A DNA stretch of 64,000 nucleotides from Pseudoflavonifractor sp. An44 (GTDB lineage Bacteria > Bacillota > Clostridia > Oscillospirales > Oscillospiraceae), in contig NZ_NFIH01000006.1 of NCBI RefSeq assembly GCF_002161675.1, forward strand, positions 1 through 64,000. The letters are read 5' to 3'. Position 1 is the first letter of the stretch. Each line of letters opens with the position of its first letter. This document shows positions 1 through 64,000 of this stretch, in pieces. Below the pieces are notes generated by a model, which had not been told where the DNA came from, did no database searches, and saw nothing but the letters and a program-made list of their open reading frames with translations. The position numbers were made by a program, and so were the translations under genes.

Positions 1-343
1 GCCCGCAATTCCTGTGTGGAAGTAAAACCGGTAGATCGTTCCACCTGGGCCTTTACTTTGGCCAGGTGCTTCTCCACGCTTTTGCGCCACACAAAGGTAT
101 AGCGGCCTGCACGGCTTTCAATCTTTGTTCCATGAACATCACCCGTGGTTCCACTGCCGATTTCCGTCCTCTGGACGAATAGGTGCGATACAGTTTCCTG
201 TAATCCAGTTCCTCAAGCTGGGCACTTGCCAGTCGGACGGGTGCGTTCTCCGGTAATATTTTTTGTGAGTTCAATGCAAATACCAGTTGACCGTGGCACT
301 CATATACGGTACACTGATCTTGCTTGTTATAATTTGTCTGCAT
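1..343 (-). pseudogene. IS1182-type transposase remnant, internally deleted, runs off left edge
   Basis: The reverse strand from an ATG at 343 encodes a start typical of IS1182-family DDE transposases, including the stretches LEELDYRKLY and YSSRGRKSAVEPRVMF. Around 131-140 that frame breaks. Continuing in another frame toward position 1 gives GTKIESRAGRYTFVW and then KSVEKHLAKVKAQ, which in intact members lie well over 50 residues further on. The gene has therefore lost an internal segment and its frame, and cannot make an active transposase. The C-terminal catalytic part would lie beyond the window. Family assignment rests on remembered motifs and is moderately firm. Confidence 0.7.
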
Positions 344-367
344 AAACAAATTGTACAGCAAATGAAA

Positions 368-401
368 CGAGAGGCCAACCCCCAAAAAGGTTAGCCTCTC
401 G
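368..401. terminator. Stem-loop terminator between trxB and the IS remnant
   Basis: A 13-bp stem with a short loop (cgagagg... cctctcg) is flanked by T-rich sequence on both strands, so it can end trxB transcription from the right. It lies 57 bp past the trxB stop codon. Confidence 0.7.
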
Positions 402-458
402 TTTTGTTGTTCTGGCCTATTTTGCAACAGGCCCTTGTTTTTTGCACAAAACACACGT

Positions 459-1388
459 TTAGTTGGTGGCGGCCAAATATTCCTCGGCCATGTGCACGGC
501 TACTGCGCCGTCTGCCACTGCCGTCACCACCTGGCGCAGCAGCTTGGTGCGCACATCGCCCACGGCAAACACCCCAGGGAGGTTGGTGGCGGTGGTCTCA
601 TCCGCCACCACATAGCCCCCGCGGTCCAGCTCCAGCTGTCCCTGCACCAATTCGGTGGCGGGCTTTCTGCCCACGCTGATAAATACCCCGTCGCAGGGCA
701 CCGTGGTCTCCGCTCCGGTGTTCACGTCCCGGAGCCGCACTCCGGTGACCTTGTCCTCGTGCAGCAACTCCACCACCGTGCTGTTCCACCGGAACTCCAC
801 GTTTTCCGCCTCCATCAGAGGCTGGTGGTACACCTTGGTGGCCCGCAGAGTGTCTCTGCGGTGCACCAAAATCACCTTCCGAGCCACTCGGCTGAGGAGA
901 AGGGCGTCCTCGGCGGCGGAATTTCCGCCGCCCACCACAACCACCGTCTTATCCCGGTACCGCATGCCATCACAGGCGGCGCAGTAGGCCACGCCTTTCC
1001 CCACCAGAGCCGCCTCCTGGTCCAGGCCCAGCTCCCGGGGGTTGGCCCCGGTGGCCAGAACCACGGTTCTGGCGTAGAAGGTCCCCTCGTTGGTCTCCAG
1101 CTCCTTGGGCGCCCCGGTGAGATTCATGCGCAAAACCTGGGCGTACTCCGTCTTAGCTCCAAATCGCTCCGCCTGATGCTGCATATTCTCCGCCAGGGTA
1201 AAGCCGTCCACCCCGTCCTCAAAGCCGGGATAGTTGTCAATGTCCTGGGTCAGGGCCATCTGCCCCCCGGCGGACAGCTTTTCCAGCACCAGAGTATCCA
1301 GCCCAGCTCTGGCCCCGTACAGGGCGGCGGTGTAACCGGCCGGCCCGCCGCCCACGATGATCATATCATAGATGTGGTGTTCGCCCAT
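459..1388 (-). CDS. trxB: Thioredoxin-disulfide reductase
   Basis: This 309-residue flavoprotein reduces thioredoxin with NADPH in the cytoplasm. It shows the FAD-binding GGGPAG at residues 13-18, the redox-active pair in CAAC (Cys136, Cys139), the NADPH-site GGGNSAAEDA, and the C-terminal FAD motif FAVGDVR. Length is normal for low-molecular-weight TrxR. The start is set at the ATG at 1388 because a strong SD (gaggagggg) sits just upstream; a longer frame to 1436 has no such site and adds an atypical N-terminus. It begins 13 bp after trxA on the same strand, so the two form a trxA-trxB operon with the reductase second. Confidence 0.95.
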   Translation of the reverse strand: MGEHHIYDMIIVGGGPAGYTAALYGARAGLDTLVLEKLSAGGQMALTQDIDNYPGFEDGVDGFTLAENMQHQAERFGAKTEYAQVLRMNLTGAPKELETNEGTFYARTVVLATGANPRELGLDQEAALVGKGVAYCAACDGMRYRDKTVVVVGGGNSAAEDALLLSRVARKVILVHRRDTLRATKVYHQPLMEAENVEFRWNSTVVELLHEDKVTGVRLRDVNTGAETTVPCDGVFISVGRKPATELVQGQLELDRGGYVVADETTATNLPGVFAVGDVRTKLLRQVVTAVADGAVAVHMAEEYLAATN

Positions 1389-1401
1389 GACCGTCCCCTC
1401 C

Positions 1402-1725
1402 TCACTGCTCCAACGCTTGGCGGATGAACTGGTCAATCATGGCCTTAGACTCGGGAGCCACGATGGAGGAGATGGCCTCCCCGTTTCGGTACAGCACCAG
1501 GGTGGGAATCACCTCAATCTGTTGCTCCTGGGCCAGCTGGGCCTCCTCGTCGATGTTCACCTTGGCCACCACCAGCTGCTGGCCATACTCTTCTGCAATC
1601 TTTTCAAATGCGGGGCCAATCCGGCGGCAGTAGCCGCACCAGGGTGCCCAAAAATCCACCAGCACGGGCTGATCGCCCTGGGTCAGTTGTTGAAATTGTT
1701 CCTTATTTATATTGATCGCCGCCAT
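1402..1725 (-). CDS. trxA: Thioredoxin with a CGYC active site
   Basis: This 107-residue cytoplasmic thioredoxin transfers electrons from TrxB to disulfide substrates. The active site is WAPWCGYCRRIGP (Cys30, Cys33), followed by the usual cis-proline segment VIPTLVLY. The Pro of the canonical WCGPC is replaced by Tyr; in this fold the residues between the cysteines tune redox potential, so it may be less reducing than standard TrxA. The start is the ATG at 1725, preceded by aaaggag at proper spacing; the longer frame to 1821 lacks support. First gene of the trxA-trxB operon. Confidence 0.92.
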   Translation of the reverse strand: MAAININKEQFQQLTQGDQPVLVDFWAPWCGYCRRIGPAFEKIAEEYGQQLVVAKVNIDEEAQLAQEQQIEVIPTLVLYRNGEAISSIVAPESKAMIDQFIRQALEQ

Positions 1726-1825
1726 TTGGGTCAGCTCCTTTCCTTTGTCTGAGGTTAGTATACCCAAACTGTGAGATTTCTTCTGTGACCACATCACCAA
1801 ACACGGCCCATCCTTGGACACTGAA

Positions 1826-1859
1826 AAGCAGGTCGCAGCCCAATGACTGCGACCTGCTT
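1826..1859 (-). terminator. Terminator of the surface-protein remnant
   Basis: A perfect 13-bp stem (aagcaggtcgcag and its complement) with an 8-nt loop lies 35 bp beyond the stop codon of the reverse-strand gene ending at 1894. T-rich flanks occur on both sides. Confidence 0.75.
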
Positions 1860-1893
1860 TGTTTCTACTCTGTGTGATGCTCTATGGATCCGC

Positions 1894-2526
1894 TTAGCCG
1901 TTGCGGCGCTTGCGGGCAATGGCCACGCCGCCCAAAGCGGTGGCACTGCTCATCAGCACGCCCACCATGGCAGCCAGCTGGCTGGCATCCCCCGTCTGGG
2001 GCACGTTGGTCTCGGGTTTCTCAGACACCACAGGCTTCTGAGTGGCCTCGGGGGTCTGGCTGGCCTCAGGGGTCTGAGTGGGCTGGGGAGTGGTCTCAGC
2101 AGTGAGTCCGTTCATGGCGGAGGCCAGCGCTTCCACAGCGGCGTCCACCGCGTCCTGATCCTCCACGCTGAGGGTCTCGTCCGCCATCACCGCCTGAGCC
2201 TCAGCCAATGCAGCCTGGAACACGGCCACGCTCTGGGCGGTATAACCGGAGAGGTCCACAGCCTGAGCCTGGTTCAGAATATCCTCCAGGTTCTCCTTGT
2301 TGGCCTTGTAGCGCTGGGCCAGAATGGCGTTCAACAGTGCTTCGCTGGCCTCTCCCACATCCCCTGCCAAAGCATTGCCGCTGTCTTCCAGCAGCTCCTG
2401 GGCCTGGGCCAAAGCGTCCACCAGCTGCTGCCAATCGGTCTGCACGTACTTGTCCTGCTCGGCCACCATGGCCTCGGCCTTTGCCACCAGCTGCTCCAGC
2501 ATGCCTCTGCCTTGTATTTTTCCCAC
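1894..2526 (-). pseudogene. C-terminal fragment of a sortase-anchored FIVAR-type surface protein
   Basis: About 210 codons remain open. They hold helical, Ala/Gln/Leu-rich repeats of the FIVAR type seen in cell-wall proteins, a Thr/Pro/Glu-rich spacer (TPEASQTPEATQKP), then a cell-wall sorting signal: VPQTG, a hydrophobic segment, and the basic tail ARKRRNG. There is no signal peptide, no Met start (only a GTG at 2526) and no SD. Secreted proteins of this kind are usually much longer. I read it as the tail of a large gene whose front was lost at a junction near 2500-2530, where the oppositely oriented flavo-ferredoxin gene begins. The terminator is intact. Confidence 0.7.
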
Positions 2527-2561
2527 TGACGTGGTAGCATGAAGGAAAAGGAGATGGAACC

Positions 2562-3323
2562 ATAAAACTTTACAAAATCACCTTCAGCCCCACAGGCGGC
2601 ACCCAAAAGGCCGCTGACCTGCTGGTGGAGAACTGGAAGGCCCAGTCCATTTCGCTGGACCTCACTGACCCCAATGCCCACTTCTCAGATGTCTCCCTAA
2701 CCGCAGAAGATGTGGCTGTCATTGCCGTGCCCTCCTACGCTGGCCGGGTCCCCGCCCCCGCCGTCCAGCGTCTAACCGCCATGCAGGGCAACGGCGCCCG
2801 GGCGGTGCTGGTGTGCGTGTATGGCAACCGGGCCTATGAGGACACTCTGGTGGAGTTGGAGGACGCCGCCGTCCAGGCGGGCTTCCAGGTGGTGGCCGGA
2901 GTGGCCGCCATTGCCGAACACTCCATCGCCCACCAGTATGCCGCCGGACGTCCAGACAGCCAGGACAAGCAGCAATTGCAGGACTTTGGACAAAAAATTT
3001 GGGATAAGCTGCAAGCCGGAGATCACTCCCAGCCCGCGCTGCCCGGCAACCGCCCCTACAAAAAGGCGGGCGGAGTCGGCATGGTGCCCAAGCCCTCCAA
3101 GGACTGCAACCGCTGCGGCCTGTGTGCCCAGCAGTGCCCCGTCCAGGCCATTGACCCCGCCGACCCCAGCCGCACCGACAAGGAGCTGTGTATTTCCTGC
3201 ATGCGCTGTGTGGCCGTGTGCCCCAAGGGTGCCCGGAAGGTAAACCCCGTCATGCTCACCGCCGCACAGGTGGCCTTGAAGAAGGTTTGCTCGGATCGGA
3301 AAGAGGGAGAGCTGTTCCTGTAA
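2562..3323 (+). CDS. EFR1-type flavo-ferredoxin with apparent ATA start
   Basis: A flavodoxin-like domain (FSPTGGT phosphate loop near the N-terminus) is joined to a C-terminal 2[4Fe-4S] ferredoxin with CNRCGLCAQQCP and CISCMRCVAVCP. The architecture matches EFR1-family electron carriers of anaerobes. Relatives begin with M-K-L-Y-K-I-T-F; here the codon in that place (2562) is ATA. A good SD (aaaaggag) sits 8 nt before it, and no ATG, GTG or TTG exists in frame between the upstream stop (2535) and a GTG at 2625 that would delete the flavin loop. Either ATA is used weakly or the start was lost. Product from ATA: 253 residues. A tiny ATG frame (2539-2565) overlaps the site. Confidence 0.8.
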   Translation: MKLYKITFSPTGGTQKAADLLVENWKAQSISLDLTDPNAHFSDVSLTAEDVAVIAVPSYAGRVPAPAVQRLTAMQGNGARAVLVCVYGNRAYEDTLVELEDAAVQAGFQVVAGVAAIAEHSIAHQYAAGRPDSQDKQQLQDFGQKIWDKLQAGDHSQPALPGNRPYKKAGGVGMVPKPSKDCNRCGLCAQQCPVQAIDPADPSRTDKELCISCMRCVAVCPKGARKVNPVMLTAAQVALKKVCSDRKEGELFL

Positions 3324-3332
3324 CCGTACCGC

Positions 3333-3375
3333 AAAGAGGTGTTGGCCCCCGTTGGATGGAGGCCAACACCTCTTT
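3333..3375 (+). terminator. Terminator after the flavo-ferredoxin gene
   Basis: A 15-bp stem (aaagaggtgttggcc and complement) with a 13-nt loop starts 9 bp past the stop codon and ends in a T-rich tail. Confidence 0.8.
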
Positions 3376-3492
3376 CCTTTCCTCAAGTATAGGTTTTAAG
3401 CATGGTGATGCATTCTGTATAAGTATTGGTGATTCTATCTCTGGAGTGTTAGAATCAGAATCAAAGATCCACTCACATAAGGAGGAACCCAT

Positions 3493-4029
3493 ATGAGGAA
3501 ACACGTTTTGGTCATCTCCACCAGCCTGCGCTCCCGCAGCAATTCCCATCTGCTGGCCCAGCAGTTCGCCCAGGGCGCTCAGGAAGCCGGTCACCAGGTG
3601 GAGCTTGTCTCCCTGCAAGGGAAACAGCTGCACTTCTGCAACGGCTGCATGGCCTGTCTGGAGGCCCATCGGTGTGTCATTGAGGACGACGCCAACGCCA
3701 TTGTGGAGAAGATGGGGGCGGCAGATGTCATCTGTTTTGCCACTCCGGTCTACTATTATGAGATGGCCGGTCAGATGAAGACCCTGCTGGACCGGGCCAA
3801 CTCCCTGTATGACTCCGCCTACGCCTTCCGGGACATCTATCTGCTCACCGCCTCCGCCGAGGAGGAGGACAGCGCCTCGGATGGACCTGTTCACGGCCTC
3901 AACGGCTGGATTGCCTGCTTTGAACGGGCCCGACTGGCGGGCGTGGTCCGGGGCGGCGGCGCCAACGACCCCGGCGAGATGGGCCAGGACAAGCTGGCCG
4001 CTGCCTACCAGATGGGCAAGAACCTGTAA
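3493..4029 (+). CDS. NAD(P)H-dependent FMN reductase / flavodoxin-fold oxidoreductase
   Basis: This 178-residue protein has the flavodoxin-like fold of NADPH-dependent FMN reductases: an N-terminal strand and phosphate loop ISTSLRSRSNSHLL, a Cys-containing HFCNGCMACL segment as in iron-sulfur flavoproteins, and the FATPVYYYEMAGQMKTLLDR segment. The two Cys in CNGCMAC could bind a cluster or act in thiol chemistry; that is unproven. The start has an excellent SD (aaggaggaac). It is the first of three closely spaced genes (14-bp gaps), with a hydrolase and a decarboxylase-cupin protein, suggesting a small redox/detoxification operon. Confidence 0.85.
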   Translation: MRKHVLVISTSLRSRSNSHLLAQQFAQGAQEAGHQVELVSLQGKQLHFCNGCMACLEAHRCVIEDDANAIVEKMGAADVICFATPVYYYEMAGQMKTLLDRANSLYDSAYAFRDIYLLTASAEEEDSASDGPVHGLNGWIACFERARLAGVVRGGGANDPGEMGQDKLAAAYQMGKNL

Positions 4030-4043
4030 GGAGGGAATACGCC

Positions 4044-5018
4044 ATGGAATCCAAGTACAACGGTTATTCCTTCCCCCTCCGGGACACCGTGCGCCGGGAG
4101 AAGGTGAAGTTCCACAACCGCTACGGCATTGAGCTGGCGGGAGACCTGTACCTGCCCCAGGATGCAACGGGTAAGCTGGCCGCTGTGGCGGTGTCCGGCC
4201 CCTTCGGAGCGGTAAAGGAGCAGTGCTCCGGGCTGTACGCCGAAGAGCTGGCCAGCCGTGGCTTTGCCGCTCTGGCCTTTGACCCCTCCTTTATCGGAGA
4301 GAGCGGCGGGGCGGTGCGCAACGTGGCCTCCCCCGACATCAACACCGAGGACTTCTCCGCCGCCGTGGACTTTTTGGCCACCCGAGACTTTGTGGATGGG
4401 GAGAAGATCGGCATTCTGGGTATCTGCGGCTTTGGCGGCATGGCCCTCAACGCCGCCGCCATGGACACCCGCATCAAGGCCACCGTCACCTCCACCATGT
4501 ACGACATGAGCCGGGTCAACGCCAAGGGCTACTTTGACTCCACCGACAGCGCTGACGCCCGGTACGAGATGAAACAAGCCCTCAACGCCCAGCGCACCCA
4601 GGACTACCAGTCCGGCACCTACGCCCGGGCCGGGGGTGTGGTGGACCCGCTGCCCGAGGACGCCCCCTTCTTCCTCAAGGACTACTACGACTACTACAAG
4701 ACCCAGCGGGGGTACACCGAGCGGTCCCTCAACTCCAATGACGGCTGGAACGTGACCTCTTCCCTGTCCTTTGTCAACATGCCCATTCTGCACTACACCA
4801 ATGAGATTCGCAGTGCCGTTCTAATGCTCCACGGGGAAAAGGCCCACTCCTGCTATTTCAGCCGGGACGCCTTCGCCCACATGGTGGAAGGCAACCCCTA
4901 CACCGCCAACAAGGAGTTGCTCATCATCCCCGACGCCGTCCACACCGATCTATATGACCGGAAGGACATCATTCCCTTTGACAAGATCACAAGTTTCTTC
5001 CACGCGTATTTGGTATAA
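4044..5018 (+). CDS. Alpha/beta hydrolase with a cysteine in the nucleophile elbow
   Basis: This 324-residue protein is an alpha/beta hydrolase related to dienelactone hydrolases and the YcjY-like group. The nucleophile elbow reads GILGICGFGG, with Cys where most esterases have Ser, as in dienelactone hydrolase. A late Asp/His pair fits IPDAVHTDLY near the C-terminus. No signal peptide is seen, so it is cytoplasmic. It lies 14 bp after the flavin reductase and 14 bp before the next gene. Substrate unknown; a lactone or small ester fits the neighbouring carboxymuconolactone-decarboxylase-like gene. Confidence 0.82.
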   Translation: MESKYNGYSFPLRDTVRREKVKFHNRYGIELAGDLYLPQDATGKLAAVAVSGPFGAVKEQCSGLYAEELASRGFAALAFDPSFIGESGGAVRNVASPDINTEDFSAAVDFLATRDFVDGEKIGILGICGFGGMALNAAAMDTRIKATVTSTMYDMSRVNAKGYFDSTDSADARYEMKQALNAQRTQDYQSGTYARAGGVVDPLPEDAPFFLKDYYDYYKTQRGYTERSLNSNDGWNVTSSLSFVNMPILHYTNEIRSAVLMLHGEKAHSCYFSRDAFAHMVEGNPYTANKELLIIPDAVHTDLYDRKDIIPFDKITSFFHAYLV

Positions 5019-5032
5019 AGGAGACCTTTAAC

Positions 5033-5785
5033 ATGGCAGTAAAGCAGACCGCAGGCCGGGACGCTCTGGGTAAGTTTGCCCCCAAGTTTGCCCAGTTGAA
5101 TGACGATGTATTGTTCGGAGAGGTGTGGAGCCGGGAAGACAAACTCTCCCTTCGGGACCGCTCCCTGGTCACCGTGGTGGCCCTCATGGCCCAGGGGCTG
5201 GTGGACAGCTCCTTCCAGTATCACCTGACCACCGCCAAGCAAAACGGCATCACCCGACAGGAAATTTCCGAGATTCTCACCCACGCCGCCTTCTACGCTG
5301 GCTGGCCCAAAGCCTGGGCCGCCTTCCGCATGGCCAAAGAGGTGTGGGCGGAGGAAGATGACGCGGACGGCAAAGCCCAGCATCAGCAGGAGATGGTCTT
5401 CCCCATCGGCGCGCCCAACGATGGCTTTGCCCAGTATTTCGTGGGCCAAAGCTACCTGCACCCCCTGTCCACCAGCCAGGTGGGGGTGTTCAATGTGACC
5501 TTTGAGCCCGGTTGCCGCAACAACTGGCACATCCACCACGCCACCCAGGGCGGCGGTCAAATGCTGATCTGTGTGGCCGGGCGTGGCTACTATCAGGAGT
5601 GGGGCAAGGAGGCCCAGGAGCTGCACCCCGGGGATGTGGTAAACATCCCCACTGGGGTCAAGCACTGGCACGGGGCCGCCCCCGACAGCTGGTTCTCTCA
5701 CTTGGCTCTGGAGGTTCCCGGTGAGAACAGCTCCAACGAATGGCTGGAGGCCGTCTCCGACAAGGAGTACAACAAACTCAAGTAA
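5033..5785 (+). CDS. Carboxymuconolactone decarboxylase-like domain fused to a cupin
   Basis: This 250-residue protein has two modules. Residues about 15-105 form an AhpD/CMD-like helical domain (LRDRSLVTVVALMAQG, then LTHAAFYAGWPKAW). Residues about 145-240 form a cupin with a metal-binding pattern (NNWHIHHA ... GHxP-type PTGVKHWHG). The CMD segment lacks an obvious CxxC redox pair, so peroxidase activity of the AhpD type is unlikely. CMD-cupin fusions are frequent near flavin oxidoreductases in Firmicutes and Bacteroidetes. Last gene of the operon, followed by a strong terminator. Good SD (aaaggagacc). Confidence 0.85.
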   Translation: MAVKQTAGRDALGKFAPKFAQLNDDVLFGEVWSREDKLSLRDRSLVTVVALMAQGLVDSSFQYHLTTAKQNGITRQEISEILTHAAFYAGWPKAWAAFRMAKEVWAEEDDADGKAQHQQEMVFPIGAPNDGFAQYFVGQSYLHPLSTSQVGVFNVTFEPGCRNNWHIHHATQGGGQMLICVAGRGYYQEWGKEAQELHPGDVVNIPTGVKHWHGAAPDSWFSHLALEVPGENSSNEWLEAVSDKEYNKLK

Positions 5786-5792
5786 ACAATGA

Positions 5793-5820
5793 GGGGGTGA
5801 CGAAACCGTCACCCCCTTTT
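5793..5820. terminator. Bidirectional terminator between converging genes
   Basis: A 9-bp GC-rich stem (gggggtgac / gtcaccccc) with a 6-nt loop and a T run ends the 3493-5785 operon; on the reverse strand it follows the gene ending at 5834. Confidence 0.85.
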
Positions 5821-5833
5821 GTCATCTGTTTGG

Positions 5834-6349
5834 TTATCCGCCGATCTTTTCCACGGGTTTTCCCACCTTATGCTCCAGGAAGCTGCGGAAGGAGTCCACC
5901 GTGCCCCCCTTCAACTCTCGCTTGGCAAATGCCTGGGCGTGGTTTTTGCCCAGCACAAAGACAAGATAGTCCCGGGTCTCCGCGATGGCCAGGATGTTCC
6001 CATACTCCCAGCTGGTGGTGGCGCCGGAGATTTTGCACTCATAGTGGTCCCCATAGAAGCTGCTGCTGCACAGCTCACTCCCCGGCAACATGCGGCGTTG
6101 GGCCATCAGGGCGTTGAGGCCGTCGCCCCAGCCCTGCACCACAAACAGGCACACCACCGCCACCAGGATCACGGCTTTGAACCACAGCCGTTCGCCGGGC
6201 TCCAACAGGAGGGACAGCCCCAAAACCAGGAGCAGACATCCCGCCATCCACCACCGACGGGCGGTCTTCTTCCGAACGGTTTTCCGCAGCGCTCGGGACA
6301 TGTCGGCCAGAGTGTGGCGGTCATAGATGGTATAGCAGCTATATTCCAT
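5834..6349 (-). CDS. YcxB-like small membrane protein
   Basis: This 171-residue protein has a basic N-terminal segment, two adjacent membrane helices (about residues 34-50 and 57-75), then a soluble domain with SFYGDHYECKISGATTSWEY and YLVFVLGKNHAQAF, which resembles the YcxB-like family of unknown function. Strong SD (aggaggga) before the ATG. It stands alone, converging on the preceding operon. No enzymatic motif is visible. Confidence 0.7.
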   Translation of the reverse strand: MEYSCYTIYDRHTLADMSRALRKTVRKKTARRWWMAGCLLLVLGLSLLLEPGERLWFKAVILVAVVCLFVVQGWGDGLNALMAQRRMLPGSELCSSSFYGDHYECKISGATTSWEYGNILAIAETRDYLVFVLGKNHAQAFAKRELKGGTVDSFRSFLEHKVGKPVEKIGG

Positions 6350-6486
6350 AGAGATTCCCTCCTAACTTGGCGTGGTTGTTTCTTTTACAGTATAGCAAAC
6401 CCGCAGTGGAAAATGCAAGATTTCCACTTACCAGATGGAGCCCTGGAAATGGCCGAAAATTTTTTCAACTTTTTTTGATTTCCCTC

Positions 6487-6515
6487 TTGCAATCTGAAAA
6501 ACAATGTGCTATTAT
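6487..6515 (+). promoter_or_regulatory. Promoter of tRNA-Pro
   Basis: TTGCAA and TATTAT with 17-bp spacing, about 20 bp before the tRNA. Confidence 0.65.
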
Positions 6516-6534
6516 GTCATAGTTCGGTTCAGAT

Positions 6535-6611
6535 CCGGGTGTGGCGAAGTTTGGTATCGCGCTTGACTGGGGGTCAAGAGGCCGCAGGTTCAAGTCCTGT
6601 CACTCGGACCA
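6535..6611 (+). tRNA. tRNA-Pro (GGG)
   Basis: The 77-nt cloverleaf includes an encoded CCA. The acceptor arm pairs ccgggtg with cactcgg, the anticodon stem is cttga/tcaag with loop ctGGGgg (anticodon GGG), and the T-loop is ttcaagt. Its last 26 bases recur at 6756-6781, consistent with use as an integration site. Confidence 0.93.
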
Positions 6612-6658
6612 AAAGAGAAGAGCACTGTCAACATCAGTTGGCAGTGCTCTTCTCTTTT
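6611..6658 (+). terminator. Terminator just after tRNA-Pro
   Basis: A long stem (aaaagagaagagcactg and complement) starts at the CCA end and is followed by a T-rich run. Confidence 0.8.
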
Positions 6659-6755
6659 GATTTGTACGGGGTGGTGAACCTGCGGCCTCTTGGTGCCGTC
6701 AGGCACATAAAATCCGCCGCCCTATGGCCTCTAGAGCGTCAGCTCTGGGGGCCAT

Positions 6756-6781
6756 AGGTTCAAGTCCTGTCACTCGGACCA
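6756..6781 (+). repeat. 26-bp duplicate of the tRNA-Pro 3' end (att-like)
   Basis: An exact copy of tRNA-Pro bases 6586-6611, from the T-arm through CCA, without the rest of a tRNA. It is preceded by an inverted repeat (ctatggcc ... ggccatag, 6721-6756) and followed by its own terminator and a serine-recombinase remnant. Such a duplication is what insertion of an element into a tRNA 3' end leaves behind. A decayed second tRNA gene is the alternative. Confidence 0.75.
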
Positions 6782-6783
6782 TG

Positions 6784-6836
6784 ACGAGTGTTCTTATAGC
6801 ATTTGAAAAGCTGTAAGAACACTCGTCTTTTTCTTT
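6784..6836 (+). terminator. Second tRNA-type terminator after the duplicated 3' end
   Basis: A perfect 13-bp stem (acgagtgttctta and complement) with a T-rich tail directly follows the duplicated tRNA end. It may be the original tRNA-Pro terminator displaced by an insertion. Confidence 0.7.
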
Positions 6837-6841
6837 TGTTT

Positions 6842-7648
6842 TCATCCGGCGATGGTGGATGGGGCGTAGTTGACGACTACGCCCTTTCTTGTGTTTACGG
6901 ACACCTCCGGGGCGGGCAGCGGGATGAGGTCGGGGATCTCGATGGCACCCACGCAGTTGTAGTGGATACGGAGCCGCTGCTCCCACACTCCGTCTACCTT
7001 CTCGGCGTTGAATACCTCGATCTTCTCGATGAGCTCGTTGAGCATCCGGGGCGTCAGCTTACGGGCGCGGGTGTATTTGCGGACCAGGGAGATGAACATA
7101 TCCGTGGTCATGGACTGGCTGTTCTGCTTGTCGATCTCGGCGCGGAGCGCCTTGATCTTCTCCGCCAATTCCTTCTGCTCCTCCTCATACCGCCTCGACA
7201 TTCTGGCGAAACGGTCATCGGAGAGTTTGCCGGAAGCATTGTCCTCATAGATCCTCTCGAACAGGCCATCCAGTTCCTCATCGCGGGCTTGCAGGGCTTT
7301 CAGCTCCTTCTCCTTCAGCTTTCGGTCGGTGGCCTCCGCCTGCTGGGAATGGCCGATCACAGCCTTCACGAACTCATCCTCAAACTGGCTGGCGAACTTG
7401 GTCAGCCGCCGGATCTCGCCCAGCACTACCTGCTCCAGGAAGTCCACGCGGACATAATGGGTGGAAGTGCAGCTCCCACGATTGCCCTTGTAGTTGGAGC
7501 AGTTGAAATACTTGATGTCGGGGTTGCCCTGATTGAAATGGAAGTGCAGGTTGTGTCCGCAATCGGCACAGACCAGAAGGCCGGAGAACATATTGCGCTC
7601 CCCCTCATGGGTGCGGCGCTTGCGGATCTTGCCCCGCTTGTCCTCCAC
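6842..7648 (-). pseudogene. C-terminal half of a large serine recombinase
   Basis: The remaining 268 codons carry the zinc-ribbon of large serine recombinases (MFSGLLVCADCG ... FNCSNYKGN ... C), a long coiled coil, and a DUF4368-type C-terminal region. The N-terminal resolvase catalytic domain with the active Ser and the first DNA-binding part are absent; full members have more than 500 residues. The frame stops being recombinase-like at 7636-7647, where a short shared sequence (tcctccacc) joins it to an oppositely oriented glucosidase gene. It abuts the duplicated tRNA end, so it is probably the relic of the integrase that used that site. Confidence 0.85.
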
Positions 7649-8536
7649 CTCTATGGAGAACTGCTTCCGCTACGCCGGGGCAGACTGCGGCGAGCTGTCC
7701 ATGGTCTTCTCCTTCCACCACCTGAAGGTGGACTTCATGGGCAACGACAAGTGGGTGCTGGTGCCCACCGACTTCGGCAAGCTCAAGGACATTCTCTTCT
7801 CCTGGCAGGAGGGCATGGCCGCCCACAACGCCTGGAACGCCGTGTTCTGGTGCAACCACGACCAGCCCCGGGTGGTGTCCCGGTTCGGCGACGAGGGGGC
7901 GTACTGGAAGGAGTCCGCCAAGATGCTGGCCAACATCGTCCACGCCATGCGGGGCACCCCCTACGTCTACCAGGGGGAGGAGCTGGGCATGACCAACGCC
8001 AACTTCACCAGTCTGGACCAGTACCGGGATGTGGAGAGCCTCAACCACTTCCAGATTCTCCGGGACAAGGGCATGAGCGAGGAGAGCGTGTACAACATCC
8101 TCAAGGTCCACTCCCGGGACAACAGCCGCACCCCCATGCAGTGGGACGCCACCGCCCAGGGCGGCTTTACCACCGGGGAGCCCTGGATTTCCGTCAATCC
8201 CAACACCGCCACCATTACCAGGTGGAGGACAAAGACTCCATCTTCGCCCACTATCAGGCCCTCATCCGCCTGCGCCACGAGTACGACGTGTTCGCTCAGG
8301 GGGACTTCACCCCCCTCACCCCGGGCCACCCCGCCGTGCTGGCCTATCAGCGCAAGTACCAGGGCCAGGAGCTGATCTGTGTCAGCAACTTCTACCGCAA
8401 AGAGTGCGTGTGGACGGCTCCCGTGGCGCTGGGTGGATACCGGGTCCTGCTGTCCAACTACTCGGACAGTGAGCCCAAAGCCCAGTGGACGCTGCGGCCC
8501 TATGAGTCGGTGCTGCTGCTGAAAGAGTCCCGCTGA
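7636..8536 (+). pseudogene. 3' part of a GH13 alpha-glucosidase / oligo-1,6-glucosidase gene, frameshifted
   Basis: From SSTSMENCFRYAG onward the sequence matches the second half of GH13 oligo-1,6-glucosidases: ELSMVFSFHHLKVD, the conserved WCNHDQPRVVSRFGD (catalytic-region NHDxPR), GTPYVYQGEELGMTN, and RTPMQWD. Near 8213 a small indel shifts the frame; it continues as QVEDKDSIFAHYQALIRLRHEYD and ends SVLLLKESR. About the first 270 residues, including the usual catalytic Asp, are missing. The 5' break coincides with the recombinase remnant. No start or SD is present, so this is a dead gene. Confidence 0.9.
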
Positions 8537-8541
8537 GACCA
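8519..8541 (+). repeat. Left copy of an imperfect direct repeat around the AT-rich gene
   Basis: ctgaaagag(t)cccgct and gagacca at the glucosidase stop codon recur with few changes at 9758-9781, right at the end of the AT-rich gene. The 1.2 kb between has much lower G+C. This looks like the footprint of an insertion or recombination at the end of the glucosidase gene. Confidence 0.5.
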
Positions 8542-8558
8542 TCTTCCATATGACTTGA

Positions 8559-8609
8559 TTTTAACCCCTTTCCTTGGTATCACAATGATTCTAAGGAAAG
8601 GGGTTAAAA
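8559..8609. terminator. Long perfect hairpin downstream of the glucosidase remnant
   Basis: A perfect 17-bp stem (ttttaacccctttcctt and complement) with a 17-nt loop, probably the old terminator of the glucosidase gene. From 8610 to 8800 the sequence is AT-rich and I see no gene or clear motif in it. Confidence 0.65.
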
Positions 8610-8819
8610 CCATCTAAGGCAATTTTAAACGAATATATTTTTGATAATAATCTCGTTTTTAAGAAGTGATTAAGACACTATTGACAATATCACGGTAAAT
8701 AGCTTATATTATACATATATTTTTCCATAAATTACATACCGCTACTCTTCAAAATCAAAATATATCTTGCGCCAATAGCTTATAAATCGAAATATATGGT
8801 TAAAGGACAGTGATATGAA

Positions 8820-9761
8820 TTGGAGATTACTAGAAAAGACTTGACGAAATATGTATCCACTATTTTGACATTGGAAACCCACAAGCGCACACTACGAACT
8901 ACAGAATCCTATTTAAAGAGGGAAATAAATCGGCTGGCAAACACCAGCACAATCCCCCTTCCAGAGAAAGAACAGGTTAGAGTAGAGGTAGCCCCCAATA
9001 ATCCGAGCAACTCTTTTGCAAACGTTTGCTATGGGTTTCTTATAGTGATGGGCGCATTGATTTTATTTCTCGGTTTCGATCAGCAGGAAGTAGCTCCGCT
9101 GGTCATCGGTCTGTTAATTGCAGGCGCAGGCGTAATGGGAACGCTTCATACATCTTCCAAAAAAGAACGCGAATATGATGAACGCTTGAAAAAAGCAAAG
9201 CAGGAAGCAGAACTTAAATTCTCCCAGGCGTGTGAAGAATATCAGAAAAAGCGAGACCTGGAACGGGAGATGTCAGAGCGTAGAATTGCCGAAATAGAAC
9301 CTGATCTGGCAACAATACATCAACTTAGAGTGAAAACAGAGTCTTTACTTAAAAAATATTACGGATTAAATATTATTCATAAATCCTATCGTGATATCAT
9401 TCCAATCGCCTCGTTCTATCATTATTTAAGCACAGGGATGTGCAGTGAACTAGAGGGTCCAGATGGATGTTACCGCCTTTACGAATGGGAAGTATTCCAA
9501 AAAATGATCATCGCAAAGTTGGATCAGGTTATCGAACAGCTAGAGATATTGAATGAACGGCAAGCTGAATTGAAGCAAGCGTTAATGGATTCCAACGCTG
9601 CGATCAAGGAGCTTACTAGTTATGTTTGCGGCATTGGAAATGAAAATCGCCAGCATCATGCAATTATGCAATACAACCAACAACGTATTGAAGAAGAGAT
9701 ACGTTTTCAAAATCAGTATAATCGCATGAAGGATTGGTTGGACTCCAGACCACATCGCTGA
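8820..9761 (+). CDS. AT-rich membrane-anchored coiled-coil protein of unknown function
   Basis: This 313-residue protein has an N-terminal helical stretch, two adjacent membrane helices (about residues 69-86 and 91-108), long coiled-coil segments (about 113-175 and 235-265), and a conserved-looking block YYGLNIIHKSYRDIIPIASFYHYLSTG. Similar unnamed proteins occur in Firmicutes; I assign no function. The frame opens with TTG at 8820; an ATG at 8815 better spaced from the aaagga SD is out of frame and stops after nine codons, so the start may have been damaged. G+C is far below the neighbours, and imperfect direct repeats flank it, so transfer is likely. Confidence 0.7.
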   Translation: MEITRKDLTKYVSTILTLETHKRTLRTTESYLKREINRLANTSTIPLPEKEQVRVEVAPNNPSNSFANVCYGFLIVMGALILFLGFDQQEVAPLVIGLLIAGAGVMGTLHTSSKKEREYDERLKKAKQEAELKFSQACEEYQKKRDLEREMSERRIAEIEPDLATIHQLRVKTESLLKKYYGLNIIHKSYRDIIPIASFYHYLSTGMCSELEGPDGCYRLYEWEVFQKMIIAKLDQVIEQLEILNERQAELKQALMDSNAAIKELTSYVCGIGNENRQHHAIMQYNQQRIEEEIRFQNQYNRMKDWLDSRPHR

Positions 9762-9781
9762 AAGAGACCCGCTAAAGACCA
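9758..9781 (+). repeat. Right copy of the imperfect direct repeat
   Basis: Partner of 8519-8541 (ctgaaagagacccgct then aaagacca). It overlaps the end of the AT-rich gene. Confidence 0.5.
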
Positions 9782-9874
9782 CCTATCCCGTCCAGCCGTC
9801 CACCTATCCCATAGCTCTATACAGCCCCCTTTCCCTCTGGTATTCTAAAGATACCAAGGAAAGGGGGCATCGTT

Positions 9875-10261
9875 ATGAAAACCTGGAATCCCAACACCAA
9901 CCGCATATTGTTCCGGCTGCTCTGGGTGACGGCGGCGGTATATGCCGTGGTCTTTGTCGCCGCCTTTTGGCACTTACCCATCCATGTATACATCTGGCAC
10001 CAGGGCCTGCTGTTCTATTTCCATTTCATCCCCATGTTTCTGTTGCAGCTGGTGCTGTGCCGCACCCGCTCCACCCCGGTGTGCATCCTCCTCCCCCTGG
10101 GCATCCTGGCCGGAGTGGGTCTGGTGTGGCTCTGTCTCACTGAATGGACGGTCATGGGCCTGGTCCTCTTTGGCTACTGGTGCATTGCCCCGGTGATGGG
10201 CTGCGCCCTGGCCTGGGTGGTCTACTTTGCAGGGTATCTGCTGGGGTACCGACGGGTCTAA
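9875..10261 (+). CDS. Small hydrophobic membrane protein, unknown
   Basis: This 128-residue protein is almost entirely hydrophobic with about four membrane helices (residues about 8-30, 38-60, 67-87 and 93-122). It has no charged catalytic motif. Good SD (aaaggggg) before the ATG. It is a single-gene unit between the AT-rich gene and a strong bidirectional terminator. Function unknown. Confidence 0.65.
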   Translation: MKTWNPNTNRILFRLLWVTAAVYAVVFVAAFWHLPIHVYIWHQGLLFYFHFIPMFLLQLVLCRTRSTPVCILLPLGILAGVGLVWLCLTEWTVMGLVLFGYWCIAPVMGCALAWVVYFAGYLLGYRRV

Positions 10262-10268
10262 CCACACA

Positions 10269-10314
10269 AAACGCATGGGCGGACGGCCTCGAAAGGCCGT
10301 CCGCCCATGCGTTT
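10269..10314. terminator. Bidirectional terminator
   Basis: A 21-bp stem (aaacgcatgggcggacggcct and complement) with a 4-base loop lies between the converging genes ending at 10261 and 10313. Confidence 0.9.
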
Positions 10315-11044
10315 ATTCTTCCAGAGCCAGAGAGGCCTGGAGCAATTTCTTGGTGTAGTCGTGCTGGGGGTTGTCGTAGATGGTGTCCACGTCCCCCTGT
10401 TCCACAATCTCCCCCTGGTACATCACCGCCACCCGGTCGCAGATCTGATAGACCACCGCCAGGTCGTGGGAGATGAACAGGTAGGACAGGCGGAACTTGG
10501 CCTTCAAGTCCACCAGCAGCTGGAGGATTTGGGCCTGCATGGTCACGTCCAAAGCGGACACCGGCTCGTCCAGCACAATGAGGCGGCTGCCCCCGATGAG
10601 GGCGGCGGCGATGGCCACCCGCTGACGCTGACCGCCGGAGAGCTGGGAGGGGCGGCGGGAATAGTGCTCCTCCCCCAGGCCCACCTGCTGCAGCATGTCA
10701 ATGGCCTGGGCCTTCCGCTCCTTCTTGTCCTTCACCCCTAGCACCCGCAGGGGCTCCTCCAGAAACCAGCCCACCGACTTGGCGGGGTTGAGGGAGCCGT
10801 AGGGGTCCTGGAACACCATCTGAGGCCGGAAGGCGTTGACCTCCAAGGTACCCTCGGTGTCCTTCACCACCCCCAACAGACACTTGGCCAGGGTGGATTT
10901 ACCGGAGCCGGACTCTCCCACAATGCCCAGCACCTCGCCGGGGTCCAGGGTGAGGGAGACGTTGCGCAGCACCTGCTTGCGCTCCTTGCCCTTTCCATAG
11001 TAGCTGTTGAGGCCCTGGATGTTTACCATTGGTTTCTCAGCCAT
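10313..11044 (-). CDS. Oligopeptide ABC transporter ATPase (DppF/OppF type)
   Basis: This 243-residue ATPase energises peptide import from the cytoplasmic face. It has Walker A GESGSGKST, signature LSGGQRQR, Walker B LIVLDEPVSALD and the H-loop ISHD. The start is set at the ATG at 11044, overlapping the previous gene by 8 bp; a GTG at 11053 is also possible. Last gene of the five-gene operon 15205 to 10313. It lacks the long C-terminal Fe-S extension of some OppD/F proteins, so it is a short version. Confidence 0.9.
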   Translation of the reverse strand: MAEKPMVNIQGLNSYYGKGKERKQVLRNVSLTLDPGEVLGIVGESGSGKSTLAKCLLGVVKDTEGTLEVNAFRPQMVFQDPYGSLNPAKSVGWFLEEPLRVLGVKDKKERKAQAIDMLQQVGLGEEHYSRRPSQLSGGQRQRVAIAAALIGGSRLIVLDEPVSALDVTMQAQILQLLVDLKAKFRLSYLFISHDLAVVYQICDRVAVMYQGEIVEQGDVDTIYDNPQHDYTKKLLQASLALEE

Positions 11045-11846
11045 GGCTGCCACCTGCTTTCAGTTTGGTTCGGGTGGGGCGGGAGGCGATGAGCCGCTGA
11101 GTATACGCCTGCTGCGGGTGGTGGAACACCTGCTCCACGTCCCCTGCCTCCACGATCTCCCCCTGCTGCATCACCACCACGTGGTGGCACAGGGCCCGGA
11201 TGACACCCAGGTCGTGGGAGATGAACAAAATGGCGATGCCCTCTTTCCGGTTGATCTCCTTGAGGGTGTCCAGAATCTGTGCCTGGATGGTGACATCCAG
11301 GGCGGTGGTGGGCTCATCGGCGATGAGCAGCTTGGGCCGCAGCACCAGGGCGGCGGCAATCATCACCCGCTGGCGCATACCGCCAGACAGCTGGTGGGGG
11401 TACTGGTGGTACAGCTGCTCCCCATTGGGCAGCCCGGCCAGGGCCATGGCCTCCAGAGCCCGCTGTTTGCGCTCCTTGGGAGGCATCTTGGTGTGAATGC
11501 GCAGGGCCTCCTCCACCTGGGGTCCAATCTTCATGGTGGGGTTGAGGCTGGTCATGGGCTCCTGGAAGATGATGGACAGGTCCTTGCCCTGATAGCTGCG
11601 CATCTGGCTTCGGGTGAGGTCCAGCAGTTCCACCCCCTCAAAGCGGATGGAGCCGGAGACCTGGACGCTCTTGCGGTCCAGCAGGCCCATAATGGCGTGG
11701 GCGGTCATGGACTTGCCTGAGCCGGACTCTCCCACAATGCCGATGACTTGGCCCTCCTCCACATGGAGGGAGAAGTCCTTCACCGCCTCGAAATGACCCT
11801 TGGGGTTGGGAAATGCAATTTTCAAATGTTCAATCTGTAACATCAT
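11037..11846 (-). CDS. Oligopeptide ABC transporter ATPase (DppD/OppD type)
   Basis: This 269-residue ATPase has Walker A GESGSGKSM, signature LSGGMRQRV, Walker B LLIADEPTTALD and the H-loop LFISHDLG. It partners the following ATPase to drive the two permeases. Its ATG overlaps the permease stop codon (ATGA), indicating translational coupling. The C-terminus ends in RPTRTKLKAGG with no Cys motif, unlike OppD proteins that bind an iron-sulfur cluster. Confidence 0.9.
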   Translation of the reverse strand: MMLQIEHLKIAFPNPKGHFEAVKDFSLHVEEGQVIGIVGESGSGKSMTAHAIMGLLDRKSVQVSGSIRFEGVELLDLTRSQMRSYQGKDLSIIFQEPMTSLNPTMKIGPQVEEALRIHTKMPPKERKQRALEAMALAGLPNGEQLYHQYPHQLSGGMRQRVMIAAALVLRPKLLIADEPTTALDVTIQAQILDTLKEINRKEGIAILFISHDLGVIRALCHHVVVMQQGEIVEAGDVEQVFHHPQQAYTQRLIASRPTRTKLKAGGSHG

Positions 11847-12643
11847 GCCGCCATCCTTTCCCGCAGGCCCTCACCCAGCAAACTCACGCCCAGGATGGTG
11901 AGCACCACCACCAGGGCAGGACAGAGCATACACCAGGGGGCGGTGGACCACACCGCCTGGGCCTCGTTGAGCATCCGTCCCAGGCTCACGTCGGGGGCGG
12001 TGACGCCAATGCTCAGATAGCTCATGGACGCCTCGGAGAGCACCGCATTGTTAAAGCCGATGGTGAGCCCCGACAACAGGGTGGGCCAGGTGTTGGGCAG
12101 GATGTGGACAAAGAGGATGCGTCCATTGTACACCCCCATGAGCCGGGCCGAGCGCACAAAGTCCCGGTCCCGGACCTTGAGGAACTCCCCCCGCACCAGG
12201 CGGGCAAAGCTGGGGATGAAGAGAATGCCCAAAGCTCCGATGACGTTATACTTGCCCGGGCCAATCACCGCCAACACCACCAGAGCCAGCAGAATGCTGG
12301 GGAAGGCGGCCAGGGCGTCACAAATTCGCATGACCAGGGCGTCCACCACGCCTCCGAAGTAGCCGCAGAAGGCGCCGATGAGCAGTCCGGCCACAAAGCC
12401 GATGGCCAACACGGCCAGGGCAATCATCAGGGTGCTGCCCGCTCCCTCCATGGTGCGGGACAGGATGTCCCGGCCCAGCTGATCGCAGCCGAAGGGGTGG
12501 GCCAGAGAGGGGGCGGCATACCGGTCCGCTCCCACCATGGCGGTGGGCTCATAGGGGGTCCAGAACATACCCACCCCGGCAAAGCCCACCATGAGCACGG
12601 TGAGCACCAGGCCCAGCCGTCCATACCAGTTGCGTGTTGTCAT
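11843..12643 (-). CDS. Oligopeptide ABC transporter permease (DppC/OppC type)
   Basis: This 266-residue inner-membrane permease has about six membrane helices and the conserved cytoplasmic loop that meets the ATPases (LVRGEFLKVRDRDFVRSAR, EAA region). The N-terminal PFGCDQLGRDILSR motif is typical of OppC/DppC. It begins 6 bp after the B permease and overlaps the ATPase gene by 4 bp. Confidence 0.92.
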   Translation of the reverse strand: MTTRNWYGRLGLVLTVLMVGFAGVGMFWTPYEPTAMVGADRYAAPSLAHPFGCDQLGRDILSRTMEGAGSTLMIALAVLAIGFVAGLLIGAFCGYFGGVVDALVMRICDALAAFPSILLALVVLAVIGPGKYNVIGALGILFIPSFARLVRGEFLKVRDRDFVRSARLMGVYNGRILFVHILPNTWPTLLSGLTIGFNNAVLSEASMSYLSIGVTAPDVSLGRMLNEAQAVWSTAPWCMLCPALVVVLTILGVSLLGEGLRERMAA

Positions 12644-12649
12644 CTCGCC

Positions 12650-13594
12650 TCACCGTCCTCTCAGTCTGGGGTCCATGACCCGGTAGAGCAAGTCGGCGGC
12701 GAAGTTGCACACCACCACCACTGTGGCGATGAGCACCACAATGGCCTGCACCACCGGATAGTCCCGGTTGCCGATGGAGGTCACCAGCATCTTGCCCAGG
12801 CCGGGGATGCCGAAGACCTGCTCCACCACAATGGAACCGGCCATAATGTCCGCCACCGTCATGGCCAGGAAGGTGACCACGGGAATCATGGCGTTGCGCA
12901 GCACATGCCGCCACAGGGCCGAGGTCTTGGAGTTGCCCTTGCTGTACGCCGTGCGGATGTAGTCCTGGCCCAGCTCGCTGAGGATGGAGCCCCGCAGCAT
13001 TTTCACGGTCATGGCCGACCGGGGCAGGGCCACCGCCAGGGCGGGAAAGAGCATGTACCACAGATAGGGGCCCCAGCCGGCCTGGGGGGTGACAATGGCC
13101 CCGGGCTGGAACAGGCGCAGCACCAGTCCGAACACATACACCAGCAAGATACCCGCCACAAAGTTGGGCACCGACATGGTGATCTGGTTGAGGATGGTGA
13201 GCACCCGGTCCACCACGCCCCCCTCATACCGGGCAGCGATGATACCCAGGGGCAGAGAGATGGCCACAATGAGCACAAAGGCCAGCACCGCCAGGGTGAG
13301 GGTGTGGGTGACGCAGGTGGACAGCAGCTGAGCCACCGGCATGCCGTAGTTGTAGGACTCCCCCAGATTCCCGGTGAGCAGGCCCCCCAGCCAGTGGAGG
13401 TACCGCTGCCAGATGGGCAAATCCAGCCCCAGCCGCTCTCGGAGGGCTGCGATCTGTTCCGGGGTGGCCTCCACCCCCAGGATGGAGGAGGTGGGGTCGC
13501 CGGGAATGATGGAGAAGGCCACAAAGGCCAGGATGGTCACCAGCAGCAGGGTGGCAATCAGCAGCAGCACCCGCTTGACCAGGGTTTTCATCAT
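12650..13594 (-). CDS. Oligopeptide ABC transporter permease (DppB/OppB type)
   Basis: This roughly 314-residue membrane protein starts with a basic segment and membrane helix and carries the OppB/DppB signatures IIPGDP and LRGSILSELGQDYIRTAYSK (EAA loop). The start is placed at the ATG at 13594 behind agaggtgag; the next codon is also ATG. It is separated from the substrate-binding protein gene by 57 bp containing a strong hairpin, which probably lowers permease expression relative to the binding protein. Confidence 0.92.
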   Translation of the reverse strand: MMKTLVKRVLLLIATLLLVTILAFVAFSIIPGDPTSSILGVEATPEQIAALRERLGLDLPIWQRYLHWLGGLLTGNLGESYNYGMPVAQLLSTCVTHTLTLAVLAFVLIVAISLPLGIIAARYEGGVVDRVLTILNQITMSVPNFVAGILLVYVFGLVLRLFQPGAIVTPQAGWGPYLWYMLFPALAVALPRSAMTVKMLRGSILSELGQDYIRTAYSKGNSKTSALWRHVLRNAMIPVVTFLAMTVADIMAGSIVVEQVFGIPGLGKMLVTSIGNRDYPVVQAIVVLIATVVVVCNFAADLLYRVMDPRLRGR

Positions 13595-13612
13595 ACATCT
13601 CACCTCTTGCAA

Positions 13613-13640
13613 TTTGGGGGCCGCAGGTGCGGCCCCCAAA
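13613..13640 (-). terminator. Intercistronic hairpin between binding protein and permease genes
   Basis: A 12-bp GC-rich stem with a 4-nt loop and no clear T run follows the binding-protein stop codon. Such hairpins act as partial terminators or stabilise the upstream mRNA, giving excess binding protein. Confidence 0.7.
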
Positions 13641-13651
13641 GCGTTGGTCTC

Positions 13652-15205
13652 TTATTTATAGTGGATGGTGCTCATGTCCAACACATAGGTGGCATAGAAG
13701 GTCACGCCATCCAGGGCGGGATTCATCACCACCAGGTCGCACAGGTCCTGAATCCACAGGCTGGCGGCCTCCTCGTTGAGGATGGTCTGTGCCTGCTTGT
13801 AAAGCTGGGTCTGCTCGCCCTGGTCCAGAGTGGTCAGGGCCTTCTCCATCACCTGGTCATACTCCTCCGAGTTGAAGTTGATGAAGTTCTTCTGGTTGTC
13901 GCTGACGTAGCGCTCCAGCATCTCCCGGCCGGTCATGTCGCTGGCGGCGATGCCCACCACGGTGGACTCAAAGTCGCGGCCACGGTACACATCGCTGACC
14001 CAGCTCTCCCACTCGATGGGGTTGAGGTTGGCGGTGATGCCCACCTGAGCCAGCTGCTGGGAGACCACCTCAGCGGTCTCCACGTGCTGGGTGTAGTTGG
14101 AGGGCACAGTGATGGTCATGGTAAAGCCATCGGGATAACCGGCCTCAGCCAGCAGCTGCTTGGCCTTTTCCAGGTCCTGCTGGTAGTTTTCCGCCAGCTC
14201 GGGCATGAAATACTTGGTGTAGGCGGGGTACATGCTGGTACCAGTGGCCACGCCGTCCCCGTTACACACAAATTCGATGATCTCAGGGACATTGATGGCG
14301 TAGTACATGGCCTGACGCACCCGCACGTCGTCAAAGGGCTTGACGTCGTTGTTCAGGTACAGGGCCTGCACCAGCTTCATGGTGTCCTGAAGCACGGTGA
14401 ACTGCTTCTCCACCTCCTTGCGCACCGAGTTGGGCAGGTGGATGACCATGTCCAGAGTGCCGCCCTGCAAGCCCATCACCAGGGTATTCACATCGGTGAT
14501 GATGCGGAAGGTCACCTGGTCCAGCTGGGCGGGCTCGCCCCAGTAGCCGTCAAACTTCTTCATCTCCATGCTCTGCTGGGGGGTGTAGGAGGTGAAGGCG
14601 AAGGGACCGGTGCCGACGGGAGTGGTGGCAATGGTGTCGCTGGAATTTGCAGGGATGATGGCGGCAGTCATGGAGTTGATAAACTCCAGATTGGGCTCTT
14701 TGAGGGTGAGCACCACATGGGTGTCGTCGGTGGCCTCCATGCTGGTGACATTAGAAAACGCCGAAATCAGAGGCGTTCCATCGTTCTCTGACCCGGCGCA
14801 GCGTTCCAAGGAGTATAGTACATCTTCCATGGTGACTGCGTTGCCGTTGTGGAACTTCACGCCCTCCCGCAGGGTAAAGGTGTACTGAAGTCCGTCGTCG
14901 GAAACTGTGTAGTCACTGGCAACAGCGGGAATGACGCCGCCGTCGGGACTGGCTTTCATCAGTCCTTCGAAGATGTTGAACAGCACTTCACTGGTCCCCG
15001 CGGCTACCGCCTTGTGGGGGTCCAGGCTGTCCAAATCCTGTGCGATACCTACCGTGACTGAGTTTCCTTTGGATAACTCGCCCGTTTGTGCAGAGGCTGT
15101 GGGGGTGGCGCTATTGTTCGTGCCTCCTGTACATCCGTACAGTGAAGCCGAGAGCATGACCCCGGCCAGCAGCAGCAAAAGGGCCCGTTTCGTGAACTTG
15201 GGCAT
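13652..15205 (-). CDS. Oligopeptide-binding lipoprotein (SBP family 5)
   Basis: This 517-residue solute-binding protein is anchored outside the membrane and delivers peptides or similar ligands to the permeases. A lipoprotein signal peptide ends in LYGC (lipobox), followed by a Ser/Thr-rich linker, then the family-5 fold (SLDPHKAVAAGTSEVLFNIF, KFHNGNAVTMEDV). Start supported by aaaggaag. It is the first gene of the dpp/opp-like operon. The ligand cannot be deduced; family-5 members bind peptides, nickel chelates or sugars' derivatives. Confidence 0.92.
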   Translation of the reverse strand: MPKFTKRALLLLLAGVMLSASLYGCTGGTNNSATPTASAQTGELSKGNSVTVGIAQDLDSLDPHKAVAAGTSEVLFNIFEGLMKASPDGGVIPAVASDYTVSDDGLQYTFTLREGVKFHNGNAVTMEDVLYSLERCAGSENDGTPLISAFSNVTSMEATDDTHVVLTLKEPNLEFINSMTAAIIPANSSDTIATTPVGTGPFAFTSYTPQQSMEMKKFDGYWGEPAQLDQVTFRIITDVNTLVMGLQGGTLDMVIHLPNSVRKEVEKQFTVLQDTMKLVQALYLNNDVKPFDDVRVRQAMYYAINVPEIIEFVCNGDGVATGTSMYPAYTKYFMPELAENYQQDLEKAKQLLAEAGYPDGFTMTITVPSNYTQHVETAEVVSQQLAQVGITANLNPIEWESWVSDVYRGRDFESTVVGIAASDMTGREMLERYVSDNQKNFINFNSEEYDQVMEKALTTLDQGEQTQLYKQAQTILNEEAASLWIQDLCDLVVMNPALDGVTFYATYVLDMSTIHYK

Positions 15206-15261
15206 TTTGCTTCTTCCTTTCGTTTCTGCTTTTCTCGCAACTGTATTCAGTTGTCCGGTCT

Positions 15262-15289
15262 ATTCTAACACACAGGAGCAGAATTGCAA
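15262..15289 (-). promoter_or_regulatory. Promoter of the peptide transporter operon
   Basis: On the reverse strand TTGCAA and TAGAAT are 16 bp apart, about 60 bp before the binding-protein start. Confidence 0.6.
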
Positions 15290-15308
15290 GGTATTTCTTG
15301 CACAATTT

Positions 15309-15339
15309 GTGTGGCGCAGGGAGGCTCCCTGCGCCACAC
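15309..15339 (-). terminator. Terminator of the DUF5808-like gene
   Basis: A 14-bp stem (gtgtggcgcaggga and complement) with a 3-nt loop lies just beyond the stop codon at 15348. Confidence 0.8.
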
Positions 15340-15347
15340 TTTGCCAC

Positions 15348-16700
15348 TTATTTCAATTGCTCATACAGGCCCGCCATGTCCTCTGCCCCGTCCCCTACCA
15401 GATAGACGGTGCCGTCGTCCATGGTGATGAGCAGCCAGGGCCCCTCCTGGGGGTCCATGCACACGGTGATTTTGTCGTACTCGTCGCTCTGGTAGCGGCC
15501 CTTATATACGTTGTCCATGGCCGTACCAGCAATGCGCCGCAGCCCCTCCGGCTCCTCTTGCAGCAGCTGCACCTGGTCCACGTCCGCCAGGGGAATCTCA
15601 TAGTGATCCCAGCCGTGCTCTGCCACCAGGGCGGTATCGGTGAGGGTGAGGGTCACAGGCGCCCGCTCCTCCGCCATCAGCCACACACCGAACAGGGGCA
15701 TCAGGAGCATCAGAACCGCTGTAGCTCCCATGATGACCCGGCCGCTTTTCTTGGCCAGGTTCACGGTGGTGTTCATGCCGATGCGGTTGTTGACCACCAA
15801 GTGGGTGTCGTTGGGGTCATAGTAGAACATGCCCCAAATCCACTTTTCGTCCTCGTCCACATAGTAGGTCTGGCCGCTCTGGGCGGTGAGCCGCTCCTGC
15901 TGGTGGCGCAGGTGGAACTCCAGCCCCACCGCCAGCACCAGAAAGAGGACGGTGAGGGCCAACATCACCACCAGGCCCCAAACCGGGTGGGACAGGGACA
16001 ACCACATGGCCAGGTTGACCCCCGCCATAAACCAGCTGCCCCACACCCAGCTCCGCCGCCAGGCTCTCCGGCGGATGCGGGTGAGGGTCTGGGTGAGGCT
16101 CTCATTTTCGTCCACCGTCTCCGCCCGCCGCCGCATGGCCCACTGATACAGGGCCCAGAACAGCAGCACACACACCGGCCCGGTGAGAAACAGGGCGGTC
16201 ATCAGCCAATCCTGCTGCACGATGCCCCACACCAGAGGCGCCAAACTCACCACCAGGGGAAGCAAAAACTGAACGGGCGAGATGGGCTTCTCCGCCTGAG
16301 CCGCGGCGGTGAGGTTCACCACATGGGTGCGGGGCACCTCCGGGTACCAGCCCTGTTCCTGTTTCAGCGCCTTGAGCTTTTTGTGGTACTTCACATAGGG
16401 GATAAAGGGCAGCACCATGGCCACATCAATCCAAATCAGCCACACGGTCAGGGACAGCCCCGTGGACATGGGCAAAAGCACTAACACCACCACCGATACC
16501 AGCAAGCCCAGACAGATCCACCGCAGAATACGGCGGAACCGGTTCAGCAGCTCCACGGTCTGGGGGTGGGTGCGGCCCACATAGGGCAGCGTGACCCCTA
16601 GGGCAATGTTCTTTTTAAACTTGGTCTCGTTGTTGAGCTGCCAAAACATCAGCGGTATGATGATAATTCCACACGCCCAAAGAATCAACCGAACGATCAT
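15348..16700 (-). CDS. Multi-pass membrane protein, DUF1648/DUF5808-like
   Basis: This 450-residue protein has several membrane helices in its first 270 residues, a segment WIWGMFYYDPNDTHLVV typical of DUF5808 domains, another helix pair, and a C-terminal soluble domain ending MAGLYEQLK. Such proteins are commonly co-encoded with a YtrA-type GntR regulator, as here. The ATG at 16700 lies 2 bp after the regulator's stop codon with SD aggagggg, so the two are translationally coupled. Role unknown; a link to cell-envelope or antimicrobial stress is suggested only by the regulator class. Confidence 0.75.
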   Translation of the reverse strand: MIVRLILWACGIIIIPLMFWQLNNETKFKKNIALGVTLPYVGRTHPQTVELLNRFRRILRWICLGLLVSVVVLVLLPMSTGLSLTVWLIWIDVAMVLPFIPYVKYHKKLKALKQEQGWYPEVPRTHVVNLTAAAQAEKPISPVQFLLPLVVSLAPLVWGIVQQDWLMTALFLTGPVCVLLFWALYQWAMRRRAETVDENESLTQTLTRIRRRAWRRSWVWGSWFMAGVNLAMWLSLSHPVWGLVVMLALTVLFLVLAVGLEFHLRHQQERLTAQSGQTYYVDEDEKWIWGMFYYDPNDTHLVVNNRIGMNTTVNLAKKSGRVIMGATAVLMLLMPLFGVWLMAEERAPVTLTLTDTALVAEHGWDHYEIPLADVDQVQLLQEEPEGLRRIAGTAMDNVYKGRYQSDEYDKITVCMDPQEGPWLLITMDDGTVYLVGDGAEDMAGLYEQLK

Positions 16701-16702
16701 AG

Positions 16703-17071
16703 TCACCCCTCCTGTTCATATAGCTTCTGGCACAGTTCCAGCACCTGCTCCTTCTGCCACCCGGCCACCCGCAGCTCGGACACGGCCAGCTTCAACCGCC
16801 CAACCGTCTGCTCCGGCACGGTCTGGGCCCCCTCTCGGGCACTGACCACAGTCCCGCTTCTCCGGTCGGTGGTGATGTACCCCTCCTGTTTCAGAAGCTG
16901 GTAGGCCTTGCTCACCGTCATCATGTTCACCCCGGCCTCATCGGCCAGAGCCCGCACCGTGGGCAGCTTCTCCCCCGGGGATAAGACCCCCTGGGCAATG
17001 CCCACCACAATCTGGTCCCGAATCTGTTGGTAAATGGGTCGCTCACTGTTGAAATCCAATTGCAGCAGCAT
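16703..17071 (-). CDS. GntR-family regulator, YtrA type
   Basis: This 122-residue regulator has an N-terminal winged helix (IYQQIRDQIVVGIAQG, LSPGEKLPTVRALADE, MMTVSKAYQLLKQEGYI) and only a short helical tail instead of a ligand domain, which defines the YtrA subgroup. It is the first gene of a two-gene operon and very likely autoregulated through the palindrome that overlaps its own -10 box. Confidence 0.9.
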   Translation of the reverse strand: MLLQLDFNSERPIYQQIRDQIVVGIAQGVLSPGEKLPTVRALADEAGVNMMTVSKAYQLLKQEGYITTDRRSGTVVSAREGAQTVPEQTVGRLKLAVSELRVAGWQKEQVLELCQKLYEQEG

Positions 17072-17102
17072 GAGGGTTCACCGTCCTCTCTTTGTCTTGT
17101 TT

Positions 17103-17140
17103 GTATTATGGATTATAATACAATAGATATAAAAAGTCAA
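17103..17140 (-). promoter_or_regulatory. Promoter with GntR-type operator
   Basis: Reverse strand: TTGACT and TATAAT at 17-bp spacing. A palindrome gtattat-n5-ataatac (17103-17121) overlaps the -10 box, the usual place for a YtrA-type repressor to bind. Confidence 0.75.
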
Positions 17141-17161
17141 CCCCTCGCGGGGTTGACTTTT
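17132..17161 (-). terminator. Terminator of the recombinase remnant
   Basis: A 13-bp stem (aaaagtcaacccc and complement) with a 4-base loop. It overlaps the -35 region of the GntR promoter. Confidence 0.6.
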
Positions 17162-17242
17162 ACGTTATTTCTTATATAGAGGCAAAGTACAGTTTACAAG
17201 GAACTACACAGGGTAATGGTCTGACGGGAGGTGTGCCGCCCG

Positions 17243-17755
17243 TCAGATTTTCCATGTAATGTTCAAGCTGTCGCTTGTGGCGGCAACGGTGGTAATCATC
17301 AAATCCACCACCCGCCGCTTGTCATCAAAGGATACATTGTCCCATGTGTCGAGGTAGCCGGAAATCTGATTGACCTGTTCCGGGCTGATGGCTCCCACCG
17401 TCAACTCGGCTATCTGCTTCACAAGTTCCTGTTTGCGTCCGTCCAGTTCCGCTATCTTCACATTCACATAGGAGAGCAGGACATTGTTTGCGCCCGTCAG
17501 ACTGTCCACCAGCTTTTCAATCTCGCTGTCCACATGGAGAAGCTCCACTTGCAGGGCGGCGATTTTGGGATTGGCCTTTACCGCTTTCTTCCTGCCCGTC
17601 AGCGTCTTGTGCTTTTCCAGCTTCTTCACCATCTGCTGGTAAACCACCGCTTCCAGTTCGGAAGTGATGATTTTCCCACAGCCCGGACAGCTTTTATTGT
17701 CCAGCCGTTTTGTGCAGCGGAGATATTGCCTGCCGGACGGATTGAAGATACTCAT
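17243..17755 (-). pseudogene. C-terminal fragment of a second large serine recombinase
   Basis: The 170 remaining codons carry a degenerate recombinase zinc ribbon (YLRCTKRLDNKSCPGCG), a coiled coil (residues about 60-125) and the C-terminal tail ending SLNITWKI that is typical of clostridial large serine recombinases. The catalytic resolvase domain is absent and no SD precedes the first ATG. Sequence and zinc spacing differ from the recombinase relic at 6842-7648, so the two come from different elements. Confidence 0.85.
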
Positions 17756-17906
17756 AAGTCTACACCTAAATGACCGCCCGTCCCGTATATCCGAAAGGTG
17801 GGAAACCGGCTTAAAAAATAGGCTATTTCCACGCTCTCGGAATTGTGGTATAAGTACAAAGAGACAAAGCGGGATTTAGTGAAAGAAAGCAGAGATGAGG
17901 AATACT

Positions 17907-18860
17907 ATGAGAAAGAGAAAAAGAGTTATGAAAATATTTTTTACTGTGATTGTTGCAATGCTTATATTGCTGCTTATTATATACATCAATCATCAAATCC
18001 ATTTAAAAGGAGAAAATGAATTGCGTTTGCCGTTAGGAAAGATGGTTGAAGTTGATGGACACAATATGAGCGTCTATATTGAAGGCACAGGTGATACAAC
18101 GCTTGTTTTTATGTCGGGTGGGGGGACTTGTTCTCCCATACTGGATTTCAAATCTCTCTATTCTCTTTTAAGTGATAAATATCAGATTGCCGTTGTAGAA
18201 AAATTTGGATATGGTTTCAGTGATGTTGTCGATAAAAACAGAGATATTGATTCCATACTTGAAGATACAAGGGCAGCGCTTACATCAGCGGGATTAACCG
18301 CACCTTATATCCTATGCCCGCACTCTATGTCAGGGCTTGAAGCATTATATTGGGCGCAAAAATATCCTGATGAGGTGTCTGCAATTATTGGGCTTGATAT
18401 GGCAGTTCCAGAGTATTATGGAAGCATGAACATAAATATTCCGCTTATGCGTATTGCAAGTTGGGCGGCAAACATAGGTGCCACTCGTTTTATTCCTGGG
18501 CTTTCGGACAGCGATGCCGTAAAGTACGGCACATTATCGGAGAAAGAAAAAGAAATCTATAAAGCAGTTTTCTACAGTCGGACGGCAACTGTAACTATGA
18601 TAAATGAAACTGAATGGGTGAAGGAAAACGCTGAAACAGTGCATAACATGGGAACCCCGCAGCTTCCAATGCTGTTATTTATTTCGGACGGTTCTGGCGG
18701 AACGGGATTCGATAAAGAAACATGGCGGGAAATCCCTATAGAATATATATCACAGATTGATGAAGGGGAATATATAGAATTAAACTGCCCGCATTATGTT
18801 CACGACTACGAATACAAAGCAATAAGTGAAAGTATCATTGAATTTCTATCGAAACATTAA
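17907..18860 (+). CDS. Membrane-tethered alpha/beta hydrolase
   Basis: This 317-residue AT-rich gene product has a basic N-terminus and one hydrophobic helix (about residues 9-28), then an alpha/beta hydrolase domain facing outside. The nucleophile elbow is HSMSG, an acid is plausible in GLDMAVPEY, and the His in NCPHYVHDYEY. The start at 17907 is chosen because GAGG lies 6 bp before it; an in-frame ATG at 17895 is possible. It resembles cargo hydrolases on mobile elements of gut Firmicutes. Substrate unknown. Confidence 0.8.
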   Translation: MRKRKRVMKIFFTVIVAMLILLLIIYINHQIHLKGENELRLPLGKMVEVDGHNMSVYIEGTGDTTLVFMSGGGTCSPILDFKSLYSLLSDKYQIAVVEKFGYGFSDVVDKNRDIDSILEDTRAALTSAGLTAPYILCPHSMSGLEALYWAQKYPDEVSAIIGLDMAVPEYYGSMNINIPLMRIASWAANIGATRFIPGLSDSDAVKYGTLSEKEKEIYKAVFYSRTATVTMINETEWVKENAETVHNMGTPQLPMLLFISDGSGGTGFDKETWREIPIEYISQIDEGEYIELNCPHYVHDYEYKAISESIIEFLSKH

Positions 18861-18894
18861 CTTCCCATTTATCGGGCAGACAAGGAGGGAGAGC

Positions 18895-19695
18895 ATGGAA
18901 CTATCCATACAAGAACGGCTGAAAGGCCTGCGTGTGGAGCGTGGCTTGACGCTGGAGCAGCTTGCGGAGCAGACCCATCTCTCCAAGTCTGCTTTGGGCA
19001 GTTATGAGGGGGACAAGTTCAAAGACATCAGCCACTATGCCCTTATCCAGCTCGCAAAGTTTTACGAAGTGACCGTTGATTATCTGCTGTGCCGTTCTGA
19101 GACAAAAAATCACCCAAACGCCGATTTTGCAGACCTGCGTTTGAGTGATGACACGATAGAACTATTGAAAAGCGGGCTGGTGGACAATTCTCTTTTGTGT
19201 GAGCTGGCGACACACCCGGATTTTCCCCGGCTCATGGCCGACCTTGAAATCTATGTGAACGGCATAGCGGGAAAGCAGGTGCAGAGCGCAAACGCCATTG
19301 TGGACGCTGTGAGCGCAACGATTATGAAACAGCACAATCCCGGCTTGACTGACCCGCAGTTAAGGCAGCTTATCGCCGCCCATATTGACGACGACAGCTT
19401 TGACCGCTATGTGATACAGCAGGACATAAACAAGATAGCCCTCGACCTGCGGGAAGCCCATAAGGACGATTTTTTCAGCGTCCCGGAGGACAACCCACTG
19501 GAAGATTTCTTGCAGACCGCAGAGGAAACCACCAGAGAGGACAGCGACCCGGAGCAGGCGGCGATGGCCTTTATCTGCAAGCGGCTCAAACTGAACTATG
19601 GGAAACTGCCAGAGGAAGAAAAGAAGTGGCTGAAAAAGATTGCGCAGAAGTCGGATTTGCTGAAAAATCCAAACCCGCAGCGGGGGAGAAAGTAA
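18895..19695 (+). CDS. XRE-family regulator typical of conjugative elements
   Basis: This 266-residue protein has an N-terminal helix-turn-helix (IQERLKGLRVERGLTLEQLA, then HLSKSALGSYEGDKF) and a long C-terminal region (DDTIELLKSGLVDNSLLCELATHP onward) common in regulators on clostridial ICEs. The start at 18895 has a strong SD (aaggaggga); upstream in-frame codons belong to the end of the hydrolase gene. It probably controls element genes now lost. Confidence 0.88.
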   Translation: MELSIQERLKGLRVERGLTLEQLAEQTHLSKSALGSYEGDKFKDISHYALIQLAKFYEVTVDYLLCRSETKNHPNADFADLRLSDDTIELLKSGLVDNSLLCELATHPDFPRLMADLEIYVNGIAGKQVQSANAIVDAVSATIMKQHNPGLTDPQLRQLIAAHIDDDSFDRYVIQQDINKIALDLREAHKDDFFSVPEDNPLEDFLQTAEETTREDSDPEQAAMAFICKRLKLNYGKLPEEEKKWLKKIAQKSDLLKNPNPQRGRK

Positions 19696-19745
19696 GAGAG
19701 CGACAAATTCTAATTTGTAGGACTCAATAGAAAAGGAAATTAATT

Positions 19746-20477
19746 ATGAAATATAAAGTGTTGGCGATATGTAAATCATTATTATGGTGTTTTGTGGTTT
19801 TGTTATTTCCAATTGCATCAGGAACAATATCGGTAATTTTAGCTTTAGATACTGTTACAACACTATTTTTACAAGGAACTTTTATGGCATTAGCTTTAAT
19901 TCCCCCTACTATTTTTGTTTTTAGAGGTAAGTGGCAATGGAGAGAGGTTGGATTTGCAAAGTTTGATTTTAAAGGTTGCAAAAGAGTGTTATTTTTTATC
20001 CCTCTTCTTGTTATTTTTCTTCCAGTAGCCATTAAAGGATTCTATGTAAAATCAATTGGATACGTGATAGGAAGTTTGTTTCTGTACCTGTTTGTAGGAA
20101 TATCGGAGGAAGTATACTTCAGAGGGATAATACCCCGATATCTAAAAGAAGAATTTTCGACGAAAGGAATTGTGTTATGGTCTACGCTTATTTTTGGCAT
20201 TGGGCATGTTGCTACCGCATTCACAGGAAGTAATGTATTTGAGATTGCTTTAACCGTACTGAATGCTTTTATTTTTGGTTGGCTTGCAATGGAGATGACT
20301 ATAATATCCTCCAATATCATTCCTGTATTTCTGGTGCATTTTCTCTTTGATTTTGAAACTAAAATCGTAGTGATGAACGGCAAAGAATTGTTGATTGCGG
20401 AGATTGTTCGAGGAATAATGATGTTCATTATAGCCAGTTGGTTTGCTGTTGTTATATATAAGCAAAGAAAGCGTTAA
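19746..20477 (+). CDS. CPBP-family intramembrane metalloprotease
   Basis: This 243-residue membrane protein has about seven helices and the three CPBP (type II CAAX protease, Abi) motifs: EEVYFRG (EExxxR), FGIGHV, and HFLFD. Members process membrane peptides or serve in bacteriocin self-immunity. Its place on a mobile element suggests a cargo immunity role, which is inference. AT-rich, with a weak SD (aaaaggaaat) before the ATG. Confidence 0.88.
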   Translation: MKYKVLAICKSLLWCFVVLLFPIASGTISVILALDTVTTLFLQGTFMALALIPPTIFVFRGKWQWREVGFAKFDFKGCKRVLFFIPLLVIFLPVAIKGFYVKSIGYVIGSLFLYLFVGISEEVYFRGIIPRYLKEEFSTKGIVLWSTLIFGIGHVATAFTGSNVFEIALTVLNAFIFGWLAMEMTIISSNIIPVFLVHFLFDFETKIVVMNGKELLIAEIVRGIMMFIIASWFAVVIYKQRKR

Positions 20478-20505
20478 ATTTGAATTTGTGGAGGAAAAAC
20501 GTGTT

Positions 20506-21033
20506 ATGAATTTAGAGGATTTAAGAATAGATTGTGCTATCAAGCAAAAGAGAGGTATTCATTTTATTTCAGCTTCTATTGTGATTTGGCTTTTGGTGAT
20601 GATGGTACAATTCTTAGATTTACCGATTCTTACCAAGAATTTGCTAACATTTTGTTGTACCGCACCACTATTGCCTTTAGCATTTTTGATGTCCAAATTA
20701 TTAAAGATCCAATTTCAGGACAAAAGCAATCCACTGAATAATCTAGGTATATTATTTTCGATAAATCAAATCTTATATTTATTGATTGCAATGTGGATTT
20801 ATCCAACAGTACCAGAAAAAATGCTAATGGTTATTGCTATGATTTTTGGGGCGCATTTGTTACCATATAGCTGGTTATATAAATCAAAAACTTACATGAT
20901 TATGTCAGTTCTTATCCCTATAGCTTCATTGATTGTTGGATGTAATTCTACACGTTTGATATTAGCGTTAATGATGCTTGTTTTTGAAATTATATTTACA
21001 GCATTGCTCATAATAGAAAATAGAAAAATATAA
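20506..21033 (+). CDS. DUF7010-like four- to six-helix membrane protein
   Basis: This 175-residue protein begins MNLEDLRIDCAIKQKRGIHF and has about five to six membrane helices, matching an uncharacterised family of small membrane proteins in Firmicutes. SD gtggagg precedes the ATG at 20506. It follows the CPBP gene by 28 bp and is probably co-transcribed with it. No functional motif seen. Confidence 0.7.
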   Translation: MNLEDLRIDCAIKQKRGIHFISASIVIWLLVMMVQFLDLPILTKNLLTFCCTAPLLPLAFLMSKLLKIQFQDKSNPLNNLGILFSINQILYLLIAMWIYPTVPEKMLMVIAMIFGAHLLPYSWLYKSKTYMIMSVLIPIASLIVGCNSTRLILALMMLVFEIIFTALLIIENRKI

Positions 21034-21284
21034 TGTCTTGCACAACAACTCCCAGTTTATCGGGGAAATAGCAAAGCCACAAAAGGGCTTCCCGCCCATT
21101 TCAATTTTGAGGAAAAGAATGCTCCAAAATGAAAGAGAGTGCGGCCAAGCACTTTGAGGGATTGGCCGCCTTGTCTGCTTGTTCAGCGGGACAGTGGGCA
21201 GCGGTCAAGGCCGGGTGTAAACCCGTTCATTTCAGCCTTGACGGTTGCCCGCTGTCCTGCTACTTTTCCGGGAGTGTGGCCACA

Positions 21285-21309
21285 ACTTCGGGACACTTTG
21301 TCCACAAGT
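21285..21309 (+). other. Possible transfer-origin-like hairpin in the non-coding end of the element
   Basis: The 585 bp from 21034 to 21618 hold no convincing gene but several dyads. One (acttcgggaca ctt tgtccacaagt) is followed by a GC-rich nick-like run (cgtaggacgaggggggg). In Tn1549-type conjugative elements a comparable region lies by the mobilisation genes. With no relaxase here the call is tentative. Confidence 0.3.
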
Positions 21310-21540
21310 CGGAGCGTAGGACGAGGGGGGGCTTTCATATACCTGCCGCCGTTCTTTAAAAACAGCCCGGCTTTTCGCTCATTCCCATTCGCGAAAATTC
21401 AGCCTGTTTTCCTGCCGGAGCAAACGGGGCGCATAAAGCACCGCACCCCGTTTCCCCCGTCAGCCACGCCAGCAGGTATAACACACTACACTTTGCAAGC
21501 AAAGTCGTGTGCCAAAGGGAGAACCCCTTTGGAAACCCCA

Positions 21541-21596
21541 GACAACAAAACAGGCGGTATGCTGCCCTCTCCGGGAGCATACCGCCGTTTGTTGTC
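21541..21596. terminator. Large hairpin near the right end of the element
   Basis: A stem of about 20 bp (gacaacaaa ... ggcggtatgct paired with agcataccgcc ... tttgttgtc) with a 12-nt loop. It may insulate the element end. Confidence 0.6.
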
Positions 21597-21665
21597 AGCA
21601 ACCCGTTTCACGGTCTGCGTGTAGTTCCTTGTAAACTGAACTAAACTAAATGCGAAACTAGTTTT

Positions 21666-22619
21666 TCAAAAATGGGCATTCACCATAGATATCTCAACAA
21701 TCTCAGATAAATATGCATCTTTTTTTATTAAATTCTTCAATGTTGCGCAAAAATTTCTTACTTCATTTTCCTTAGCCAATTGTGCTACTTCATCTTCTCC
21801 GAGATAATCTTGCCCCAATACCAAATCTACCGCTGCAAAAGAGGCACGGAGCGTCTGTGGAACATCCATAACTCTCAAAACTCCAGTTGCATCAAATGTA
21901 TCTTTATCCATTAAAATACCCATTGTCCGTGTACTTCCATTAAATGACACCCTGCACAATCCATTGTGTTTGGCATATCTATCTGCCCAGCTCTGCCAGT
22001 CTACATAAACATCATCCGGAAGTACAACTTCAATGCGCAGATTTTTCTTCTTTTCATCATAACTCCACCCATCTATGAAGTTGTCTTTCCTATCGAGTAC
22101 AGCATTTTTTATTTGACACAAAAAGTTAGTATAATATCCCATAGCTAAGCTTGTAGATGGAAGAAGCTGAATGCGGTTTTTCCGGCATTCTCTCTCAATT
22201 GAGCGATCCACCTGTTTACAGCAAGCCTGAATAGATTTTTTATCATGAAACAGAGCTACTGTTACTCCTAATAAATCTGTAGCAATTCTGCACTCCTTGT
22301 GAACTAAGAAAAAACTTCTAGCTGGGGAAAGAATCCCAGCATATAGGCCAAATTCCAGATAAACATTATCACGTGGTGCATACTTGGTGCTTCCATCTTG
22401 CTTGCGTATGACAAAGTCATCTTTTCCGCCAATATAAACTGCGTAATCGAAAATTATCGCCTTTCTAGCCAAGGTCTCATAGGTCGTTGCATTTAAGTCA
22501 AAGAAACAATTTGACCACACAACACACTCATATTTTCGACCTAAATAGCGAGAAACCACCTCTGCAAATTCCTTGCTTTCTGCAGAGGAACCAATAAAAA
22601 TTCGTGGCTTCACATTCAT
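21666..22619 (-). CDS. TIR-STING protein, probable CBASS NADase effector without a cyclase neighbour
   Basis: This 317-residue protein has an N-terminal TIR-like domain of the predicted nucleotide-binding type: RIFIGSSAESKEFAEVV at the start, VVWSNCFFDLNATTYETL, and RDNVYLEFGLYAG with the likely catalytic Glu89. From residue 152 a second domain begins LPSTSLAMGYYTNF and continues LRIEVVLPDDV and DVPQTLRASFAAVDLVL, which I recognise as the prokaryotic STING fold. In known systems the STING part binds cyclic di-GMP and makes TIR filaments that destroy NAD+, killing infected cells. The partner CD-NTase is absent within this window. The start at 22619 has SD gggag; AT-richer than neighbours. It lies 27 bp from the mobile-element end. 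Confidence 0.72.
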   Translation of the reverse strand: MNVKPRIFIGSSAESKEFAEVVSRYLGRKYECVVWSNCFFDLNATTYETLARKAIIFDYAVYIGGKDDFVIRKQDGSTKYAPRDNVYLEFGLYAGILSPARSFFLVHKECRIATDLLGVTVALFHDKKSIQACCKQVDRSIERECRKNRIQLLPSTSLAMGYYTNFLCQIKNAVLDRKDNFIDGWSYDEKKKNLRIEVVLPDDVYVDWQSWADRYAKHNGLCRVSFNGSTRTMGILMDKDTFDATGVLRVMDVPQTLRASFAAVDLVLGQDYLGEDEVAQLAKENEVRNFCATLKNLIKKDAYLSEIVEISMVNAHF

Positions 22620-22693
22620 TACATTTTCTCCCAAACCGCAAAATTAAATATTCAGAATAAACACTACTCTAACTTTACTTATTTCTTATCAAA

Positions 22694-23110
22694 TCATTTG
22701 CGCCGCAGCTTATTGAGATACCCCTCTAATATTAAGGTAGCGGCCACGGCGTCCACATTCTTTTTGTGCTGTTTCATCTTCTTCCCCGAGGCGTGGAGAA
22801 TCTGGTGGGCCTCAATGGTGGTGCGCCGCTCGTCCCACAGGTGTACCTCCATCCCCGTCACCTCCTGAAGCTGCTGGGCAAAGGCCCGGTACAGCTCTGC
22901 CCGGGGGCCCTCCGTGCCGTCCATGTTCCGGGGAAAGCCCATGACCAGCTCCTCCACCCGGTGCTCGCTTACCAGCTTGCCGATCTCCTGGGCCACCTGG
23001 TCCGCCTTCCGGCTGTGAATCACCGTGGTGAATCCCGCCAGCATCCCCAAGGCATCGGAAATGGCCACCCCGGTCCGGGCGTCTCCGTAGTCCACCGCCA
23101 TCACTCGCAT
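22694..23110 (-). CDS. ruvX: Putative pre-16S rRNA nuclease / Holliday junction resolvase-like YqgF
   Basis: This 138-residue protein has the RNase H-like fold of YqgF: MAVDYGDARTGVAISDALG with the first catalytic Asp, VMGFPRNMDG, WDERRTTIEA, and the last Asp in KKNVDAVAATLILEGYL. It processes the 16S rRNA 5' end and was once thought a Holliday resolvase. The start at 23110 has SD aggagg; the longer open frame to 23353 runs through the divergent promoter and is not coding. Normal length. Confidence 0.93.
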   Translation of the reverse strand: MRVMAVDYGDARTGVAISDALGMLAGFTTVIHSRKADQVAQEIGKLVSEHRVEELVMGFPRNMDGTEGPRAELYRAFAQQLQEVTGMEVHLWDERRTTIEAHQILHASGKKMKQHKKNVDAVAATLILEGYLNKLRRK

Positions 23111-23163
23111 AGGTTCGTCCTCCTGATTGTTTGGTAAAACGATTATAAAGGATAAATTTTCTC

Positions 23164-23192
23164 TTGACAACCCCTCACCCCTGTGATATGCT
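23164..23192 (+). promoter_or_regulatory. Promoter of the rpmG-secE-nusG-rplK-rplA operon
   Basis: TTGACA and TATGCT with 17-bp spacing. About 210 nt of untranslated leader follow (23200-23408), including a GC-rich hairpin (agggtgccccggcaccc then tttt) and a stem before the rpmG SD. A regulatory role is possible. Confidence 0.8.
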
Positions 23193-23408
23193 GGATGCAC
23201 CTGTGAGCAGGGCTTTCTTTTTGTGCGCATTTTTACGGGATGAACACAAAAACCCTCTCCCCTCACCGATAGGGTCACAGGGAGGCAAAGGCCGGTTTCC
23301 CGTAGCAGATGTAGGGTGCCCCGGCACCCTTTTGAAGCGCTGGAATTGGCCATGGCCGTTCCGGCGTTTTTTGTTGCCGGGCGGCAAATTCAAAAGGAGG
23401 TGCCGAGA

Positions 23409-23573
23409 ATGGCGAAAGCCGGTAGCCGTGTGAAGATTACCCTGCGTTGTTCTGAGTGCAAGCAGCGTAACTACAACACCAACAAAAACAAGCGCAACAC
23501 CACTGAGCGTCTGGAGCTCAACAAGTACTGCCCCTTCTGCAGAAAGCACACTCTGCACACCGAAACCAAGTAA
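23409..23573 (+). CDS. rpmG: 50S ribosomal protein L33 (zinc-binding form)
   Basis: The 54-residue protein has two Cys pairs, CSEC and CPFC, that bind zinc, unlike the Cys-less paralogue made under zinc starvation. Strong SD (aaaggaggtg). The position before secE and nusG is the conserved bacterial arrangement. Confidence 0.96.
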
Positions 23574-23606
23574 TGAGCCCTCGCTCAAAGAAAGAAGGGT
23601 ACAAGA

Positions 23607-23900
23607 ATGTCTGAACTGAACAAGCGTGATGAGGTCGTCGCTGGCAAGGAGTCCGTAAGCTCCGCCGACAAGAAGGCCAAGACTGCTGCGAAGAAGAAGG
23701 ACAAAAAGCCGAACCGTCTCGCCCGTTGGGTGAAGGACTTGAAGGGTGAGCTGAAGAAGGTCACTTGGCCCTCCGGCAAGGATACCCTGAAGAACGTAGG
23801 CACCGTGATTGTCTGCGTGCTCCTGGTCGGCGTGTTCATCTGGGTCTTCGACTGGATTGCTCGCCAGGTGGTTGAAGCTCTGCTCAAGCTCTTCGCTTAA
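23607..23900 (+). CDS. secE: Preprotein translocase subunit SecE
   Basis: The 97-residue protein has a charged Lys-rich N-terminus, the amphipathic SecE motif LKKVTWPSGKDT, and a single membrane helix (about residues 66-90). It clamps SecY in the membrane translocon. Between rpmG and nusG as usual. Confidence 0.95.
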   Translation: MSELNKRDEVVAGKESVSSADKKAKTAAKKKDKKPNRLARWVKDLKGELKKVTWPSGKDTLKNVGTVIVCVLLVGVFIWVFDWIARQVVEALLKLFA

Positions 23901-23912
23901 GAGGTCAACACA

Positions 23913-24434
23913 ATGGCTGAGGAAATGAAATGGTATGTGGCCCACACCTACTCTGGCTATGAGAACACCGTAGCCGTCTCCATTGAGCAGGCCGTGGAAA
24001 ACCGCAACATGCACGACGTCATTGCCGAGGTCTCCATCCCCATGGAGACCGTCACTGAGATCACCGACAACGGCCCCAAGACCGTGGAGCGCAAAGTGTT
24101 CCCCGGCTATGTGCTGGTCAAAATGGTCATGACCGATGAGACCTGGCACCTGGTGCGCAACATCCGTGGCGTCACCGGATTCGTGGGCTCTGCCAACAAG
24201 GCTATCCCCCTCACCGACGAGGAAATCGCCGCTCTGGGTGTGGAGAAGCGTGAGGTCATGGTGTCCTATGCCGTGGGTGACAACGTGAAAATTACCGATG
24301 GTGCCTTGGAATCCTTCATTGGCACCGTGGAGGAAATCGACACCGAGCGCAGCAAGGTTCGGGTGGTCGTGTCCATGTTCGGACGGGAGACTCCCGTGGA
24401 ACTGGAACTGGATCAGGTCGAGCCTCTCAACTGA
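23913..24434 (+). CDS. nusG: Transcription termination/antitermination factor NusG
   Basis: This 173-residue protein has the NGN domain (WYVAHTYSGYE, FPGYVLVKM, VRNIRGVTGFVG) and a C-terminal KOW domain (VGDNVKITDGALESFIGTVEEID). It binds RNA polymerase and couples it to Rho or the ribosome. It starts 12 bp after secE. Confidence 0.97.
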   Translation: MAEEMKWYVAHTYSGYENTVAVSIEQAVENRNMHDVIAEVSIPMETVTEITDNGPKTVERKVFPGYVLVKMVMTDETWHLVRNIRGVTGFVGSANKAIPLTDEEIAALGVEKREVMVSYAVGDNVKITDGALESFIGTVEEIDTERSKVRVVVSMFGRETPVELELDQVEPLN

Positions 24435-24517
24435 CGGAACGCTTCCGTCGCAAACCGTGGGAGGAGCACAAAGCGGCTCCGTCACCACCACATTTTATGT
24501 AGGAGGTGCTGTTTCAA

Positions 24518-24943
24518 ATGGCACAGAAAGTTACTGGATATGTAAAGCTTCAGATCCCCGCCGGTCAGGCAACTCCCGCCCCCCCTGTTGGTCCTGCTCT
24601 GGGTCAGCACGGCGTGAACATCGCCGCGTTCACCAAGGAGTTCAACGAGCGCACCAAGAAGGACATGGGCCTGATCATCCCCGTGGTCATCACCGTGTAT
24701 GCCGACCGTTCCTTCACCTTCGTGACCAAGACCCCCCCCGCCCCCGTGCTCATCAAGAAGGCCTGTGGCATTGAGTCCGGCTCCGGCGTGCCCAACAAGA
24801 CCAAGGTGGCTACCCTGAGCAAGGCCGATCTGCAGAAGATCGCCGAGACCAAGATGCCCGACCTGAACGCCTCCAGCCTGGAGAGCGCCATGAGCATGAT
24901 CGCCGGCACTGCCCGTTCCATGGGCGTTCTGGTGGAAGAGTAA
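24518..24943 (+). CDS. rplK: 50S ribosomal protein L11
   Basis: The 141-residue protein has the L11 N-terminal signature ([19 protein letters not shown]) and the C-terminal rRNA-binding domain. The ATG at 24518 follows SD aggaggtg; an earlier TTG/ATG-like extension is not supported. Confidence 0.97.
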
Positions 24944-24963
24944 GGGAAAGGAGGACATAAGCA

Positions 24964-25662
24964 ATGGCAACTAAGGGTAAGAAGTATGTGGACAGCGCCA
25001 AGCTCATCGACCGCGCTGCTCAGTATGATGTGAACGAGGCCATGGAGCTGGTCATCAAGACCGCCACCGCCAAGTTCGACGAGACCGTGGAGCTGCACGT
25101 GAAGTTGGGCGTTGACTCCCGTCACGCTGACCAGCAGGTGCGCGGCGCCATCGTTCTCCCCCACGGCACCGGCAAGACTGCCCGCGTGCTGGTCTTCGCC
25201 AAGGGCGACAAGGCCGAGGAGGCCCGTGCCGCTGGCGCCGACTTCGTGGGCGATATGGACATGGTGGAGAAGATCCAGAAGGAAAACTGGTTCGACTTCG
25301 ACGTGGTCGTGGCTACCCCCGACATGATGGGCGTGGTTGGCCGTCTGGGTAAGGTTCTGGGCCCCAAGGGCCTGATGCCCTCCCCCAAGGCTGGCACCGT
25401 GACCCCCAACGTGACCCAGGCTGTCAACGAGATCAAGGCCGGTAAGGTGGAGTACCGTCTGGACAAGACCAACATCATCCACTGCCCCATCGGCAAGGTC
25501 TCCTTCGGCGCTGAGAAGCTCTCTGACAACCTCAACGCTCTGATGACCGCCATCGTCAAGGCTAAGCCCGCCGCCGCTAAGGGCCAGTACGTGAAGAGCT
25601 GTGTGGCTGCTTCCACCATGGGCCCCGGCGTGAAGGTCAGCGCCGCCAAGTTCGGCAACTAA
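24964..25662 (+). CDS. rplA: 50S ribosomal protein L1
   Basis: The 232-residue protein contains the L1 signature [14 protein letters not shown] and normal domain lengths. It binds 23S rRNA at the L1 stalk and in many bacteria represses its own rplK-rplA message. SD aaaggagg; 20 bp after rplK. Last gene before a terminator. Confidence 0.97.
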
Positions 25663-25676
25663 TGTTCGATCCCTGC

Positions 25677-25706
25677 CCCGTGTCCATACCAAGGTATGGG
25701 CACGGG
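25677..25706 (+). terminator. Hairpin after rplA
   Basis: A 14-bp stem (cccgtgtccatacc with its complement, one T-G pair) and a 2-nt loop. No strong T run follows. Confidence 0.65.
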
Positions 25707-25750
25707 CCGGGAATTTCCCCAAAATTATATCCAATTCGGGCGATTTTTGC

Positions 25751-25779
25751 TTGACAAATCCCTCCCGGGTTGATATAAT
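25751..25779 (+). promoter_or_regulatory. Consensus promoter of rplJ-rplL
   Basis: TTGACA and TATAAT exactly 17 bp apart, about 160 bp before rplJ. This is the best SigA-type promoter in the window. Confidence 0.9.
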
Positions 25780-25789
25780 ATACTTCGTG

Positions 25790-25940
25790 TTCGGAGACAG
25801 TAGGTGGCGCAAGCCGTAAGCCCTACCGAGAATGCAGCTCATAACGATATGTTTGCGCTGTTTTCGTCTTGACACGAAAGCGGCGTTTTTGCTTATTTGG
25901 CAAAGACCGCTGCACTAAATTTTCCGGAGGTGAATTCCAA
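25790..25940 (+). ncRNA. L10-type ribosomal leader RNA
   Basis: The transcribed leader begins with agacagtaggtg ... ccctaccgaga, the pattern of the L10 leader family, where the L10(L12)4 complex binds to repress translation of rplJ-rplL. Additional pairing is possible further down (cgaaagcggcg). Position between promoter and rplJ fits. Confidence 0.75.
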
Positions 25941-26474
25941 ATGCCTAACGCAAAGGTTCTCAGTGAAAAGCAAGCCATCGTGGCCTCTCTGACCGAGACC
26001 CTGCAGAGCGCTTCTTCCGGTGTGCTGGTGGACTACAAGGGTATCACCGTGGCCGAGGACACTGCTCTGCGTGCTGAACTGAGAGAGAATGGTGTGGAAT
26101 ATTCCGTCGTGAAGAACACCCTGCTGCGCCGCGCTGCCGACAACGTCGGTCTCGGTGAGCTGGATGAAGTGCTCAACGGTACTACTTCCATCGCCATCTC
26201 TAAGGACGACCCCATCGCTCCCATGCGTATTGTCAACAAGTACGCCAAGCAGATGGGCGATCGTTTCAACATCAAGGCCGGCTTCATGGACGGCAAGGTG
26301 ATCCCCCTGGAGGACATCGCCGCTCTGGCCGAGCTGCCCTCTAAGGATGGCCTGGTGGCTCAGCTGCTCGGCATGATGCTGGCTCCCATTACCAGCCTGG
26401 CTATCGTCCTGAAGGCCATCGCCGAGAAGGACGGCGAGCCCGCTGCTGCTGCTGAGGAGACTGCCGCTGAATAA
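25941..26474 (+). CDS. rplJ: 50S ribosomal protein L10
   Basis: The 177-residue protein has the L10 N-terminal rRNA-binding domain (VDYKGITVAEDTALRAELRE, VKNTLLRRA) and a helical tail that carries L7/L12 dimers. The ATG at 25941 follows ccggaggtg. A frame extension to 25869 lies in the leader and is not coding. Confidence 0.97.
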   Translation: MPNAKVLSEKQAIVASLTETLQSASSGVLVDYKGITVAEDTALRAELRENGVEYSVVKNTLLRRAADNVGLGELDEVLNGTTSIAISKDDPIAPMRIVNKYAKQMGDRFNIKAGFMDGKVIPLEDIAALAELPSKDGLVAQLLGMMLAPITSLAIVLKAIAEKDGEPAAAAEETAAE

Positions 26475-26544
26475 TTCAGCATCGGGTCAACCCTGACCCG
26501 CCCACATTCTACTTTATATTATTTATTTAAGGAGGTATTTCATC

Positions 26545-26916
26545 ATGGCTAGCGAGAAGATTACTGCTATGATCGAAGAGGTTAAGTCCCTGACCGTTCT
26601 GGAGCTCAACGAGCTCGTCAAGGCCCTGGAGGAGGAGTTCGGCGTTTCCGCCGCCGCCATGGCCGCTCCCGCCGCTGGCGCTGCTGCTGCTCCCGCTGAG
26701 GAGAAGACCGAGTTCGACGTGGTGCTGACTGAGGTTGGCTCCGAGAAGATCAAGGTCATCAAGGTTGTCCGCGAGATCACCGGCCTGGGCCTGGCTGACG
26801 CCAAGGGTCTGGTTGAGTCCGCTCCCAAGGCTCTGAAGGAGGGCATCTCCAAGGAGGACGCCGAGGCTCTGAAGGCCAAGCTGGAAGAGGTTGGCGCCAA
26901 GGTGGAGCTGAAGTAA
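26545..26916 (+). CDS. rplL: 50S ribosomal protein L7/L12
   Basis: The 123-residue protein has the dimerisation domain, an Ala-rich hinge, and the C-terminal factor-binding domain ([23 protein letters not shown]). SD aaggaggt. A strong terminator follows at once; the usual rpoB-rpoC genes do not. Confidence 0.97.
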
Positions 26917-26938
26917 GTTACTTCCCCACAGTCTTTTT

Positions 26939-26989
26939 CAGAAGGGCTTGTCGCAGTTCACACTGCGGCAAGTCCTTCTGTGTTTTTTT
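26939..26989 (+). terminator. Terminator after rplL
   Basis: A stem of about 18 bp (cagaagg(g)cttg(t)cgcag and complement) followed by seven T residues. Confidence 0.9.
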
Positions 26990-27047
26990 ACTTCCCTGTC
27001 ACATTCTTCCTGTCTTGTGATTCTGCCAACATTTTGCAGGTCAGACC

Positions 27048-27076
27048 TTGCGACAGTTGTGCAGTTGTGATATGAT
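27048..27076 (+). promoter_or_regulatory. Promoter of the aminotransferase gene
   Basis: TTGCGA and TATGAT with 17-bp spacing, 39 bp before the GTG start. Confidence 0.7.
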
Positions 27077-27114
27077 TTTAGAAAATACCGCTATCATTGT
27101 GAGGAGTGTCTCCC

Positions 27115-28293
27115 GTGAATCAATTCTTCGACCTGCCCATTCCCCCCCGCGTCGGCGTGGAGGTGGAGAAGTGGGACCTGATGGGCCCCAATCCCCAGCC
27201 CGGTGTGGTGCCTCTGTCCGTGGCGGACATGGAATTCCGCTCTCCCCCTGCCATTGTCCAGGCCCTGGAGGAAATGGCCCGCTCTGGGCTGTGGGGCTAT
27301 GCGGGCTGGAGCGACCGCTACTATAACGCCATCCGCTCCTGGGTGTCCCGCCGCTACGGCTGGGAGATCCAGCGGGACTGGATTATCCGCACCACCGGTG
27401 TGGTCCACGGCATCAACGCCGCCGTCCGGGCCTTCACCCAGCCCGGGGACGGCATCGTCATCCAGACTCCCGTCTATCCCCCCTTCTACCGGGCGGTGCG
27501 GGAGAACGGGCGCACCCTTCTGGAAAATCCCCTGAAGCTGGTGGACGGCCACTATGAGATGGACTTTGACGACCTGGAGGACAAGCTGTCCCGGCCCACC
27601 ACCACCGCCATGATTCTCTGCTCCCCCCACAATCCCGTGGGGCGGGTGTGGACCCGAGCCGAGCTGCAGCGGGTGGGCGACCTGTGTCTGGCCCACGGGG
27701 TGTTCCTAATCAGCGACGAAATCCACTGTGACCTATGCCAGCCGGAGCACCCCCACACGGTGTATGCCTCTCTGGGGGAGGAGTACGCCAAGCACTGTGT
27801 CATCGGCATGGCCGCCAGCAAGACCTTCTCCCTGGCCGGACTGGCCTGCGGCAATATGATCGTGCCCGATGGGGACAACAAGGCCAAACTGGAAGCCGAG
27901 GTGGCCCGCTCTGGGGCCTACTCCAACTCCTCCTTTGGCACCTTGGCCCTGGAGGTAGGATATGAGCAGTGTGAGCCCTGGGTGGAGCAGCTGGTGGACT
28001 ATCTCAAGGAGAATGACCGCTACCTCCGGGACTTCATGGCCCAGCATTTCCCCAAGGTCTGGATTGCCCCCCTGGAGGGCACCTATCTGTCCTGGATAGA
28101 CTTCTCCAGCTTCGGGCTGGACGACAAGGCCCTGGCCGACTTCATGGAGCAGGAGGCCCAGCTGTACCTCAGCCACGGCATCAACTACGGCGGGTCCGGA
28201 TTTATGCGCCTGAACTTGGCCTGTTCCCGGGACGTACTGGCCGCCGCCCTGGAGCGACTGCTGGCGGCTGCCCAGCGGCGCGGCCTGGTGTAA
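27115..28293 (+). CDS. MalY/PatB-type PLP enzyme (cystathionine beta-lyase-like aminotransferase)
   Basis: This 392-residue fold-type I PLP enzyme has the family start (FFDLPIPPRVGVEVEKWD), PLSVADMEF, the SPHNPVGRVW-like CSPHNPVGRVW, and the lysine that binds PLP in AASKTFSLAGL. PatB/MalY proteins cleave C-S bonds in cystathionine or cysteine conjugates. The GTG start at 27115 has GAGGAG 8 bp before it; a GTG at 27106 is too close to the SD. It is monocistronic or leads into trkA. Confidence 0.9.
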   Translation: MNQFFDLPIPPRVGVEVEKWDLMGPNPQPGVVPLSVADMEFRSPPAIVQALEEMARSGLWGYAGWSDRYYNAIRSWVSRRYGWEIQRDWIIRTTGVVHGINAAVRAFTQPGDGIVIQTPVYPPFYRAVRENGRTLLENPLKLVDGHYEMDFDDLEDKLSRPTTTAMILCSPHNPVGRVWTRAELQRVGDLCLAHGVFLISDEIHCDLCQPEHPHTVYASLGEEYAKHCVIGMAASKTFSLAGLACGNMIVPDGDNKAKLEAEVARSGAYSNSSFGTLALEVGYEQCEPWVEQLVDYLKENDRYLRDFMAQHFPKVWIAPLEGTYLSWIDFSSFGLDDKALADFMEQEAQLYLSHGINYGGSGFMRLNLACSRDVLAAALERLLAAAQRRGLV

Positions 28294-28337
28294 ACCATCC
28301 CCAACCCATCTAGAAGAGAGAAACGAGAGGATTCATT

Positions 28338-29723
28338 TTGAATATTATCATAGCCGGAGCCGGAAAGGTGGGCGCCACCGTCGCCCACCACCTGGCCGCG
28401 GAGCACCACAACATCACCGTGGTGGACATCTCCGAAGATACCTTGACCCGCATCTCCAACCAGTTGGACGTGATGTGCATCAAGGGCAGTTGTGCCTCCC
28501 GCACCGTGCTGGAGGACGCAGGGGCTGAGGATGCGGACGTTGTCGTCGCCGCCACCAGCTCGGACGAAATCAACCTGCTGTGCGGTCACACCGCCAAGCG
28601 CCTGGGCGTGCCCTACACCGTGGCCCGGGTGCGCAACCGGGACTACCTGGCCGATCTGGACAACCTGCGCCGGGACCTGGGCATCACCAAGCTCATCAAC
28701 CCTGAGTCCGCCGCCGCCATGGACATCTCCCGGATGATTCGCCTGCCCAATGCCGCTGACGTGGACACCTTTGCCAAGGGCAAGGCGGAGATCATCTCCT
28801 TCCACGTCCAGCCCGGGGACCATATGGCCGATCAGCCCCTGTCCCACCTGGCCACCAAAATCAAGAATCTGCCCATCCTCTTCTGTGCCGTGGAGCGCGG
28901 TGCAGAGGTGATGATTCCCAACGGCTCCTTCGTCCCTCAGGTGGGGGACAAGGTCTATGTGGCGGGCACCCCCAGCGGGGTGAGCCAGTTCTTCAAGGTG
29001 CTGGGCCGTCACAGCCACCGGGTCCGCTCCGCTTTCATCATCGGCGGCGGACGGGTCACCTACTACCTGCTCCAGCAGCTGGAGAAGCTGGGCATCCAGT
29101 GCAAGGTGGTGGAGAAAAACGAGGCCCGGTGCAGACAGCTGGCCGAGTGGTTCCCCAACGCCCTCATTCTCCACGGAGACGGCACCGACCCGGAGCTGCT
29201 CACGGAGGAGTGTATGCCCGCCAGTGACGTGTTCATCGCCCTCACCGACCGGGACGAGGACAACCTGATTATCTCCCTCTACGCCCACCAGTGCGGCGTA
29301 CACAAGATCATTGCCAAGTCCAACCGGCAGAACTACTCCCTTATCGCCCGCTCCGCCGGGGTGGAGTCGGTGGTGTCTCCCAAACTCACCACCGCCTACC
29401 AGATTCTCCGCATGGTGCGTGGCATTCAAAACTCCAAGGGCAGCCGTATGACCGCCCTGCACCACATCGCCAACGGACAGGCAGAGGCCATGGAGTTTGT
29501 GGTCTGCTCTTCCACCCGCAACCTGGGCACCCCCCTGAAGGATTTGAAGCTGAAAAACGGTGTCCTCATTGCCGGCATTGTCCGGGGCGACCAGGTCATC
29601 ATCCCCGAGGGCAACAGCTACCTCCAGGTGGATGACATTGTCATCGTCATTGCCAAGGACAGCGGCATTGTAGACCTCAACGACATCTATGCCGACTCCT
29701 TCGGCCTGCGAGGCGCCCTATGA
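28338..29723 (+). CDS. trkA: Trk potassium uptake regulator TrkA
   Basis: This 461-residue cytoplasmic protein has two Rossmann RCK_N domains (IIIAGAGKVGATVAHHL at the N-terminus and FIIGGGRVTYYLLQQL near residue 233), each followed by an RCK_C domain. It binds NAD(H)/nucleotides and gates TrkH. The start codon is TTG at 28338 with SD gagagg. Its stop overlaps the trkH ATG (ATGA). Confidence 0.94.
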   Translation: MNIIIAGAGKVGATVAHHLAAEHHNITVVDISEDTLTRISNQLDVMCIKGSCASRTVLEDAGAEDADVVVAATSSDEINLLCGHTAKRLGVPYTVARVRNRDYLADLDNLRRDLGITKLINPESAAAMDISRMIRLPNAADVDTFAKGKAEIISFHVQPGDHMADQPLSHLATKIKNLPILFCAVERGAEVMIPNGSFVPQVGDKVYVAGTPSGVSQFFKVLGRHSHRVRSAFIIGGGRVTYYLLQQLEKLGIQCKVVEKNEARCRQLAEWFPNALILHGDGTDPELLTEECMPASDVFIALTDRDEDNLIISLYAHQCGVHKIIAKSNRQNYSLIARSAGVESVVSPKLTTAYQILRMVRGIQNSKGSRMTALHHIANGQAEAMEFVVCSSTRNLGTPLKDLKLKNGVLIAGIVRGDQVIIPEGNSYLQVDDIVIVIAKDSGIVDLNDIYADSFGLRGAL

Positions 29724-31159
29724 ATTTTAAAACCGTATTTCGCGTGGCAGGGTTCACCCTGCTGGTGGAGGCGGCGGCCATGCTGCTGCCCATGGGCGTG
29801 GCCCTGTACTACGGGGAGGACCCCTCTCCCTTCCTGAAAACCATCGGTATCATGGTGGTGCTGGGGATGTTGTCCGTGTTCGCCCTGCGGGGGCAGCGGA
29901 AGTTCTTTGCCCGGGAGGGATTCTTCTCTGTGGGTCTCATCTGGGTGCTGTCCGGCGTGTTCGGCGCCCTGCCCTTCTGGTTCTCCGGCCAGTTTGGCTC
30001 CTATGTGGACTGCTTCTTTGAGACCATCTCGGGCTTTACCACCACCGGCTCCTCCATTCTCACTGCGGTGGAGGGCCTGCCCCTGGGCCTGGTGTTCTGG
30101 CGCTCCTTCACCCACTGGCTGGGCGGCATGGGCGTGCTCATTCTCACCACCGCCCTGCTCCCCTTCCTGGGCATCAACTCCACCCACCTCATCCGGGCGG
30201 AGAGCCCCGGCCCAGTGAAGAGCAAGCTGGTGCCCCGGGCCTCCCAGTCCTCCAAAATTCTCTACGCCATCTACCTGGCGCTGACTGTCATCCAGGTGTT
30301 CTGCCTGCGGATCGCGGGAATGCCCTGGTATGACTCCTTCATCCACGCCTTTGGCACCGCCGGTACCGGTGGCTTCTCCAACCGCAATCTGTCGGTGGGC
30401 GCCTACGGCAACCCCACCTTTGAGATCATCATCACCATTTTCATGATCCTGTTCTCTCTGAACTTTGCTTTGTACTTCCTGGTCCTCACGGGCAAGATCA
30501 AACAGGCACTGAAAAGCGATGAGCTGCGGTTCTTCCTGGCGGTCACTGCCATTGCCACCGCCATCATTTCCATAAACATAGCGGCCAGCATGCCCACATA
30601 TGCTGATGCTGTACGCACCGCCGCCTTCCAGGTGGCCTCGGTGACCTCCACCACCGGCTTTGCCACGGCGGACTTCAACCGATGGCCGGAACTGTCCCGG
30701 ATGCTGCTGGTGATTTTGATGTTCATTGGCGCCTGCGCCGGGTCCACCGGCGGTGGTATGAAATGCTCCCGCATTCTGGTCATTCTGCGCACCATCAAGG
30801 CCCAGGTACGCTCCATCATCCACCCCCGGGCGGTGTCCGTGGTGAAACTGGACGGAGCGCCTCTGTCCGACTCCACCGTGCGCACCATCTACACCTACTT
30901 CGCCACCTATATTTTCATCACCTTTCTCTCCGCTCTGGTGGTGGGATTGGACAACTTCTCCTTCGGCACCACCCTCACCGCCGTCATCACCTGCATCAGC
31001 AACGTGGGACCTGGTTTGGAGGCCGTGGGACCCATGGGCAACTTTGCCGCCTTCTCCCCCCTGAGCAAAATTATTCTCAGCTTTGATATGATTATCGGGC
31101 GTCTGGAGATCTTCCCCATTCTGGTGCTCTTCAGCCGCAGCGCCTGGAAGCGCTCGTAA
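29720..31159 (+). CDS. trkH: Trk potassium channel subunit TrkH
   Basis: This 479-residue membrane protein contains four repeats of two helices and a pore loop: TTTGSS, GTGGFSN, TSTTGFAT and NVGPGLEAVGP mark the selectivity filters. It imports K+ together with TrkA, encoded immediately upstream with a 4-bp overlap. The K+-dependent pyrophosphatase gene follows 125 bp on. Confidence 0.95.
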   Translation: MNFKTVFRVAGFTLLVEAAAMLLPMGVALYYGEDPSPFLKTIGIMVVLGMLSVFALRGQRKFFAREGFFSVGLIWVLSGVFGALPFWFSGQFGSYVDCFFETISGFTTTGSSILTAVEGLPLGLVFWRSFTHWLGGMGVLILTTALLPFLGINSTHLIRAESPGPVKSKLVPRASQSSKILYAIYLALTVIQVFCLRIAGMPWYDSFIHAFGTAGTGGFSNRNLSVGAYGNPTFEIIITIFMILFSLNFALYFLVLTGKIKQALKSDELRFFLAVTAIATAIISINIAASMPTYADAVRTAAFQVASVTSTTGFATADFNRWPELSRMLLVILMFIGACAGSTGGGMKCSRILVILRTIKAQVRSIIHPRAVSVVKLDGAPLSDSTVRTIYTYFATYIFITFLSALVVGLDNFSFGTTLTAVITCISNVGPGLEAVGPMGNFAAFSPLSKIILSFDMIIGRLEIFPILVLFSRSAWKRS

Positions 31160-31284
31160 GTTCCCTTTCACAATCGAATACAAGTCCCCTCAGCTCTTTG
31201 CTCTTGAAGTCCCTGCCACCCCTGGGAGGGGTGTTATGAGTGTTCACCCATTGGCAAAATTCAGAAAAAGGAGTTGTAGTTCTC

Positions 31285-33411
<2,127 letters not shown>

Positions 33412-33412
33412 C

Positions 33413-33596
33413 GCTTCTCAAAAATGCCAGCATTTTTGAGAGGATTGCAGCCCGCTGCATGCATCCTTGGGTCAAAGGGCAACCCAAGGCCACACTAGCG
33501 GGCTGAGAAGTGTTTTTCCCGATGCGCATGTCCCCGGGAAAAACGGATTTCAATTTATTTTCCCGCCCTTGGCGGGAAAACTCTGCCGAGGGCTTT
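33413..33596 (+). repeat. About 185-bp structured repeat, copy A
   Basis: Directly after hppA is a run of hairpins: ctcaaaaatgc/gcatttttgag; a branched cagcccgct ... agcgggctg enclosing ccttgggt/acccaagg; tttttcccg/cgggaaaaa; and ttttcccgcc/ggcgggaaaa. A copy about 88 percent identical lies inverted at 41839-42025. In the third hairpin a C-G pair here is T-A there, so the fold is kept. No coding potential; the rest of 33597-33764 holds only a terminator and the start region of the sigma gene. Confidence 0.85.
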
Positions 33597-33644
33597 CCTT
33601 CCGGGAAATTTTCACATATCTTTAGGCTCTTATCATTGTCTCAG

Positions 33645-33677
33645 CCTCCCTGAACTTCGGTTCGGGGAGGTCTTTTT
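33645..33677 (+). terminator. Terminator upstream of the ECF sigma gene
   Basis: An 11-bp stem (cctccctgaac / gttcggggagg) with a ttcg loop and five T residues. It probably ends the hppA transcript after the repeat. Confidence 0.85.
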
Positions 33678-33764
33678 CTCCCTTGGCATTCGTGGTACAA
33701 TTTTTTTAAATTCTTTGCAACGTTTTCCAAGCTTCCCAGTCTTATGGGTGAAGGGGGTGATGGT

Positions 33765-34256
33765 GTGGCAGATTTTGAGCGGATATACACCGACCATTTT
33801 CCCAGCGTGTATAAATACATCTTTTCCCTGTGTCGGAACCCGGCGATTGCCGAAGAAGTGACCCAAGAGGCCTTCTACAAGGCCATGATGCACATGGACC
33901 AATTTGACGGCACCTGTCAGCTGTATGTCTGGCTGTGTCAAATCGCGAAAAACACCTATTTCACCTACCACCAAAAGCAAAAACGCCATGTGCCGGAGAC
34001 GGAATCCAACTTATCCCACCAGCCTGCCCCAGATTTTGAACGGGATTTGATGGATCAGGAGACTGCCCGCAAGCTCCATGTACTGCTGCACCAGCTCCCG
34101 GAGCCCTACAAGGAGGTCTTTTCCCTGCGGGTCTTTGGCGAGCTGCCCTTTGCCCAAATCGGGGAACTGTTTGGCAAGACGGACAGCTGGGCCAGAGTCA
34201 TCTTCTACCGGGCCAAAACCAAGCTGAGGAGGGATTTCGATGAAAACACCGTGTAA
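33765..34256 (+). CDS. ECF-type RNA polymerase sigma factor
   Basis: This 163-residue sigma factor has region 2 (DHFPSVYKYIFSLCRNPAIAEE, VTQEAFYKAM) and region 4 (ETARKLHVLLHQLPEPYKEV, FAQIGELFGKTDSWARVIFYRAKTKLRRD). The start is placed at GTG 33765, 7 bp after aaggggg; ATG 33744 in the same frame is possible. It overlaps the anti-sigma gene by 17 bp. A SigW/SigM-like role in envelope stress is plausible only by class. Confidence 0.9.
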   Translation: MADFERIYTDHFPSVYKYIFSLCRNPAIAEEVTQEAFYKAMMHMDQFDGTCQLYVWLCQIAKNTYFTYHQKQKRHVPETESNLSHQPAPDFERDLMDQETARKLHVLLHQLPEPYKEVFSLRVFGELPFAQIGELFGKTDSWARVIFYRAKTKLRRDFDENTV

Positions 34257-35532
34257 CGTCATCCGGGACCTGCTCCCCCTGTACCAGGACAGCGTGTGCA
34301 GCCCAGAGAGCCGTCAGCTGGTGGCCGAGCACCTGGAGGAATGTGAGACCTGCCGGGCAGAGTGGGAGCGTATGAGTGCCCCCATTCCCACCGCTCACCC
34401 TCAAGTGGAGGAGCGCACCGTGGCCCAGGCGGCCTCCTCTGCCTGGAAGCGGGGGCGGCGGCGGGCCTTTTCCAAGGGCTTTGTCATTGCCGCTGTGCTG
34501 GTGGCGGTGATCAGCAGCCTCATCGGCCTGTGGTTTTTGTTCCACACCCCTCCCCGAGAGTTGACCGGAAGAATCGTGGAGACCCATGTAAACAACACCA
34601 CCGGAGAGGTGTCCTATGTGGTGTATACTTCCCGAGGAGAGCAGTTTGGGCTGATCATGGAGGAGTACACCAAAGTTATATCCTTCTTTGATGCCTATAC
34701 CGACCAGGACTTCCTGGATGGAGCCATCTACGACGGTCTGCGCATTTACGCCGAACTGGGCAACTCCAAAGAGTCCATCAGCAACCGGGATGGGAAGAAA
34801 CTCCCCACTTATTCCGCCCAACTGGTGGAAATCAACGCCTATCAAAAGCCTGACCCCATTCTCTTGCAGGATGGCACCCAGGTGGAGGTGTGGCAGAAAA
34901 ACGGAGGCGTGTTGTACGCTCTTCCCAAAGGCCCAGAGCTGCTGGACGTGCATACCCCCTATCCTCCCGACATCGCTTTGGACGGTGTCCAGGGTCTGGA
35001 GGAACTATCCCAGGAGGCTCAGGACAATATTGTAGCGTACTACGAAACACAGGGTCTTCTGTATGACGAACTGGAAGAGCTGGAAGCCGTCTACCAGTCC
35101 TATCTCGAGGCAGGCTCCCCTGCATCCTTCTCCACCTGTCTCATTCTCCAAGATACCTGCCTCTCTGCATCCAGTCCCAGGGTAATCTATTTCACCACAT
35201 CCCTCCAAGCACCTTCCAAGTATCTGGAGGTGGGCACGGCGTTCTACCGAGACACTGGAGAACGGGTGGACATGGAAGACCTGTTCACCTGCACCTCGGA
35301 GGAGTTGGAGCAGGCCCTTTTGGATGAGGCCGAAATCACCGACCCCACCCTGCGTCAGGAGATGGAGGAGGCCTTTGACCTGGATCGACTGATCCTATAC
35401 CCCGACCTTCTGAAAGTAGGGTTTGAAGCAGGCTCCCTTCCCAGCCAGGACGCCACCTATTTCCTCTCCTTCGATTATGACGACACCATTCTGGAGCGCA
35501 TGCACGCCTGGGCCGTCCCCTATGCCCAATAA
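34240..35532 (+). CDS. Membrane anti-sigma factor with extracellular DUF3298-like domain
   Basis: This 430-residue protein has an N-terminal zinc-binding anti-sigma motif (HLEECETC, His31, Cys35, Cys38), one membrane helix (about residues 80-101) and a large outer domain whose C-terminal part (YLEVGTAFYRDTGERVDMEDLF) resembles DUF3298. It would hold the sigma factor encoded just upstream at the membrane and release it on an external signal. Genes overlap by 17 bp, indicating coupled synthesis. Confidence 0.85.
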   Translation: MKTPCNVIRDLLPLYQDSVCSPESRQLVAEHLEECETCRAEWERMSAPIPTAHPQVEERTVAQAASSAWKRGRRRAFSKGFVIAAVLVAVISSLIGLWFLFHTPPRELTGRIVETHVNNTTGEVSYVVYTSRGEQFGLIMEEYTKVISFFDAYTDQDFLDGAIYDGLRIYAELGNSKESISNRDGKKLPTYSAQLVEINAYQKPDPILLQDGTQVEVWQKNGGVLYALPKGPELLDVHTPYPPDIALDGVQGLEELSQEAQDNIVAYYETQGLLYDELEELEAVYQSYLEAGSPASFSTCLILQDTCLSASSPRVIYFTTSLQAPSKYLEVGTAFYRDTGERVDMEDLFTCTSEELEQALLDEAEITDPTLRQEMEEAFDLDRLILYPDLLKVGFEAGSLPSQDATYFLSFDYDDTILERMHAWAVPYAQ

Positions 35533-35540
35533 CCTCCCCA

Positions 35541-35572
35541 AAATCCCCGAACTTCGGTTCGGGGATTTTTTT
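35541..35572 (+). terminator. Terminator after the sigma/anti-sigma operon
   Basis: A 12-bp stem (aaatccccgaac / gttcggggattt) with a ttcg loop and a T run. Confidence 0.9.
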
Positions 35573-35662
35573 GCAATTTCCACCCCTCAGCCCTTGCAAA
35601 GCGTGGGATTGTTTGCTACACTAAAGCAAATGCGTCATATTACTCCCAAGGAGGTAACCCAT

Positions 35663-37882
35663 ATGATTACCATTCACAACCAGGGCATGCGCTGGCAGAA
35701 GGGCCAGCTGGTCCCGGCAGAAAAGACCCAGGCTGGCGTGGAGTCCACCATGGCCTACTCCATTCTGAAAGCCCATAACACCTCTGGCTCCATGGAGCGG
35801 CTCTCCATCCGCTTTGACGCCATGGCCTCCCACGACATCACCTATGTGGGCATCATCCAGACCGCCCGGGCCTCCGGCCTGAAGGAGTTCCCCCTGCCCT
35901 ACGTGCTCACCAACTGCCACAACTCTCTGTGCGCCGTGGGCGGCACCATCAACGAGGATGACCACAACTTCGGCCTGTCTGCTGCCAAGAAGTACGGCGG
36001 CGAGTTTGTCCCCGCCCACCAGGCCGTCATCCACTCCTACATGCGGGAGCGGTACGCCGCCCCCGGCAAGATGATTCTGGGTTCGGACTCCCACACCCGG
36101 TACGGCGCTTACGGCTGTATGGCCATCGGCGAGGGCGGCCCCGAGCTGGCCCGTCAGCTGCTGTGCAAGACCTATGACATCGCCTATCCCCAGGTGGTGG
36201 GCATCTACCTCACCGGAGCTCCCCGCCCCGGCGTGGGCCCCCAGGACGTGGCCCTGGCTCTGGTCAAGGCCACCTTCCAGTCCGGCGCGGTGAAGAACGC
36301 CGTCATGGAGTTCTTCGGCCCCGGCGTGGCCAACCTGTCCATGGACTACCGGTCCGGCATCGACGTGATGACCACCGAGACCACCTGTCTGTCCTCGGTG
36401 TGGCAGACCGACACCAACACCCAGACCGCCCTCACCCTCCTGGGCCGTGGCGCGGAATATCACCCCATGCAGCCCAAAGAGGGAGCCTACTATGACCGGG
36501 TGGTGTGCGTGGAGCTGGACAAGGTGCAGCCCATGATCGCCCTGCCCTTCCACCCCTCCAACGCCTTCCCCATCGCCGAGTTCCAGGAGAACATGGAGGA
36601 CATGCTCCACATGGTGGAGCAGAACACCCGGGACCAGCTGGGCATCGAGCCCCCCGCTCCCCTGTCCGCCAAGATCCGCGACGGCAAGTTCCACGTGGAC
36701 CAGGCCGTCATCGCCGGATGCTCCGGCGGCACCTATCAGAACCTGCGCCGGGCCGCTGAGATTCTGGGCACCACCGCCACCGGGTCCGACCACTTCTGGC
36801 TGTCCTGCTACCCCGGCTCCATGCCCGTGATGCAGGAGCTGACCCGCCAGGGTTACATCACCACCCTCATGGCCGCCGGCGCCTCGGTGCGCTCCTGCTT
36901 CTGCGGCCCCTGCTTCGGCGCCGGAGACGTGCCTGCCAACGGAGCCTTCTCCATCCGCCACTCCACCCGCAACTTCCCCAACCGGGAGGGCTCCAAGCCC
37001 GGCGAGGGCCAGGTGTCCTACGTGGCCCTGATGGACGCCCGCTCCATCGCCGCCACCGCCAAGATGGGCGGCGTGCTCACTGCCGCCGACCAGCTGCCTG
37101 ACGTGCCCGCCGACCGGGCCGATGAGCAGTGGACCTATGACGGCTCCTCCTACCAGGCCCGGGTCTACTACGGCGTGGGCAAGGCCAACCCCGACGAGGA
37201 GTTGGTGTTTGGCCCCAACATCGCCGACTGGCCGGAGCAGATTGCCCTGCCGGAAAACCTGATGCTCACCGTGGCCTGCGCCATCTACGATCCCGTCACC
37301 ACCACCGACGAGCTCATCCCCTCCGGTGAGACCTCCTCTTACCGCTCCAACCCCCTGCGCCTGTCGGAGTTCGCCCTCAGCCGCAAGGACCCCCAGTATG
37401 TGCCCCGGGCCAAGGAGATTCAGAAGGTGGAGCAGCTGCGCCGCTCCAATCCCCAGGACCCCCAGGTGGTGGCCGCTCTGGAGGGCTATGACCCCTCCAA
37501 CACCGGTCTGGGCTCCCTGGTGATGGCCCTGAAGCCCGGCGACGGCTCTGCCCGGGAGCAGGCCGCCTCCTGCCAGCGGGTGCTGGGCGGCTGCGCCAAC
37601 ATCGCCCAGGAGTACGCCACCAAGCGCTATCGCTCCAACGTGGTCAACTGGGGCATGCTCCCCTTCATCGCCAGCGAGCTGGAGCAGCTGAACCTCCAGC
37701 CCGGTGACCGGGTGTACATCCCCGGCATCCGCGCCCTCCTCCAGGGCGACGGCGAAACCGTGGAAGCCCAGGTGCTGCGGGATGGTACCTCTACCCCCGT
37801 CACCCTCTCCCTCCCCGGACTGACCCGGGAAGAGCGGGACATCATCCTGGCGGGCTGCCTCATCAACTACTACGCACAGTAA
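35663..37882 (+). CDS. Aconitase-family hydratase
   Basis: This 739-residue protein belongs to the large clostridial aconitase-superfamily hydratases (YbhJ-like). It shows NTSGSMERL, HDITYVGIIQTARASG, LGSDSHTRYGAYG, GVGPQDVALAL, and Cys sites fit for a [4Fe-4S] cluster (SCFCGPCFGAGD and AGCSGGT). The C-terminal swivel domain is present (KPGDGSAREQAASCQ, YATKRYRSNVVNWGMLPF). The true substrate of this subgroup is not settled; it is not clearly AcnA. The ATG at 35663 follows aaggaggt; the frame 35423-35662 belongs to the anti-sigma tail region and is not coding. Single-gene unit. Confidence 0.85.
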   Translation: MITIHNQGMRWQKGQLVPAEKTQAGVESTMAYSILKAHNTSGSMERLSIRFDAMASHDITYVGIIQTARASGLKEFPLPYVLTNCHNSLCAVGGTINEDDHNFGLSAAKKYGGEFVPAHQAVIHSYMRERYAAPGKMILGSDSHTRYGAYGCMAIGEGGPELARQLLCKTYDIAYPQVVGIYLTGAPRPGVGPQDVALALVKATFQSGAVKNAVMEFFGPGVANLSMDYRSGIDVMTTETTCLSSVWQTDTNTQTALTLLGRGAEYHPMQPKEGAYYDRVVCVELDKVQPMIALPFHPSNAFPIAEFQENMEDMLHMVEQNTRDQLGIEPPAPLSAKIRDGKFHVDQAVIAGCSGGTYQNLRRAAEILGTTATGSDHFWLSCYPGSMPVMQELTRQGYITTLMAAGASVRSCFCGPCFGAGDVPANGAFSIRHSTRNFPNREGSKPGEGQVSYVALMDARSIAATAKMGGVLTAADQLPDVPADRADEQWTYDGSSYQARVYYGVGKANPDEELVFGPNIADWPEQIALPENLMLTVACAIYDPVTTTDELIPSGETSSYRSNPLRLSEFALSRKDPQYVPRAKEIQKVEQLRRSNPQDPQVVAALEGYDPSNTGLGSLVMALKPGDGSAREQAASCQRVLGGCANIAQEYATKRYRSNVVNWGMLPFIASELEQLNLQPGDRVYIPGIRALLQGDGETVEAQVLRDGTSTPVTLSLPGLTREERDIILAGCLINYYAQ

Positions 37883-37914
37883 CAGAAATACTCCATTCTT
37901 CAGGAGGTTAGGCA

Positions 37915-38022
37915 ATGGTAAACCGCATCCACCGCTTTCATCATGCAGTCGTGATGCAGCCCGTAGTCCCTGCTGATCCAGCAGAACAACGGGCTTACAT
38001 TGCCATACACTTTTTCAGGTGA
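37915..38022 (+). CDS. Possible 35-residue leader peptide before the methyltransferase
   Basis: A short frame with a perfect SD (aggaggt) and ATG encodes MVNRIHRFHHAVVMQP and on to AYIAIHFFR. Its second half overlaps a hairpin (gcccgt ... acgggc enclosing ctgct/agcag, 37959-37994) and it ends 28 bp before a strong terminator and 99 bp before the methyltransferase gene. The arrangement is that of translation-controlled attenuation, known for ribosome-targeting drug-resistance genes and amino-acid operons. Expression of the peptide is unproven. Confidence 0.5.
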   Translation: MVNRIHRFHHAVVMQPVVPADPAEQRAYIAIHFFR

Positions 38023-38050
38023 TTTGAGTATATTTCGAATCTGATAAAGC

Positions 38051-38097
38051 AAAACGCAGTGCAGGCTATGAGCAACTCTTAGCCTGCACTGCGTTTT
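38051..38097 (+). terminator. Terminator inside the methyltransferase leader (attenuator)
   Basis: A perfect 18-bp stem (aaaacgcagtgcaggcta and complement) ending in a T run lies 25 bp before the methyltransferase ATG. If it only ended the hydratase transcript it would be 170 bp late, so readthrough control of the next gene is likely. Confidence 0.75.
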
Positions 38098-38121
38098 ATA
38101 CTTTGTATAGGAGGTTTCGAT

Positions 38122-38910
38122 ATGGAAACGAAGGACTCTTTAACCAATTATTATGAGTCATACGATGAAGAAGGTCGTCTTCTCTCAAAACATGGAATGG
38201 TGGAGTATATCACCACCATGAAATACATTGAAAGGTATCTCCAGCCTAATATGCGGGTCTTGGAGATTGGGGCCGGAACGGGGCGATACAGCCACGCTTT
38301 GGCACAAAAAGGCTATCGAGTGGATGCCGTGGAATTAGTGGAGCATAACATCGAACTCTTCCAGCAAAACACCCTGGAAGGCGAACCGGTGACCATCACC
38401 CAAGGCAATGCTATGGATTTGTCTGATTTTGAGAGCGATACGTATGATATCACTCTGCTGCTCGGTCCCATGTATCATCTATTCACAAGAGAAGATCAGC
38501 TAAAAGCCTTATCAGAAGCCATCCGAGTGACAAAGAAAGGCGGTATCATTTTTACCGCCTATTGTATGGGGGATGCAAGCGTTTTGTCATACGGTTTTGT
38601 TCGTGGCGAAATCTACAACATTATTGAGAAATGTGAGGTCAACCCGGAAACATTTGATACTTTCTCAAAGCCGTGGGACATATTTGAGTTGTACCGAAAG
38701 GAAGATATTGATCGGCTCCGTTCCCAGTTTCCTGTTACGCAGCTTCACTTTGTTGCCTCCGATGGCTACACCAATCATATGAGGGAAACCGTAGACCAAA
38801 TGGATGACCGAATGTATGACCTGTACCTAACATATCACCTTGCAACCTGCGAAAGACAAGATATGATTGGTTACTCGCATCACACACTTGATATATTCCG
38901 AAAGGAGTAG
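38122..38910 (+). CDS. Class I SAM-dependent methyltransferase
   Basis: This 262-residue enzyme has SAM motif I VLEIGAGTGRYSHAL, an acidic end of strand 2 (VDAVELVEHN) and motif TYDITLLLGPMYHL. G+C is lower than in neighbours, suggesting acquisition. SD aggaggt. Methyltransferases of this size next to a leader peptide and terminator are sometimes resistance determinants, but no specific target (rRNA, quinone, small molecule) can be read from the sequence. Confidence 0.85.
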   Translation: METKDSLTNYYESYDEEGRLLSKHGMVEYITTMKYIERYLQPNMRVLEIGAGTGRYSHALAQKGYRVDAVELVEHNIELFQQNTLEGEPVTITQGNAMDLSDFESDTYDITLLLGPMYHLFTREDQLKALSEAIRVTKKGGIIFTAYCMGDASVLSYGFVRGEIYNIIEKCEVNPETFDTFSKPWDIFELYRKEDIDRLRSQFPVTQLHFVASDGYTNHMRETVDQMDDRMYDLYLTYHLATCERQDMIGYSHHTLDIFRKE

Positions 38911-38929
38911 AGAAATGGTGCACGTTTTG

Positions 38930-39781
38930 TCATAGGGAGAAGTAGGAGCCCAGCAGCATGACCGCCAGGGCCACCCAAAAGAGGGGGGCAGGTACCACGC
39001 CAAAGAGCACCAGGGACAGCGCCGCCCCGATGAAGGGGGCCAGGGCATAAAAGGCGCTGGTGCGGGCCGCTCCCAGCTCCCGCTGGGCGTAGACATAGAA
39101 GTAAATGCTCAACCCGTAGGCCACAAACCCCAGAACCAGAGCCAGCAGAATATAGCTTAGCTGGAAAAACCGCTCTCCCATCACCATGGCCACCACCAGC
39201 GCCCCCAGCCCCGACCCAAAGCCCTTGATGGTGACGATCTGCACCGGGTTTTTGGCGGACATCATGCGGGTACAGTTGTTCTCCAGACCCCAGCACAGAC
39301 AGGCCCCCAGCACCAGCAGGGAGCCGGGAGAGAACTCCCATCCGCCCCCGCCTGGCTCCAGGGAGAGCAGCACGCTGGCCAAGGTCACCAACCCAATGCC
39401 AAGCCACAGCCGAGGGGTGATGCGCTCGTGGAAGATAAGCCACGCCAACAGGCTGGTGGCCACGATCTCAAAGTTGTTCAGCAGGGACACATGGGCCGCG
39501 GAACACTGGCGTAGCCCCACCAGGAGGAGAATGGGGGCCGCTATGTCCAGTACCACCATGGCCACCGTGTAGGGCAGCTCCCGGGCCGTGAGAGGCTGCT
39601 CTTTTTCCCCCTTTCCCCATCGCCCCAACAGCCACATGCCCAGTCCTGCTCCCAGGTACAAAAAGCCCGCCAACATAGTGGCGGGAATCTGCCCCATGAG
39701 CAGCTTGGACAGGGGCGTACTCAGAGCATACAGCGCCGCAGCCAGCACCGCATAGCCCGTGGCCCTCCGCTTCTTTCCCAT
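38930..39781 (-). CDS. EamA-type (DMT superfamily) transporter
   Basis: This 283-residue membrane protein has ten helices in two EamA repeats (AAALYALSTPLSKLL near the start; second repeat SLLVLGACLCWGLENNCTR). DMT transporters export amino acids or metabolites. The start at 39781 follows gaggag; an open frame far upstream to 40516 crosses the regulator on the other strand and is spurious. It is divergent from a TetR-type regulator with a palindrome between them, so it is probably that regulator's target. Confidence 0.88.
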   Translation of the reverse strand: MGKKRRATGYAVLAAALYALSTPLSKLLMGQIPATMLAGFLYLGAGLGMWLLGRWGKGEKEQPLTARELPYTVAMVVLDIAAPILLLVGLRQCSAAHVSLLNNFEIVATSLLAWLIFHERITPRLWLGIGLVTLASVLLSLEPGGGGWEFSPGSLLVLGACLCWGLENNCTRMMSAKNPVQIVTIKGFGSGLGALVVAMVMGERFFQLSYILLALVLGFVAYGLSIYFYVYAQRELGAARTSAFYALAPFIGAALSLVLFGVVPAPLFWVALAVMLLGSYFSL

Positions 39782-39831
39782 GCACAACCTCTCCTCTTGA
39801 CCTCTGGTCTCGTTTCTCTTACAATAGATAC

Positions 39832-39846
39832 CGTACACTGTGTACG
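39832..39846. promoter_or_regulatory. Palindromic operator between transporter and TetR-type gene
   Basis: cgtacac-t-gtgtacg is a perfect dyad with 7-bp arms, in the middle of the divergent region and next to promoter-like ATs (gataac, tatag). A TetR-type repressor probably binds it and controls both genes. Confidence 0.7.
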
Positions 39847-39943
39847 ATAACAGTATAGAAGTCCGGTGGGAGAGGTTGCAACAGGCAAACCGCCCCAAAT
39901 GCCCGTTACGGAACAGTTTCCCATTTTTGTTCAGGAGGCGCCT

Positions 39944-40498
39944 ATGGACCGCAGACAACAAAAGACCCGGGCCGCCATTGTGCAGGCCTTTACCCTGCTG
40001 GTGCAGAAAAAGCCCTTTGAGCGCATCACCGTCCAGGAGATCATCGACCAGGCCAACGTAGGCCGCAGCACCTTCTATGCCCACTTTGAGACCAAGGATG
40101 AGCTGCTGCGCTCCATGTGCACAGACATCTTCCACCATGTGTTCCACCACGCCCTGCCCCAGGAGCAGGAGGCGGGGTGTGACACCGGGCTGCAAAACCT
40201 CCAGGTGAAGCTGGGACACGTGCTCTACCACCTGGGAGAGCACAAATCGGTCTTGAAGGGCATCCTGTCCAGCCAGAGCAGCCCCCTGTTTCTGGGCTAT
40301 CTGAGTGAGTACCTGTACCAGCTCTTCCAGGGATATACCGATGAATTCGACCCCCGCATTCCCCGGGACTTTCTCCTCCACCACCTCACGGGCTCCTTCT
40401 GCGAGGCGGTAAAGTGGTGGGTCAACGGTCCCCAGCCCCAGCCGCCGGAGACGGTGGCCTCCTATTTCATGATGACCTTGGGCCACTTTGCCCCATAA
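39944..40498 (+). CDS. TetR/AcrR-family regulator
   Basis: This 184-residue regulator has an N-terminal TetR helix-turn-helix (ITVQEIIDQANVGRSTFYAH, FETKDELLRSM) and a C-terminal domain like those of AcrR relatives in Firmicutes (FLLHHLTGSFCEAVKWWV). The ATG at 39944 follows aggaggcg. It is divergent from the EamA transporter. Confidence 0.92.
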   Translation: MDRRQQKTRAAIVQAFTLLVQKKPFERITVQEIIDQANVGRSTFYAHFETKDELLRSMCTDIFHHVFHHALPQEQEAGCDTGLQNLQVKLGHVLYHLGEHKSVLKGILSSQSSPLFLGYLSEYLYQLFQGYTDEFDPRIPRDFLLHHLTGSFCEAVKWWVNGPQPQPPETVASYFMMTLGHFAP

Positions 40499-40530
40499 AA
40501 AACGGGTTGCACTCAACGTGCAACCCGTTT
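40499..40530. terminator. Bidirectional terminator between the TetR-type gene and bioY
   Basis: A 12-bp stem (aaacgggttgca and complement) with a 7-nt loop. The last codons and stop of bioY lie inside it. Confidence 0.85.
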
Positions 40531-41070
40531 CTCTTTATAAAAGCCCGCCTGATCCAGTCGGCGGCGCAGCAGGCTGCCCAGACCGATGGCAATGACGATC
40601 TTCCCCAGGTCAAAGGGAATGAAGGGGGTCACGCACAGCCCCAGGGCCGCCCCCACGGTGTAGCCCCCCTGCCAGCAGAACCAGGCGGTGCCCAACAGAT
40701 AACACAGGGCCGTGCCCAACACAAGCCCCAGGGCGTGGAGCCACTTGGAGCGGGTGTGGTCAATGATCCAGCCCCCCACCAGGGCCATGGGCAAATAGCC
40801 CAGCAAATAGCCCCCGGTGGGCCCCAGCAGCTTGGCCGCTCCACTGCCAAACCCGGAAAACACCGGGAGACCGGCCAGACCCACCAGCAAATACACCAGG
40901 CAGCTCACCGTTCCCCACTTCCACCCCAGCAGATACACCGCCAGAAAGATGGCCAGGTTGGCAAAGGCCACGGGCACTGGGCCAATGGGCACCGAAAAGG
41001 GGCTGAGGACACAGATCACCGCCGCCAGTACCCCGCAGCTACACAACTTTTGTATGGTCTCATGCTTCAT
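40513..41070 (-). CDS. bioY: Biotin transporter substrate-binding protein BioY
   Basis: This 185-residue membrane protein has six helices and the BioY motif GPTGGYLLGY with ALCVTPFIPFD-like LCVTPFIPFDLGK. It captures biotin and works alone or with a shared ECF energising module, none of which is encoded here. The start at 41070 follows ggaggg; the frame to 41214 includes the operator. Control by BirA is indicated by the dyad in front of the gene. Confidence 0.93.
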   Translation of the reverse strand: MKHETIQKLCSCGVLAAVICVLSPFSVPIGPVPVAFANLAIFLAVYLLGWKWGTVSCLVYLLVGLAGLPVFSGFGSGAAKLLGPTGGYLLGYLPMALVGGWIIDHTRSKWLHALGLVLGTALCYLLGTAWFCWQGGYTVGAALGLCVTPFIPFDLGKIVIAIGLGSLLRRRLDQAGFYKEKRVAR

Positions 41071-41084
41071 ATGCTCGCCCTCCG

Positions 41085-41136
41085 ATTGTATACTAAATTC
41101 GATTGTAAGTATACAATATAACTTTTCCCCTGTCAA
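41085..41136 (-). promoter_or_regulatory. bioY promoter with BirA-type operator
   Basis: Reverse strand: TTGACA and TATACT 17 bp apart. A perfect dyad attgtatact-n13-agtatacaat (41085-41117) covers the -10, matching the arms of BirA operators in Firmicutes. Excess biotin would then repress bioY. Confidence 0.85.
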
Positions 41137-41207
41137 CCGCTTGCCTTTGCCCCCAATGTGTGATACTTTAGATGGGATTACTCTATGAAAAATGTGAGGG
41201 ACGAACC

Positions 41208-41783
41208 GTGGCAAACGTGAAGTATCTATTCCAGCGCGTGATGAATATGAACTACAAGGCCATGTGGGAGAAAATCAGCTCCATCCACAAGAAGACCGGG
41301 CGGTCCCGGCTGGCCATTTTCCGGGACATGAAGGACTGTGCCGTGAAGTACGGAGCGGGGTATATGGACTACGACCTGTTTGAGATGTACAATCTCACAC
41401 CAGAGCAGCGGGACACCTACCTCACCCGAGGCCGCAACAACGCCCTGGTGGTGAAGTACAACGACAAGGCCTACACGGGCCAATTTGACGACAAGGTGCA
41501 GTTCAACACTCTCTTTGGCAAGTACCTGCACCGGGACTGGGTGCCAGTGACCGGGGACAACCGGGAACAGGTGATGGCATTTTTGGCCGCCCAGGTCATC
41601 CCCCAGGTGGGGTATGTGGGCTGGGACGTGTGCTTTACCCCCAACGGCCCCTGTCTGGTGGAGGGCAACCCCTTCCCCGGCCACGACATCTATCAGCTGC
41701 CTGTGCACACCCCGGACAAGATCGGCATCATGCCCCGGTTCCGGGAGATTGAGGCCGAAGAAAAAATGATGAATGAAGAATGA
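41208..41783 (+). pseudogene. Sugar-transfer-associated ATP-grasp gene with the catalytic core deleted
   Basis: The frame (191 codons from GTG 41208 behind gaggg) begins like the ATP-grasp_ST family (IHKKTGRSRLAIFRDMKDCA, YGAGYMDYDLFEMYNL, TYLTRGRNN). After REQVMAFLA it jumps straight to QVGYVGWDVCFTPNGP and EGNPFPGHDIYQLP, the end of the family. About 130 residues holding the ATP-binding core are gone, yet frame and both ends are perfect. Normal length is about 320. Either an in-frame deletion pseudogene or a minimal protein of changed role. Confidence 0.75.
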
Positions 41784-41838
41784 TTGTGTGCCGCCTCCTT
41801 GCGGCACGGATTCCGATTTGTCAGAGACATGATGAAAT

Positions 41839-42025
41839 AAAAGCCCTCGGCAGAGTTTTCCCGCCCGCAGGCGGGAAAATAAACTAAAATCACGTTTTTT
41901 CCGGGGACATGCGCATCGGAAAAAACACTTCTCAGCCCGCCAGTGTGGCCTTGGGTCGCCCTTTGACCCAAGGGTGCATGCAGCGGGCTGCATCCCCTCG
42001 AAAAAATGCTTGCATTTTTGAGAAT
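41839..42025 (-). repeat. About 185-bp structured repeat, copy B (inverted)
   Basis: The reverse complement of this stretch matches 33413-33596 nearly base for base, with the same four hairpins. It lies after the gutted ATP-grasp gene and before a terminator. Confidence 0.85.
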
Positions 42026-42026
42026 C

Positions 42027-42071
42027 ATGTAAGAAGCCCTCGGTTCCTTGCGGAACCGAGGGCTTCTTACA
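42027..42071 (-). terminator. Terminator of the GNAT/ABC operon
   Basis: A perfect stem of about 20 bp (gtaagaagccctcggttcc and complement) with a 4-base loop ends 4 bp before the GNAT stop codon side. Confidence 0.85.
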
Positions 42072-42074
42072 TGA

Positions 42075-42578
42075 TCAAAGATAATAGGCCAATCTAGGGC
42101 TGCCATCCTCCAAATAGATGGTGCCGCAGGGGGTGAACCCCATCTTCTCCAGCAGCTGCTGCATGGGGATGTTCTTCTCATGGGTGTCGATGCGCAGCTG
42201 GCGGCAGTGGGCCCGGCACCAGGCCAGGCAGTGGGCCGCCGCCCCGGTGCGGGAGGCTCCGGTGGCCAGGCGGTGCACCACGCCATAGTCCCCGTTGTCC
42301 GGCCACCCCTCCCCTTCAATGTGGGCGTAGGTGGGCTCTCCCTTGGTGTGGAAGGAGAAGGCTGCGGCCAAGCGGCCATTTTCCATACACACAAAGCTGT
42401 ACCCCAGGTTGATATCCTGCTGGATCTGCTCCAGGGTGGGCTTATCCTCCCCCCACTGGTCCGGGTTGCCGGACTCCCGCATAAAGGCCCGGGCCTGGGC
42501 GTAGAGCTGCTCCAGGGCAGGCAGATCCCGGATATTGCCCCGACGAATCAAAAAATTGGTTCCACTGTTCATGTTCAT
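42075..42578 (-). CDS. GNAT-family N-acetyltransferase
   Basis: This 167-residue protein has the GNAT fold: an N-terminal IRRGNIRDLPALEQLYAQAR, GYSFVCMENGRLAAAFSF, and a late LRIDTHEKNIPMQQLLEKMGF typical of acetyl-CoA binding and the final helix-strand. The acetyl acceptor is unknown. It overlaps the FtsX-type permease gene by 4 bp (ATGA) and is the last gene of that operon. Confidence 0.85.
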   Translation of the reverse strand: MNMNSGTNFLIRRGNIRDLPALEQLYAQARAFMRESGNPDQWGEDKPTLEQIQQDINLGYSFVCMENGRLAAAFSFHTKGEPTYAHIEGEGWPDNGDYGVVHRLATGASRTGAAAHCLAWCRAHCRQLRIDTHEKNIPMQQLLEKMGFTPCGTIYLEDGSPRLAYYL

Positions 42579-45500
42579 TCCACCGTTTTCAAACTTTCTA
42601 CCATATCAATTTTCTTTAACCTAAAGTGTGCCGCCACATTGACAATGAGGGAGAACAGGGCGGTCAAGGCCGCGGCCAGCACATAGGCGTAGGGGGGTGC
42701 CGTGCGGCCAAACATCACCAGGTCCACCTCCACCGTCAGCACCATCCAGCTGTGGAGGAACCGGCCCAACACCAGTCCCAGAATCACGCCAAAGATGGTG
42801 AGGAACACGTTCTCCCGCAATACATATGCGGTGGTCTCTCCGTCATAGAACCCCAGCACCTTCAAGGTGGCCAGCTCGCTTCTGCGCTCGGTGATGTTGA
42901 TGTTGGTCAGGTTGTACAGCACCACAAAGGCCAGCGCGGCGGCGGCCACAATGATGATGACCACGGCGTAGTTGATGGCGTCCATGCTGTCCTCAAAGCT
43001 GTCCCGGATGGTGGCAATGTAGGAGTAGGAGGCCACCCCATCCATCTTCATCAGGGTCTCCGAGGTCTGGTTGGACACGTCCACCCCCATGCCGTCCTGA
43101 TAGGCCAGGAGCATCACATTGTTCTGGTAGTCCTCCCCAAACAGCTGGGTATACAGGTCCCGGGTGAGGTATACGTAGTGGTAGACGTAGTTTTCCGTGA
43201 TGTCCGCCACCACGGCCTCCACCCGCTGGTCTCCCCCCAGGGTGATGGTGTCCCCGACCGACACACCCAGCAGCTCAGAGAGCTTCTCGTCAATGACCAC
43301 GCCGGAGCCGTCCAGCTCCACCGGGGAGTGGTCCGAACGGTGGCGCAAATCCACAAAGCGCCCGAACTCCTCCACGTCGTCCACCGCAAAGAGGTACACG
43401 TCGTAGGAGATGCCTGTGGTGGAAGCGTCCATCATCTGCTGATAGGTGAACATGTAGTCCGCCACAGCCTCTTCCCCGTCCAGATAGTCCTCAATCCCCT
43501 GCTTCTGCTCCTCCGTCAGGTCCTCGTCCAGGCCTACGGTGGCGTCATACAGGGATATCTCATCAAACTGCTTATCCAGCACGTCAAAAATGGACTCATG
43601 GAGGCCAAAGCCCGTGACAATCAGGGCGGTACAGCCGCCAATGCCGATGACCGTCATCCAAAACCGCTTTTGATAGCGGAACAGGTTGCGCATGGTCACC
43701 TTCCAGGTAAAGCTTAGCCTGCGCCAAATGGGCTTGATGTATTCCAAGAAGACCCGCTTGCCCGCCTTGGGGGCCCGAGGCCGCATGAGGTTGGCTGGGG
43801 TATCAATCAGCGTGGACAGGCAGGCCCACAGGGCGGCCCCGGTGGTGCACGCCACTGCCGCCAGCACCGCCAACACAAACAGGGGCAGCTGCATCTTATA
43901 GTCCAGCCCGGGGATGGCGTACATGATCTGGAAGGCGTTGGCGATGACCGCCGGGATGAGGGTAGCCCCTACCCCTAAGCCAATGAGGCCGCCCACCAGG
44001 CTGGCCACAAAGGCGTATCCAATGTACTTTTGGGAGATGGCCAGCCGGGAGAAGCCCAGGGCCTTCAAAGAGCCAATCTGGGTGCGCTGCTCTTCCACCA
44101 TACGGGTCATGGTGGTCAGGCAGGCCAGCGCGGCCACCACAAAGAAGATGACCGGGAAGATGCTGGACAGATTATCCACCCGCTCGGCGTCTTGGGAGTA
44201 GCTGACAAAGCCGGAATTGGTGTCCCGGCCCAGCACATACCACTCACAGGTAGCCATCTCGTCTAAATCCTTCTGGCCCTGGTCGATGTCCGCCTGGGCC
44301 TGCTCCAGCTCCGGCTGGGCGTCGGCCTTGGCCTGCTGGTACTCCTCCAGGCCCTTCTGGTACTCCGCCTCGCCGTCGTCCAGCTCTGCCTTGGCTTCGG
44401 CCAGCTGGCTGCGGCCACGGGCCTCTTCCTGGTCCAGGGTCTGCTGCCCGGACTGGTACTCTGCCCATCCGGTATCCAACTGCTGGGCGGCATCTTGCAA
44501 CTGGGCCTGGGCGGCATCCAGCTCCGCCTTGGATTCCTCCAACTGAGTCTTTACCTGGGCCAGCTGCTGATACCCCGCCTGTATCTGGGCGGCAGCTTCG
44601 TCCAGCTTTGCCTTCTGGGGAGCCAGCTGCTCCACCATCTGGTCATACATAGGGGTGCCCTCAAAGGGCTTCAGAGCGTCGTAATACTCCTCATAGCCCT
44701 TGGCCACCTCTTCCTGCTGGGCGTCCAGTTGGGCCAGGTTCTCCTCATAGGCGGTCTGGCCCTCCTGATACTGAGCCAGACCCTCCTGATAGTCCACTTT
44801 GCCCTGCTCATACCGGGTCTGGGACTCCTCCAGCTGGGACCGGGCGGCGTTCAGCTTGGCCTGGCCGTCCTTGATCTCCTGTTCCAGGGTGGCCAAACCA
44901 CTCTCATAGTCCGCCCAGCCGCTGTCCAGCTCCGCCCGGGCATCGTCCAGCTTCTTCTTGGCATCGTCCAGTTCCTTTTGGGCGTCTGCCAGCTCGCTTC
45001 GGGCATCGTCCAGCTCCTTCTGGGCCTCGCTGCGCACCTCTTTGTCCCGCAGGCTGGCCCGCTCCTGGGCCAAGGGGTCCAGGCTGTCCACCAGGGCGCT
45101 GAGCTGGTCGGCGTAGGCCTGGCTGTAGCTGTTGAGGGCTTCCATTCCATCGCCAGTGAAATAGGCGGTGGTGTATACGTCCAGGTCGAAATTCTCCCCG
45201 GGGATGTAGACAAAGGCATCGATGCTGCCGCTGCCCAGGGTGGTACTGCCTCGGTCTGTACCCACATACAGCGGGCTTTGCACCGTGCCCACAATGGTGT
45301 AGCTGGTACGGGTGAGGCTGTCCTGGTCCGCCTCGTCCAACGTGACGGTGAGGGTGTCCCCAATCTCCAGCCCCAGAGCGGTGAGGAGCATCTGCTCGGT
45401 GACGCACTCGTCCGCCTGCTGGGGCAGGCGGCCCTCCACCACGTTGAGCAGATTCAAGTTCTCCGGCATGGAGCGCATGGAGACGATGGAGTCCACCGCG

Positions 45501-45790
45501 GTGGCGTCCACGCTCCACGCCCCTTCCACCTGATCTACGCCGTCGGCCTGGGCTAAGGCCTGCAAGTCCTCCTGGGTGAGCCCCATGGTGGACATAACAT
45601 AGCCGTCCATGAGGTGGTGGGAGTCGTAGTAGTTGTCCGCCGTATACTCCATATCCGGGGCCGTGGCCCGCAGGCCCACCAAAAAGGCCACGGCCAGAGC
45701 GGAGAGGAGGAGAATGGATAGAAAGCGGCTGTAGGTATGGCGGACTTCCCGAATAAAATCGGTGAGCAGCCTGTTTTTCCTCTTTACCAT
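42575..45790 (-). CDS. FtsX-family ABC permease with a long coiled-coil outer domain
   Basis: This 1071-residue permease has one helix near the N-terminus (about 22-42), a very large outer domain with a coiled coil rich in Glu/Gln/Ala (about residues 250-500, repeats such as SELADAQKELDDAKKKLDDA), then two FtsX/MacB helix bundles (about 545-665 and 960-1060). It pairs with the ATPase encoded just before it. Proteins of this plan in Firmicutes export or extract lipids or peptides, or act in envelope stress; the cargo is unknown. It overlaps both neighbours. Confidence 0.9.
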   Translation of the reverse strand: MVKRKNRLLTDFIREVRHTYSRFLSILLLSALAVAFLVGLRATAPDMEYTADNYYDSHHLMDGYVMSTMGLTQEDLQALAQADGVDQVEGAWSVDATAVDSIVSMRSMPENLNLLNVVEGRLPQQADECVTEQMLLTALGLEIGDTLTVTLDEADQDSLTRTSYTIVGTVQSPLYVGTDRGSTTLGSGSIDAFVYIPGENFDLDVYTTAYFTGDGMEALNSYSQAYADQLSALVDSLDPLAQERASLRDKEVRSEAQKELDDARSELADAQKELDDAKKKLDDARAELDSGWADYESGLATLEQEIKDGQAKLNAARSQLEESQTRYEQGKVDYQEGLAQYQEGQTAYEENLAQLDAQQEEVAKGYEEYYDALKPFEGTPMYDQMVEQLAPQKAKLDEAAAQIQAGYQQLAQVKTQLEESKAELDAAQAQLQDAAQQLDTGWAEYQSGQQTLDQEEARGRSQLAEAKAELDDGEAEYQKGLEEYQQAKADAQPELEQAQADIDQGQKDLDEMATCEWYVLGRDTNSGFVSYSQDAERVDNLSSIFPVIFFVVAALACLTTMTRMVEEQRTQIGSLKALGFSRLAISQKYIGYAFVASLVGGLIGLGVGATLIPAVIANAFQIMYAIPGLDYKMQLPLFVLAVLAAVACTTGAALWACLSTLIDTPANLMRPRAPKAGKRVFLEYIKPIWRRLSFTWKVTMRNLFRYQKRFWMTVIGIGGCTALIVTGFGLHESIFDVLDKQFDEISLYDATVGLDEDLTEEQKQGIEDYLDGEEAVADYMFTYQQMMDASTTGISYDVYLFAVDDVEEFGRFVDLRHRSDHSPVELDGSGVVIDEKLSELLGVSVGDTITLGGDQRVEAVVADITENYVYHYVYLTRDLYTQLFGEDYQNNVMLLAYQDGMGVDVSNQTSETLMKMDGVASYSYIATIRDSFEDSMDAINYAVVIIIVAAAALAFVVLYNLTNINITERRSELATLKVLGFYDGETTAYVLRENVFLTIFGVILGLVLGRFLHSWMVLTVEVDLVMFGRTAPPYAYVLAAALTALFSLIVNVAAHFRLKKIDMVESLKTVE

Positions 45791-46485
45791 TCAATCGCCT
45801 CCACCGGGGTGGGGTGAGGATTGCAGGTCATCTCCTCCACACGCCCGTTTTTGATGTGAATGACCCGGTCTGCCATGGGGGTGAGGGCGGTATTGTGGGT
45901 GATGACCACCACTGTCATCCCCTGCAGGCGGCAGGTATCCTGCAAGAGCTTCAAAATGGCCTTGCCCGTGACGTAGTCCAGCGCGCCGGTGGGCTCATCG
46001 CACAGCAGCAGCTTGGGGTTTTTGGCCAGGGCACGGGCGATGGCCACCCGCTGCTGCTCGCCGCCGGAGAGCTGGGCGGGGAAGTTGTTGAGGCGATGCC
46101 CCAGCCCCACGTGCTCCAGCACGTCCTTGGCGTCCAGGGGCTCTTTGCAGATCTGGGCGGCCAGCTCCACATTCTCCAGGGCGGTGAGGTTCTGCACCAG
46201 GTTGTAGAACTGGAAGACAAATCCGATGTCGTTGCGGCGGTACTGGGTGAGTTGACGGGCGTTGAAACCGCTGACCTGGGTGCCATCCACCAGGATCTCT
46301 CCGCTGGTACAGGCGTCCATGCCCCCCAGCATATTCAGCACCGTGGTCTTACCTGCGCCGGATGGCCCCACAATGATGGCAAATTCCCCTTTTTCGATGT
46401 GGAAATCCACCCCATCCACCGCTTTGATGGTCACCTCTCCCATGACGTATTCCTTGCGTACTTGTTTGAAAGAGATATAACTCAT
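45784..46485 (-). CDS. ABC transporter ATPase (MacB/LolD type)
   Basis: This 233-residue ATPase has Walker [10 protein letters not shown], signature LSGGEQQRV, Walker [13 protein letters not shown] and H-loop VITHN. It energises the FtsX-type permease, whose start it overlaps by 7 bp. The ATG at 46485 is used; another in-frame ATG is at 46497. No dedicated regulator is next to it. Confidence 0.92.
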
Positions 46486-46610
46486 AATTACCACCATCCC
46501 GCTATATTGTTATCTTAACTATATAGTACACGTTCTCCCTGCCACCTGCAATCCTTCCTTACCATTGTTTAAAGAAAGTTTATGAATCCCCGAGGTCTCC
46601 TGTGTTATCG

Positions 46611-46640
46611 TTGACTAACTCCTCTTGCCGCTGGTACAAT
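46611..46640 (+). promoter_or_regulatory. Promoter of the riboswitch-mntP unit
   Basis: TTGACT and TACAAT 18 bp apart, about 10 bp before the riboswitch. Confidence 0.7.
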
Positions 46641-46649
46641 ACCCACACG

Positions 46650-46773
46650 ATAAGGGAGTAATTGGCGGCGTGTTTGCGCCGTGGCCTGGTCAACATACTG
46701 GCGGCGTGTCCGTCTGGCTGGGTCTGAAACAGTGAGACTTATCCGCTATACAGGGCGGGTAGTCTCTTTTTTT
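46650..46773 (+). ncRNA. yybP-ykoY manganese riboswitch with terminator
   Basis: The leader has the family pattern: a 5' aagggagta strand, GC-rich helices (ggcggcg ... cgcc), a gtcaacatact segment and a ggctgggtctgaaac element. A terminator stem (gagacttatccgc paired with gcgggtagtctc) with seven T residues follows at 46734-46773. Mn2+ binding would favour antitermination and mntP expression. The adjoining gene is the standard target of this riboswitch. Confidence 0.85.
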
Positions 46774-46812
46774 ATGCCCGCCCAACACCTGAAACAGAAA
46801 GGCGAGAAGAAT

Positions 46813-47379
46813 ATGGGAATTTGGGAACTTTTGATTTTAGCTGTTGGCCTGGCCATGGATGCCTTTGCCGTGTCCATCTGCAAGGGCCTGTCCATCCGCA
46901 AGCTCAATCTGCGCCACATGGTCATTGTAGGCCTGTGGTTCGGGGCCTTCCAGGCCCTCATGCCCCTGCTGGGGTACTTTTTGGGCTCCGCTTTTACCCA
47001 GCTGGTCCAGGCACTGGATCACTGGATTGCCTTTGTGCTGCTGCTCATCATCGGCGGCAACATGATTCGGGAGGCCTTTAGCGGCGACGAGGAGGAAGTC
47101 TCCCCCTCCCTGGCCGTCCCCGGTATGTTCCTGCTGGCGGTGGCCACCTCCATTGACGCTCTGGCGGTGGGCATCACCTTCGCCTTCCTGCGGGTGAACA
47201 TCTGGCTGGCGGTGGCCCTCATCGGGGTGTGCACCTTTGTCATCTCGGCGGCGGGGGTAAAGATCGGCAATGTCTTCGGCGCCCGCTTCAAATCCAAGGC
47301 GGAGCTGCTGGGCGGCGTGGTGCTGGTGCTCATCGGCGCCAAAATTTTGCTGGAGCACCTGGGGCTGCTGGCCCTGTAA
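46813..47379 (+). CDS. mntP: Manganese efflux pump MntP
   Basis: This 188-residue protein has six membrane helices and the MntP signatures VGLAMDAFAVSICKGL and AVATSIDALAVGITFAF, with acidic residues that bind Mn2+. It pumps out excess Mn2+ and is controlled by the riboswitch before it. The ATG at 46813 follows aaaggcgaga. It is a single-gene unit; the next gene has its own promoter at once after the stop. Confidence 0.95.
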   Translation: MGIWELLILAVGLAMDAFAVSICKGLSIRKLNLRHMVIVGLWFGAFQALMPLLGYFLGSAFTQLVQALDHWIAFVLLLIIGGNMIREAFSGDEEEVSPSLAVPGMFLLAVATSIDALAVGITFAFLRVNIWLAVALIGVCTFVISAAGVKIGNVFGARFKSKAELLGGVVLVLIGAKILLEHLGLLAL

Positions 47380-47386
47380 GGGGTAG

Positions 47387-47416
47387 TTGACGCAGGGGCC
47401 CTTCCAGTGCTACAAT
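47387..47416 (+). promoter_or_regulatory. Promoter of galM
   Basis: TTGACG and TACAAT 18 bp apart, 30 bp before the start codon. Confidence 0.65.
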
Positions 47417-47446
47417 CGAAGAAAAGCACATAAGGAGGTTTTTCCC

Positions 47447-48484
47447 ATGTCTGACAATCGCACCCTCTTTGCCACCATGCCCAACGGTGACCTGGTGGAA
47501 GAACTCACCCTCCGCTGCGGCGCTCTGCGCTGCTCCATCCTCACCTATGGCGGCGCCATCCGCTCCCTGGTGGTCCCCGACAAGGACGGCAACCCCGTGG
47601 ACGTGGCCCTGGGCTTCGACACCATCGAGGACTACATGACCCAGACCTGCTACATCGGCGCCCTCATCGGCCGCTTCGGCAACCGTATCAACCAGGGCAA
47701 ATTTACCCTCAACGGGGTGGACTACACTCTGGCCACCAACAATGGCCCCAACCACCTTCACGGCGGCGACATCGGCTTTGACAAGCAGATCTGGACCGTA
47801 GAGGACCAGACCGAGAACCAGGTGGTGCTCTCCCTGGTCAGCCCCGATGGCCAGGAGAACTATCCCGGCACCCTCACCGTCATCGTCACCTACACCCTCA
47901 CCGAGGATGGGCTGTCCATCTCCTACCACGCCAACACCGACGCGGACACCCTGTGCAACCTCACCAACCACTGCTACTTCAACCTCTCCGGCCACGACAG
48001 CGGCCCGGTGGATAACCAGACCATCTGCATCAAGGCCCAGGCCTATACTCCCACCGACGCCGGGTCCATCCCCACCGGGGAGATCGCCAGCGTGGAGGGC
48101 ACTCCCATGGACCTGCGTACCCCCGTGGCCATGGGGGCCCACTGGGACGACGACTTTGAGCAGCTGACCATGGCCCGAGGCTACGACCACAACTGGGTGC
48201 TGGATGGTGAGGCTGGACAGCTGCGCCACGTGGCCACCGCCCACTCCCCCGCCACCGGCATCACCATGGAGGTGCACACCACCACCCCCGGCGTGCAGTT
48301 CTACTCCGGCAACTACATGGACGGCTGCCCTGTGGGCAAGGACGGCGCCCCCTACGACAAGCGCTGGGGCTTCTGCCTGGAGACCCAGAACTTCCCCGAC
48401 GCCCCCAACCACGCCAACTTCCCCTCCGCCGTGCTCAAGCCCGGCCAGGAGTACAAAGAAGAGACCGTGTACAAGTTTGTGTAA
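47447..48484 (+). CDS. galM: Aldose 1-epimerase (mutarotase)
   Basis: This 345-residue enzyme interconverts alpha and beta anomers of hexoses. It has the family landmarks GRFGNRI, NNGPNHLHGG (catalytic His), LTNHCYFNLSG, and RGYDHNWVL, with the general base Glu in CLETQNFPD. SD aaggaggt. It is not within a sugar operon here; a terminator follows. Confidence 0.95.
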   Translation: MSDNRTLFATMPNGDLVEELTLRCGALRCSILTYGGAIRSLVVPDKDGNPVDVALGFDTIEDYMTQTCYIGALIGRFGNRINQGKFTLNGVDYTLATNNGPNHLHGGDIGFDKQIWTVEDQTENQVVLSLVSPDGQENYPGTLTVIVTYTLTEDGLSISYHANTDADTLCNLTNHCYFNLSGHDSGPVDNQTICIKAQAYTPTDAGSIPTGEIASVEGTPMDLRTPVAMGAHWDDDFEQLTMARGYDHNWVLDGEAGQLRHVATAHSPATGITMEVHTTTPGVQFYSGNYMDGCPVGKDGAPYDKRWGFCLETQNFPDAPNHANFPSAVLKPGQEYKEETVYKFV

Positions 48485-48497
48485 TTCATAAAATGAG

Positions 48498-48533
48498 AAA
48501 TGGCCTGTTGCGGCAACGCAGCAGGTCATTTTC
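48498..48533 (+). terminator. Terminator after galM
   Basis: A stem (aaatg-cctg-tgc with complement, two bulges) with a ggcaac loop and a T-rich tail. Confidence 0.7.
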
Positions 48534-48542
48534 TTATGGGAA

Positions 48543-48632
48543 TGCCTCCCTTGTGTAAAGGGAGGTGGCCCGGCGTAAGCCGGGTCGGAGGGATTGACCT
48601 CCTCCAATGCCTCAGGCGCAACCCTCCGCCCC
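48543..48632 (+). repeat. REP-like palindromic sequence
   Basis: Three small hairpins in a row (cctccctt/aaagggagg, cccggc gtaa gccggg, cggaggg ... ccctccg). This arrangement is a common intergenic repeat in gut Firmicutes. No coding function. Confidence 0.6.
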
Positions 48633-48636
48633 CGCC

Positions 48637-49143
48637 GGGGACGCTCCGCTGGGGTGACTTTTGTTCGGGCAAAAGTCACCAAAACCCGCTTAGGGCGTTC
48701 CCCCCTAAGGACCTCCCTGGGGTACGAGGCTGTCCATGCGTCAAGGCTATGGTTGGCCCGTGACCCTTGCTGTGGCCCCTGATACTGCCACCACACCAGG
48801 CCTCCCTGGGCAGCTGGCCCTATGGCTGGGTGATTTCTATGTCCGGGCCTACCCTGGCCAAGCGGCGTTCCCGCCGCCGGGAGCCAGGCTGCCCATCGCT
48901 GGGAACAGCGACTCACCAGGGTAAGGCCCTGGCGGTAGAAGCACAAGGTTCCACAGAAGCAGGTACATTCTGTGGAAGTTCCAGGCCATCTATGTGACCC
49001 CACTGAGCCAAGGGCCGAACAGAGGAAGGCGCACCCTCCAACCAGTACCGCGGGGTGGATTCCACAAGGCGGGGGAAGGCCCCGCCTTTGGCGGTCTTTG
49101 GTGACTTTCTGGCGGCAGAAAGTCACCCCAGCGGAGCGTCCCC
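48637..49143 (+). repeat. 507-bp structured non-coding element, copy 1
   Basis: The first 25 bp (starting ggggacgctccgctgg) and the last 25 bp are perfect inverted copies. Each end carries an adjacent hairpin (ggtgactttt ... aaaagtcacc and ggtgactttc ... gaaagtcacc). Inside are blocks shared with 60806-61317, such as ccgcttagggcgttccccc, cctaccctggccaagcggcg and ggcgggggaaggccccgcc. A 1-bp length difference in the shared region shifts any reading frame, so it is not protein-coding. Could be a large structured RNA or a non-autonomous transposon. Confidence 0.85.
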
Positions 49144-49215
49144 ACCGCACTGGCAAGTGCACAGAAGAGAAAAAGAACGTGGAAGCAGCCACAACGGCCA
49201 CTTCCACTTTCGTAC

Positions 49216-49737
49216 TTATTTCATCACGTCTTTGTTTTTCCAGAAGTACTCAATGCCAGAGTACACGGTGGTGATCACGATCACCCACACGCACACCTGC
49301 ACCAAAATCTCAGGAATGGGCAAGTGCATCAGGCACAGGCACACCATGGTGGAGAAAGTCTTCACCTTGCCAGACCAGGCGGCGGCGATCACTCGGCCAT
49401 TGTCCACGGCGATGAGCCGCAGGCCGGACACGGCAAACTCCCGGGCTACCACGATAACCAGGGCCCACACGGGGAGCAGACCCACGGAGACAAACCAGAT
49501 CATGGCGGTGATCACCAGAATCTTGTCTGCCAGGGGGTCCATGAACTTGCCGAAGGTGGTCACCTGGTTGTAGTGCCGGGCCACATAGCCGTCCAGGAAG
49601 TCGGTGACGCTGGCGATGACAAACACGGCCAGGGCCAGCAGAGCGCTGTATTTCAGGTTCAGGTACCACACCACCAGGTACACGGGAATCAAAATCACCC
49701 GGAGCATGGTCAGTTTATTGGCGGTATTCCATTCCAT
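49216..49737 (-). CDS. pgsA: CDP-diacylglycerol--glycerol-3-phosphate 3-phosphatidyltransferase
   Basis: This 173-residue membrane enzyme makes phosphatidylglycerol phosphate. It has the CDP-alcohol transferase motif, DFLDGYVAR followed by GKFMDPLAD, and four to six helices. The ATG at 49737 follows gaggag; a GTG at 49746 overlapping the rimO stop is less likely. Last gene of the DUF1385-prmC-recA-recX-rimO-pgsA run. Confidence 0.94.
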   Translation of the reverse strand: MEWNTANKLTMLRVILIPVYLVVWYLNLKYSALLALAVFVIASVTDFLDGYVARHYNQVTTFGKFMDPLADKILVITAMIWFVSVGLLPVWALVIVVAREFAVSGLRLIAVDNGRVIAAAWSGKVKTFSTMVCLCLMHLPIPEILVQVCVWVIVITTVYSGIEYFWKNKDVMK

Positions 49738-49742
49738 GTCGC

Positions 49743-51068
49743 TCACTCCTCAATCTCGCCCGTGAGGTCCCCGTCGGCAGTGCCGGTGATGCGGACCCAC
49801 ACAAATTCTCCTGCTTTCACGTCGCCTGCGGCGGTGAACAGCACCCGACCGTCAATGTCCACCGAGTCGGCGTAGGTACGGCCCACAAAGCAACCTTCCG
49901 CAGCGTCAAAGCCCTCGCACAACACTTCCATGCAGGTGCCCAAACGCTCCTGGTTGTACTCGTCCATGATACGGGACTGGAGGTCTACCACCAGCTCCAC
50001 CCGGCGGGCAGCCACCTCGGGGTCCACCTGGTTTTCCATGGCGGCAGCCAGGGTGCCCTCCTCGGGGGAGAACTGGAACACACCCGCCCGCTGAATCTTC
50101 TGCTCTTTCAGGAACTCGCACAGCTCCTCAAACTCCTCCTCGCCCTCGCCGGGCAGGCCGCAGATAAGGGAAGTGCGGATGACCACCTTGGGCATGGCGG
50201 CCCGCAGCTTGGCAAAGAGGGTCTCAATCTCTGCCTTGGTGCTGCGGCGGCGCATGGCCTTCAAAATGCCGTCGTTGGCGTGCTGGATGGGAATGTCCAG
50301 GTACTTGACGATCTTCCGCTCCTTGGCAATCACCTCGATGAGTTCGTCGGTCACCGCCTCAGGGTAGAGGTAGTGGAGCCGAATCCAGTGGAAGGGCAGC
50401 TTGCACAGCTCGCGGAGCAGCGCTGCCAGGGTGGTGGGCTGCTCCAGGTCCTGGCCGTAGCGGGTGATGTCCTGGGCGATGACGATGAGCTCCTGCACCC
50501 CGTTGTCCGCCAGCTTCTGGGCCTCCTCCAGGATGTGCTCCATGGAGCGGCTGCGGTAGCGGCCCCGAAGCTTGGGGATGATGCAGAAGGCGCAGCCGTT
50601 GCTACACCCCTCCGCAATTTTCAGATATGCGGTATAGGGGGGTGTGGTGACCATCCGCTCCCCGTCCTCATAGGTGCGGTGGATGTCCCCGAAGTGCTGG
50701 GCCTGTTCCCCGGCCATGAGCTCCTCAATGGCGGACACCACGTCGGTGTAGCTGCCGGTGCCCAGCAGGCCGTCCACCTCGGGCAGCTCGGTGCGGATGT
50801 CCTGGGGATAGCGCTGGGACAGGCACCCGGTGACCAGCAGCTTTTTCAGCTGCCCCTCTTTCTTCAGCTGGGCCAGCTCCAAAATGCAGTCGATGGCCTC
50901 GCTCTTGGCCGCCTCAATAAACCCGCAGGTGTTGAGGACCGCCACGTCCGCCCCCCGGGGCTCCCCGGTGACGTTGTAGCCAGCAGCCCGGCACAGGGCC
51001 ATCATCTGCTCGGTGTTCACCAGGTTTTTAGAGCAGCCCAGAGACTGGAATGCCACGGTATAACTCAT
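49743..51068 (-). CDS. rimO: Ribosomal protein S12 methylthiotransferase RimO
   Basis: This 441-residue radical-SAM enzyme modifies Asp of S12. It has an N-terminal UPF0004 domain (SLGCSKNLVN, LNTCGFIEAA), the radical-SAM CSNGCAFC cluster site, and a C-terminal TRAM domain (VLFTAAGDVKAGEFVWVRI). The ATG at 51068 is preceded by aaagga; one at 51077 is possible. It follows recX by 13 bp and stops just before pgsA. Confidence 0.95.
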   Translation of the reverse strand: MSYTVAFQSLGCSKNLVNTEQMMALCRAAGYNVTGEPRGADVAVLNTCGFIEAAKSEAIDCILELAQLKKEGQLKKLLVTGCLSQRYPQDIRTELPEVDGLLGTGSYTDVVSAIEELMAGEQAQHFGDIHRTYEDGERMVTTPPYTAYLKIAEGCSNGCAFCIIPKLRGRYRSRSMEHILEEAQKLADNGVQELIVIAQDITRYGQDLEQPTTLAALLRELCKLPFHWIRLHYLYPEAVTDELIEVIAKERKIVKYLDIPIQHANDGILKAMRRRSTKAEIETLFAKLRAAMPKVVIRTSLICGLPGEGEEEFEELCEFLKEQKIQRAGVFQFSPEEGTLAAAMENQVDPEVAARRVELVVDLQSRIMDEYNQERLGTCMEVLCEGFDAAEGCFVGRTYADSVDIDGRVLFTAAGDVKAGEFVWVRITGTADGDLTGEIEE

Positions 51069-51081
51069 TGGTTCCATCCTT

Positions 51082-51738
51082 TCACTCCGCCTCTTGCTCC
51101 ACCTGGCTCAGCACCCGGGAGATCTCCTCCCAGCCGAAGCCACGGCGGGCCAGATAGGCGGACACTTTTTTCAGTTCTTCCCGGGTGGGCGCTGCCCCCC
51201 GGAGCTTCTTTTCCACCAGGGCCCGGAGCTTGTCGTCCCCCTGGTCCCGCTCCTCCATGGCCTCGTCCCAGTACTCTCTGGGCACGCCACGGCGGTACAG
51301 TTCATCCCGGATTTTGGCCGGGCCGTAGCCCTTGCGGCTGTAGTGGCGCACCACCGTGGAGGCGTACTCCCGGTCGTCCACCAGCCCCACCTGGGCCATG
51401 CGCTGGGCCACCTCTTGGGCCAGCTCCCGGCGCTGCTGCCGCTGCTCCTCCCCCTCCTGAGGGTCTCTCGTTCTGGGGGACTTGGCGGACAGCTTGCGCT
51501 CCAGCTCCCGCTGGGACATGGGCCGGGCAGAGAGCAGGGTGAGGGCCTTGTTGTTCAGCTTGGCCTTCTCCTGGGCCTGTTTGAGCCCTTCCAGCTGCTC
51601 CTCACTCAGTTCCATCCCGGCGTAGAGGGAAAAGGACACCACATCCCCCTCCCCTACCCGCAGCAGAGAGCCGTCCTCCAGCCAGACAAGCCACCGCCCC
51701 TCAACCCGGGACGAGGGCTCCAGCTTTAACAGTTTCAT
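51082..51738 (-). CDS. recX: RecA regulatory protein RecX
   Basis: This 218-residue helical protein has three-helix RecX repeats ([52 protein letters not shown]). It binds and inhibits the RecA filament. Its start overlaps the recA stop by 4 bp, the classical recA-recX coupling. Confidence 0.93.
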
Positions 51739-52835
51739 CCTTCAAAGTCGTCCGCCGACACGTCCACGGCCCGCCCGGCGGCCCGGGCGGCGATCTGGGA
51801 CTGGCGGCTCATGAGCTTGAAGGAGTTGGCCCGAATCTGGTCCTCGATCTCCTGGGCGATCTCGGGGTTGTCGGTGAGATACTTCTTCACGGCGTCCTTG
51901 CCCTGGCCCAGGCGGGTGTCGCCCATGGAGAACCAGGAGCCGGACTTCTGGATGAGGTCCAGCTTCACGCCCAGGTCCACCAGCTCGCCCAGCTTGGAGA
52001 TGCCCTCGCCGTACATGATCTCAAACTCTGCCTCCCGGAAGGGGGGAGAGACTTTGTTCTTCACGATCTTCACCCGGGTGCGGTTTCCCACCACCTCGGT
52101 GCCGTTTTTCAGGGCCTCCACCCGGCGCACCTCCATGCGCACCGAGGCGTAGAACTTCAGGGCACGGCCACCGGTGGTGACCTCGGGGTTGCCGTACACC
52201 ACGCCCACCTTTTCACGGAGCTGGTTAATGAAGATGACCACACAGTTGGTCTTGGCGATGGAGCCAGCCAGCTTGCGCAGGGCCTGGCTCATGAGGCGGG
52301 CCAGCAGGCCCACATGGGAGTCACCCATGTCGCCCTCAATTTCCGCCCGGGGGGTGAGGGCGGCCACCGAGTCCACCACCACCACGTCAATGGCGCCGGA
52401 GCGCACCAGGGCCTCGCAGATCTCCAGGCCCTGCTCGCCGGTGTCCGGCTGGGAGATGAGCATGGAGTCAATGTCCACGCCCAGGGCACGGGCATAGGTG
52501 GGGTCCAGGGCGTGCTCGGCGTCGATGAAGGCCACCTCGCCGCCCCGCTTCTGGGCCTCGGCCACCACGTGAAGGGCCAGGGTGGTCTTACCGGAGGATT
52601 CCGGGCCGTAGATCTCAATGATACGTCCCTTGGGCACGCCGCCGATACCCAGGGCGATGTCCAAGGACAGAGAGCCGGTGGGGATGGCCTCCACCATCAC
52701 GTCGGCGTTCTCTCCCAGGCGCATGATGGAGCCCTTGCCGTAATCCCGCTCGATCTGGGCAATGGCGGTCTCCAGCGCCTTCTTCTTATCCGATGCAGGC
52801 CCAACAGGGTCCACGGGCCGTTTCTTATCTGCCAT
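51735..52835 (-). CDS. recA: Recombinase RecA
   Basis: This 366-residue protein has Walker [10 protein letters not shown], the signature [15 protein letters not shown], and the DNA loops of RecA. It makes filaments on single-stranded DNA for recombination and SOS induction. A Gly/Lys-rich start ([20 protein letters not shown]) and normal length. It begins 3 bp after prmC, which is unusual because recA often has its own LexA-controlled promoter; I see none in the 3-bp gap. Confidence 0.97.
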
Positions 52836-52838
52836 GCG

Positions 52839-53732
52839 TCATTCTTCCTTTCCTGCCGGCTCGTCCGGCTGTATGGGTTCTAGTATGCCCTCCACGACCC
52901 GCCAGTGGCCGCCAGGGTCTTGAAAACTGCGGACCTGCTGGAAGCCTCGGTCCACCATCAGCTTTTTCACCGCTTCCTCCTGGTCGTAGCCGATCTCAAA
53001 GATCAGCTTGCCGCCGGGACGCAGGGCCCAGTTCCAGTGCAGGGTGATGGCCCGGTAGAAGTCCAGGCCGTCCTCGCCCCCGTCCAGAGCCAGGTGGGGC
53101 TCGTAGTCCCGCACCGAGTGGTCCAGCTCCTCCTCCACCACCTGGCGGGGGATGTAGGGGGGATTGCACACAATGAGGTCAAACTCGCCCAACTCCCGGG
53201 GGGGCGGCTGGAGGGCGTTGGCCTGGACCAGCTCCACCTGGTCGGCCAGCTGGCAGCGCATCAGGTTCTGCCGGGCCACCTCCAGGGCGTCCTGAGACCA
53301 GTCGGCCAGCACCACCTGGGCGTTGGGGCAGTTGTAGGCCAGAGCCAGCCCCACACAGCCGCTGCCGGTGCACAGGTCCAGCACCCGGGCCTGGGGCAAA
53401 TCCCGCACCGCCAAAATCCCCCGCTCCACCAGCAGTTCGGTGTCGGGGCGGGGAATCAGCACCTGGGGGGTGACAGTGAGGGTGAGGCCGTAGAACTCCC
53501 ACTCTCCAAGGATATAGGCGATGGGCTCCCCAGCCAGTCTGCGCTGGAGCAGGGCATCCACCTGCCCCTCGATGGCCTCGCTGGCATAGAGAGACAGGTC
53601 CCGGAGCACCTCTTCCCGGCGCTTGCCCAGGGCGGCGCACATCAGCTCCATGGCCTCCAGCTGGGCTTGCTCCACGCCGGACTCCTTGAGGGTGCGCCGT
53701 ACCGCTAAGTAAATATCGTTATACGTCTGCAT
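52839..53732 (-). CDS. prmC: Release factor glutamine methyltransferase PrmC
   Basis: This 297-residue enzyme methylates the GGQ Gln of RF1/RF2. It has the N-terminal helical domain, SAM motif VLDLCTGSGCVGLAL, and catalytic NPPYIP. It starts 25 bp after the DUF1385 gene. No prfA is nearby in this window. Confidence 0.95.
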   Translation of the reverse strand: MQTYNDIYLAVRRTLKESGVEQAQLEAMELMCAALGKRREEVLRDLSLYASEAIEGQVDALLQRRLAGEPIAYILGEWEFYGLTLTVTPQVLIPRPDTELLVERGILAVRDLPQARVLDLCTGSGCVGLALAYNCPNAQVVLADWSQDALEVARQNLMRCQLADQVELVQANALQPPPRELGEFDLIVCNPPYIPRQVVEEELDHSVRDYEPHLALDGGEDGLDFYRAITLHWNWALRPGGKLIFEIGYDQEEAVKKLMVDRGFQQVRSFQDPGGHWRVVEGILEPIQPDEPAGKEE

Positions 53733-53757
53733 GTCTGCCGCCTTTCTCTGTCTTCCA

Positions 53758-54738
53758 TTACCAGGCGTCGGCGCCCTTTTCCCGGGGCAGCACCAGCTTC
53801 AAAGCGGTAATGGCCACCTCGATCATGCTCTCATCCGGCTCAAAGGTGGTGAAATTCTGCATCCACATCCCCGGAGCCCGCAGGGCCCGACACAGGGCGT
53901 TGTCATGGCCGCCCACGTAGCGGTTGAACTCGTAGGTCACCCCCACAATGATGGGCAGCAGCACCAGGTGGAGCACCATGCGCAGCAGGGTGTTTTTGAT
54001 CTGCAAGGGGGTGAAAATCACAATGGAGAGGAAAATGGACACCACAATCACCACAAAGAGAAAGCTGGTGCCGCAGCGGGGATGGTGGCGGGGCTGCTTT
54101 TTCACGTTCTCCACGGTGAGCTCCAGGCCATTCTCATAGCAGTAAATGGCCTTGTGCTCCGCCCCGTGGTAGGAGAACACCCGGCGCATCTCCTTGGTGC
54201 GGGAGCACAGCCACAGGTAGCACAGGAAAATGGCCACCTTCATCACGCCTTCCACCACCGCCTGGACCCACAGAGGCATCTGGGGCCACACCAGGCGGAT
54301 GAGTCCGGTGAGGGCGGTGGGCAGCAGGATGAACAGGCCCACCGAGAAGGCGATCCCCAGGGCCGCCGCTATGGTGATGAAAATGGAGGCGGCCTTCTCC
54401 TGGGTGAAGTGGGCGTCCAGCCACTTCTCCAGCCAGCCGGGCTCCTCGTCCTCCTCCTGCTCCAGCCCCTCCTCGGACACCTCGGCGGAGTGCATCAGGG
54501 CCTGGACTCCGTGAACCATGGCCGAGCCGAAGACGAACACCCCTCGCACCAGGGGCAGCTTGGCAAACCGGCTCCGGGGTTGAATCTTTTTGGTGGTGAT
54601 ATCCAGCTCCCCATTGGGCTTGCGCACCACGATGGCCCGCTTCTCCGGGCCCTGCATCATAATGCCCTCAATGAGGGCCTGACCACCGCAGGTGGTCTTG
54701 TAAGGCGTCCCACAGGGGGACGCAGACTGATTGGACAT
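53758..54738 (-). CDS. DUF1385 membrane protein (YqhQ-like)
   Basis: This 326-residue protein has the DUF1385 landmarks GGQALIEGIMMQGP, RRVFSYHGAEHKAIYCYE, HPRCGTSFLF and several helices. Function unknown; it is often encoded beside prmC in Firmicutes. The ATG at 54738 follows aaaggag by 9 bp; earlier ATGs at 54765 and 54819 are less supported. First gene of the housekeeping operon. Confidence 0.88.
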   Translation of the reverse strand: MSNQSASPCGTPYKTTCGGQALIEGIMMQGPEKRAIVVRKPNGELDITTKKIQPRSRFAKLPLVRGVFVFGSAMVHGVQALMHSAEVSEEGLEQEEDEEPGWLEKWLDAHFTQEKAASIFITIAAALGIAFSVGLFILLPTALTGLIRLVWPQMPLWVQAVVEGVMKVAIFLCYLWLCSRTKEMRRVFSYHGAEHKAIYCYENGLELTVENVKKQPRHHPRCGTSFLFVVIVVSIFLSIVIFTPLQIKNTLLRMVLHLVLLPIIVGVTYEFNRYVGGHDNALCRALRAPGMWMQNFTTFEPDESMIEVAITALKLVLPREKGADAW

Positions 54739-54790
54739 GGGATTGAACTCCTTTATCTCGTGCATACTCCCCCCTGTCCTTCCACGGAAC

Positions 54791-54819
54791 ATCTTAGCAG
54801 ATGGCGGGAAAAATGACAA
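54791..54819 (-). promoter_or_regulatory. Promoter of the DUF1385-recA-pgsA operon
   Basis: Reverse strand TTGTCA and TAAGAT with 17-bp spacing, about 50 bp before the DUF1385 start. Confidence 0.7.
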
Positions 54820-54841
54820 GGGTTTTCGTACATTTGTTTCA

Positions 54842-56311
54842 TTATTCCAGGGTCATGGGCAGGCGCAGGGTGACCACGCAGCCGCCGCCCATGGCGTTTT
54901 CAATATCCAGGGTGCCGCCGTGGCAGGTGACGATCTCCTCACACACGGCCAGGCCGATGCCGGAGCCACGGGCCTTGGAAGAGCCCTTGTAGAACTTGTA
55001 CTTGACGTAGGGCAGCTCCTCCTCGGGGACGCCGGGGCCGAAGTCCCGCACCCGGATGGCCACCATGTTCCCCTCGGGGTGGATGGACACATCCACTTCG
55101 CCGCCGGACCCGCCGTGCTTGTCGGCGTTGTCCAGCAGGTTGCAAAACACCTGGCGCAGCCGCTCCGGGTCGCCGCTGATGGGGGGGAACTCCTCTTCGC
55201 ACTCGATATACTCCAGCTTCAAGCCCTTGCGGCGGAAGAACTCCCGGTAGGTGTACACAGCGTCCTCCAGCTCCGCCTTGATATCAATGGGCTCCACGGA
55301 CAGGTTGAACCGCCCGGTCTCAATGCGGGAGAACTCCAGCAGCTCCTCCACCATGTTGGTCAGGCGTCGGGCCTCGGAGACGATGATGCCCATGCCCTTT
55401 TTCACGTCCTCTGCGTCCCGCACCTCGCCGTTGTACAGGGTCTCCGCCCAGCCGTTGATGGCGGTGAGAGGAGTACGCAGCTCGTGGGACACCGAGGAGA
55501 TAAACTCCGACTGAGTCTTCTCCGCCTGGTCAATCTTCATGGACATGTCGTTGATGGCGTCCACCAGCTGGCCCATCTCGTCGTCGCCCCGCACCTCCAT
55601 CTGCACGCCGTAGCTGCCGGCGGCGATGCGCTTGGCGGTCTCGGTGACCCGGGTCACCGGCTCCAGAATCATGCGGATGAAGTAGGAGGCGTAGAGCACC
55701 ATCAGGGCGATGATGACCATGCCCACCAGCACGCTGATGCCCACCACCTTCAACATCTGGGCCTGGAGCAGGCGCAGAGAGGTGACCAGGCGCACCACAC
55801 CCACCACCGAGCCGTTGTACACGATGGGAGCGGAGGCGGCCATGAGGTAGTCCTGGGTGGAGGTATCCTCCCCCCGCCAGGTGGACAGCTCTTGGGTCTG
55901 GATGGCCTCTTCAATGTCATCCCCCTGGGGGGTGGCACCGGAGATATCCATGAGGGAGGTCATGCGTACCTCGCCGTCGGGGGTGAGAAACTGCACCTCG
56001 ATGGTGTTTTTCTCCTCAAACTGGTTGATGAACTGCCGGGCCGCATAGAGGTAGGTGGTCTCGGTGTAGTTCTGAAACATCCCGGCCGCCGTCTGGGCCT
56101 TGCTCTCCAGGGTGGCGGCGATGGTGGCCAGGTAGTAGTTGTAAATGGCCAGGGAGAAGGCGGACACGGCAATGGCCACAATGGCAAAGGTGGTCACCAG
56201 GGTATTCACCAGCCAGCGGCGACGCAGCACGCCCCGGCGCACCGCCTTTTTCTTCTGCTCCTGTCCCTCCTTCTTCCGCTTGCCGGGAAGGGGGATCTTC
56301 TTCCAAATCAT
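54842..56311 (-). CDS. Sensor histidine kinase
   Basis: This 489-residue kinase has helix 1 (about 35-57), an outer sensor domain, helix 2 (about 188-212), HAMP (about 215-265), the H box SSVSHELRTPL (His276), and N, G1 and G2 boxes (NLLDNADKHGG, DFGPGVPEEE, GSGIGLAV). It phosphorylates the response regulator encoded just before it (31-bp gap). It forms an operon with that regulator and a lipoprotein of unknown ligand. Confidence 0.92.
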   Translation of the reverse strand: MIWKKIPLPGKRKKEGQEQKKKAVRRGVLRRRWLVNTLVTTFAIVAIAVSAFSLAIYNYYLATIAATLESKAQTAAGMFQNYTETTYLYAARQFINQFEEKNTIEVQFLTPDGEVRMTSLMDISGATPQGDDIEEAIQTQELSTWRGEDTSTQDYLMAASAPIVYNGSVVGVVRLVTSLRLLQAQMLKVVGISVLVGMVIIALMVLYASYFIRMILEPVTRVTETAKRIAAGSYGVQMEVRGDDEMGQLVDAINDMSMKIDQAEKTQSEFISSVSHELRTPLTAINGWAETLYNGEVRDAEDVKKGMGIIVSEARRLTNMVEELLEFSRIETGRFNLSVEPIDIKAELEDAVYTYREFFRRKGLKLEYIECEEEFPPISGDPERLRQVFCNLLDNADKHGGSGGEVDVSIHPEGNMVAIRVRDFGPGVPEEELPYVKYKFYKGSSKARGSGIGLAVCEEIVTCHGGTLDIENAMGGGCVVTLRLPMTLE

Positions 56312-56342
56312 CTTATATCCTCTCCATGCTCTTCACGCCGCA

Positions 56343-57032
56343 TTAGCAGCCCCATTTATAGCCAAAGCCCCAGACGGTGTTGATGTAGGTGGGATTCTGG
56401 GGGTCATCCTCCAGCTTGATGCGCAGGCGGCGAATGTTCACGTCCACGATCTTCAGCTCTCCAATGTAGTCCTTGCCCCACACCGCGTCCAGAATCTCCT
56501 CCCGGGCCAGGGCCTTCCCCGGGTTGTCCATAAACAGCTTGACGATGGAGTATTCCACCTGGGTCAGCTTCACCCGCTGGCCGTTTTTCTCCAGGGTGCG
56601 GTTGCGGGTGTTGAGGAGGAAGGGGGGCTGATGAATCTCGTCGGTCTCCCGGGTGGTCTCTCCGCCGGTGCGGCGGTACAAAGCGTCCACTCGGGCGGTG
56701 AGCTCGGCGGGCGAGAAGGGCTTGGTGACATAGTCGTCCGCCCCGGTCATCAGGCCGGTGACCTTGTCCATCTCCTGGGTGAGGGCGGTGAGCATGATGA
56801 TGCCGATCTGGGAATTGCCCGCCCGGATGCGGCGGCACACCTCAAAGCCGTCCATCTCGCCGGGGAGCATAATGTCCAGCAGCGCCACCCGAATGTCCGG
56901 GTGCCGGGCGATCTGCTCCAGGGCCTCTTCCCCGGTGCCCGCCTCGATGGTCTCATATCCCGCACGCTTGAGGTTGATGACCACAAAGCTGCGGATGTTG
57001 GACTCGTCCTCCAATACCAATACTTTTTTCAT
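56343..57032 (-). CDS. OmpR-family response regulator
   Basis: This 229-residue regulator has the receiver domain (phosphoacceptor Asp53 in LLDIMLPGEMDG, Lys in YVTKPF) and a winged-helix C-terminal domain (VDVNIRRLRIKLED, YINTVWGFGYKW). It lies 14 bp after the lipoprotein gene and precedes the kinase. Confidence 0.94.
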   Translation of the reverse strand: MKKVLVLEDESNIRSFVVINLKRAGYETIEAGTGEEALEQIARHPDIRVALLDIMLPGEMDGFEVCRRIRAGNSQIGIIMLTALTQEMDKVTGLMTGADDYVTKPFSPAELTARVDALYRRTGGETTRETDEIHQPPFLLNTRNRTLEKNGQRVKLTQVEYSIVKLFMDNPGKALAREEILDAVWGKDYIGELKIVDVNIRRLRIKLEDDPQNPTYINTVWGFGYKWGC

Positions 57033-57046
57033 GGTGGCTCACTCCT

Positions 57047-58417
57047 TTAAGATTCACTGTCCCAGGCCACGGTGATGAGGAAGAACCGCTGGGCCAGTTC
57101 GTTGGCTTTCAGTTTGCAATCCCACACGCCCTCTTCCAGGGAGGCGGCGTAGATGGTGGTGCTGTCGCTGTACAGGGTCACGCGGCCAGGCAGCATGGCC
57201 CGGGCCTGACGGTTGCTGCCGGTCAGGCGGTAGATGGTCAAGAAGGGCTTGGGCTCCTGGCCCTCTTCCCCGGAGTTATAGTAGAACACCACCGAACGCT
57301 CGCCCCGGTGGCTGAGAGAGTCGTCCCGGGCCACGGCGATGTTCTCCGGCCAGTTGTCCGGCAACACCAGGTACCAGCCGTCAGCCTGACAGTGGTAGGT
57401 GACACAGCTGATGGCCAGGCTGCCGTTGGCGTTGACCTGGCACCAGTAAATCACCGACTCTTCGGACTCCTCCCCCTCCTTGACGCTGGGCAGCTTCACA
57501 GGGATGGGAATTTCCAGCACGCCGTCCTTGTTGATGTCGGACAGAGACACCCCGGTGTCCACCCGAGAGGTCACCTCGCTGTAGCCCGCCTGCTTGTTTA
57601 ATGTGACATTGTGCAGGCGTCCGTCCGCCACCGTCATCACGTCGGTGAGGGTCCCGCCGGAGAACAGCGAGGAGGCAAACACCGCCGGGGTGCCGTCGGC
57701 CAGCTTGCCCGGCACCATGGAGTACACCCCATAGATGCCATTGGACAGGGGGGCGGAGGAGGTCATGGTCATCACGCCGCCGTTATAGTCGTAAAATTCC
57801 GCCAGGTTGGCCCCGTCCCCGGTGCTGTCCTGGTGGCAGACCACGATCTCCTTGGCGCCGTCCTGGTCCAGGTCGGTGACCAGATAGCTCTCATTATAGG
57901 TGGTGCTCATCAGCTCGCTGACCCCTGCGTCCAACAGGGCATAGGCGGAGAGGATGTGCACCTTGGTGCTCATCTGCCAGGAGACGATGAGGTCCAGGGT
58001 CCCGTCCCCCGTCACGTCCTCATAGGTCACGGAGTTGATGGAGGTGCCGTCCCCTTCCACCACGTAGGTCAGGCGGTAGTCGTTGTCCGCACCCTTGCGG
58101 AACAGGCACACCCGCAGAGGCTTCTCCTCTGCCGAGGTGACTCGGAGAAACACCGCCGCCATCTCTTGCTCTCCATCTCCGTTGAGGTCCAGCAGCTGCA
58201 CCGTGGAGGTGTTGCTGCCCGAGCTGATGGTGGCGTACTCCGCCCCCTGCTGGTCCATCACGTCCTGGATGGTGCTCTGGAGCTGGGAATATGCCTCGGG
58301 CAGGATGGGCAGGGCGTACATCCCCTCGGACTGCTCAAACATACAACCGCATAAGCTCAACGATAGGCACAGCAGCATGGCACACAGCCCCACACCGCGA
58401 AACACTCGTTTTTTCAC
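57047..58417 (-). CDS. Lipoprotein with Asp-rich calcium-loop-like repeats
   Basis: This 456-residue product has a lipoprotein signal (LCLSLSLCGC) and four loops of D-x-(D/N)-G-D type: DLNGDGEQE, DVTGDGTLD, DLDQDGAKE and DINKDGVLE, as in FG-GAP/VCBS or EF-hand-like calcium sites. The rest looks like a beta-propeller-type outer domain. The GTG at 58417 has gagg at proper distance; a longer frame to 58504 is not supported. Co-transcription with the two-component system suggests a sensing or output role. Confidence 0.8.
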   Translation of the reverse strand: MKKRVFRGVGLCAMLLCLSLSLCGCMFEQSEGMYALPILPEAYSQLQSTIQDVMDQQGAEYATISSGSNTSTVQLLDLNGDGEQEMAAVFLRVTSAEEKPLRVCLFRKGADNDYRLTYVVEGDGTSINSVTYEDVTGDGTLDLIVSWQMSTKVHILSAYALLDAGVSELMSTTYNESYLVTDLDQDGAKEIVVCHQDSTGDGANLAEFYDYNGGVMTMTSSAPLSNGIYGVYSMVPGKLADGTPAVFASSLFSGGTLTDVMTVADGRLHNVTLNKQAGYSEVTSRVDTGVSLSDINKDGVLEIPIPVKLPSVKEGEESEESVIYWCQVNANGSLAISCVTYHCQADGWYLVLPDNWPENIAVARDDSLSHRGERSVVFYYNSGEEGQEPKPFLTIYRLTGSNRQARAMLPGRVTLYSDSTTIYAASLEEGVWDCKLKANELAQRFFLITVAWDSES

Positions 58418-58563
58418 CGTTCTAACCTCATTTCTTTTGCTGGGCTTGACCCCTCCGGCTGTCTGAGGGGAATTTCGTAGCTTACCATTATGATATGATA
58501 CCACAATCCCCCGCCCTTGCCTATGCTTATTTCCGTCTCTGGGAGTTATTTTTTATTTTCTTC

Positions 58564-58592
58564 TTTACAAACGGAAATTTTCCTGCTATACT
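58564..58592 (+). promoter_or_regulatory. Promoter of tRNA-Arg
   Basis: TTTACA and TATACT with 17-bp spacing, 20 bp before the tRNA. Confidence 0.8.
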
Positions 58593-58611
58593 ATTCAAGC
58601 ATCATAAAGAT

Positions 58612-58688
58612 GCGCCCGTAGTTCAATTGGATAGAGCGTCAGATTCCGGTTCTGAATGTTGGGGGTTCGAGTCCCTTCGGGCGTACCA
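58612..58688 (+). tRNA. tRNA-Arg (CCG)
   Basis: A 77-nt cloverleaf with an encoded CCA: acceptor gcgcccg/cgggcgt, D-arm, anticodon stem tcaga/tctga with loop ttCCGgt (anticodon CCG), and T-loop ttcgagt. The last 14 bases recur at 58839-58852. Confidence 0.95.
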
Positions 58689-58726
58689 AGCTAGGATAGA
58701 TCGTAAGGTCTACCCTAGCTTTTTTC
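58688..58726 (+). terminator. Terminator of tRNA-Arg
   Basis: A two-part stem (aagctagg and tagatc with complements) and a T-rich tail at the CCA end. Confidence 0.8.
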
Positions 58727-58838
58727 TTTTTCCACCTTCTGCGTCTACCGCCAATCAGGCTTCGTCCACAGGACTCGCCTTCTTGGGAAGGGACCCGCAG
58801 CGGGAAAACGTGCCACAGGCACCTTTTCCTCGCTTCGG

Positions 58839-58889
58839 CTTCGGGCGTACCAAAAATCGATAAGTTCCGCAAGGAGCTTGTCGATTTTT
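58839..58889 (+). repeat. 14-bp copy of the tRNA-Arg 3' end with its own terminator
   Basis: cttcgggcgtacca at 58839-58852 repeats the tRNA tail, and a 17-bp-arm hairpin (aaaaatcga...) with T run follows to 58889. The 150 bp between the tRNA and this copy hold no gene. The same plan occurs after tRNA-Pro. From 58890 to 59170 I see only AT-rich partly palindromic sequence (tattcact repeats) and a small hairpin at about 59010-59035. Confidence 0.55.
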
Positions 58890-59173
58890 ACTTATTCACT
58901 ATTCTCTATTCACTCTTCACTAAATCTGATGGGTCGATTTTTGGAAGTGAATAAGTGATAGTGAATAGGGAAGAAGTATGGTGTGCCGCATAGCGGCACC
59001 GATTATATATAAGGAGCACTTGCAGCGGCAAGTGCTCTTTTCATTTTAGAAGGTATCATCTGTGAAGGCTGAATATGAGTACGCCATGGGCCAGAACATC
59101 TGCACTATGAAGAGCTGTTTGTATAGCCCGCCACTCCCCTGAAAAAATTTTTTGAAAAATCTCAATTTGCCTC

Positions 59174-59225
59174 TTTACAAACAGGCACCCCTGTGGTATT
59201 CTCTTAACAAGAACAGTTCCTGTTA
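59174..59225 (+). promoter_or_regulatory. Promoter and likely operator of the perR-rubrerythrin unit
   Basis: TTTACA and TATTCT 17 bp apart. A dyad taaca-agaacagttcc-tgtta follows right at the transcription start, a fitting site for autoregulation by the Fur-family protein. Confidence 0.65.
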
Positions 59226-59239
59226 GCGAGGTGACAGCA

Positions 59240-59632
59240 ATGATCTGCAGACGCAGCGTAAAGCGCGACGCCATGCTGGACTTGCTGCGAAGCACCGACT
59301 GCCACCCCTCGGCAGACTGGATCTTTCAGCAGCTCCGGCCCTTGTATCCAGACCTGAGTCTGGGCACAGTGTACCGCAATCTCAACCAGCTGTGTGAGCA
59401 TGGACTCATCAAGCGGGTGGGAACGGTGAATGGCCAAGAGCGGTATGACGGGGATGTGAGTCCCCACGCACACTTTGTGTGCAACTGCTGCGGTTCCGTT
59501 CTGGACCTGCCTCCCAGTCCCCCCACCCAGGGGTATGTGGAGGAATGCAGCAAACAATTTGGGTTCGAAGCAACAAGCTATGAGGTTCATGTCTTTGGCC
59601 TGTGTCAGGCCTGCAAAAAATTAAAACAGTGA
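59240..59632 (+). CDS. Fur-family peroxide regulator (PerR-like)
   Basis: This 130-residue regulator has the Fur winged helix ([33 protein letters not shown]), the metal site HAHFVC, and structural zinc Cys pairs CNCC and CQAC. It starts at the ATG 59240 after gaggtga. It lies 14 bp before a rubrerythrin gene, so peroxide sensing (PerR) rather than iron or zinc uptake is the likely role. Confidence 0.85.
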
Positions 59633-59646
59633 AGGAGATTATTATC

Positions 59647-60234
59647 ATGAAGAAATGGATTTGCCCCGTCTGCGGTTACATTCACGAGGGAGAGACCGCT
59701 CCCGCCGAGTGCCCCGTCTGCCACGTCCCCGGCTCCAAGTTCATTGAGCAGAGCGGCGAGCTGAAGCTGGCTGCCGAGCACGAGTACGGCATCTACGGCA
59801 AGACCGTCAAGAACAACGAGAACATCAGCGACGAGGACAAGGCTTACATCCGTGAGCAGCTGATGGCCAACTTCACCGGCGAGTGCTCCGAGGTTGGTAT
59901 GTACCTGTGCATGGCCCGCATCGCTCACCGTGAGGGTTACCCCGAGATCGGTCTGTACTGGGAGAAGGCCGCCTTTGAGGAGGCTGAGCACGCCGCTAAG
60001 TTCGCCGAGCTGCTGGGCGAGGAGCTGGAGCCCAACATGAAGGCCTCCACCAAGGACAACCTGGCCTGGCGTGTGGACTGCGAGTTCGGCGCTACCCAGG
60101 GCAAGATGGACCTGGCTCTGTGCGCCAAGAAGAACGGCCTGGACGCCATCCACGACACCGTCCACGAGATGGCTCGCGACGAGGCCCGCCACGGCAAGGC
60201 TCTGAAGGGTCTGCTGGAGCGTTACTTCAAGTAA
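59647..60234 (+). CDS. rbr: Reverse rubrerythrin (rubredoxin domain first)
   Basis: This 195-residue protein has an N-terminal rubredoxin site (CPVCG, CPVCH, Cys6, 9, 22 and 25) followed by a ferritin-like diiron domain ([41 protein letters not shown]). This order, reverse of classical rubrerythrin, is typical of clostridial peroxide/oxygen reductases. It removes H2O2 using electrons from NADH via redox carriers. Codon use is strongly biased, suggesting high expression. The end of its coding region and the terminator are copied twice downstream. Confidence 0.93.
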
Positions 60235-60747
60235 GAAACTTCCCCACTTCCCTGGACTTCGGTCCAGGGAAGTGCTTTTTCTTTTTCGTGGCGGGCCTCG
60301 TCTTACAAGCGTTTTCGCTCCCAGCGAAAACCTTGGCACAGGCGGAATCCACTTTCGCCTGTGCTTTGAAATCCTGGGGCCCCCACGGGGCTAGACCCGT
60401 GGGGCGGCTCGTCACGGCAAAGGCTCTGAAGGGTCTGCTGGAGCGTTACTTCAAGTAAGAGACTTCCCTACTTCCCTGGACTTCGGTCCAGGGAAGTGCT
60501 TTTTCTTTTTCGTGGCGGGCCTCGTCAAATCAAAATCAGCTCGCCATGGCAAGGCTCTAGCAACACCCCCAAATCAAAGCCCAACGCAGTGGGTTTGATT
60601 TGGAGAGGAGGAATAACGGAGCGTAGCGAATGTTTCTCCTGGGAGAAACGCAGCGGATGCGCAGTTTATTCCGACGAGCTGGAGCGTTACTTCAAGTAAG
60701 AAACTTCCCCACTTCCCTGGACTTCGGTCCAGGGAAGTGCTTTTTCT
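60191..60747 (+). repeat. Rubrerythrin tail plus terminator in three copies
   Basis: Unit 1 (60191-60302) is the end of the gene, its stop, and terminator. Unit 2 (60414-60526) repeats it almost perfectly, from acggcaaaggctctgaag through the terminator. Unit 3 (60678-60747) has gctggagcgttacttcaag, stop and terminator. A shorter piece (60541-60560) repeats the middle. Frames with no start before units 2 and 3 would encode only LLERYFK tails. This is local segmental duplication; no gene is seen between the units. Confidence 0.9.
60246..60280 (+). terminator. Terminator of rbr (first copy)
   Basis: A 12-bp stem (acttccctggac / gtccagggaagt) with a ttcg loop and T run. Near-identical copies lie at about 60470-60505 and 60711-60747. 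Confidence 0.9.
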
Positions 60748-60805
60748 ATTCATCCCCGGGCTTCGGCTCGGGATTTTTTCTTCCATCCAGACCTGCCAGT
60801 CTGGC

Positions 60806-61317
60806 GGGGACGCTCCCCGCTGGGGGTTCCTTTTGCTCGGTCAAAAGGAACCAAAATCCGCTTAGGGCGTTCCCCCCTAAGAACCTCCCTTGGGGTACGA
60901 GGCTGGAACTGCGTCAAGGCTATTCCGGCCCGTCACCCTTGCTGTGGCTCCTGTTTGTGCCACCACACCAGGCCACCTTGGGCAGCTGGCCCTATCGCCA
61001 GGTGGTTTCCACAGCCGGGCCTACCCTGGCCAAGCGGCGTTCCCGCCGCCGGGAGCCATTCCATCGATAGCTGGGAACAGCGGCTCACCAGGGTAAGGCC
61101 CTGGAAGTAGAAGTTTTACTTGCCGTAGAAGCTGGCACTTACAAAAGAATTGCCATGCCATCTATGTGACCCCGCCGAACCAAGGGCCGAAAAGAGGAGA
61201 ACGCAGATACACCCAGTACCGCAGGGTGGATTCCACAAGGCGGGGGAAGGCCCCGCCTTTGGCGATTCTTTCGTCTATTTCTCATCGCTGAGAAATAGAC
61301 CCCCAGCGGAGCGTCCC
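60806..61317 (+). repeat. 512-bp structured non-coding element, copy 2
   Basis: Same orientation and block order as 48637-49143. The ends again form an inverted repeat (gggacgctcc ... ggagcgtccc). The first inner hairpin is ggttccttttgc ... aaaaggaacc and the last is gtctatttctc ... gagaaatagac; both differ from copy 1 in paired positions on both arms. About a quarter of positions differ outside the shared blocks. Confidence 0.85.
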
Positions 61318-61326
61318 TGGTTTGCG

Positions 61327-61355
61327 TTGCCTTCCCTGCCATATTTGTGTATAAT
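61327..61355 (+). promoter_or_regulatory. Promoter of the cation efflux gene
   Basis: TTGCCT and TATAAT 17 bp apart, ending 36 bp before the start codon. Confidence 0.75.
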
Positions 61356-61391
61356 AAAATGCTAACTATTTCATAAGGGAGGTCCTTACCA

Positions 61392-62561
61392 TTGTTGGAC
61401 ATCGTCCTTCGTCGTTTCATTCCCAACTACACCCAGACCCGTGACCCCGAGGTGCGGCGTCAATACGGCGTCTTTGCCGGCGGAGTGGGAATTCTCTTAA
61501 ACCTGCTGCTCTTTGCGGGAAAACTCACCGCCGGACTCATCACCGGCGCCATCTCCGTCACCGCCGACGCCTTCAACAACCTCTCCGATGCCGCCTCCTC
61601 TGTGGTCACTCTGGTGGGCTTCCGTCTGGCCGGTCAGAAGCCGGACGCCGACCACCCCTTCGGCCATGGCCGCATGGAGTACCTCTCCGGGCTTTTGGTG
61701 TCCCTGCTCATCCTCCTGGTGGGTGTGGAGCTGGGCAAGAGCTCCATGGAGAAGATCTTACATCCCGAGGCCACCCAACTCACCGCCCTCAGCGGCACCA
61801 TTCTGGTGATCTCCATTCTGGTGAAGCTGTGGATGGGCTGGTTTAACAGCAAGCTGGGCAATCGCATCCAGTCCGAGACCCTCCGGGCCACCGCCATCGA
61901 CTCCCGCTCCGACGCCCTGGCCACCTCCACCGTACTGCTGGGCCTGGGCATCACCCACGTCACCAGCTTGCAGCTGGACGGCTGGCTGGGTCTGCTGGTG
62001 GCAGCCTTCATCCTCAAGGCCGGCTGGTCCGCCGCCAAGGACACCATCGACCCCCTGCTGGGCACCAACCCTGACCCGGAGATGGTGAAGGATATCCAGT
62101 CTGTCATCATGGAACACCCCCAGGTGGTGGGCATTCATGACCTCATCATCCACGACTACGGCCCCGGGCGACGGATGATGAGCGTCCACGCCGAGGTGTC
62201 CGATCAGACCGACGTGATGGAGGCCCACGATATCATCGACCACATCGAGCGGGAGCTGGGAGAGCGGTTCCAGATCGAGGCCGTCATCCACATGGACCCC
62301 ATTCAGACCGGCAACCCCCAGGTGGAACAGCTGCGGGCCCGCACCGCCCAGCTGGCCCGGGATATCCACCCCGACCTGTCCATCCATGACTTCCGCATGA
62401 CCACGGGGCCTATGTACACCAATCTGATTTTTGATCTGGTGGTTCCCTACAGCGTCACCATGCCCCCGGCCCAGGTGAAGGACGCCCTGGTCCAGGCATT
62501 GCAGGCGGAAAACCCCAATTATCACGCGGTCATTCACATTGATCGCTCTTACGTGGTGTGA
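61392..62561 (+). CDS. Cation diffusion facilitator (divalent metal efflux)
   Basis: This 389-residue CDF protein has the metal motif TADAFNNLSDAAS in helix 2, HPFGHGRMEYL, and TAIDSRSDALATS in helix 5, with a cytoplasmic C-terminal domain (VHAEVSDQTDVMEAHDIIDH). It exports Zn2+, Mn2+ or Fe2+ by proton antiport; specificity is not settled by the motif. Start TTG at 61392 with SD gggaggt; two TTG codons in a row. Confidence 0.92.
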   Translation: MLDIVLRRFIPNYTQTRDPEVRRQYGVFAGGVGILLNLLLFAGKLTAGLITGAISVTADAFNNLSDAASSVVTLVGFRLAGQKPDADHPFGHGRMEYLSGLLVSLLILLVGVELGKSSMEKILHPEATQLTALSGTILVISILVKLWMGWFNSKLGNRIQSETLRATAIDSRSDALATSTVLLGLGITHVTSLQLDGWLGLLVAAFILKAGWSAAKDTIDPLLGTNPDPEMVKDIQSVIMEHPQVVGIHDLIIHDYGPGRRMMSVHAEVSDQTDVMEAHDIIDHIERELGERFQIEAVIHMDPIQTGNPQVEQLRARTAQLARDIHPDLSIHDFRMTTGPMYTNLIFDLVVPYSVTMPPAQVKDALVQALQAENPNYHAVIHIDRSYVV

Positions 62562-62666
62562 ATTTACAAAAACTTCTCCACTTCGCCAAAAAAGCAGGAT
62601 ACAATACTGGTATCATAAAAAATTTAGGGAGAGCCCCTCTCCGCAGAAAAAGAAAGGGTGACACGT

Positions 62667-63350
62667 ATGCCCCGTAAGGTATTGATCGTGGAAGATGACA
62701 AGAACATTGCCGACCTGATGCGTCTGTATCTGGAAAAGGAGTCCATGGACTGTCAGGTGGCCAACGACGGACTGGTGGGTTTGGAGAAGTTCCAACAGTT
62801 CCAGCCCGACCTGGTGATGCTGGACATCATGCTGCCCGGCATGGACGGCTGGTCCATCTGCCGCAAAATCCGGGAGACCTCCAAAGTGCCCATCATCATG
62901 CTCACCGCCAAGGGTGAGCTGGAGGACAAGGTCAACGGCCTGGAGCTGGGCGCCGACGACTATATCACCAAGCCCTTTGAGATGAAGGAAGTGCTGGCCC
63001 GAGTCCACGCCGTGCTGCGCCGGTACGGCGAAGAGGAGCAGAAGGAGAAAAAGCTGGTGTTTGACAAGCTGGTCATCAACCTGGACTCCTACGAGCTGCT
63101 GGTGGATGGCAAGCGGGTGGACACCCCGCCCAAAGAGCTGGAACTTCTCTACCATCTGGCCTCCTCCCCCAACCGGGTCTTCACCCGCAACCAGCTGCTG
63201 GACGAGGTGTGGGGCTTTGACTACTTCGGCGACAGCCGCACTGTGGACGTGCACATCAAGCGTCTGCGGGAAAAGCTGGAGGGCGTCAGCGACAAGTGGA
63301 GCCTGAAAACCGTGTGGGGCGTGGGCTACAAGTTTGAGTCCAACAGCTAA
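62667..63350 (+). CDS. OmpR-family response regulator
   Basis: This 227-residue regulator has the receiver (Asp53 in MLDIMLPGMDGW; Lys in YITKPF) and a winged-helix domain (SRTVDVHIKRLREKLE, LKTVWGVGYKF). The ATG at 62667 follows aaagggtga. It precedes a histidine kinase gene by 27 bp and differs clearly from the regulator at 56343-57032. The segment 62562-62666 holds a weak promoter-like tacaat only. Confidence 0.94.
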   Translation: MPRKVLIVEDDKNIADLMRLYLEKESMDCQVANDGLVGLEKFQQFQPDLVMLDIMLPGMDGWSICRKIRETSKVPIIMLTAKGELEDKVNGLELGADDYITKPFEMKEVLARVHAVLRRYGEEEQKEKKLVFDKLVINLDSYELLVDGKRVDTPPKELELLYHLASSPNRVFTRNQLLDEVWGFDYFGDSRTVDVHIKRLREKLEGVSDKWSLKTVWGVGYKFESNS

Positions 63351-63377
63351 CCCCACAGAGCAGGAGGTGCCTCATCC

Positions 63378-64000
63378 ATGAAATCCATGTATGGACGGCA
63401 ATTTGCCACCATGGCCGGAATGGTCCTGCTGTCCTTTCTCCTGTTGGGCGCATCCTTCGCCGCCCTGAGCTACCAGTACACCCTCCAGGAAAAGCAGGAC
63501 ACCCTCATGCGCAATGCCAAGTACATTGCAGAATATACGTCCTACGCCGCCAACAACAATGGCAGCACCGTGTGGACCACCGACGAGTTTCAGCAATACA
63601 TCTCCACGGTGGCCCAGGTGGCCGACTCCCACATCATCGTGGCCACCAACGACGGCACCATTCTCTTTGCCACCGACGGCAAACATGTGCTGTATAACAT
63701 GACCTCTCGGAATATGCCCAATGACATCGTCAACGCTGTCATCAACGACAAGGTCTATGAGGGCATGACCACCCTAAATGGGATGTACTCCAGCGCCCGG
63801 TTCATGGTGGGCCTGCCCGTCTCCAGTTCCAGCGGATATCTGCAAGGCCTGGTGTTCTTCTCCACCAACACCTCGGACATCACCGCCATGTGGCGGGACC
63901 TGTCCGCCATCTTTGTGGTGGTGGCCTGCGCAGTCATCCTGGTGGCCGCCATTCTCAGCTCAGTCACCAGTATGCATCAGTCCAAGCCCATGAAGGAGAT
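63378..64000 (+). CDS. Sensor histidine kinase, N-terminal part (cut by window edge)
   Basis: From the ATG at 63378 (SD caggaggtg) the frame is open to the end of the window. It encodes a membrane helix (residues about 12-33), an outer sensor domain (HIIVATNDGTILFATD; VGLPVSSSSGYLQGLVFF), a second helix (about 175-195), and the beginning of a HAMP-like segment (SSVTSMHQSKPMKE). Kinase boxes lie beyond 64000. It is the partner of the regulator just before it. Confidence 0.9.
   Translation, partial: MKSMYGRQFATMAGMVLLSFLLLGASFAALSYQYTLQEKQDTLMRNAKYIAEYTSYAANNNGSTVWTTDEFQQYISTVAQVADSHIIVATNDGTILFATDGKHVLYNMTSRNMPNDIVNAVINDKVYEGMTTLNGMYSSARFMVGLPVSSSSGYLQGLVFFSTNTSDITAMWRDLSAIFVVVACAVILVAAILSSVTSMHQSKPMKE

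Follow-up and report, generated by a model that had tools for sequence, protein, structure and literature searches.

The segment at positions 17186-21642 of the window (the whole stretch of 64,000 nucleotides from Pseudoflavonifractor sp. An44 analysed here) is very probably a copy of a gut-bacterial integrative mobilizable element (IME) that has undergone internal deletion, a reading to which we assign a probability of roughly 0.93. Elements that keep their att sites while their integration and transfer genes are lost have been termed CIMEs (PMC5704250), and by this definition the window element is a CIME, one that has also kept its oriT. Its family, its boundaries, the deletion and the intact cis sites emerge from sequence comparison with relatives in other genomes. 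The features of this 4457-bp element, as delimited by that comparison, are listed in Table 1.

Table 1. Features of the window element, with ends, cores and oriT as defined by comparison with relatives.
Feature	Position in window	Strand	Domain or basis
AA crossover core, left junction (attL)	17184..17185	.	AA in 24/24 left ends; empty site; restored tnpA frames
Left end, AGTA + 20-mer, one attP arm	17186..17209	+	
Serine recombinase C-terminal 170 aa, stub without catalytic domain	17243..17755	-	
Deletion junction, TAAG common to both sides	17755..17758	.	Comparison with intact copies
Conserved block, separates the VLP and XRE genes of intact elements; begins AAGTCTACACC	17755..17853	+	
Alpha/beta hydrolase, cargo	17895..18860	+	PF00561
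XRE-family regulator, IME backbone gene	18895..19695	+	HTH_19
CPBP (Rce1-like) intramembrane protein, cargo	19746..20477	+	PF02517
DUF7010 membrane protein, cargo	20506..21033	+	PF22765, E 4e-64
oriT, pMV158/MobV1 type, hairpin ACTTTGC-TT-GCAAAGT then GTAGTGTG/TTATAC	21476..21505	-	
Right end, 20-mer + AACT, other attP arm	21619..21642	-	
AA crossover core, right junction (attR)	21643..21644	.	Empty site, family ends, tnpA frames

An earlier note, made from the letters of this DNA alone, had described a decayed element with exact 20-bp inverted ends and a serine-recombinase remnant. The exact 20-mer CAGTTTACAAGGAACTACAC is indeed present in two inverted copies, at 17190-17209 (forward strand) and 21619-21638 (reverse strand), and no such pair arose in 100 shuffles. 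The element exceeds these 20-mers by 4 bp on either side, and the extended arms (17186-17209 and 21619-21642, 24 nt each) are 96% complementary. The perfect match over 20 positions is partly accidental, because the family-typical left arm, CAGTTTACAAGGGACTAC in 20 of 24 left ends, has a G where the window carries an A. At its right end the window element reads AACT, in place of the consensus ACCT of nearly all other copies, and this substitution could weaken attR. No further copy of the 18-base repeat core was detected in the 2.75-Mb draft host genome, even allowing two mismatches.

Searches with this core, scanning one genome per species, returned at least 117 stretches of other genomes, mostly from Clostridia and in few cases from other bacteria, and nearly all of them correspond to one end of a single IME family. 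With few exceptions they have the form host-TT-AGGT-CAGTTTACAAGGAACTACACGCAGACC and represent the right end; the corresponding form of left ends is host-AA-AGTA-CAGTTTACAAGGGACTACACAGGG, and the host DNA outside these strings differs between copies. The full-length versions with relaxase and recombinase that the earlier note had proposed to look for were located through the repeat core. Intact members comprise L015 (6982 bp), L061, L156, L192 and L196-L201, and from the left end they encode a 503-aa serine recombinase, a 71-aa protein, a MobV relaxase, RepA_N, a Cys-rich VLP protein and a divergently oriented XRE regulator, followed by variable cargo. L197 presents no RepA match, and the regulator in L061, L156 and L192 is only ~30% identical. 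In L015, the serine recombinase (PF00239, PF07508, PF13408) and MobV (NF041497, PF01076) are accompanied by an oriT, and no conjugation pore genes were seen in its 7 kb. With their own integrase, a relaxase and an oriT, and without pore genes as seen in L015, the intact family members are IMEs; the window element, encoding a C-terminal stub with no catalytic domain, has no integrase of its own. Matching pieces also occur in phage records, but these are linear scaffolds from stool that lack annotation and are not demonstrated to be complete elements.

Cargo of note was also observed in two members of the family. A single 7622-bp member, whose cargo is a Mef(A)-like macrolide efflux transporter, is present in L196, L198, L199, L200 and L201 with 0-1 mismatches, and this near-identity at five sites, in five genomes and different genera, points to very recent spread. 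Campylobacter jejuni tet(O) plasmids hold, inside a plasmid gene, a member with aadE (L156, 508-8461), which the plasmid records annotate merely as single genes.

The latter insertion provided an exact empty site. The gene interrupted by the element in the C. jejuni plasmid pTHJ056_1 is uninterrupted in pAR-0413-1, and the right flank of this insertion was found in 169 Campylobacter plasmid records. The empty site reads GATATTAGTAACATTTATAAT, the left junction GATATTAGTAA-AGTACAGTTTAC and the right junction GTAAACTG-ACCTAACATTTATAAT. The two junctions have TAA alone in common, and since the T varies in other copies, the core is reduced to AA. Five copies inserted within tnpA genes, which we take to be IS200/IS605-like from the conserved start of the protein, agree with this assignment, as the reading frame is recovered (...SLAHTKWNCKYHIVFAPKYR) once their flanks are joined across one AA. 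A core at AC, as might be placed from the ends alone, is ruled out by the empty site. On either side, targets have TTT at a distance of 11-13 bp from the core. In L015, L027, L152, L197 and L199, the family has repeatedly inserted at a single position close to the beginning of tnpA genes, which are a multi-copy target. From these junctions we infer an attP of the form CCTTGTAAACTG-ACCT-AA-AGTA-CAGTTTACAAGG, a near-palindrome centred on AA. Once such a site is integrated, its arms come to lie inverted at both ends of the element and resemble terminal inverted repeats. No attP circle junction or excised circle was detected in the viral, plasmid and phage collections.

These data bear on the possibility that the window holds a transposon of the DDE type, with genuine terminal inverted repeats, which would contain the recombinase fragment by chance. 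The exact inverted ends do resemble those of transposons, but a transposase is absent from the window element, the serine recombinase of intact members is encoded next to the very same end, and the two junctions share only the AA core, with no target duplication of the DDE type. The empty site and the intact copies refute this reading, which we regard as exceedingly improbable. Of the two roles suggested in the earlier note for the repeats, that of binding sites holds, the repeats being the probable attP arms of a serine recombinase, and that of a different kind of transposon end finds no support. The same note had proposed that empty sites with junctions away from the 20-mers would refute its reading; in the Campylobacter plasmids, the junction of this family member falls at the repeat ends and does not refute it.

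The family empty site, the restored tnpA frames and the AA core together place the boundaries of the deleted IME copy at 17186-21642. In agreement with this placement, its two flanks taken together score higher than any of the 3121 AA positions in the window against a target profile built from 136 other family flanks. The empty allele of the window site would read TATAGAGGC-AA-ACTAAATGCG, and the junction generated if attL and attR were joined by excision would read GTAAACTGAACT-AA-AGTACAGTTTAC. This empty allele was not found in relatives from the genus; the interval that separates the GntR-side genes from ruvX (window 17161-22697) is present in six species with different DNA each time. Across these six genus relatives, the interval constitutes a hypervariable spot inside an otherwise syntenic region. 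Directly to the right of attR, on the reverse strand, lies a gene for a TIR-STING protein (Cap12-type CBASS effector, 21666-22634); no SMODS (PF18144) cyclase domain was detected anywhere in the draft host genome, and this effector therefore looks orphan.

Comparison with intact copies also defines what the window element has lost. Positions 17190-17758 correspond to the left end plus the C-terminal part of the recombinase in intact copies (97% to L172/L192), and 17755-17853 match the block intervening between VLP and XRE. The two matched parts overlap by TAAG and are separated by 3.4-3.6 kb in intact elements, which marks a single internal deletion of that size in the window element. This event removed recombinase residues 1-333, the 71-aa gene, the MobV relaxase, RepA_N and VLP, leaving attL, a dead recombinase stub, the hydrolase, XRE, CPBP and DUF7010 genes, oriT and attR. 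With both arms and AA cores present and the integration and transfer genes missing at the junction, the segment has the make-up of a CIME. The suggestion of domestication in the earlier note is left without support, as the transfer genes went in this one deletion and attL, attR and oriT are intact. The stub is 97% identical to residues 334-503 of the full-length recombinases in L156/L192 and is still an open frame, with a dN/dS of ~0.16 versus L192, suggesting that the deletion could be young compared with the divergence of the family. A search of 394 genomes of the order revealed the TAAG junction in none of the others.

Instead of random loss at a microhomology, the deletion might reflect recombination specific to AAGTCTACAC, a string at which further copies, truncated or chimeric, also break. 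L212 (7881) and L247 (2117) start at the AAGTCTACAC base beside unrelated host DNA, and L061, L151 and L192 are alike up to AAGTCTACAC and then switch exactly to a different regulator module. Few such junctions are available, however, the relaxase nick is located elsewhere, and no enzyme is known for recombination at this sequence. Moreover, L212 and L247 come from two species of one genus and are found close to one and the same host locus, so that their breaks may not be fully independent. We consider this mechanism possible, but tentative and somewhat unlikely. The AAGTCTACAC breakpoint (window 17755-17765) sits between the mob and regulator modules. No relative spans the junction at the empty target of the host gene in L212.

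The gene content of the deleted IME copy agrees with that outlined in the earlier note (recombinase C-terminus, hydrolase, XRE regulator, CPBP protein and small membrane protein), but the regulator does not belong to the cargo, where it had been placed. It is a backbone gene encoded near the right end of many family members, with 94% amino acid identity to L155, and it is intact, with a dN/dS of ~0.1 versus relatives. The hydrolase has an 85% amino acid relative in L194/L213, in another genome and not beside an IME of the same family. The segment with the CPBP gene (19712-20489) is flanked by 7-bp direct repeats AATTTGT (19712-19718 and 20483-20489) and is missing from L212, a related copy in another genus, indicating gain or loss of the whole segment in one piece. 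The DUF7010 gene of L212 is codon-for-codon identical to that of the window. An immunity-like cargo had been proposed from the CPBP family name alone; PADLOC returned no match for the hydrolase, CPBP or DUF7010 proteins, and nothing tested supports a role in immunity or defence. Rfam searches returned no match.

The MobV relaxase MobM cleaves at GTGTG/TT (PMC5090054), and a hairpin followed by GTG(T/C)G/TT, as expected of a MobV1 oriT, is present in the window element and in the family. The motif is conserved in 79 loci, a few of which are overlapping copies of the window, and the hairpin presents paired stem changes in L197 and L036. In the window the nick is predicted between 21482 and 21481. 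This conserved pMV158-type oriT, with its paired stem changes and its location near the right end, rules out AAGTCTACAC as the nick site. The family oriT resembles the MobV1 oriT of pMV158 and IMESag-rpsI in its inverted repeat followed by a GTGTG/TT-type nick sequence (PMC5090054), but it lies near the right end, far from mobV, rather than directly upstream of it.

Taken as a whole, the arrangement of intact members suggests that the 503-aa serine recombinase would excise and integrate the DNA by crossing over at the AA dinucleotide, and that MobV would nick the pMV158-type oriT, situated close to the right end, to allow transfer by way of the secretion system of a helper. Intact members share with the Tn4451-type IMEs (PMC5704250) the plan of a serine recombinase, a MobV relaxase, low target specificity and a 2-bp core; they differ in their AA core and in the additional RepA_N, VLP and XRE backbone, and the likeness concerns how the elements work. 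In its way of working, the family also resembles the multi-targeting large serine recombinase Cp36 in its many targets, AA core and AT-rich flanks (PMC10083194); Pfam searches found no DUF4368 match in the family recombinase, a contrast with Cp36. The window element has att sites at both ends and deleted integration and transfer genes in common with CIMEs (PMC5704250), but it derives from an IME instead of an ICE and retains an oriT. Given the low specificity of integration, there is also no tandem accretion at a tRNA or gene end.

The cognate recombinase is absent from the draft host genome, in which the best full-length relative has 29% identity, and the two MobV proteins of the host are ~27% identical to the family MobV and have another motif, TAGTGGGTTA, in their vicinity. 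Judging from the draft, the element is hence stranded in this genome, and it would presumably be immobile unless a cognate recombinase and relaxase came in trans. Since all cis sites remain, excision and transfer with a cognate helper would be possible in principle. The 1583-bp L152, with a recombinase stub, a methyltransferase gene, an oriT and both arms, is a second, independent att-cargo-oriT-att derivative. It might therefore be proposed that deletion derivatives with attL, oriT and attR form active non-autonomous cassettes moved by full-length relatives, and that the window copy arrived already deleted. All three sites are intact in the window and L152 occupies a tnpA hotspot, but the deleted window form was found at no second place (none in the 394 genomes of the order, one copy in the host genome), L152 was seen once in plasmids and the host has no cognate recombinase, making such an arrival unlikely. 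That the window element and L152 belong to a living class of non-autonomous IMEs, which the enzymes of full-length relatives excise, transfer and insert, is similarly doubtful; if true, it would make them a MITE-like layer among the serine-recombinase elements of gut Clostridia.

The deleted IME copy in the window is mostly an ordinary case, now explained. Its analysis accounts for the apparent long terminal inverted repeats of serine-recombinase elements as the probable two arms of attP, and provides the exact ends, core and oriT of a very widespread IME family, whose cargo also includes aadE in Campylobacter plasmids and, in near-identical copies from different genera, a Mef(A)-like pump. 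The remnant further indicates that cargo can stay flanked by the cis sites needed for movement, and surveys requiring a recombinase or relaxase gene would consequently miss such potentially movable cargo.

Follow-up and report, generated by a model that had tools for sequence, protein, structure and literature searches.

Organization of the locus

In the window, that is, the whole stretch of 64,000 nucleotides under analysis, a hydratase gene is followed by a leader open reading frame (ORF), a terminator hairpin and a gene for a class I SAM-dependent methyltransferase, designated here MTase1. The first-pass annotation, made from the sequence of the window, had described a 35-codon frame with a perfect Shine-Dalgarno (SD) sequence, overlapped by a hairpin and followed by an 18-bp terminator stem just before an AT-richer methyltransferase gene, and each of these elements is found at the locus. 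The leader ORF encodes the product MVNRIHRFHHAVVMQPVVPADPAEQRAYIAIHFFR and has the hairpin inside it, the terminator inverted repeat (38051-38072/38076-38097) is perfect over its outer 18 bp and is separated by 24 nt from the methyltransferase ATG, and the GC content amounts to 44.7% in the methyltransferase gene and 45.2% in the leader, against 66.1% in the hydratase gene. The features considered below are the following, P1 being a 10-bp helix that pairs the start of the leader ORF with its end:

37883-38917, + strand: acquired leader-MTase cassette, delimited by the GC step and by 5' and 3' comparison
37902-37907, + strand: SD of the leader ORF, AGGAGG, from the sequence and kept in relatives
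37906-37917, + strand: P1 5' strand GGTTAGGCAATG, comprising the SD end, the spacer and the leader start codon
37915-38022, + strand: leader ORF, 35 codons
37958-37995, + strand: hairpin within the leader ORF, AGCCCGTAGT / ACAACGGGCT
37991-38008, + strand: near-invariant motif GGGCTTACATTGCCATAC, from the leaders of relatives and from the P1 and antiterminator pairings
37993-38002, + strand: antiterminator strand, part of the near-invariant motif
37998-38008, + strand: P1 3' strand, part of the near-invariant motif
38021-38041, + strand: small hairpin 3' of the leader stop codon, from the fold
38051-38097, + strand: intrinsic terminator hairpin with a perfect 18-bp stem, from the fold and from covariation in relatives
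38057-38066, + strand: terminator 5' arm CAGTGCAGGC, alternative partner of 37993-38002
38109-38114, + strand: SD of the methyltransferase, AGGAGG, from the sequence
38122-38910, + strand: MTase1, 262 aa (Pfam Methyltransf_25/11; AlphaFold pLDDT 93)
40496-40535, + strand: displaced native hydratase terminator (AAACGGGTTGCACTCAACGTGCAACCCGTTT), the same hairpin that stands behind the hydratase in the genomes G066 and G146

The 258-nt leader of the window folds at -99.6 kcal/mol, as compared to -63.2 ± 4.7 kcal/mol for shuffled versions (z of -7.7), and the z value without the terminator is -4.6. The SD of the leader ORF overlaps the first helix, P1, and translation of this ORF is predicted.

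Conservation and distribution of the leader

Relatives of the methyltransferase were confirmed by tblastn and their upstream regions were compared with the leader of the window. The leader recurs in 34 other loci, with E-values from 1e-8 to 1e-40, which is far beyond chance, and the family tabulated comprises 35 copies from gut Clostridia, the one in the window included. The relatives evidence a common order, in which a promoter TTGACA-17-TATAAT is followed by the SD, GRCAATG, the ORF, CGGGCTTRYATTGYYRTAC, a small hairpin and the terminator; the small hairpin after the leader stop is seen in group A and is variable in the other groups. Using R2, a covariance model of the leader 5' domain, further copies were retrieved in genomes of the same family and in another family of the same order. 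The genome of the window itself holds a second copy (L078, at G000:C31:4352-4449), which has its own promoter and sits before a GNAT-methyltransferase fusion ORF. A scan of 399 genomes of the phylum with the full model returned both own-genome copies and a minus-strand match produced by the window terminator; four matches in other genomes (E 0.0025-0.0055), alongside which no GNAT or methyltransferase genes were recognized, were set aside as chance.

No Rfam family matched the leader at gathering score, the sub-threshold matches being at chance level only. The proposal that leader ORF and attenuator act as a regulatory unit is borne out by the recurrence of the same leader before several enzyme genes: the two constitute a conserved regulatory unit, belonging to an attenuator family that is uncatalogued in Rfam. 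Phage or plasmid origin was considered and rejected, as the leader DNA is absent from the plasmid and phage collections searched and the leader pattern was not found in viral contigs. These contigs yielded no close MTase relative either, and more distant relatives of the enzyme were found in one plasmid record (57% identity) and one phage record (44% identity). A partly decayed copy was observed at about 540-632 of L043, where the terminator stem is retained and the leader ORF and the motif are gone.

Mutually exclusive pairings within the leader

The leader start codon is part of P1 in every copy. Over the 35 leaders, 93% of the cells of the P1 alignment are standard pairs, against 20-49% in slid versions, and five of the ten pairs have double-sided changes, a number that only 18 of 500 shuffles reach (mean 2.7). 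Covariation in relatives also supports the terminator. An alternative antiterminator pairing, for which a search had been suggested, is found between 37993-38002 and 38057-38066, and by complementarity it exists in 35 of 35 leaders: the strand GCTTRYATTG can form 9-10 of 10 pairs with the terminator 5' arm in every one of them, the arms comprising ten different sequences and random 10-mers attaining 9 of 10 pairs with a P of 0.002. In the window 9 of the 10 pairs can form, the A-C mismatch being common to group A. The near invariance of the motif leaves almost no covariation to be seen in the antiterminator, whose support comes from complementarity. The two pairings are mutually exclusive, so that P1, once formed, would prevent the antiterminator from pairing with the terminator 5' arm.

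We have computed partition functions for the 35 leaders on transcripts that end with the terminator 5' arm. Among the free transcripts P1 is dominant in 21, and once a ribosome footprint covers the start codon 31 favour the antiterminator; for the window this corresponds to a decrease of P1 from 0.77 to 0 and an increase of the antiterminator from 0.12 to 0.52. A ribosome in the middle of the ORF also frees the antiterminator, which then prevails in 20 of the 35 leaders, and the specificity for the start is thus a tendency only. Group B behaves differently, its antiterminator outcompeting P1 at equilibrium with no ribosome present, and co-transcriptional folding must be invoked for these leaders.

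Reading frame and leader peptide

An ORF of 28-42 codons with a strong SD is open in every leader. Of the 34 leaders parsed, 33 have the stop codon 12-21 nt beyond the motif; the 35th (L070) was read by hand. The frame in which the motif is read differs, being frame 0 in group A, the fusions and others, frame 2 in group B, GNAT and MTase2 leaders, and frame 1 in the window and also, by hand, in L070. As a result of these differences the conserved 3' part translates as GLTLLY, GLYCRT or RAYIAI depending on the leader, and the fusion leaders are devoid of the Trp/Tyr residues. In the window, a net deletion of 2 nt with respect to the group A relatives places the 3' third of the ORF in a frame different from theirs. 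Substitution rates in the true frame (NG86) amount to a dS of 0.127 and a dN of 0.133 in group A, from 10 short sequences, and to 0.115 and 0.126 in group B, from 4 short sequences. The comparison with relatives, which had been proposed as a check on the leader peptide, therefore gives a divided answer: the RNA architecture, the start and the open frame are kept, and the peptide sequence, with dN close to dS, is not. As judged from these alignments, the leader retains its frame but not its amino acids.

These observations bear on the earlier suggestion that the leader is built as the translation-stalling attenuators of erm and msr genes, in which the ribosome is halted by a particular nascent peptide when the corresponding drug is present. 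Such attenuators depend on a conserved stalling peptide. The likeness is real, as a leader ORF and an attenuator stand ahead of a putative modifying enzyme, every leader has its ORF of this length with a strong SD, and a stretch such as PAYYWQNNGLTLLY recurs within group A. However, a conserved stalling peptide is absent from this family: the true-frame dN/dS of about 1 is not that of a peptide under purifying selection, the 3' part has three different readings, the fusion leaders lack Trp/Tyr, and the frame of the window is itself shifted. The comparable dN and dS values and the reading of the motif in three frames make peptide-specific stalling improbable, and the more probable event is an arrest on the leader start or close to it.

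The same architecture would work with stalls caused by amino-acid or tRNA starvation, in which slow decoding of certain leader codons releases the terminator. Yet the leaders have no single-amino-acid run or enrichment in common, and the genes downstream encode GNAT and methyltransferase proteins rather than biosynthetic or tRNA-charging functions, which renders starvation sensing a highly improbable explanation. Conservation of the motif GGGCTTRYATTGYYRTAC in nucleotides, whatever the frame, could instead suggest a protein- or ligand-binding RNA of the riboswitch kind in which the ORF is incidental. Against this, the start codon, the SD, the open frame and the position of the stop are retained across three frames, the two alternative pairings account for the motif, and there is neither a compact structure resembling a ligand pocket nor an Rfam match; a riboswitch-like element is accordingly very unlikely.

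Proposed mechanism and comparison with known systems

Taken as a whole, we consider that the leader is a ribosome-mediated transcription attenuator, with terminator, antiterminator and anti-antiterminator, common to small MTase/GNAT operons, and give this reading a probability of about two in three. By default, P1, which joins the leader SD and start codon to the end of the leader ORF, would sequester the antiterminator strand, the terminator would form and the enzyme genes would be off. A ribosome that halts on the leader start codon or just past it would cover the P1 5' strand, and the released GCUURYAUUG strand would pair with the terminator 5' arm, so that transcription would enter the enzyme genes. 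Given the usual footprint, a ribosome that has reached the stop codon, which lies 12-21 nt beyond the switch strand, would just clear this strand and let P1 re-form. As the peptide sequence hardly matters, the sensor would read an arrest at initiation or in early elongation, most plausibly caused by a compound that acts on the ribosome and is in turn acetylated or methylated by the enzymes. The leader thus probably turns on small acetyl- and methyltransferase genes in cells upon ribosome stalling, for example by an antibiotic, and a role in drug resistance is plausible. In such a case the upstream ORF (uORF) would be kept for being translated and not for its peptide.

An experimental precedent for a switch of this kind is vmlR, an ABC-F gene of Bacillus subtilis, in which the anti-antiterminator does not form when ribosomes are arrested at initiation (PMC9226507). 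There the start region of the uORF is in the anti-antiterminator, the antiterminator involves the terminator arm, and induction results from arrest at initiation and not from a peptide motif (PMC9226507), which is what we propose for the present leader. The two sequences are, however, unrelated; the vmlR uORF lies within SL-1, whereas the 28-42 codons of this leader span both P1 strands, and the gene downstream of vmlR's leader encodes a ribosome-protecting ATPase instead of an acetyl- or methyltransferase. The toiL uORF of topAI in Escherichia coli is a multipurpose sensor of several classes of ribosome-targeting drugs; tetracycline halts ribosomes on its start codon, and induction is also obtained with retapamulin (PMC12121999). 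It works on translation and Rho-dependent termination, whereas the present leader would act on an intrinsic terminator. In the open-access literature, outside which most subscription papers fall, no description of this leader was found, and the family is an undescribed variant of ribosome-mediated attenuation.

As this genome and its family carry genes of the tet(W) type, we have also analyzed tet leaders. By eye, the uORF start region of tet(M), tet(O) and tet(W) pairs with a strand that is also complementary to the terminator 5' arm. These leaders further contain a stretch of 22 nt (GGGCTTAGTTTTTTGTACCCAA) similar to the motif of the present leader. The leaders with this apparent three-way pairing are:

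L124, 280-670: tet(M)/(O)/(W)-type leader
L125, 280-670: tet(M)/(O)/(W)-type leader
L115, 3322-3751, - strand: tet(M)/(O)/(W)-type leader

The R2 model gives the tet leaders 14 bits only (E 0.05-0.07). A matrix of the 22-nt motif scores 9-12 bits on tet(M), tet(O) and tet(W), a level equalled by no more than 2 of 2000 single-base shuffles; the L112 leader does not stand out from its shuffles in this way. In tet(M), differently from the present leader, the 22-nt stretch pairs inside a hairpin and not with the leader SD. A shared descent of the tet leaders and this one is possible from these similarities.

Genes downstream of the leader

The leader precedes genes for MTase1, a second methyltransferase family (MTase2), GNAT acetyltransferases and GNAT-MTase fusions. 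MTase1 is alone downstream of the leader in the window; in nine loci (L036, L037, L038, L039, L041, L042, L045, L053 and L092) it has a GNAT gene within 6-36 nt behind it, and in L054 a GNAT-MTase fusion (3792-5153) is found downstream of MTase1, which places two methyltransferases and a GNAT under one leader. A GNAT gene stands behind the leader in L071, L072 and L076, GNAT-MTase1 fusion ORFs do so in L027, L073, L074, L075, L077 and L078, and MTase2 is found in L093, L094, L051 and L052, either by itself, accompanied by a GNAT gene or preceding MTase1. The GNAT and MTase1-like families are thus observed in one frame in the fusions and as separate neighbours in other genomes.

The AlphaFold model of MTase1 matches over its full length 2avn and CmoM, a tRNA U34 methyltransferase (TM 0.74), and its other good fold matches are small-molecule methyltransferases. 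None of the proteins tested scored above the cut-off of the curated NCBIfam resistance models, the Erm model giving the methyltransferase of the window 26.8 bits against a cut-off of 212. As attenuator leaders mark genes of translation stress, the orphan GNAT and methyltransferase genes of gut Clostridia become candidates for drug modification. It is conceivable, though we hold this wider reading only tentatively, that the leader marks undescribed inducible resistance operons of gut Clostridia, in which a peptide-independent switch precedes varying MTase, GNAT and fusion sets that would inactivate a ribosome-targeting compound or protect against it. The leader can be found with a simple model and suggests which inducers to try.

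Distant relatives of MTase1 from Petroclostridium, Faecalicatena and C. difficile CD160 (L057, L060 and L061) have no leader; upstream of position 3001 in these loci, a TetR-looking ORF, so named by its sequence, occupies the place of the attenuator. In L048, a 193-aa ORF (2216-2797) that appears nucleotide-binding and kinase-like (GPHAVGKMT) lies directly 3' of the leader-MTase1 pair, and matched neither Pfam nor NCBIfam models within the limits applied.

The copy in the window

The similarity of the window to the relatives begins near 37893 and ends after AGAGAAA (38917), just past the MTase stop, where in several relatives the GNAT gene continues. In the same-genus genomes G066 and G146 the hydratase is 91% identical and is followed by the hairpin AACGGGTTGCACTTAAGGTGCAACCCGTT and a bioY-like gene, with roughly 200 bp of other sequence between hydratase stop and hairpin in G146. 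In the window this hairpin is found at about 40.5 kb, so that about 2.6 kb separates the hydratase from its own terminator. The inserted segment of this length carries the leader-MTase pair, a DMT-type transporter and a TetR-like regulator, the last two named by sequence. We have thus discarded 38051-38097 as the end of the hydratase transcript, since in these two genomes the hydratase is followed by the other terminator; the possibility, raised at the outset, that the terminator merely ends this transcript behind a leader that is not conserved fails on both counts, as the leader recurs and the hydratase terminator is elsewhere.

Unlike most relatives, the leader of the window has no TTGACA-17-TATAAT promoter, and a distance of 32 nt separates the end of the hydratase stop codon from the leader start codon downstream. 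Transcription therefore comes probably from the hydratase: the window copy has lost the promoter of its relatives and probably depends on read-through. In respect to this copy only, it might be asked whether it is a decaying remnant, acquired without a promoter and either silent or merely read through, a reading compatible with an attenuator at the level of the family. Besides the missing promoter, the junction with the hydratase end, the truncation past the MTase stop and the frame shift in the leader point in this direction. However, the MTase ORF is intact and 90% identical to that of Negativibacillus, P1, the antiterminator (9 of 10 pairs) and the terminator, with its perfect 18-bp stem, are retained, and frame 1 is also present in L070, which has a TTGACA/TATAAT-like promoter. 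We thus regard decay as rather doubtful, and the window copy as a member of the attenuator family.

Further downstream, at about 41780-42100 of the window, we have observed an intergenic stretch that spans roughly 200 bp and contains inverted repeats (CTCGAAAATGC...GCATTTTCGAG), and a similar-looking one lies past the hydratase stop in L097 (G146); this sequence is perhaps a dispersed miniature repeat.
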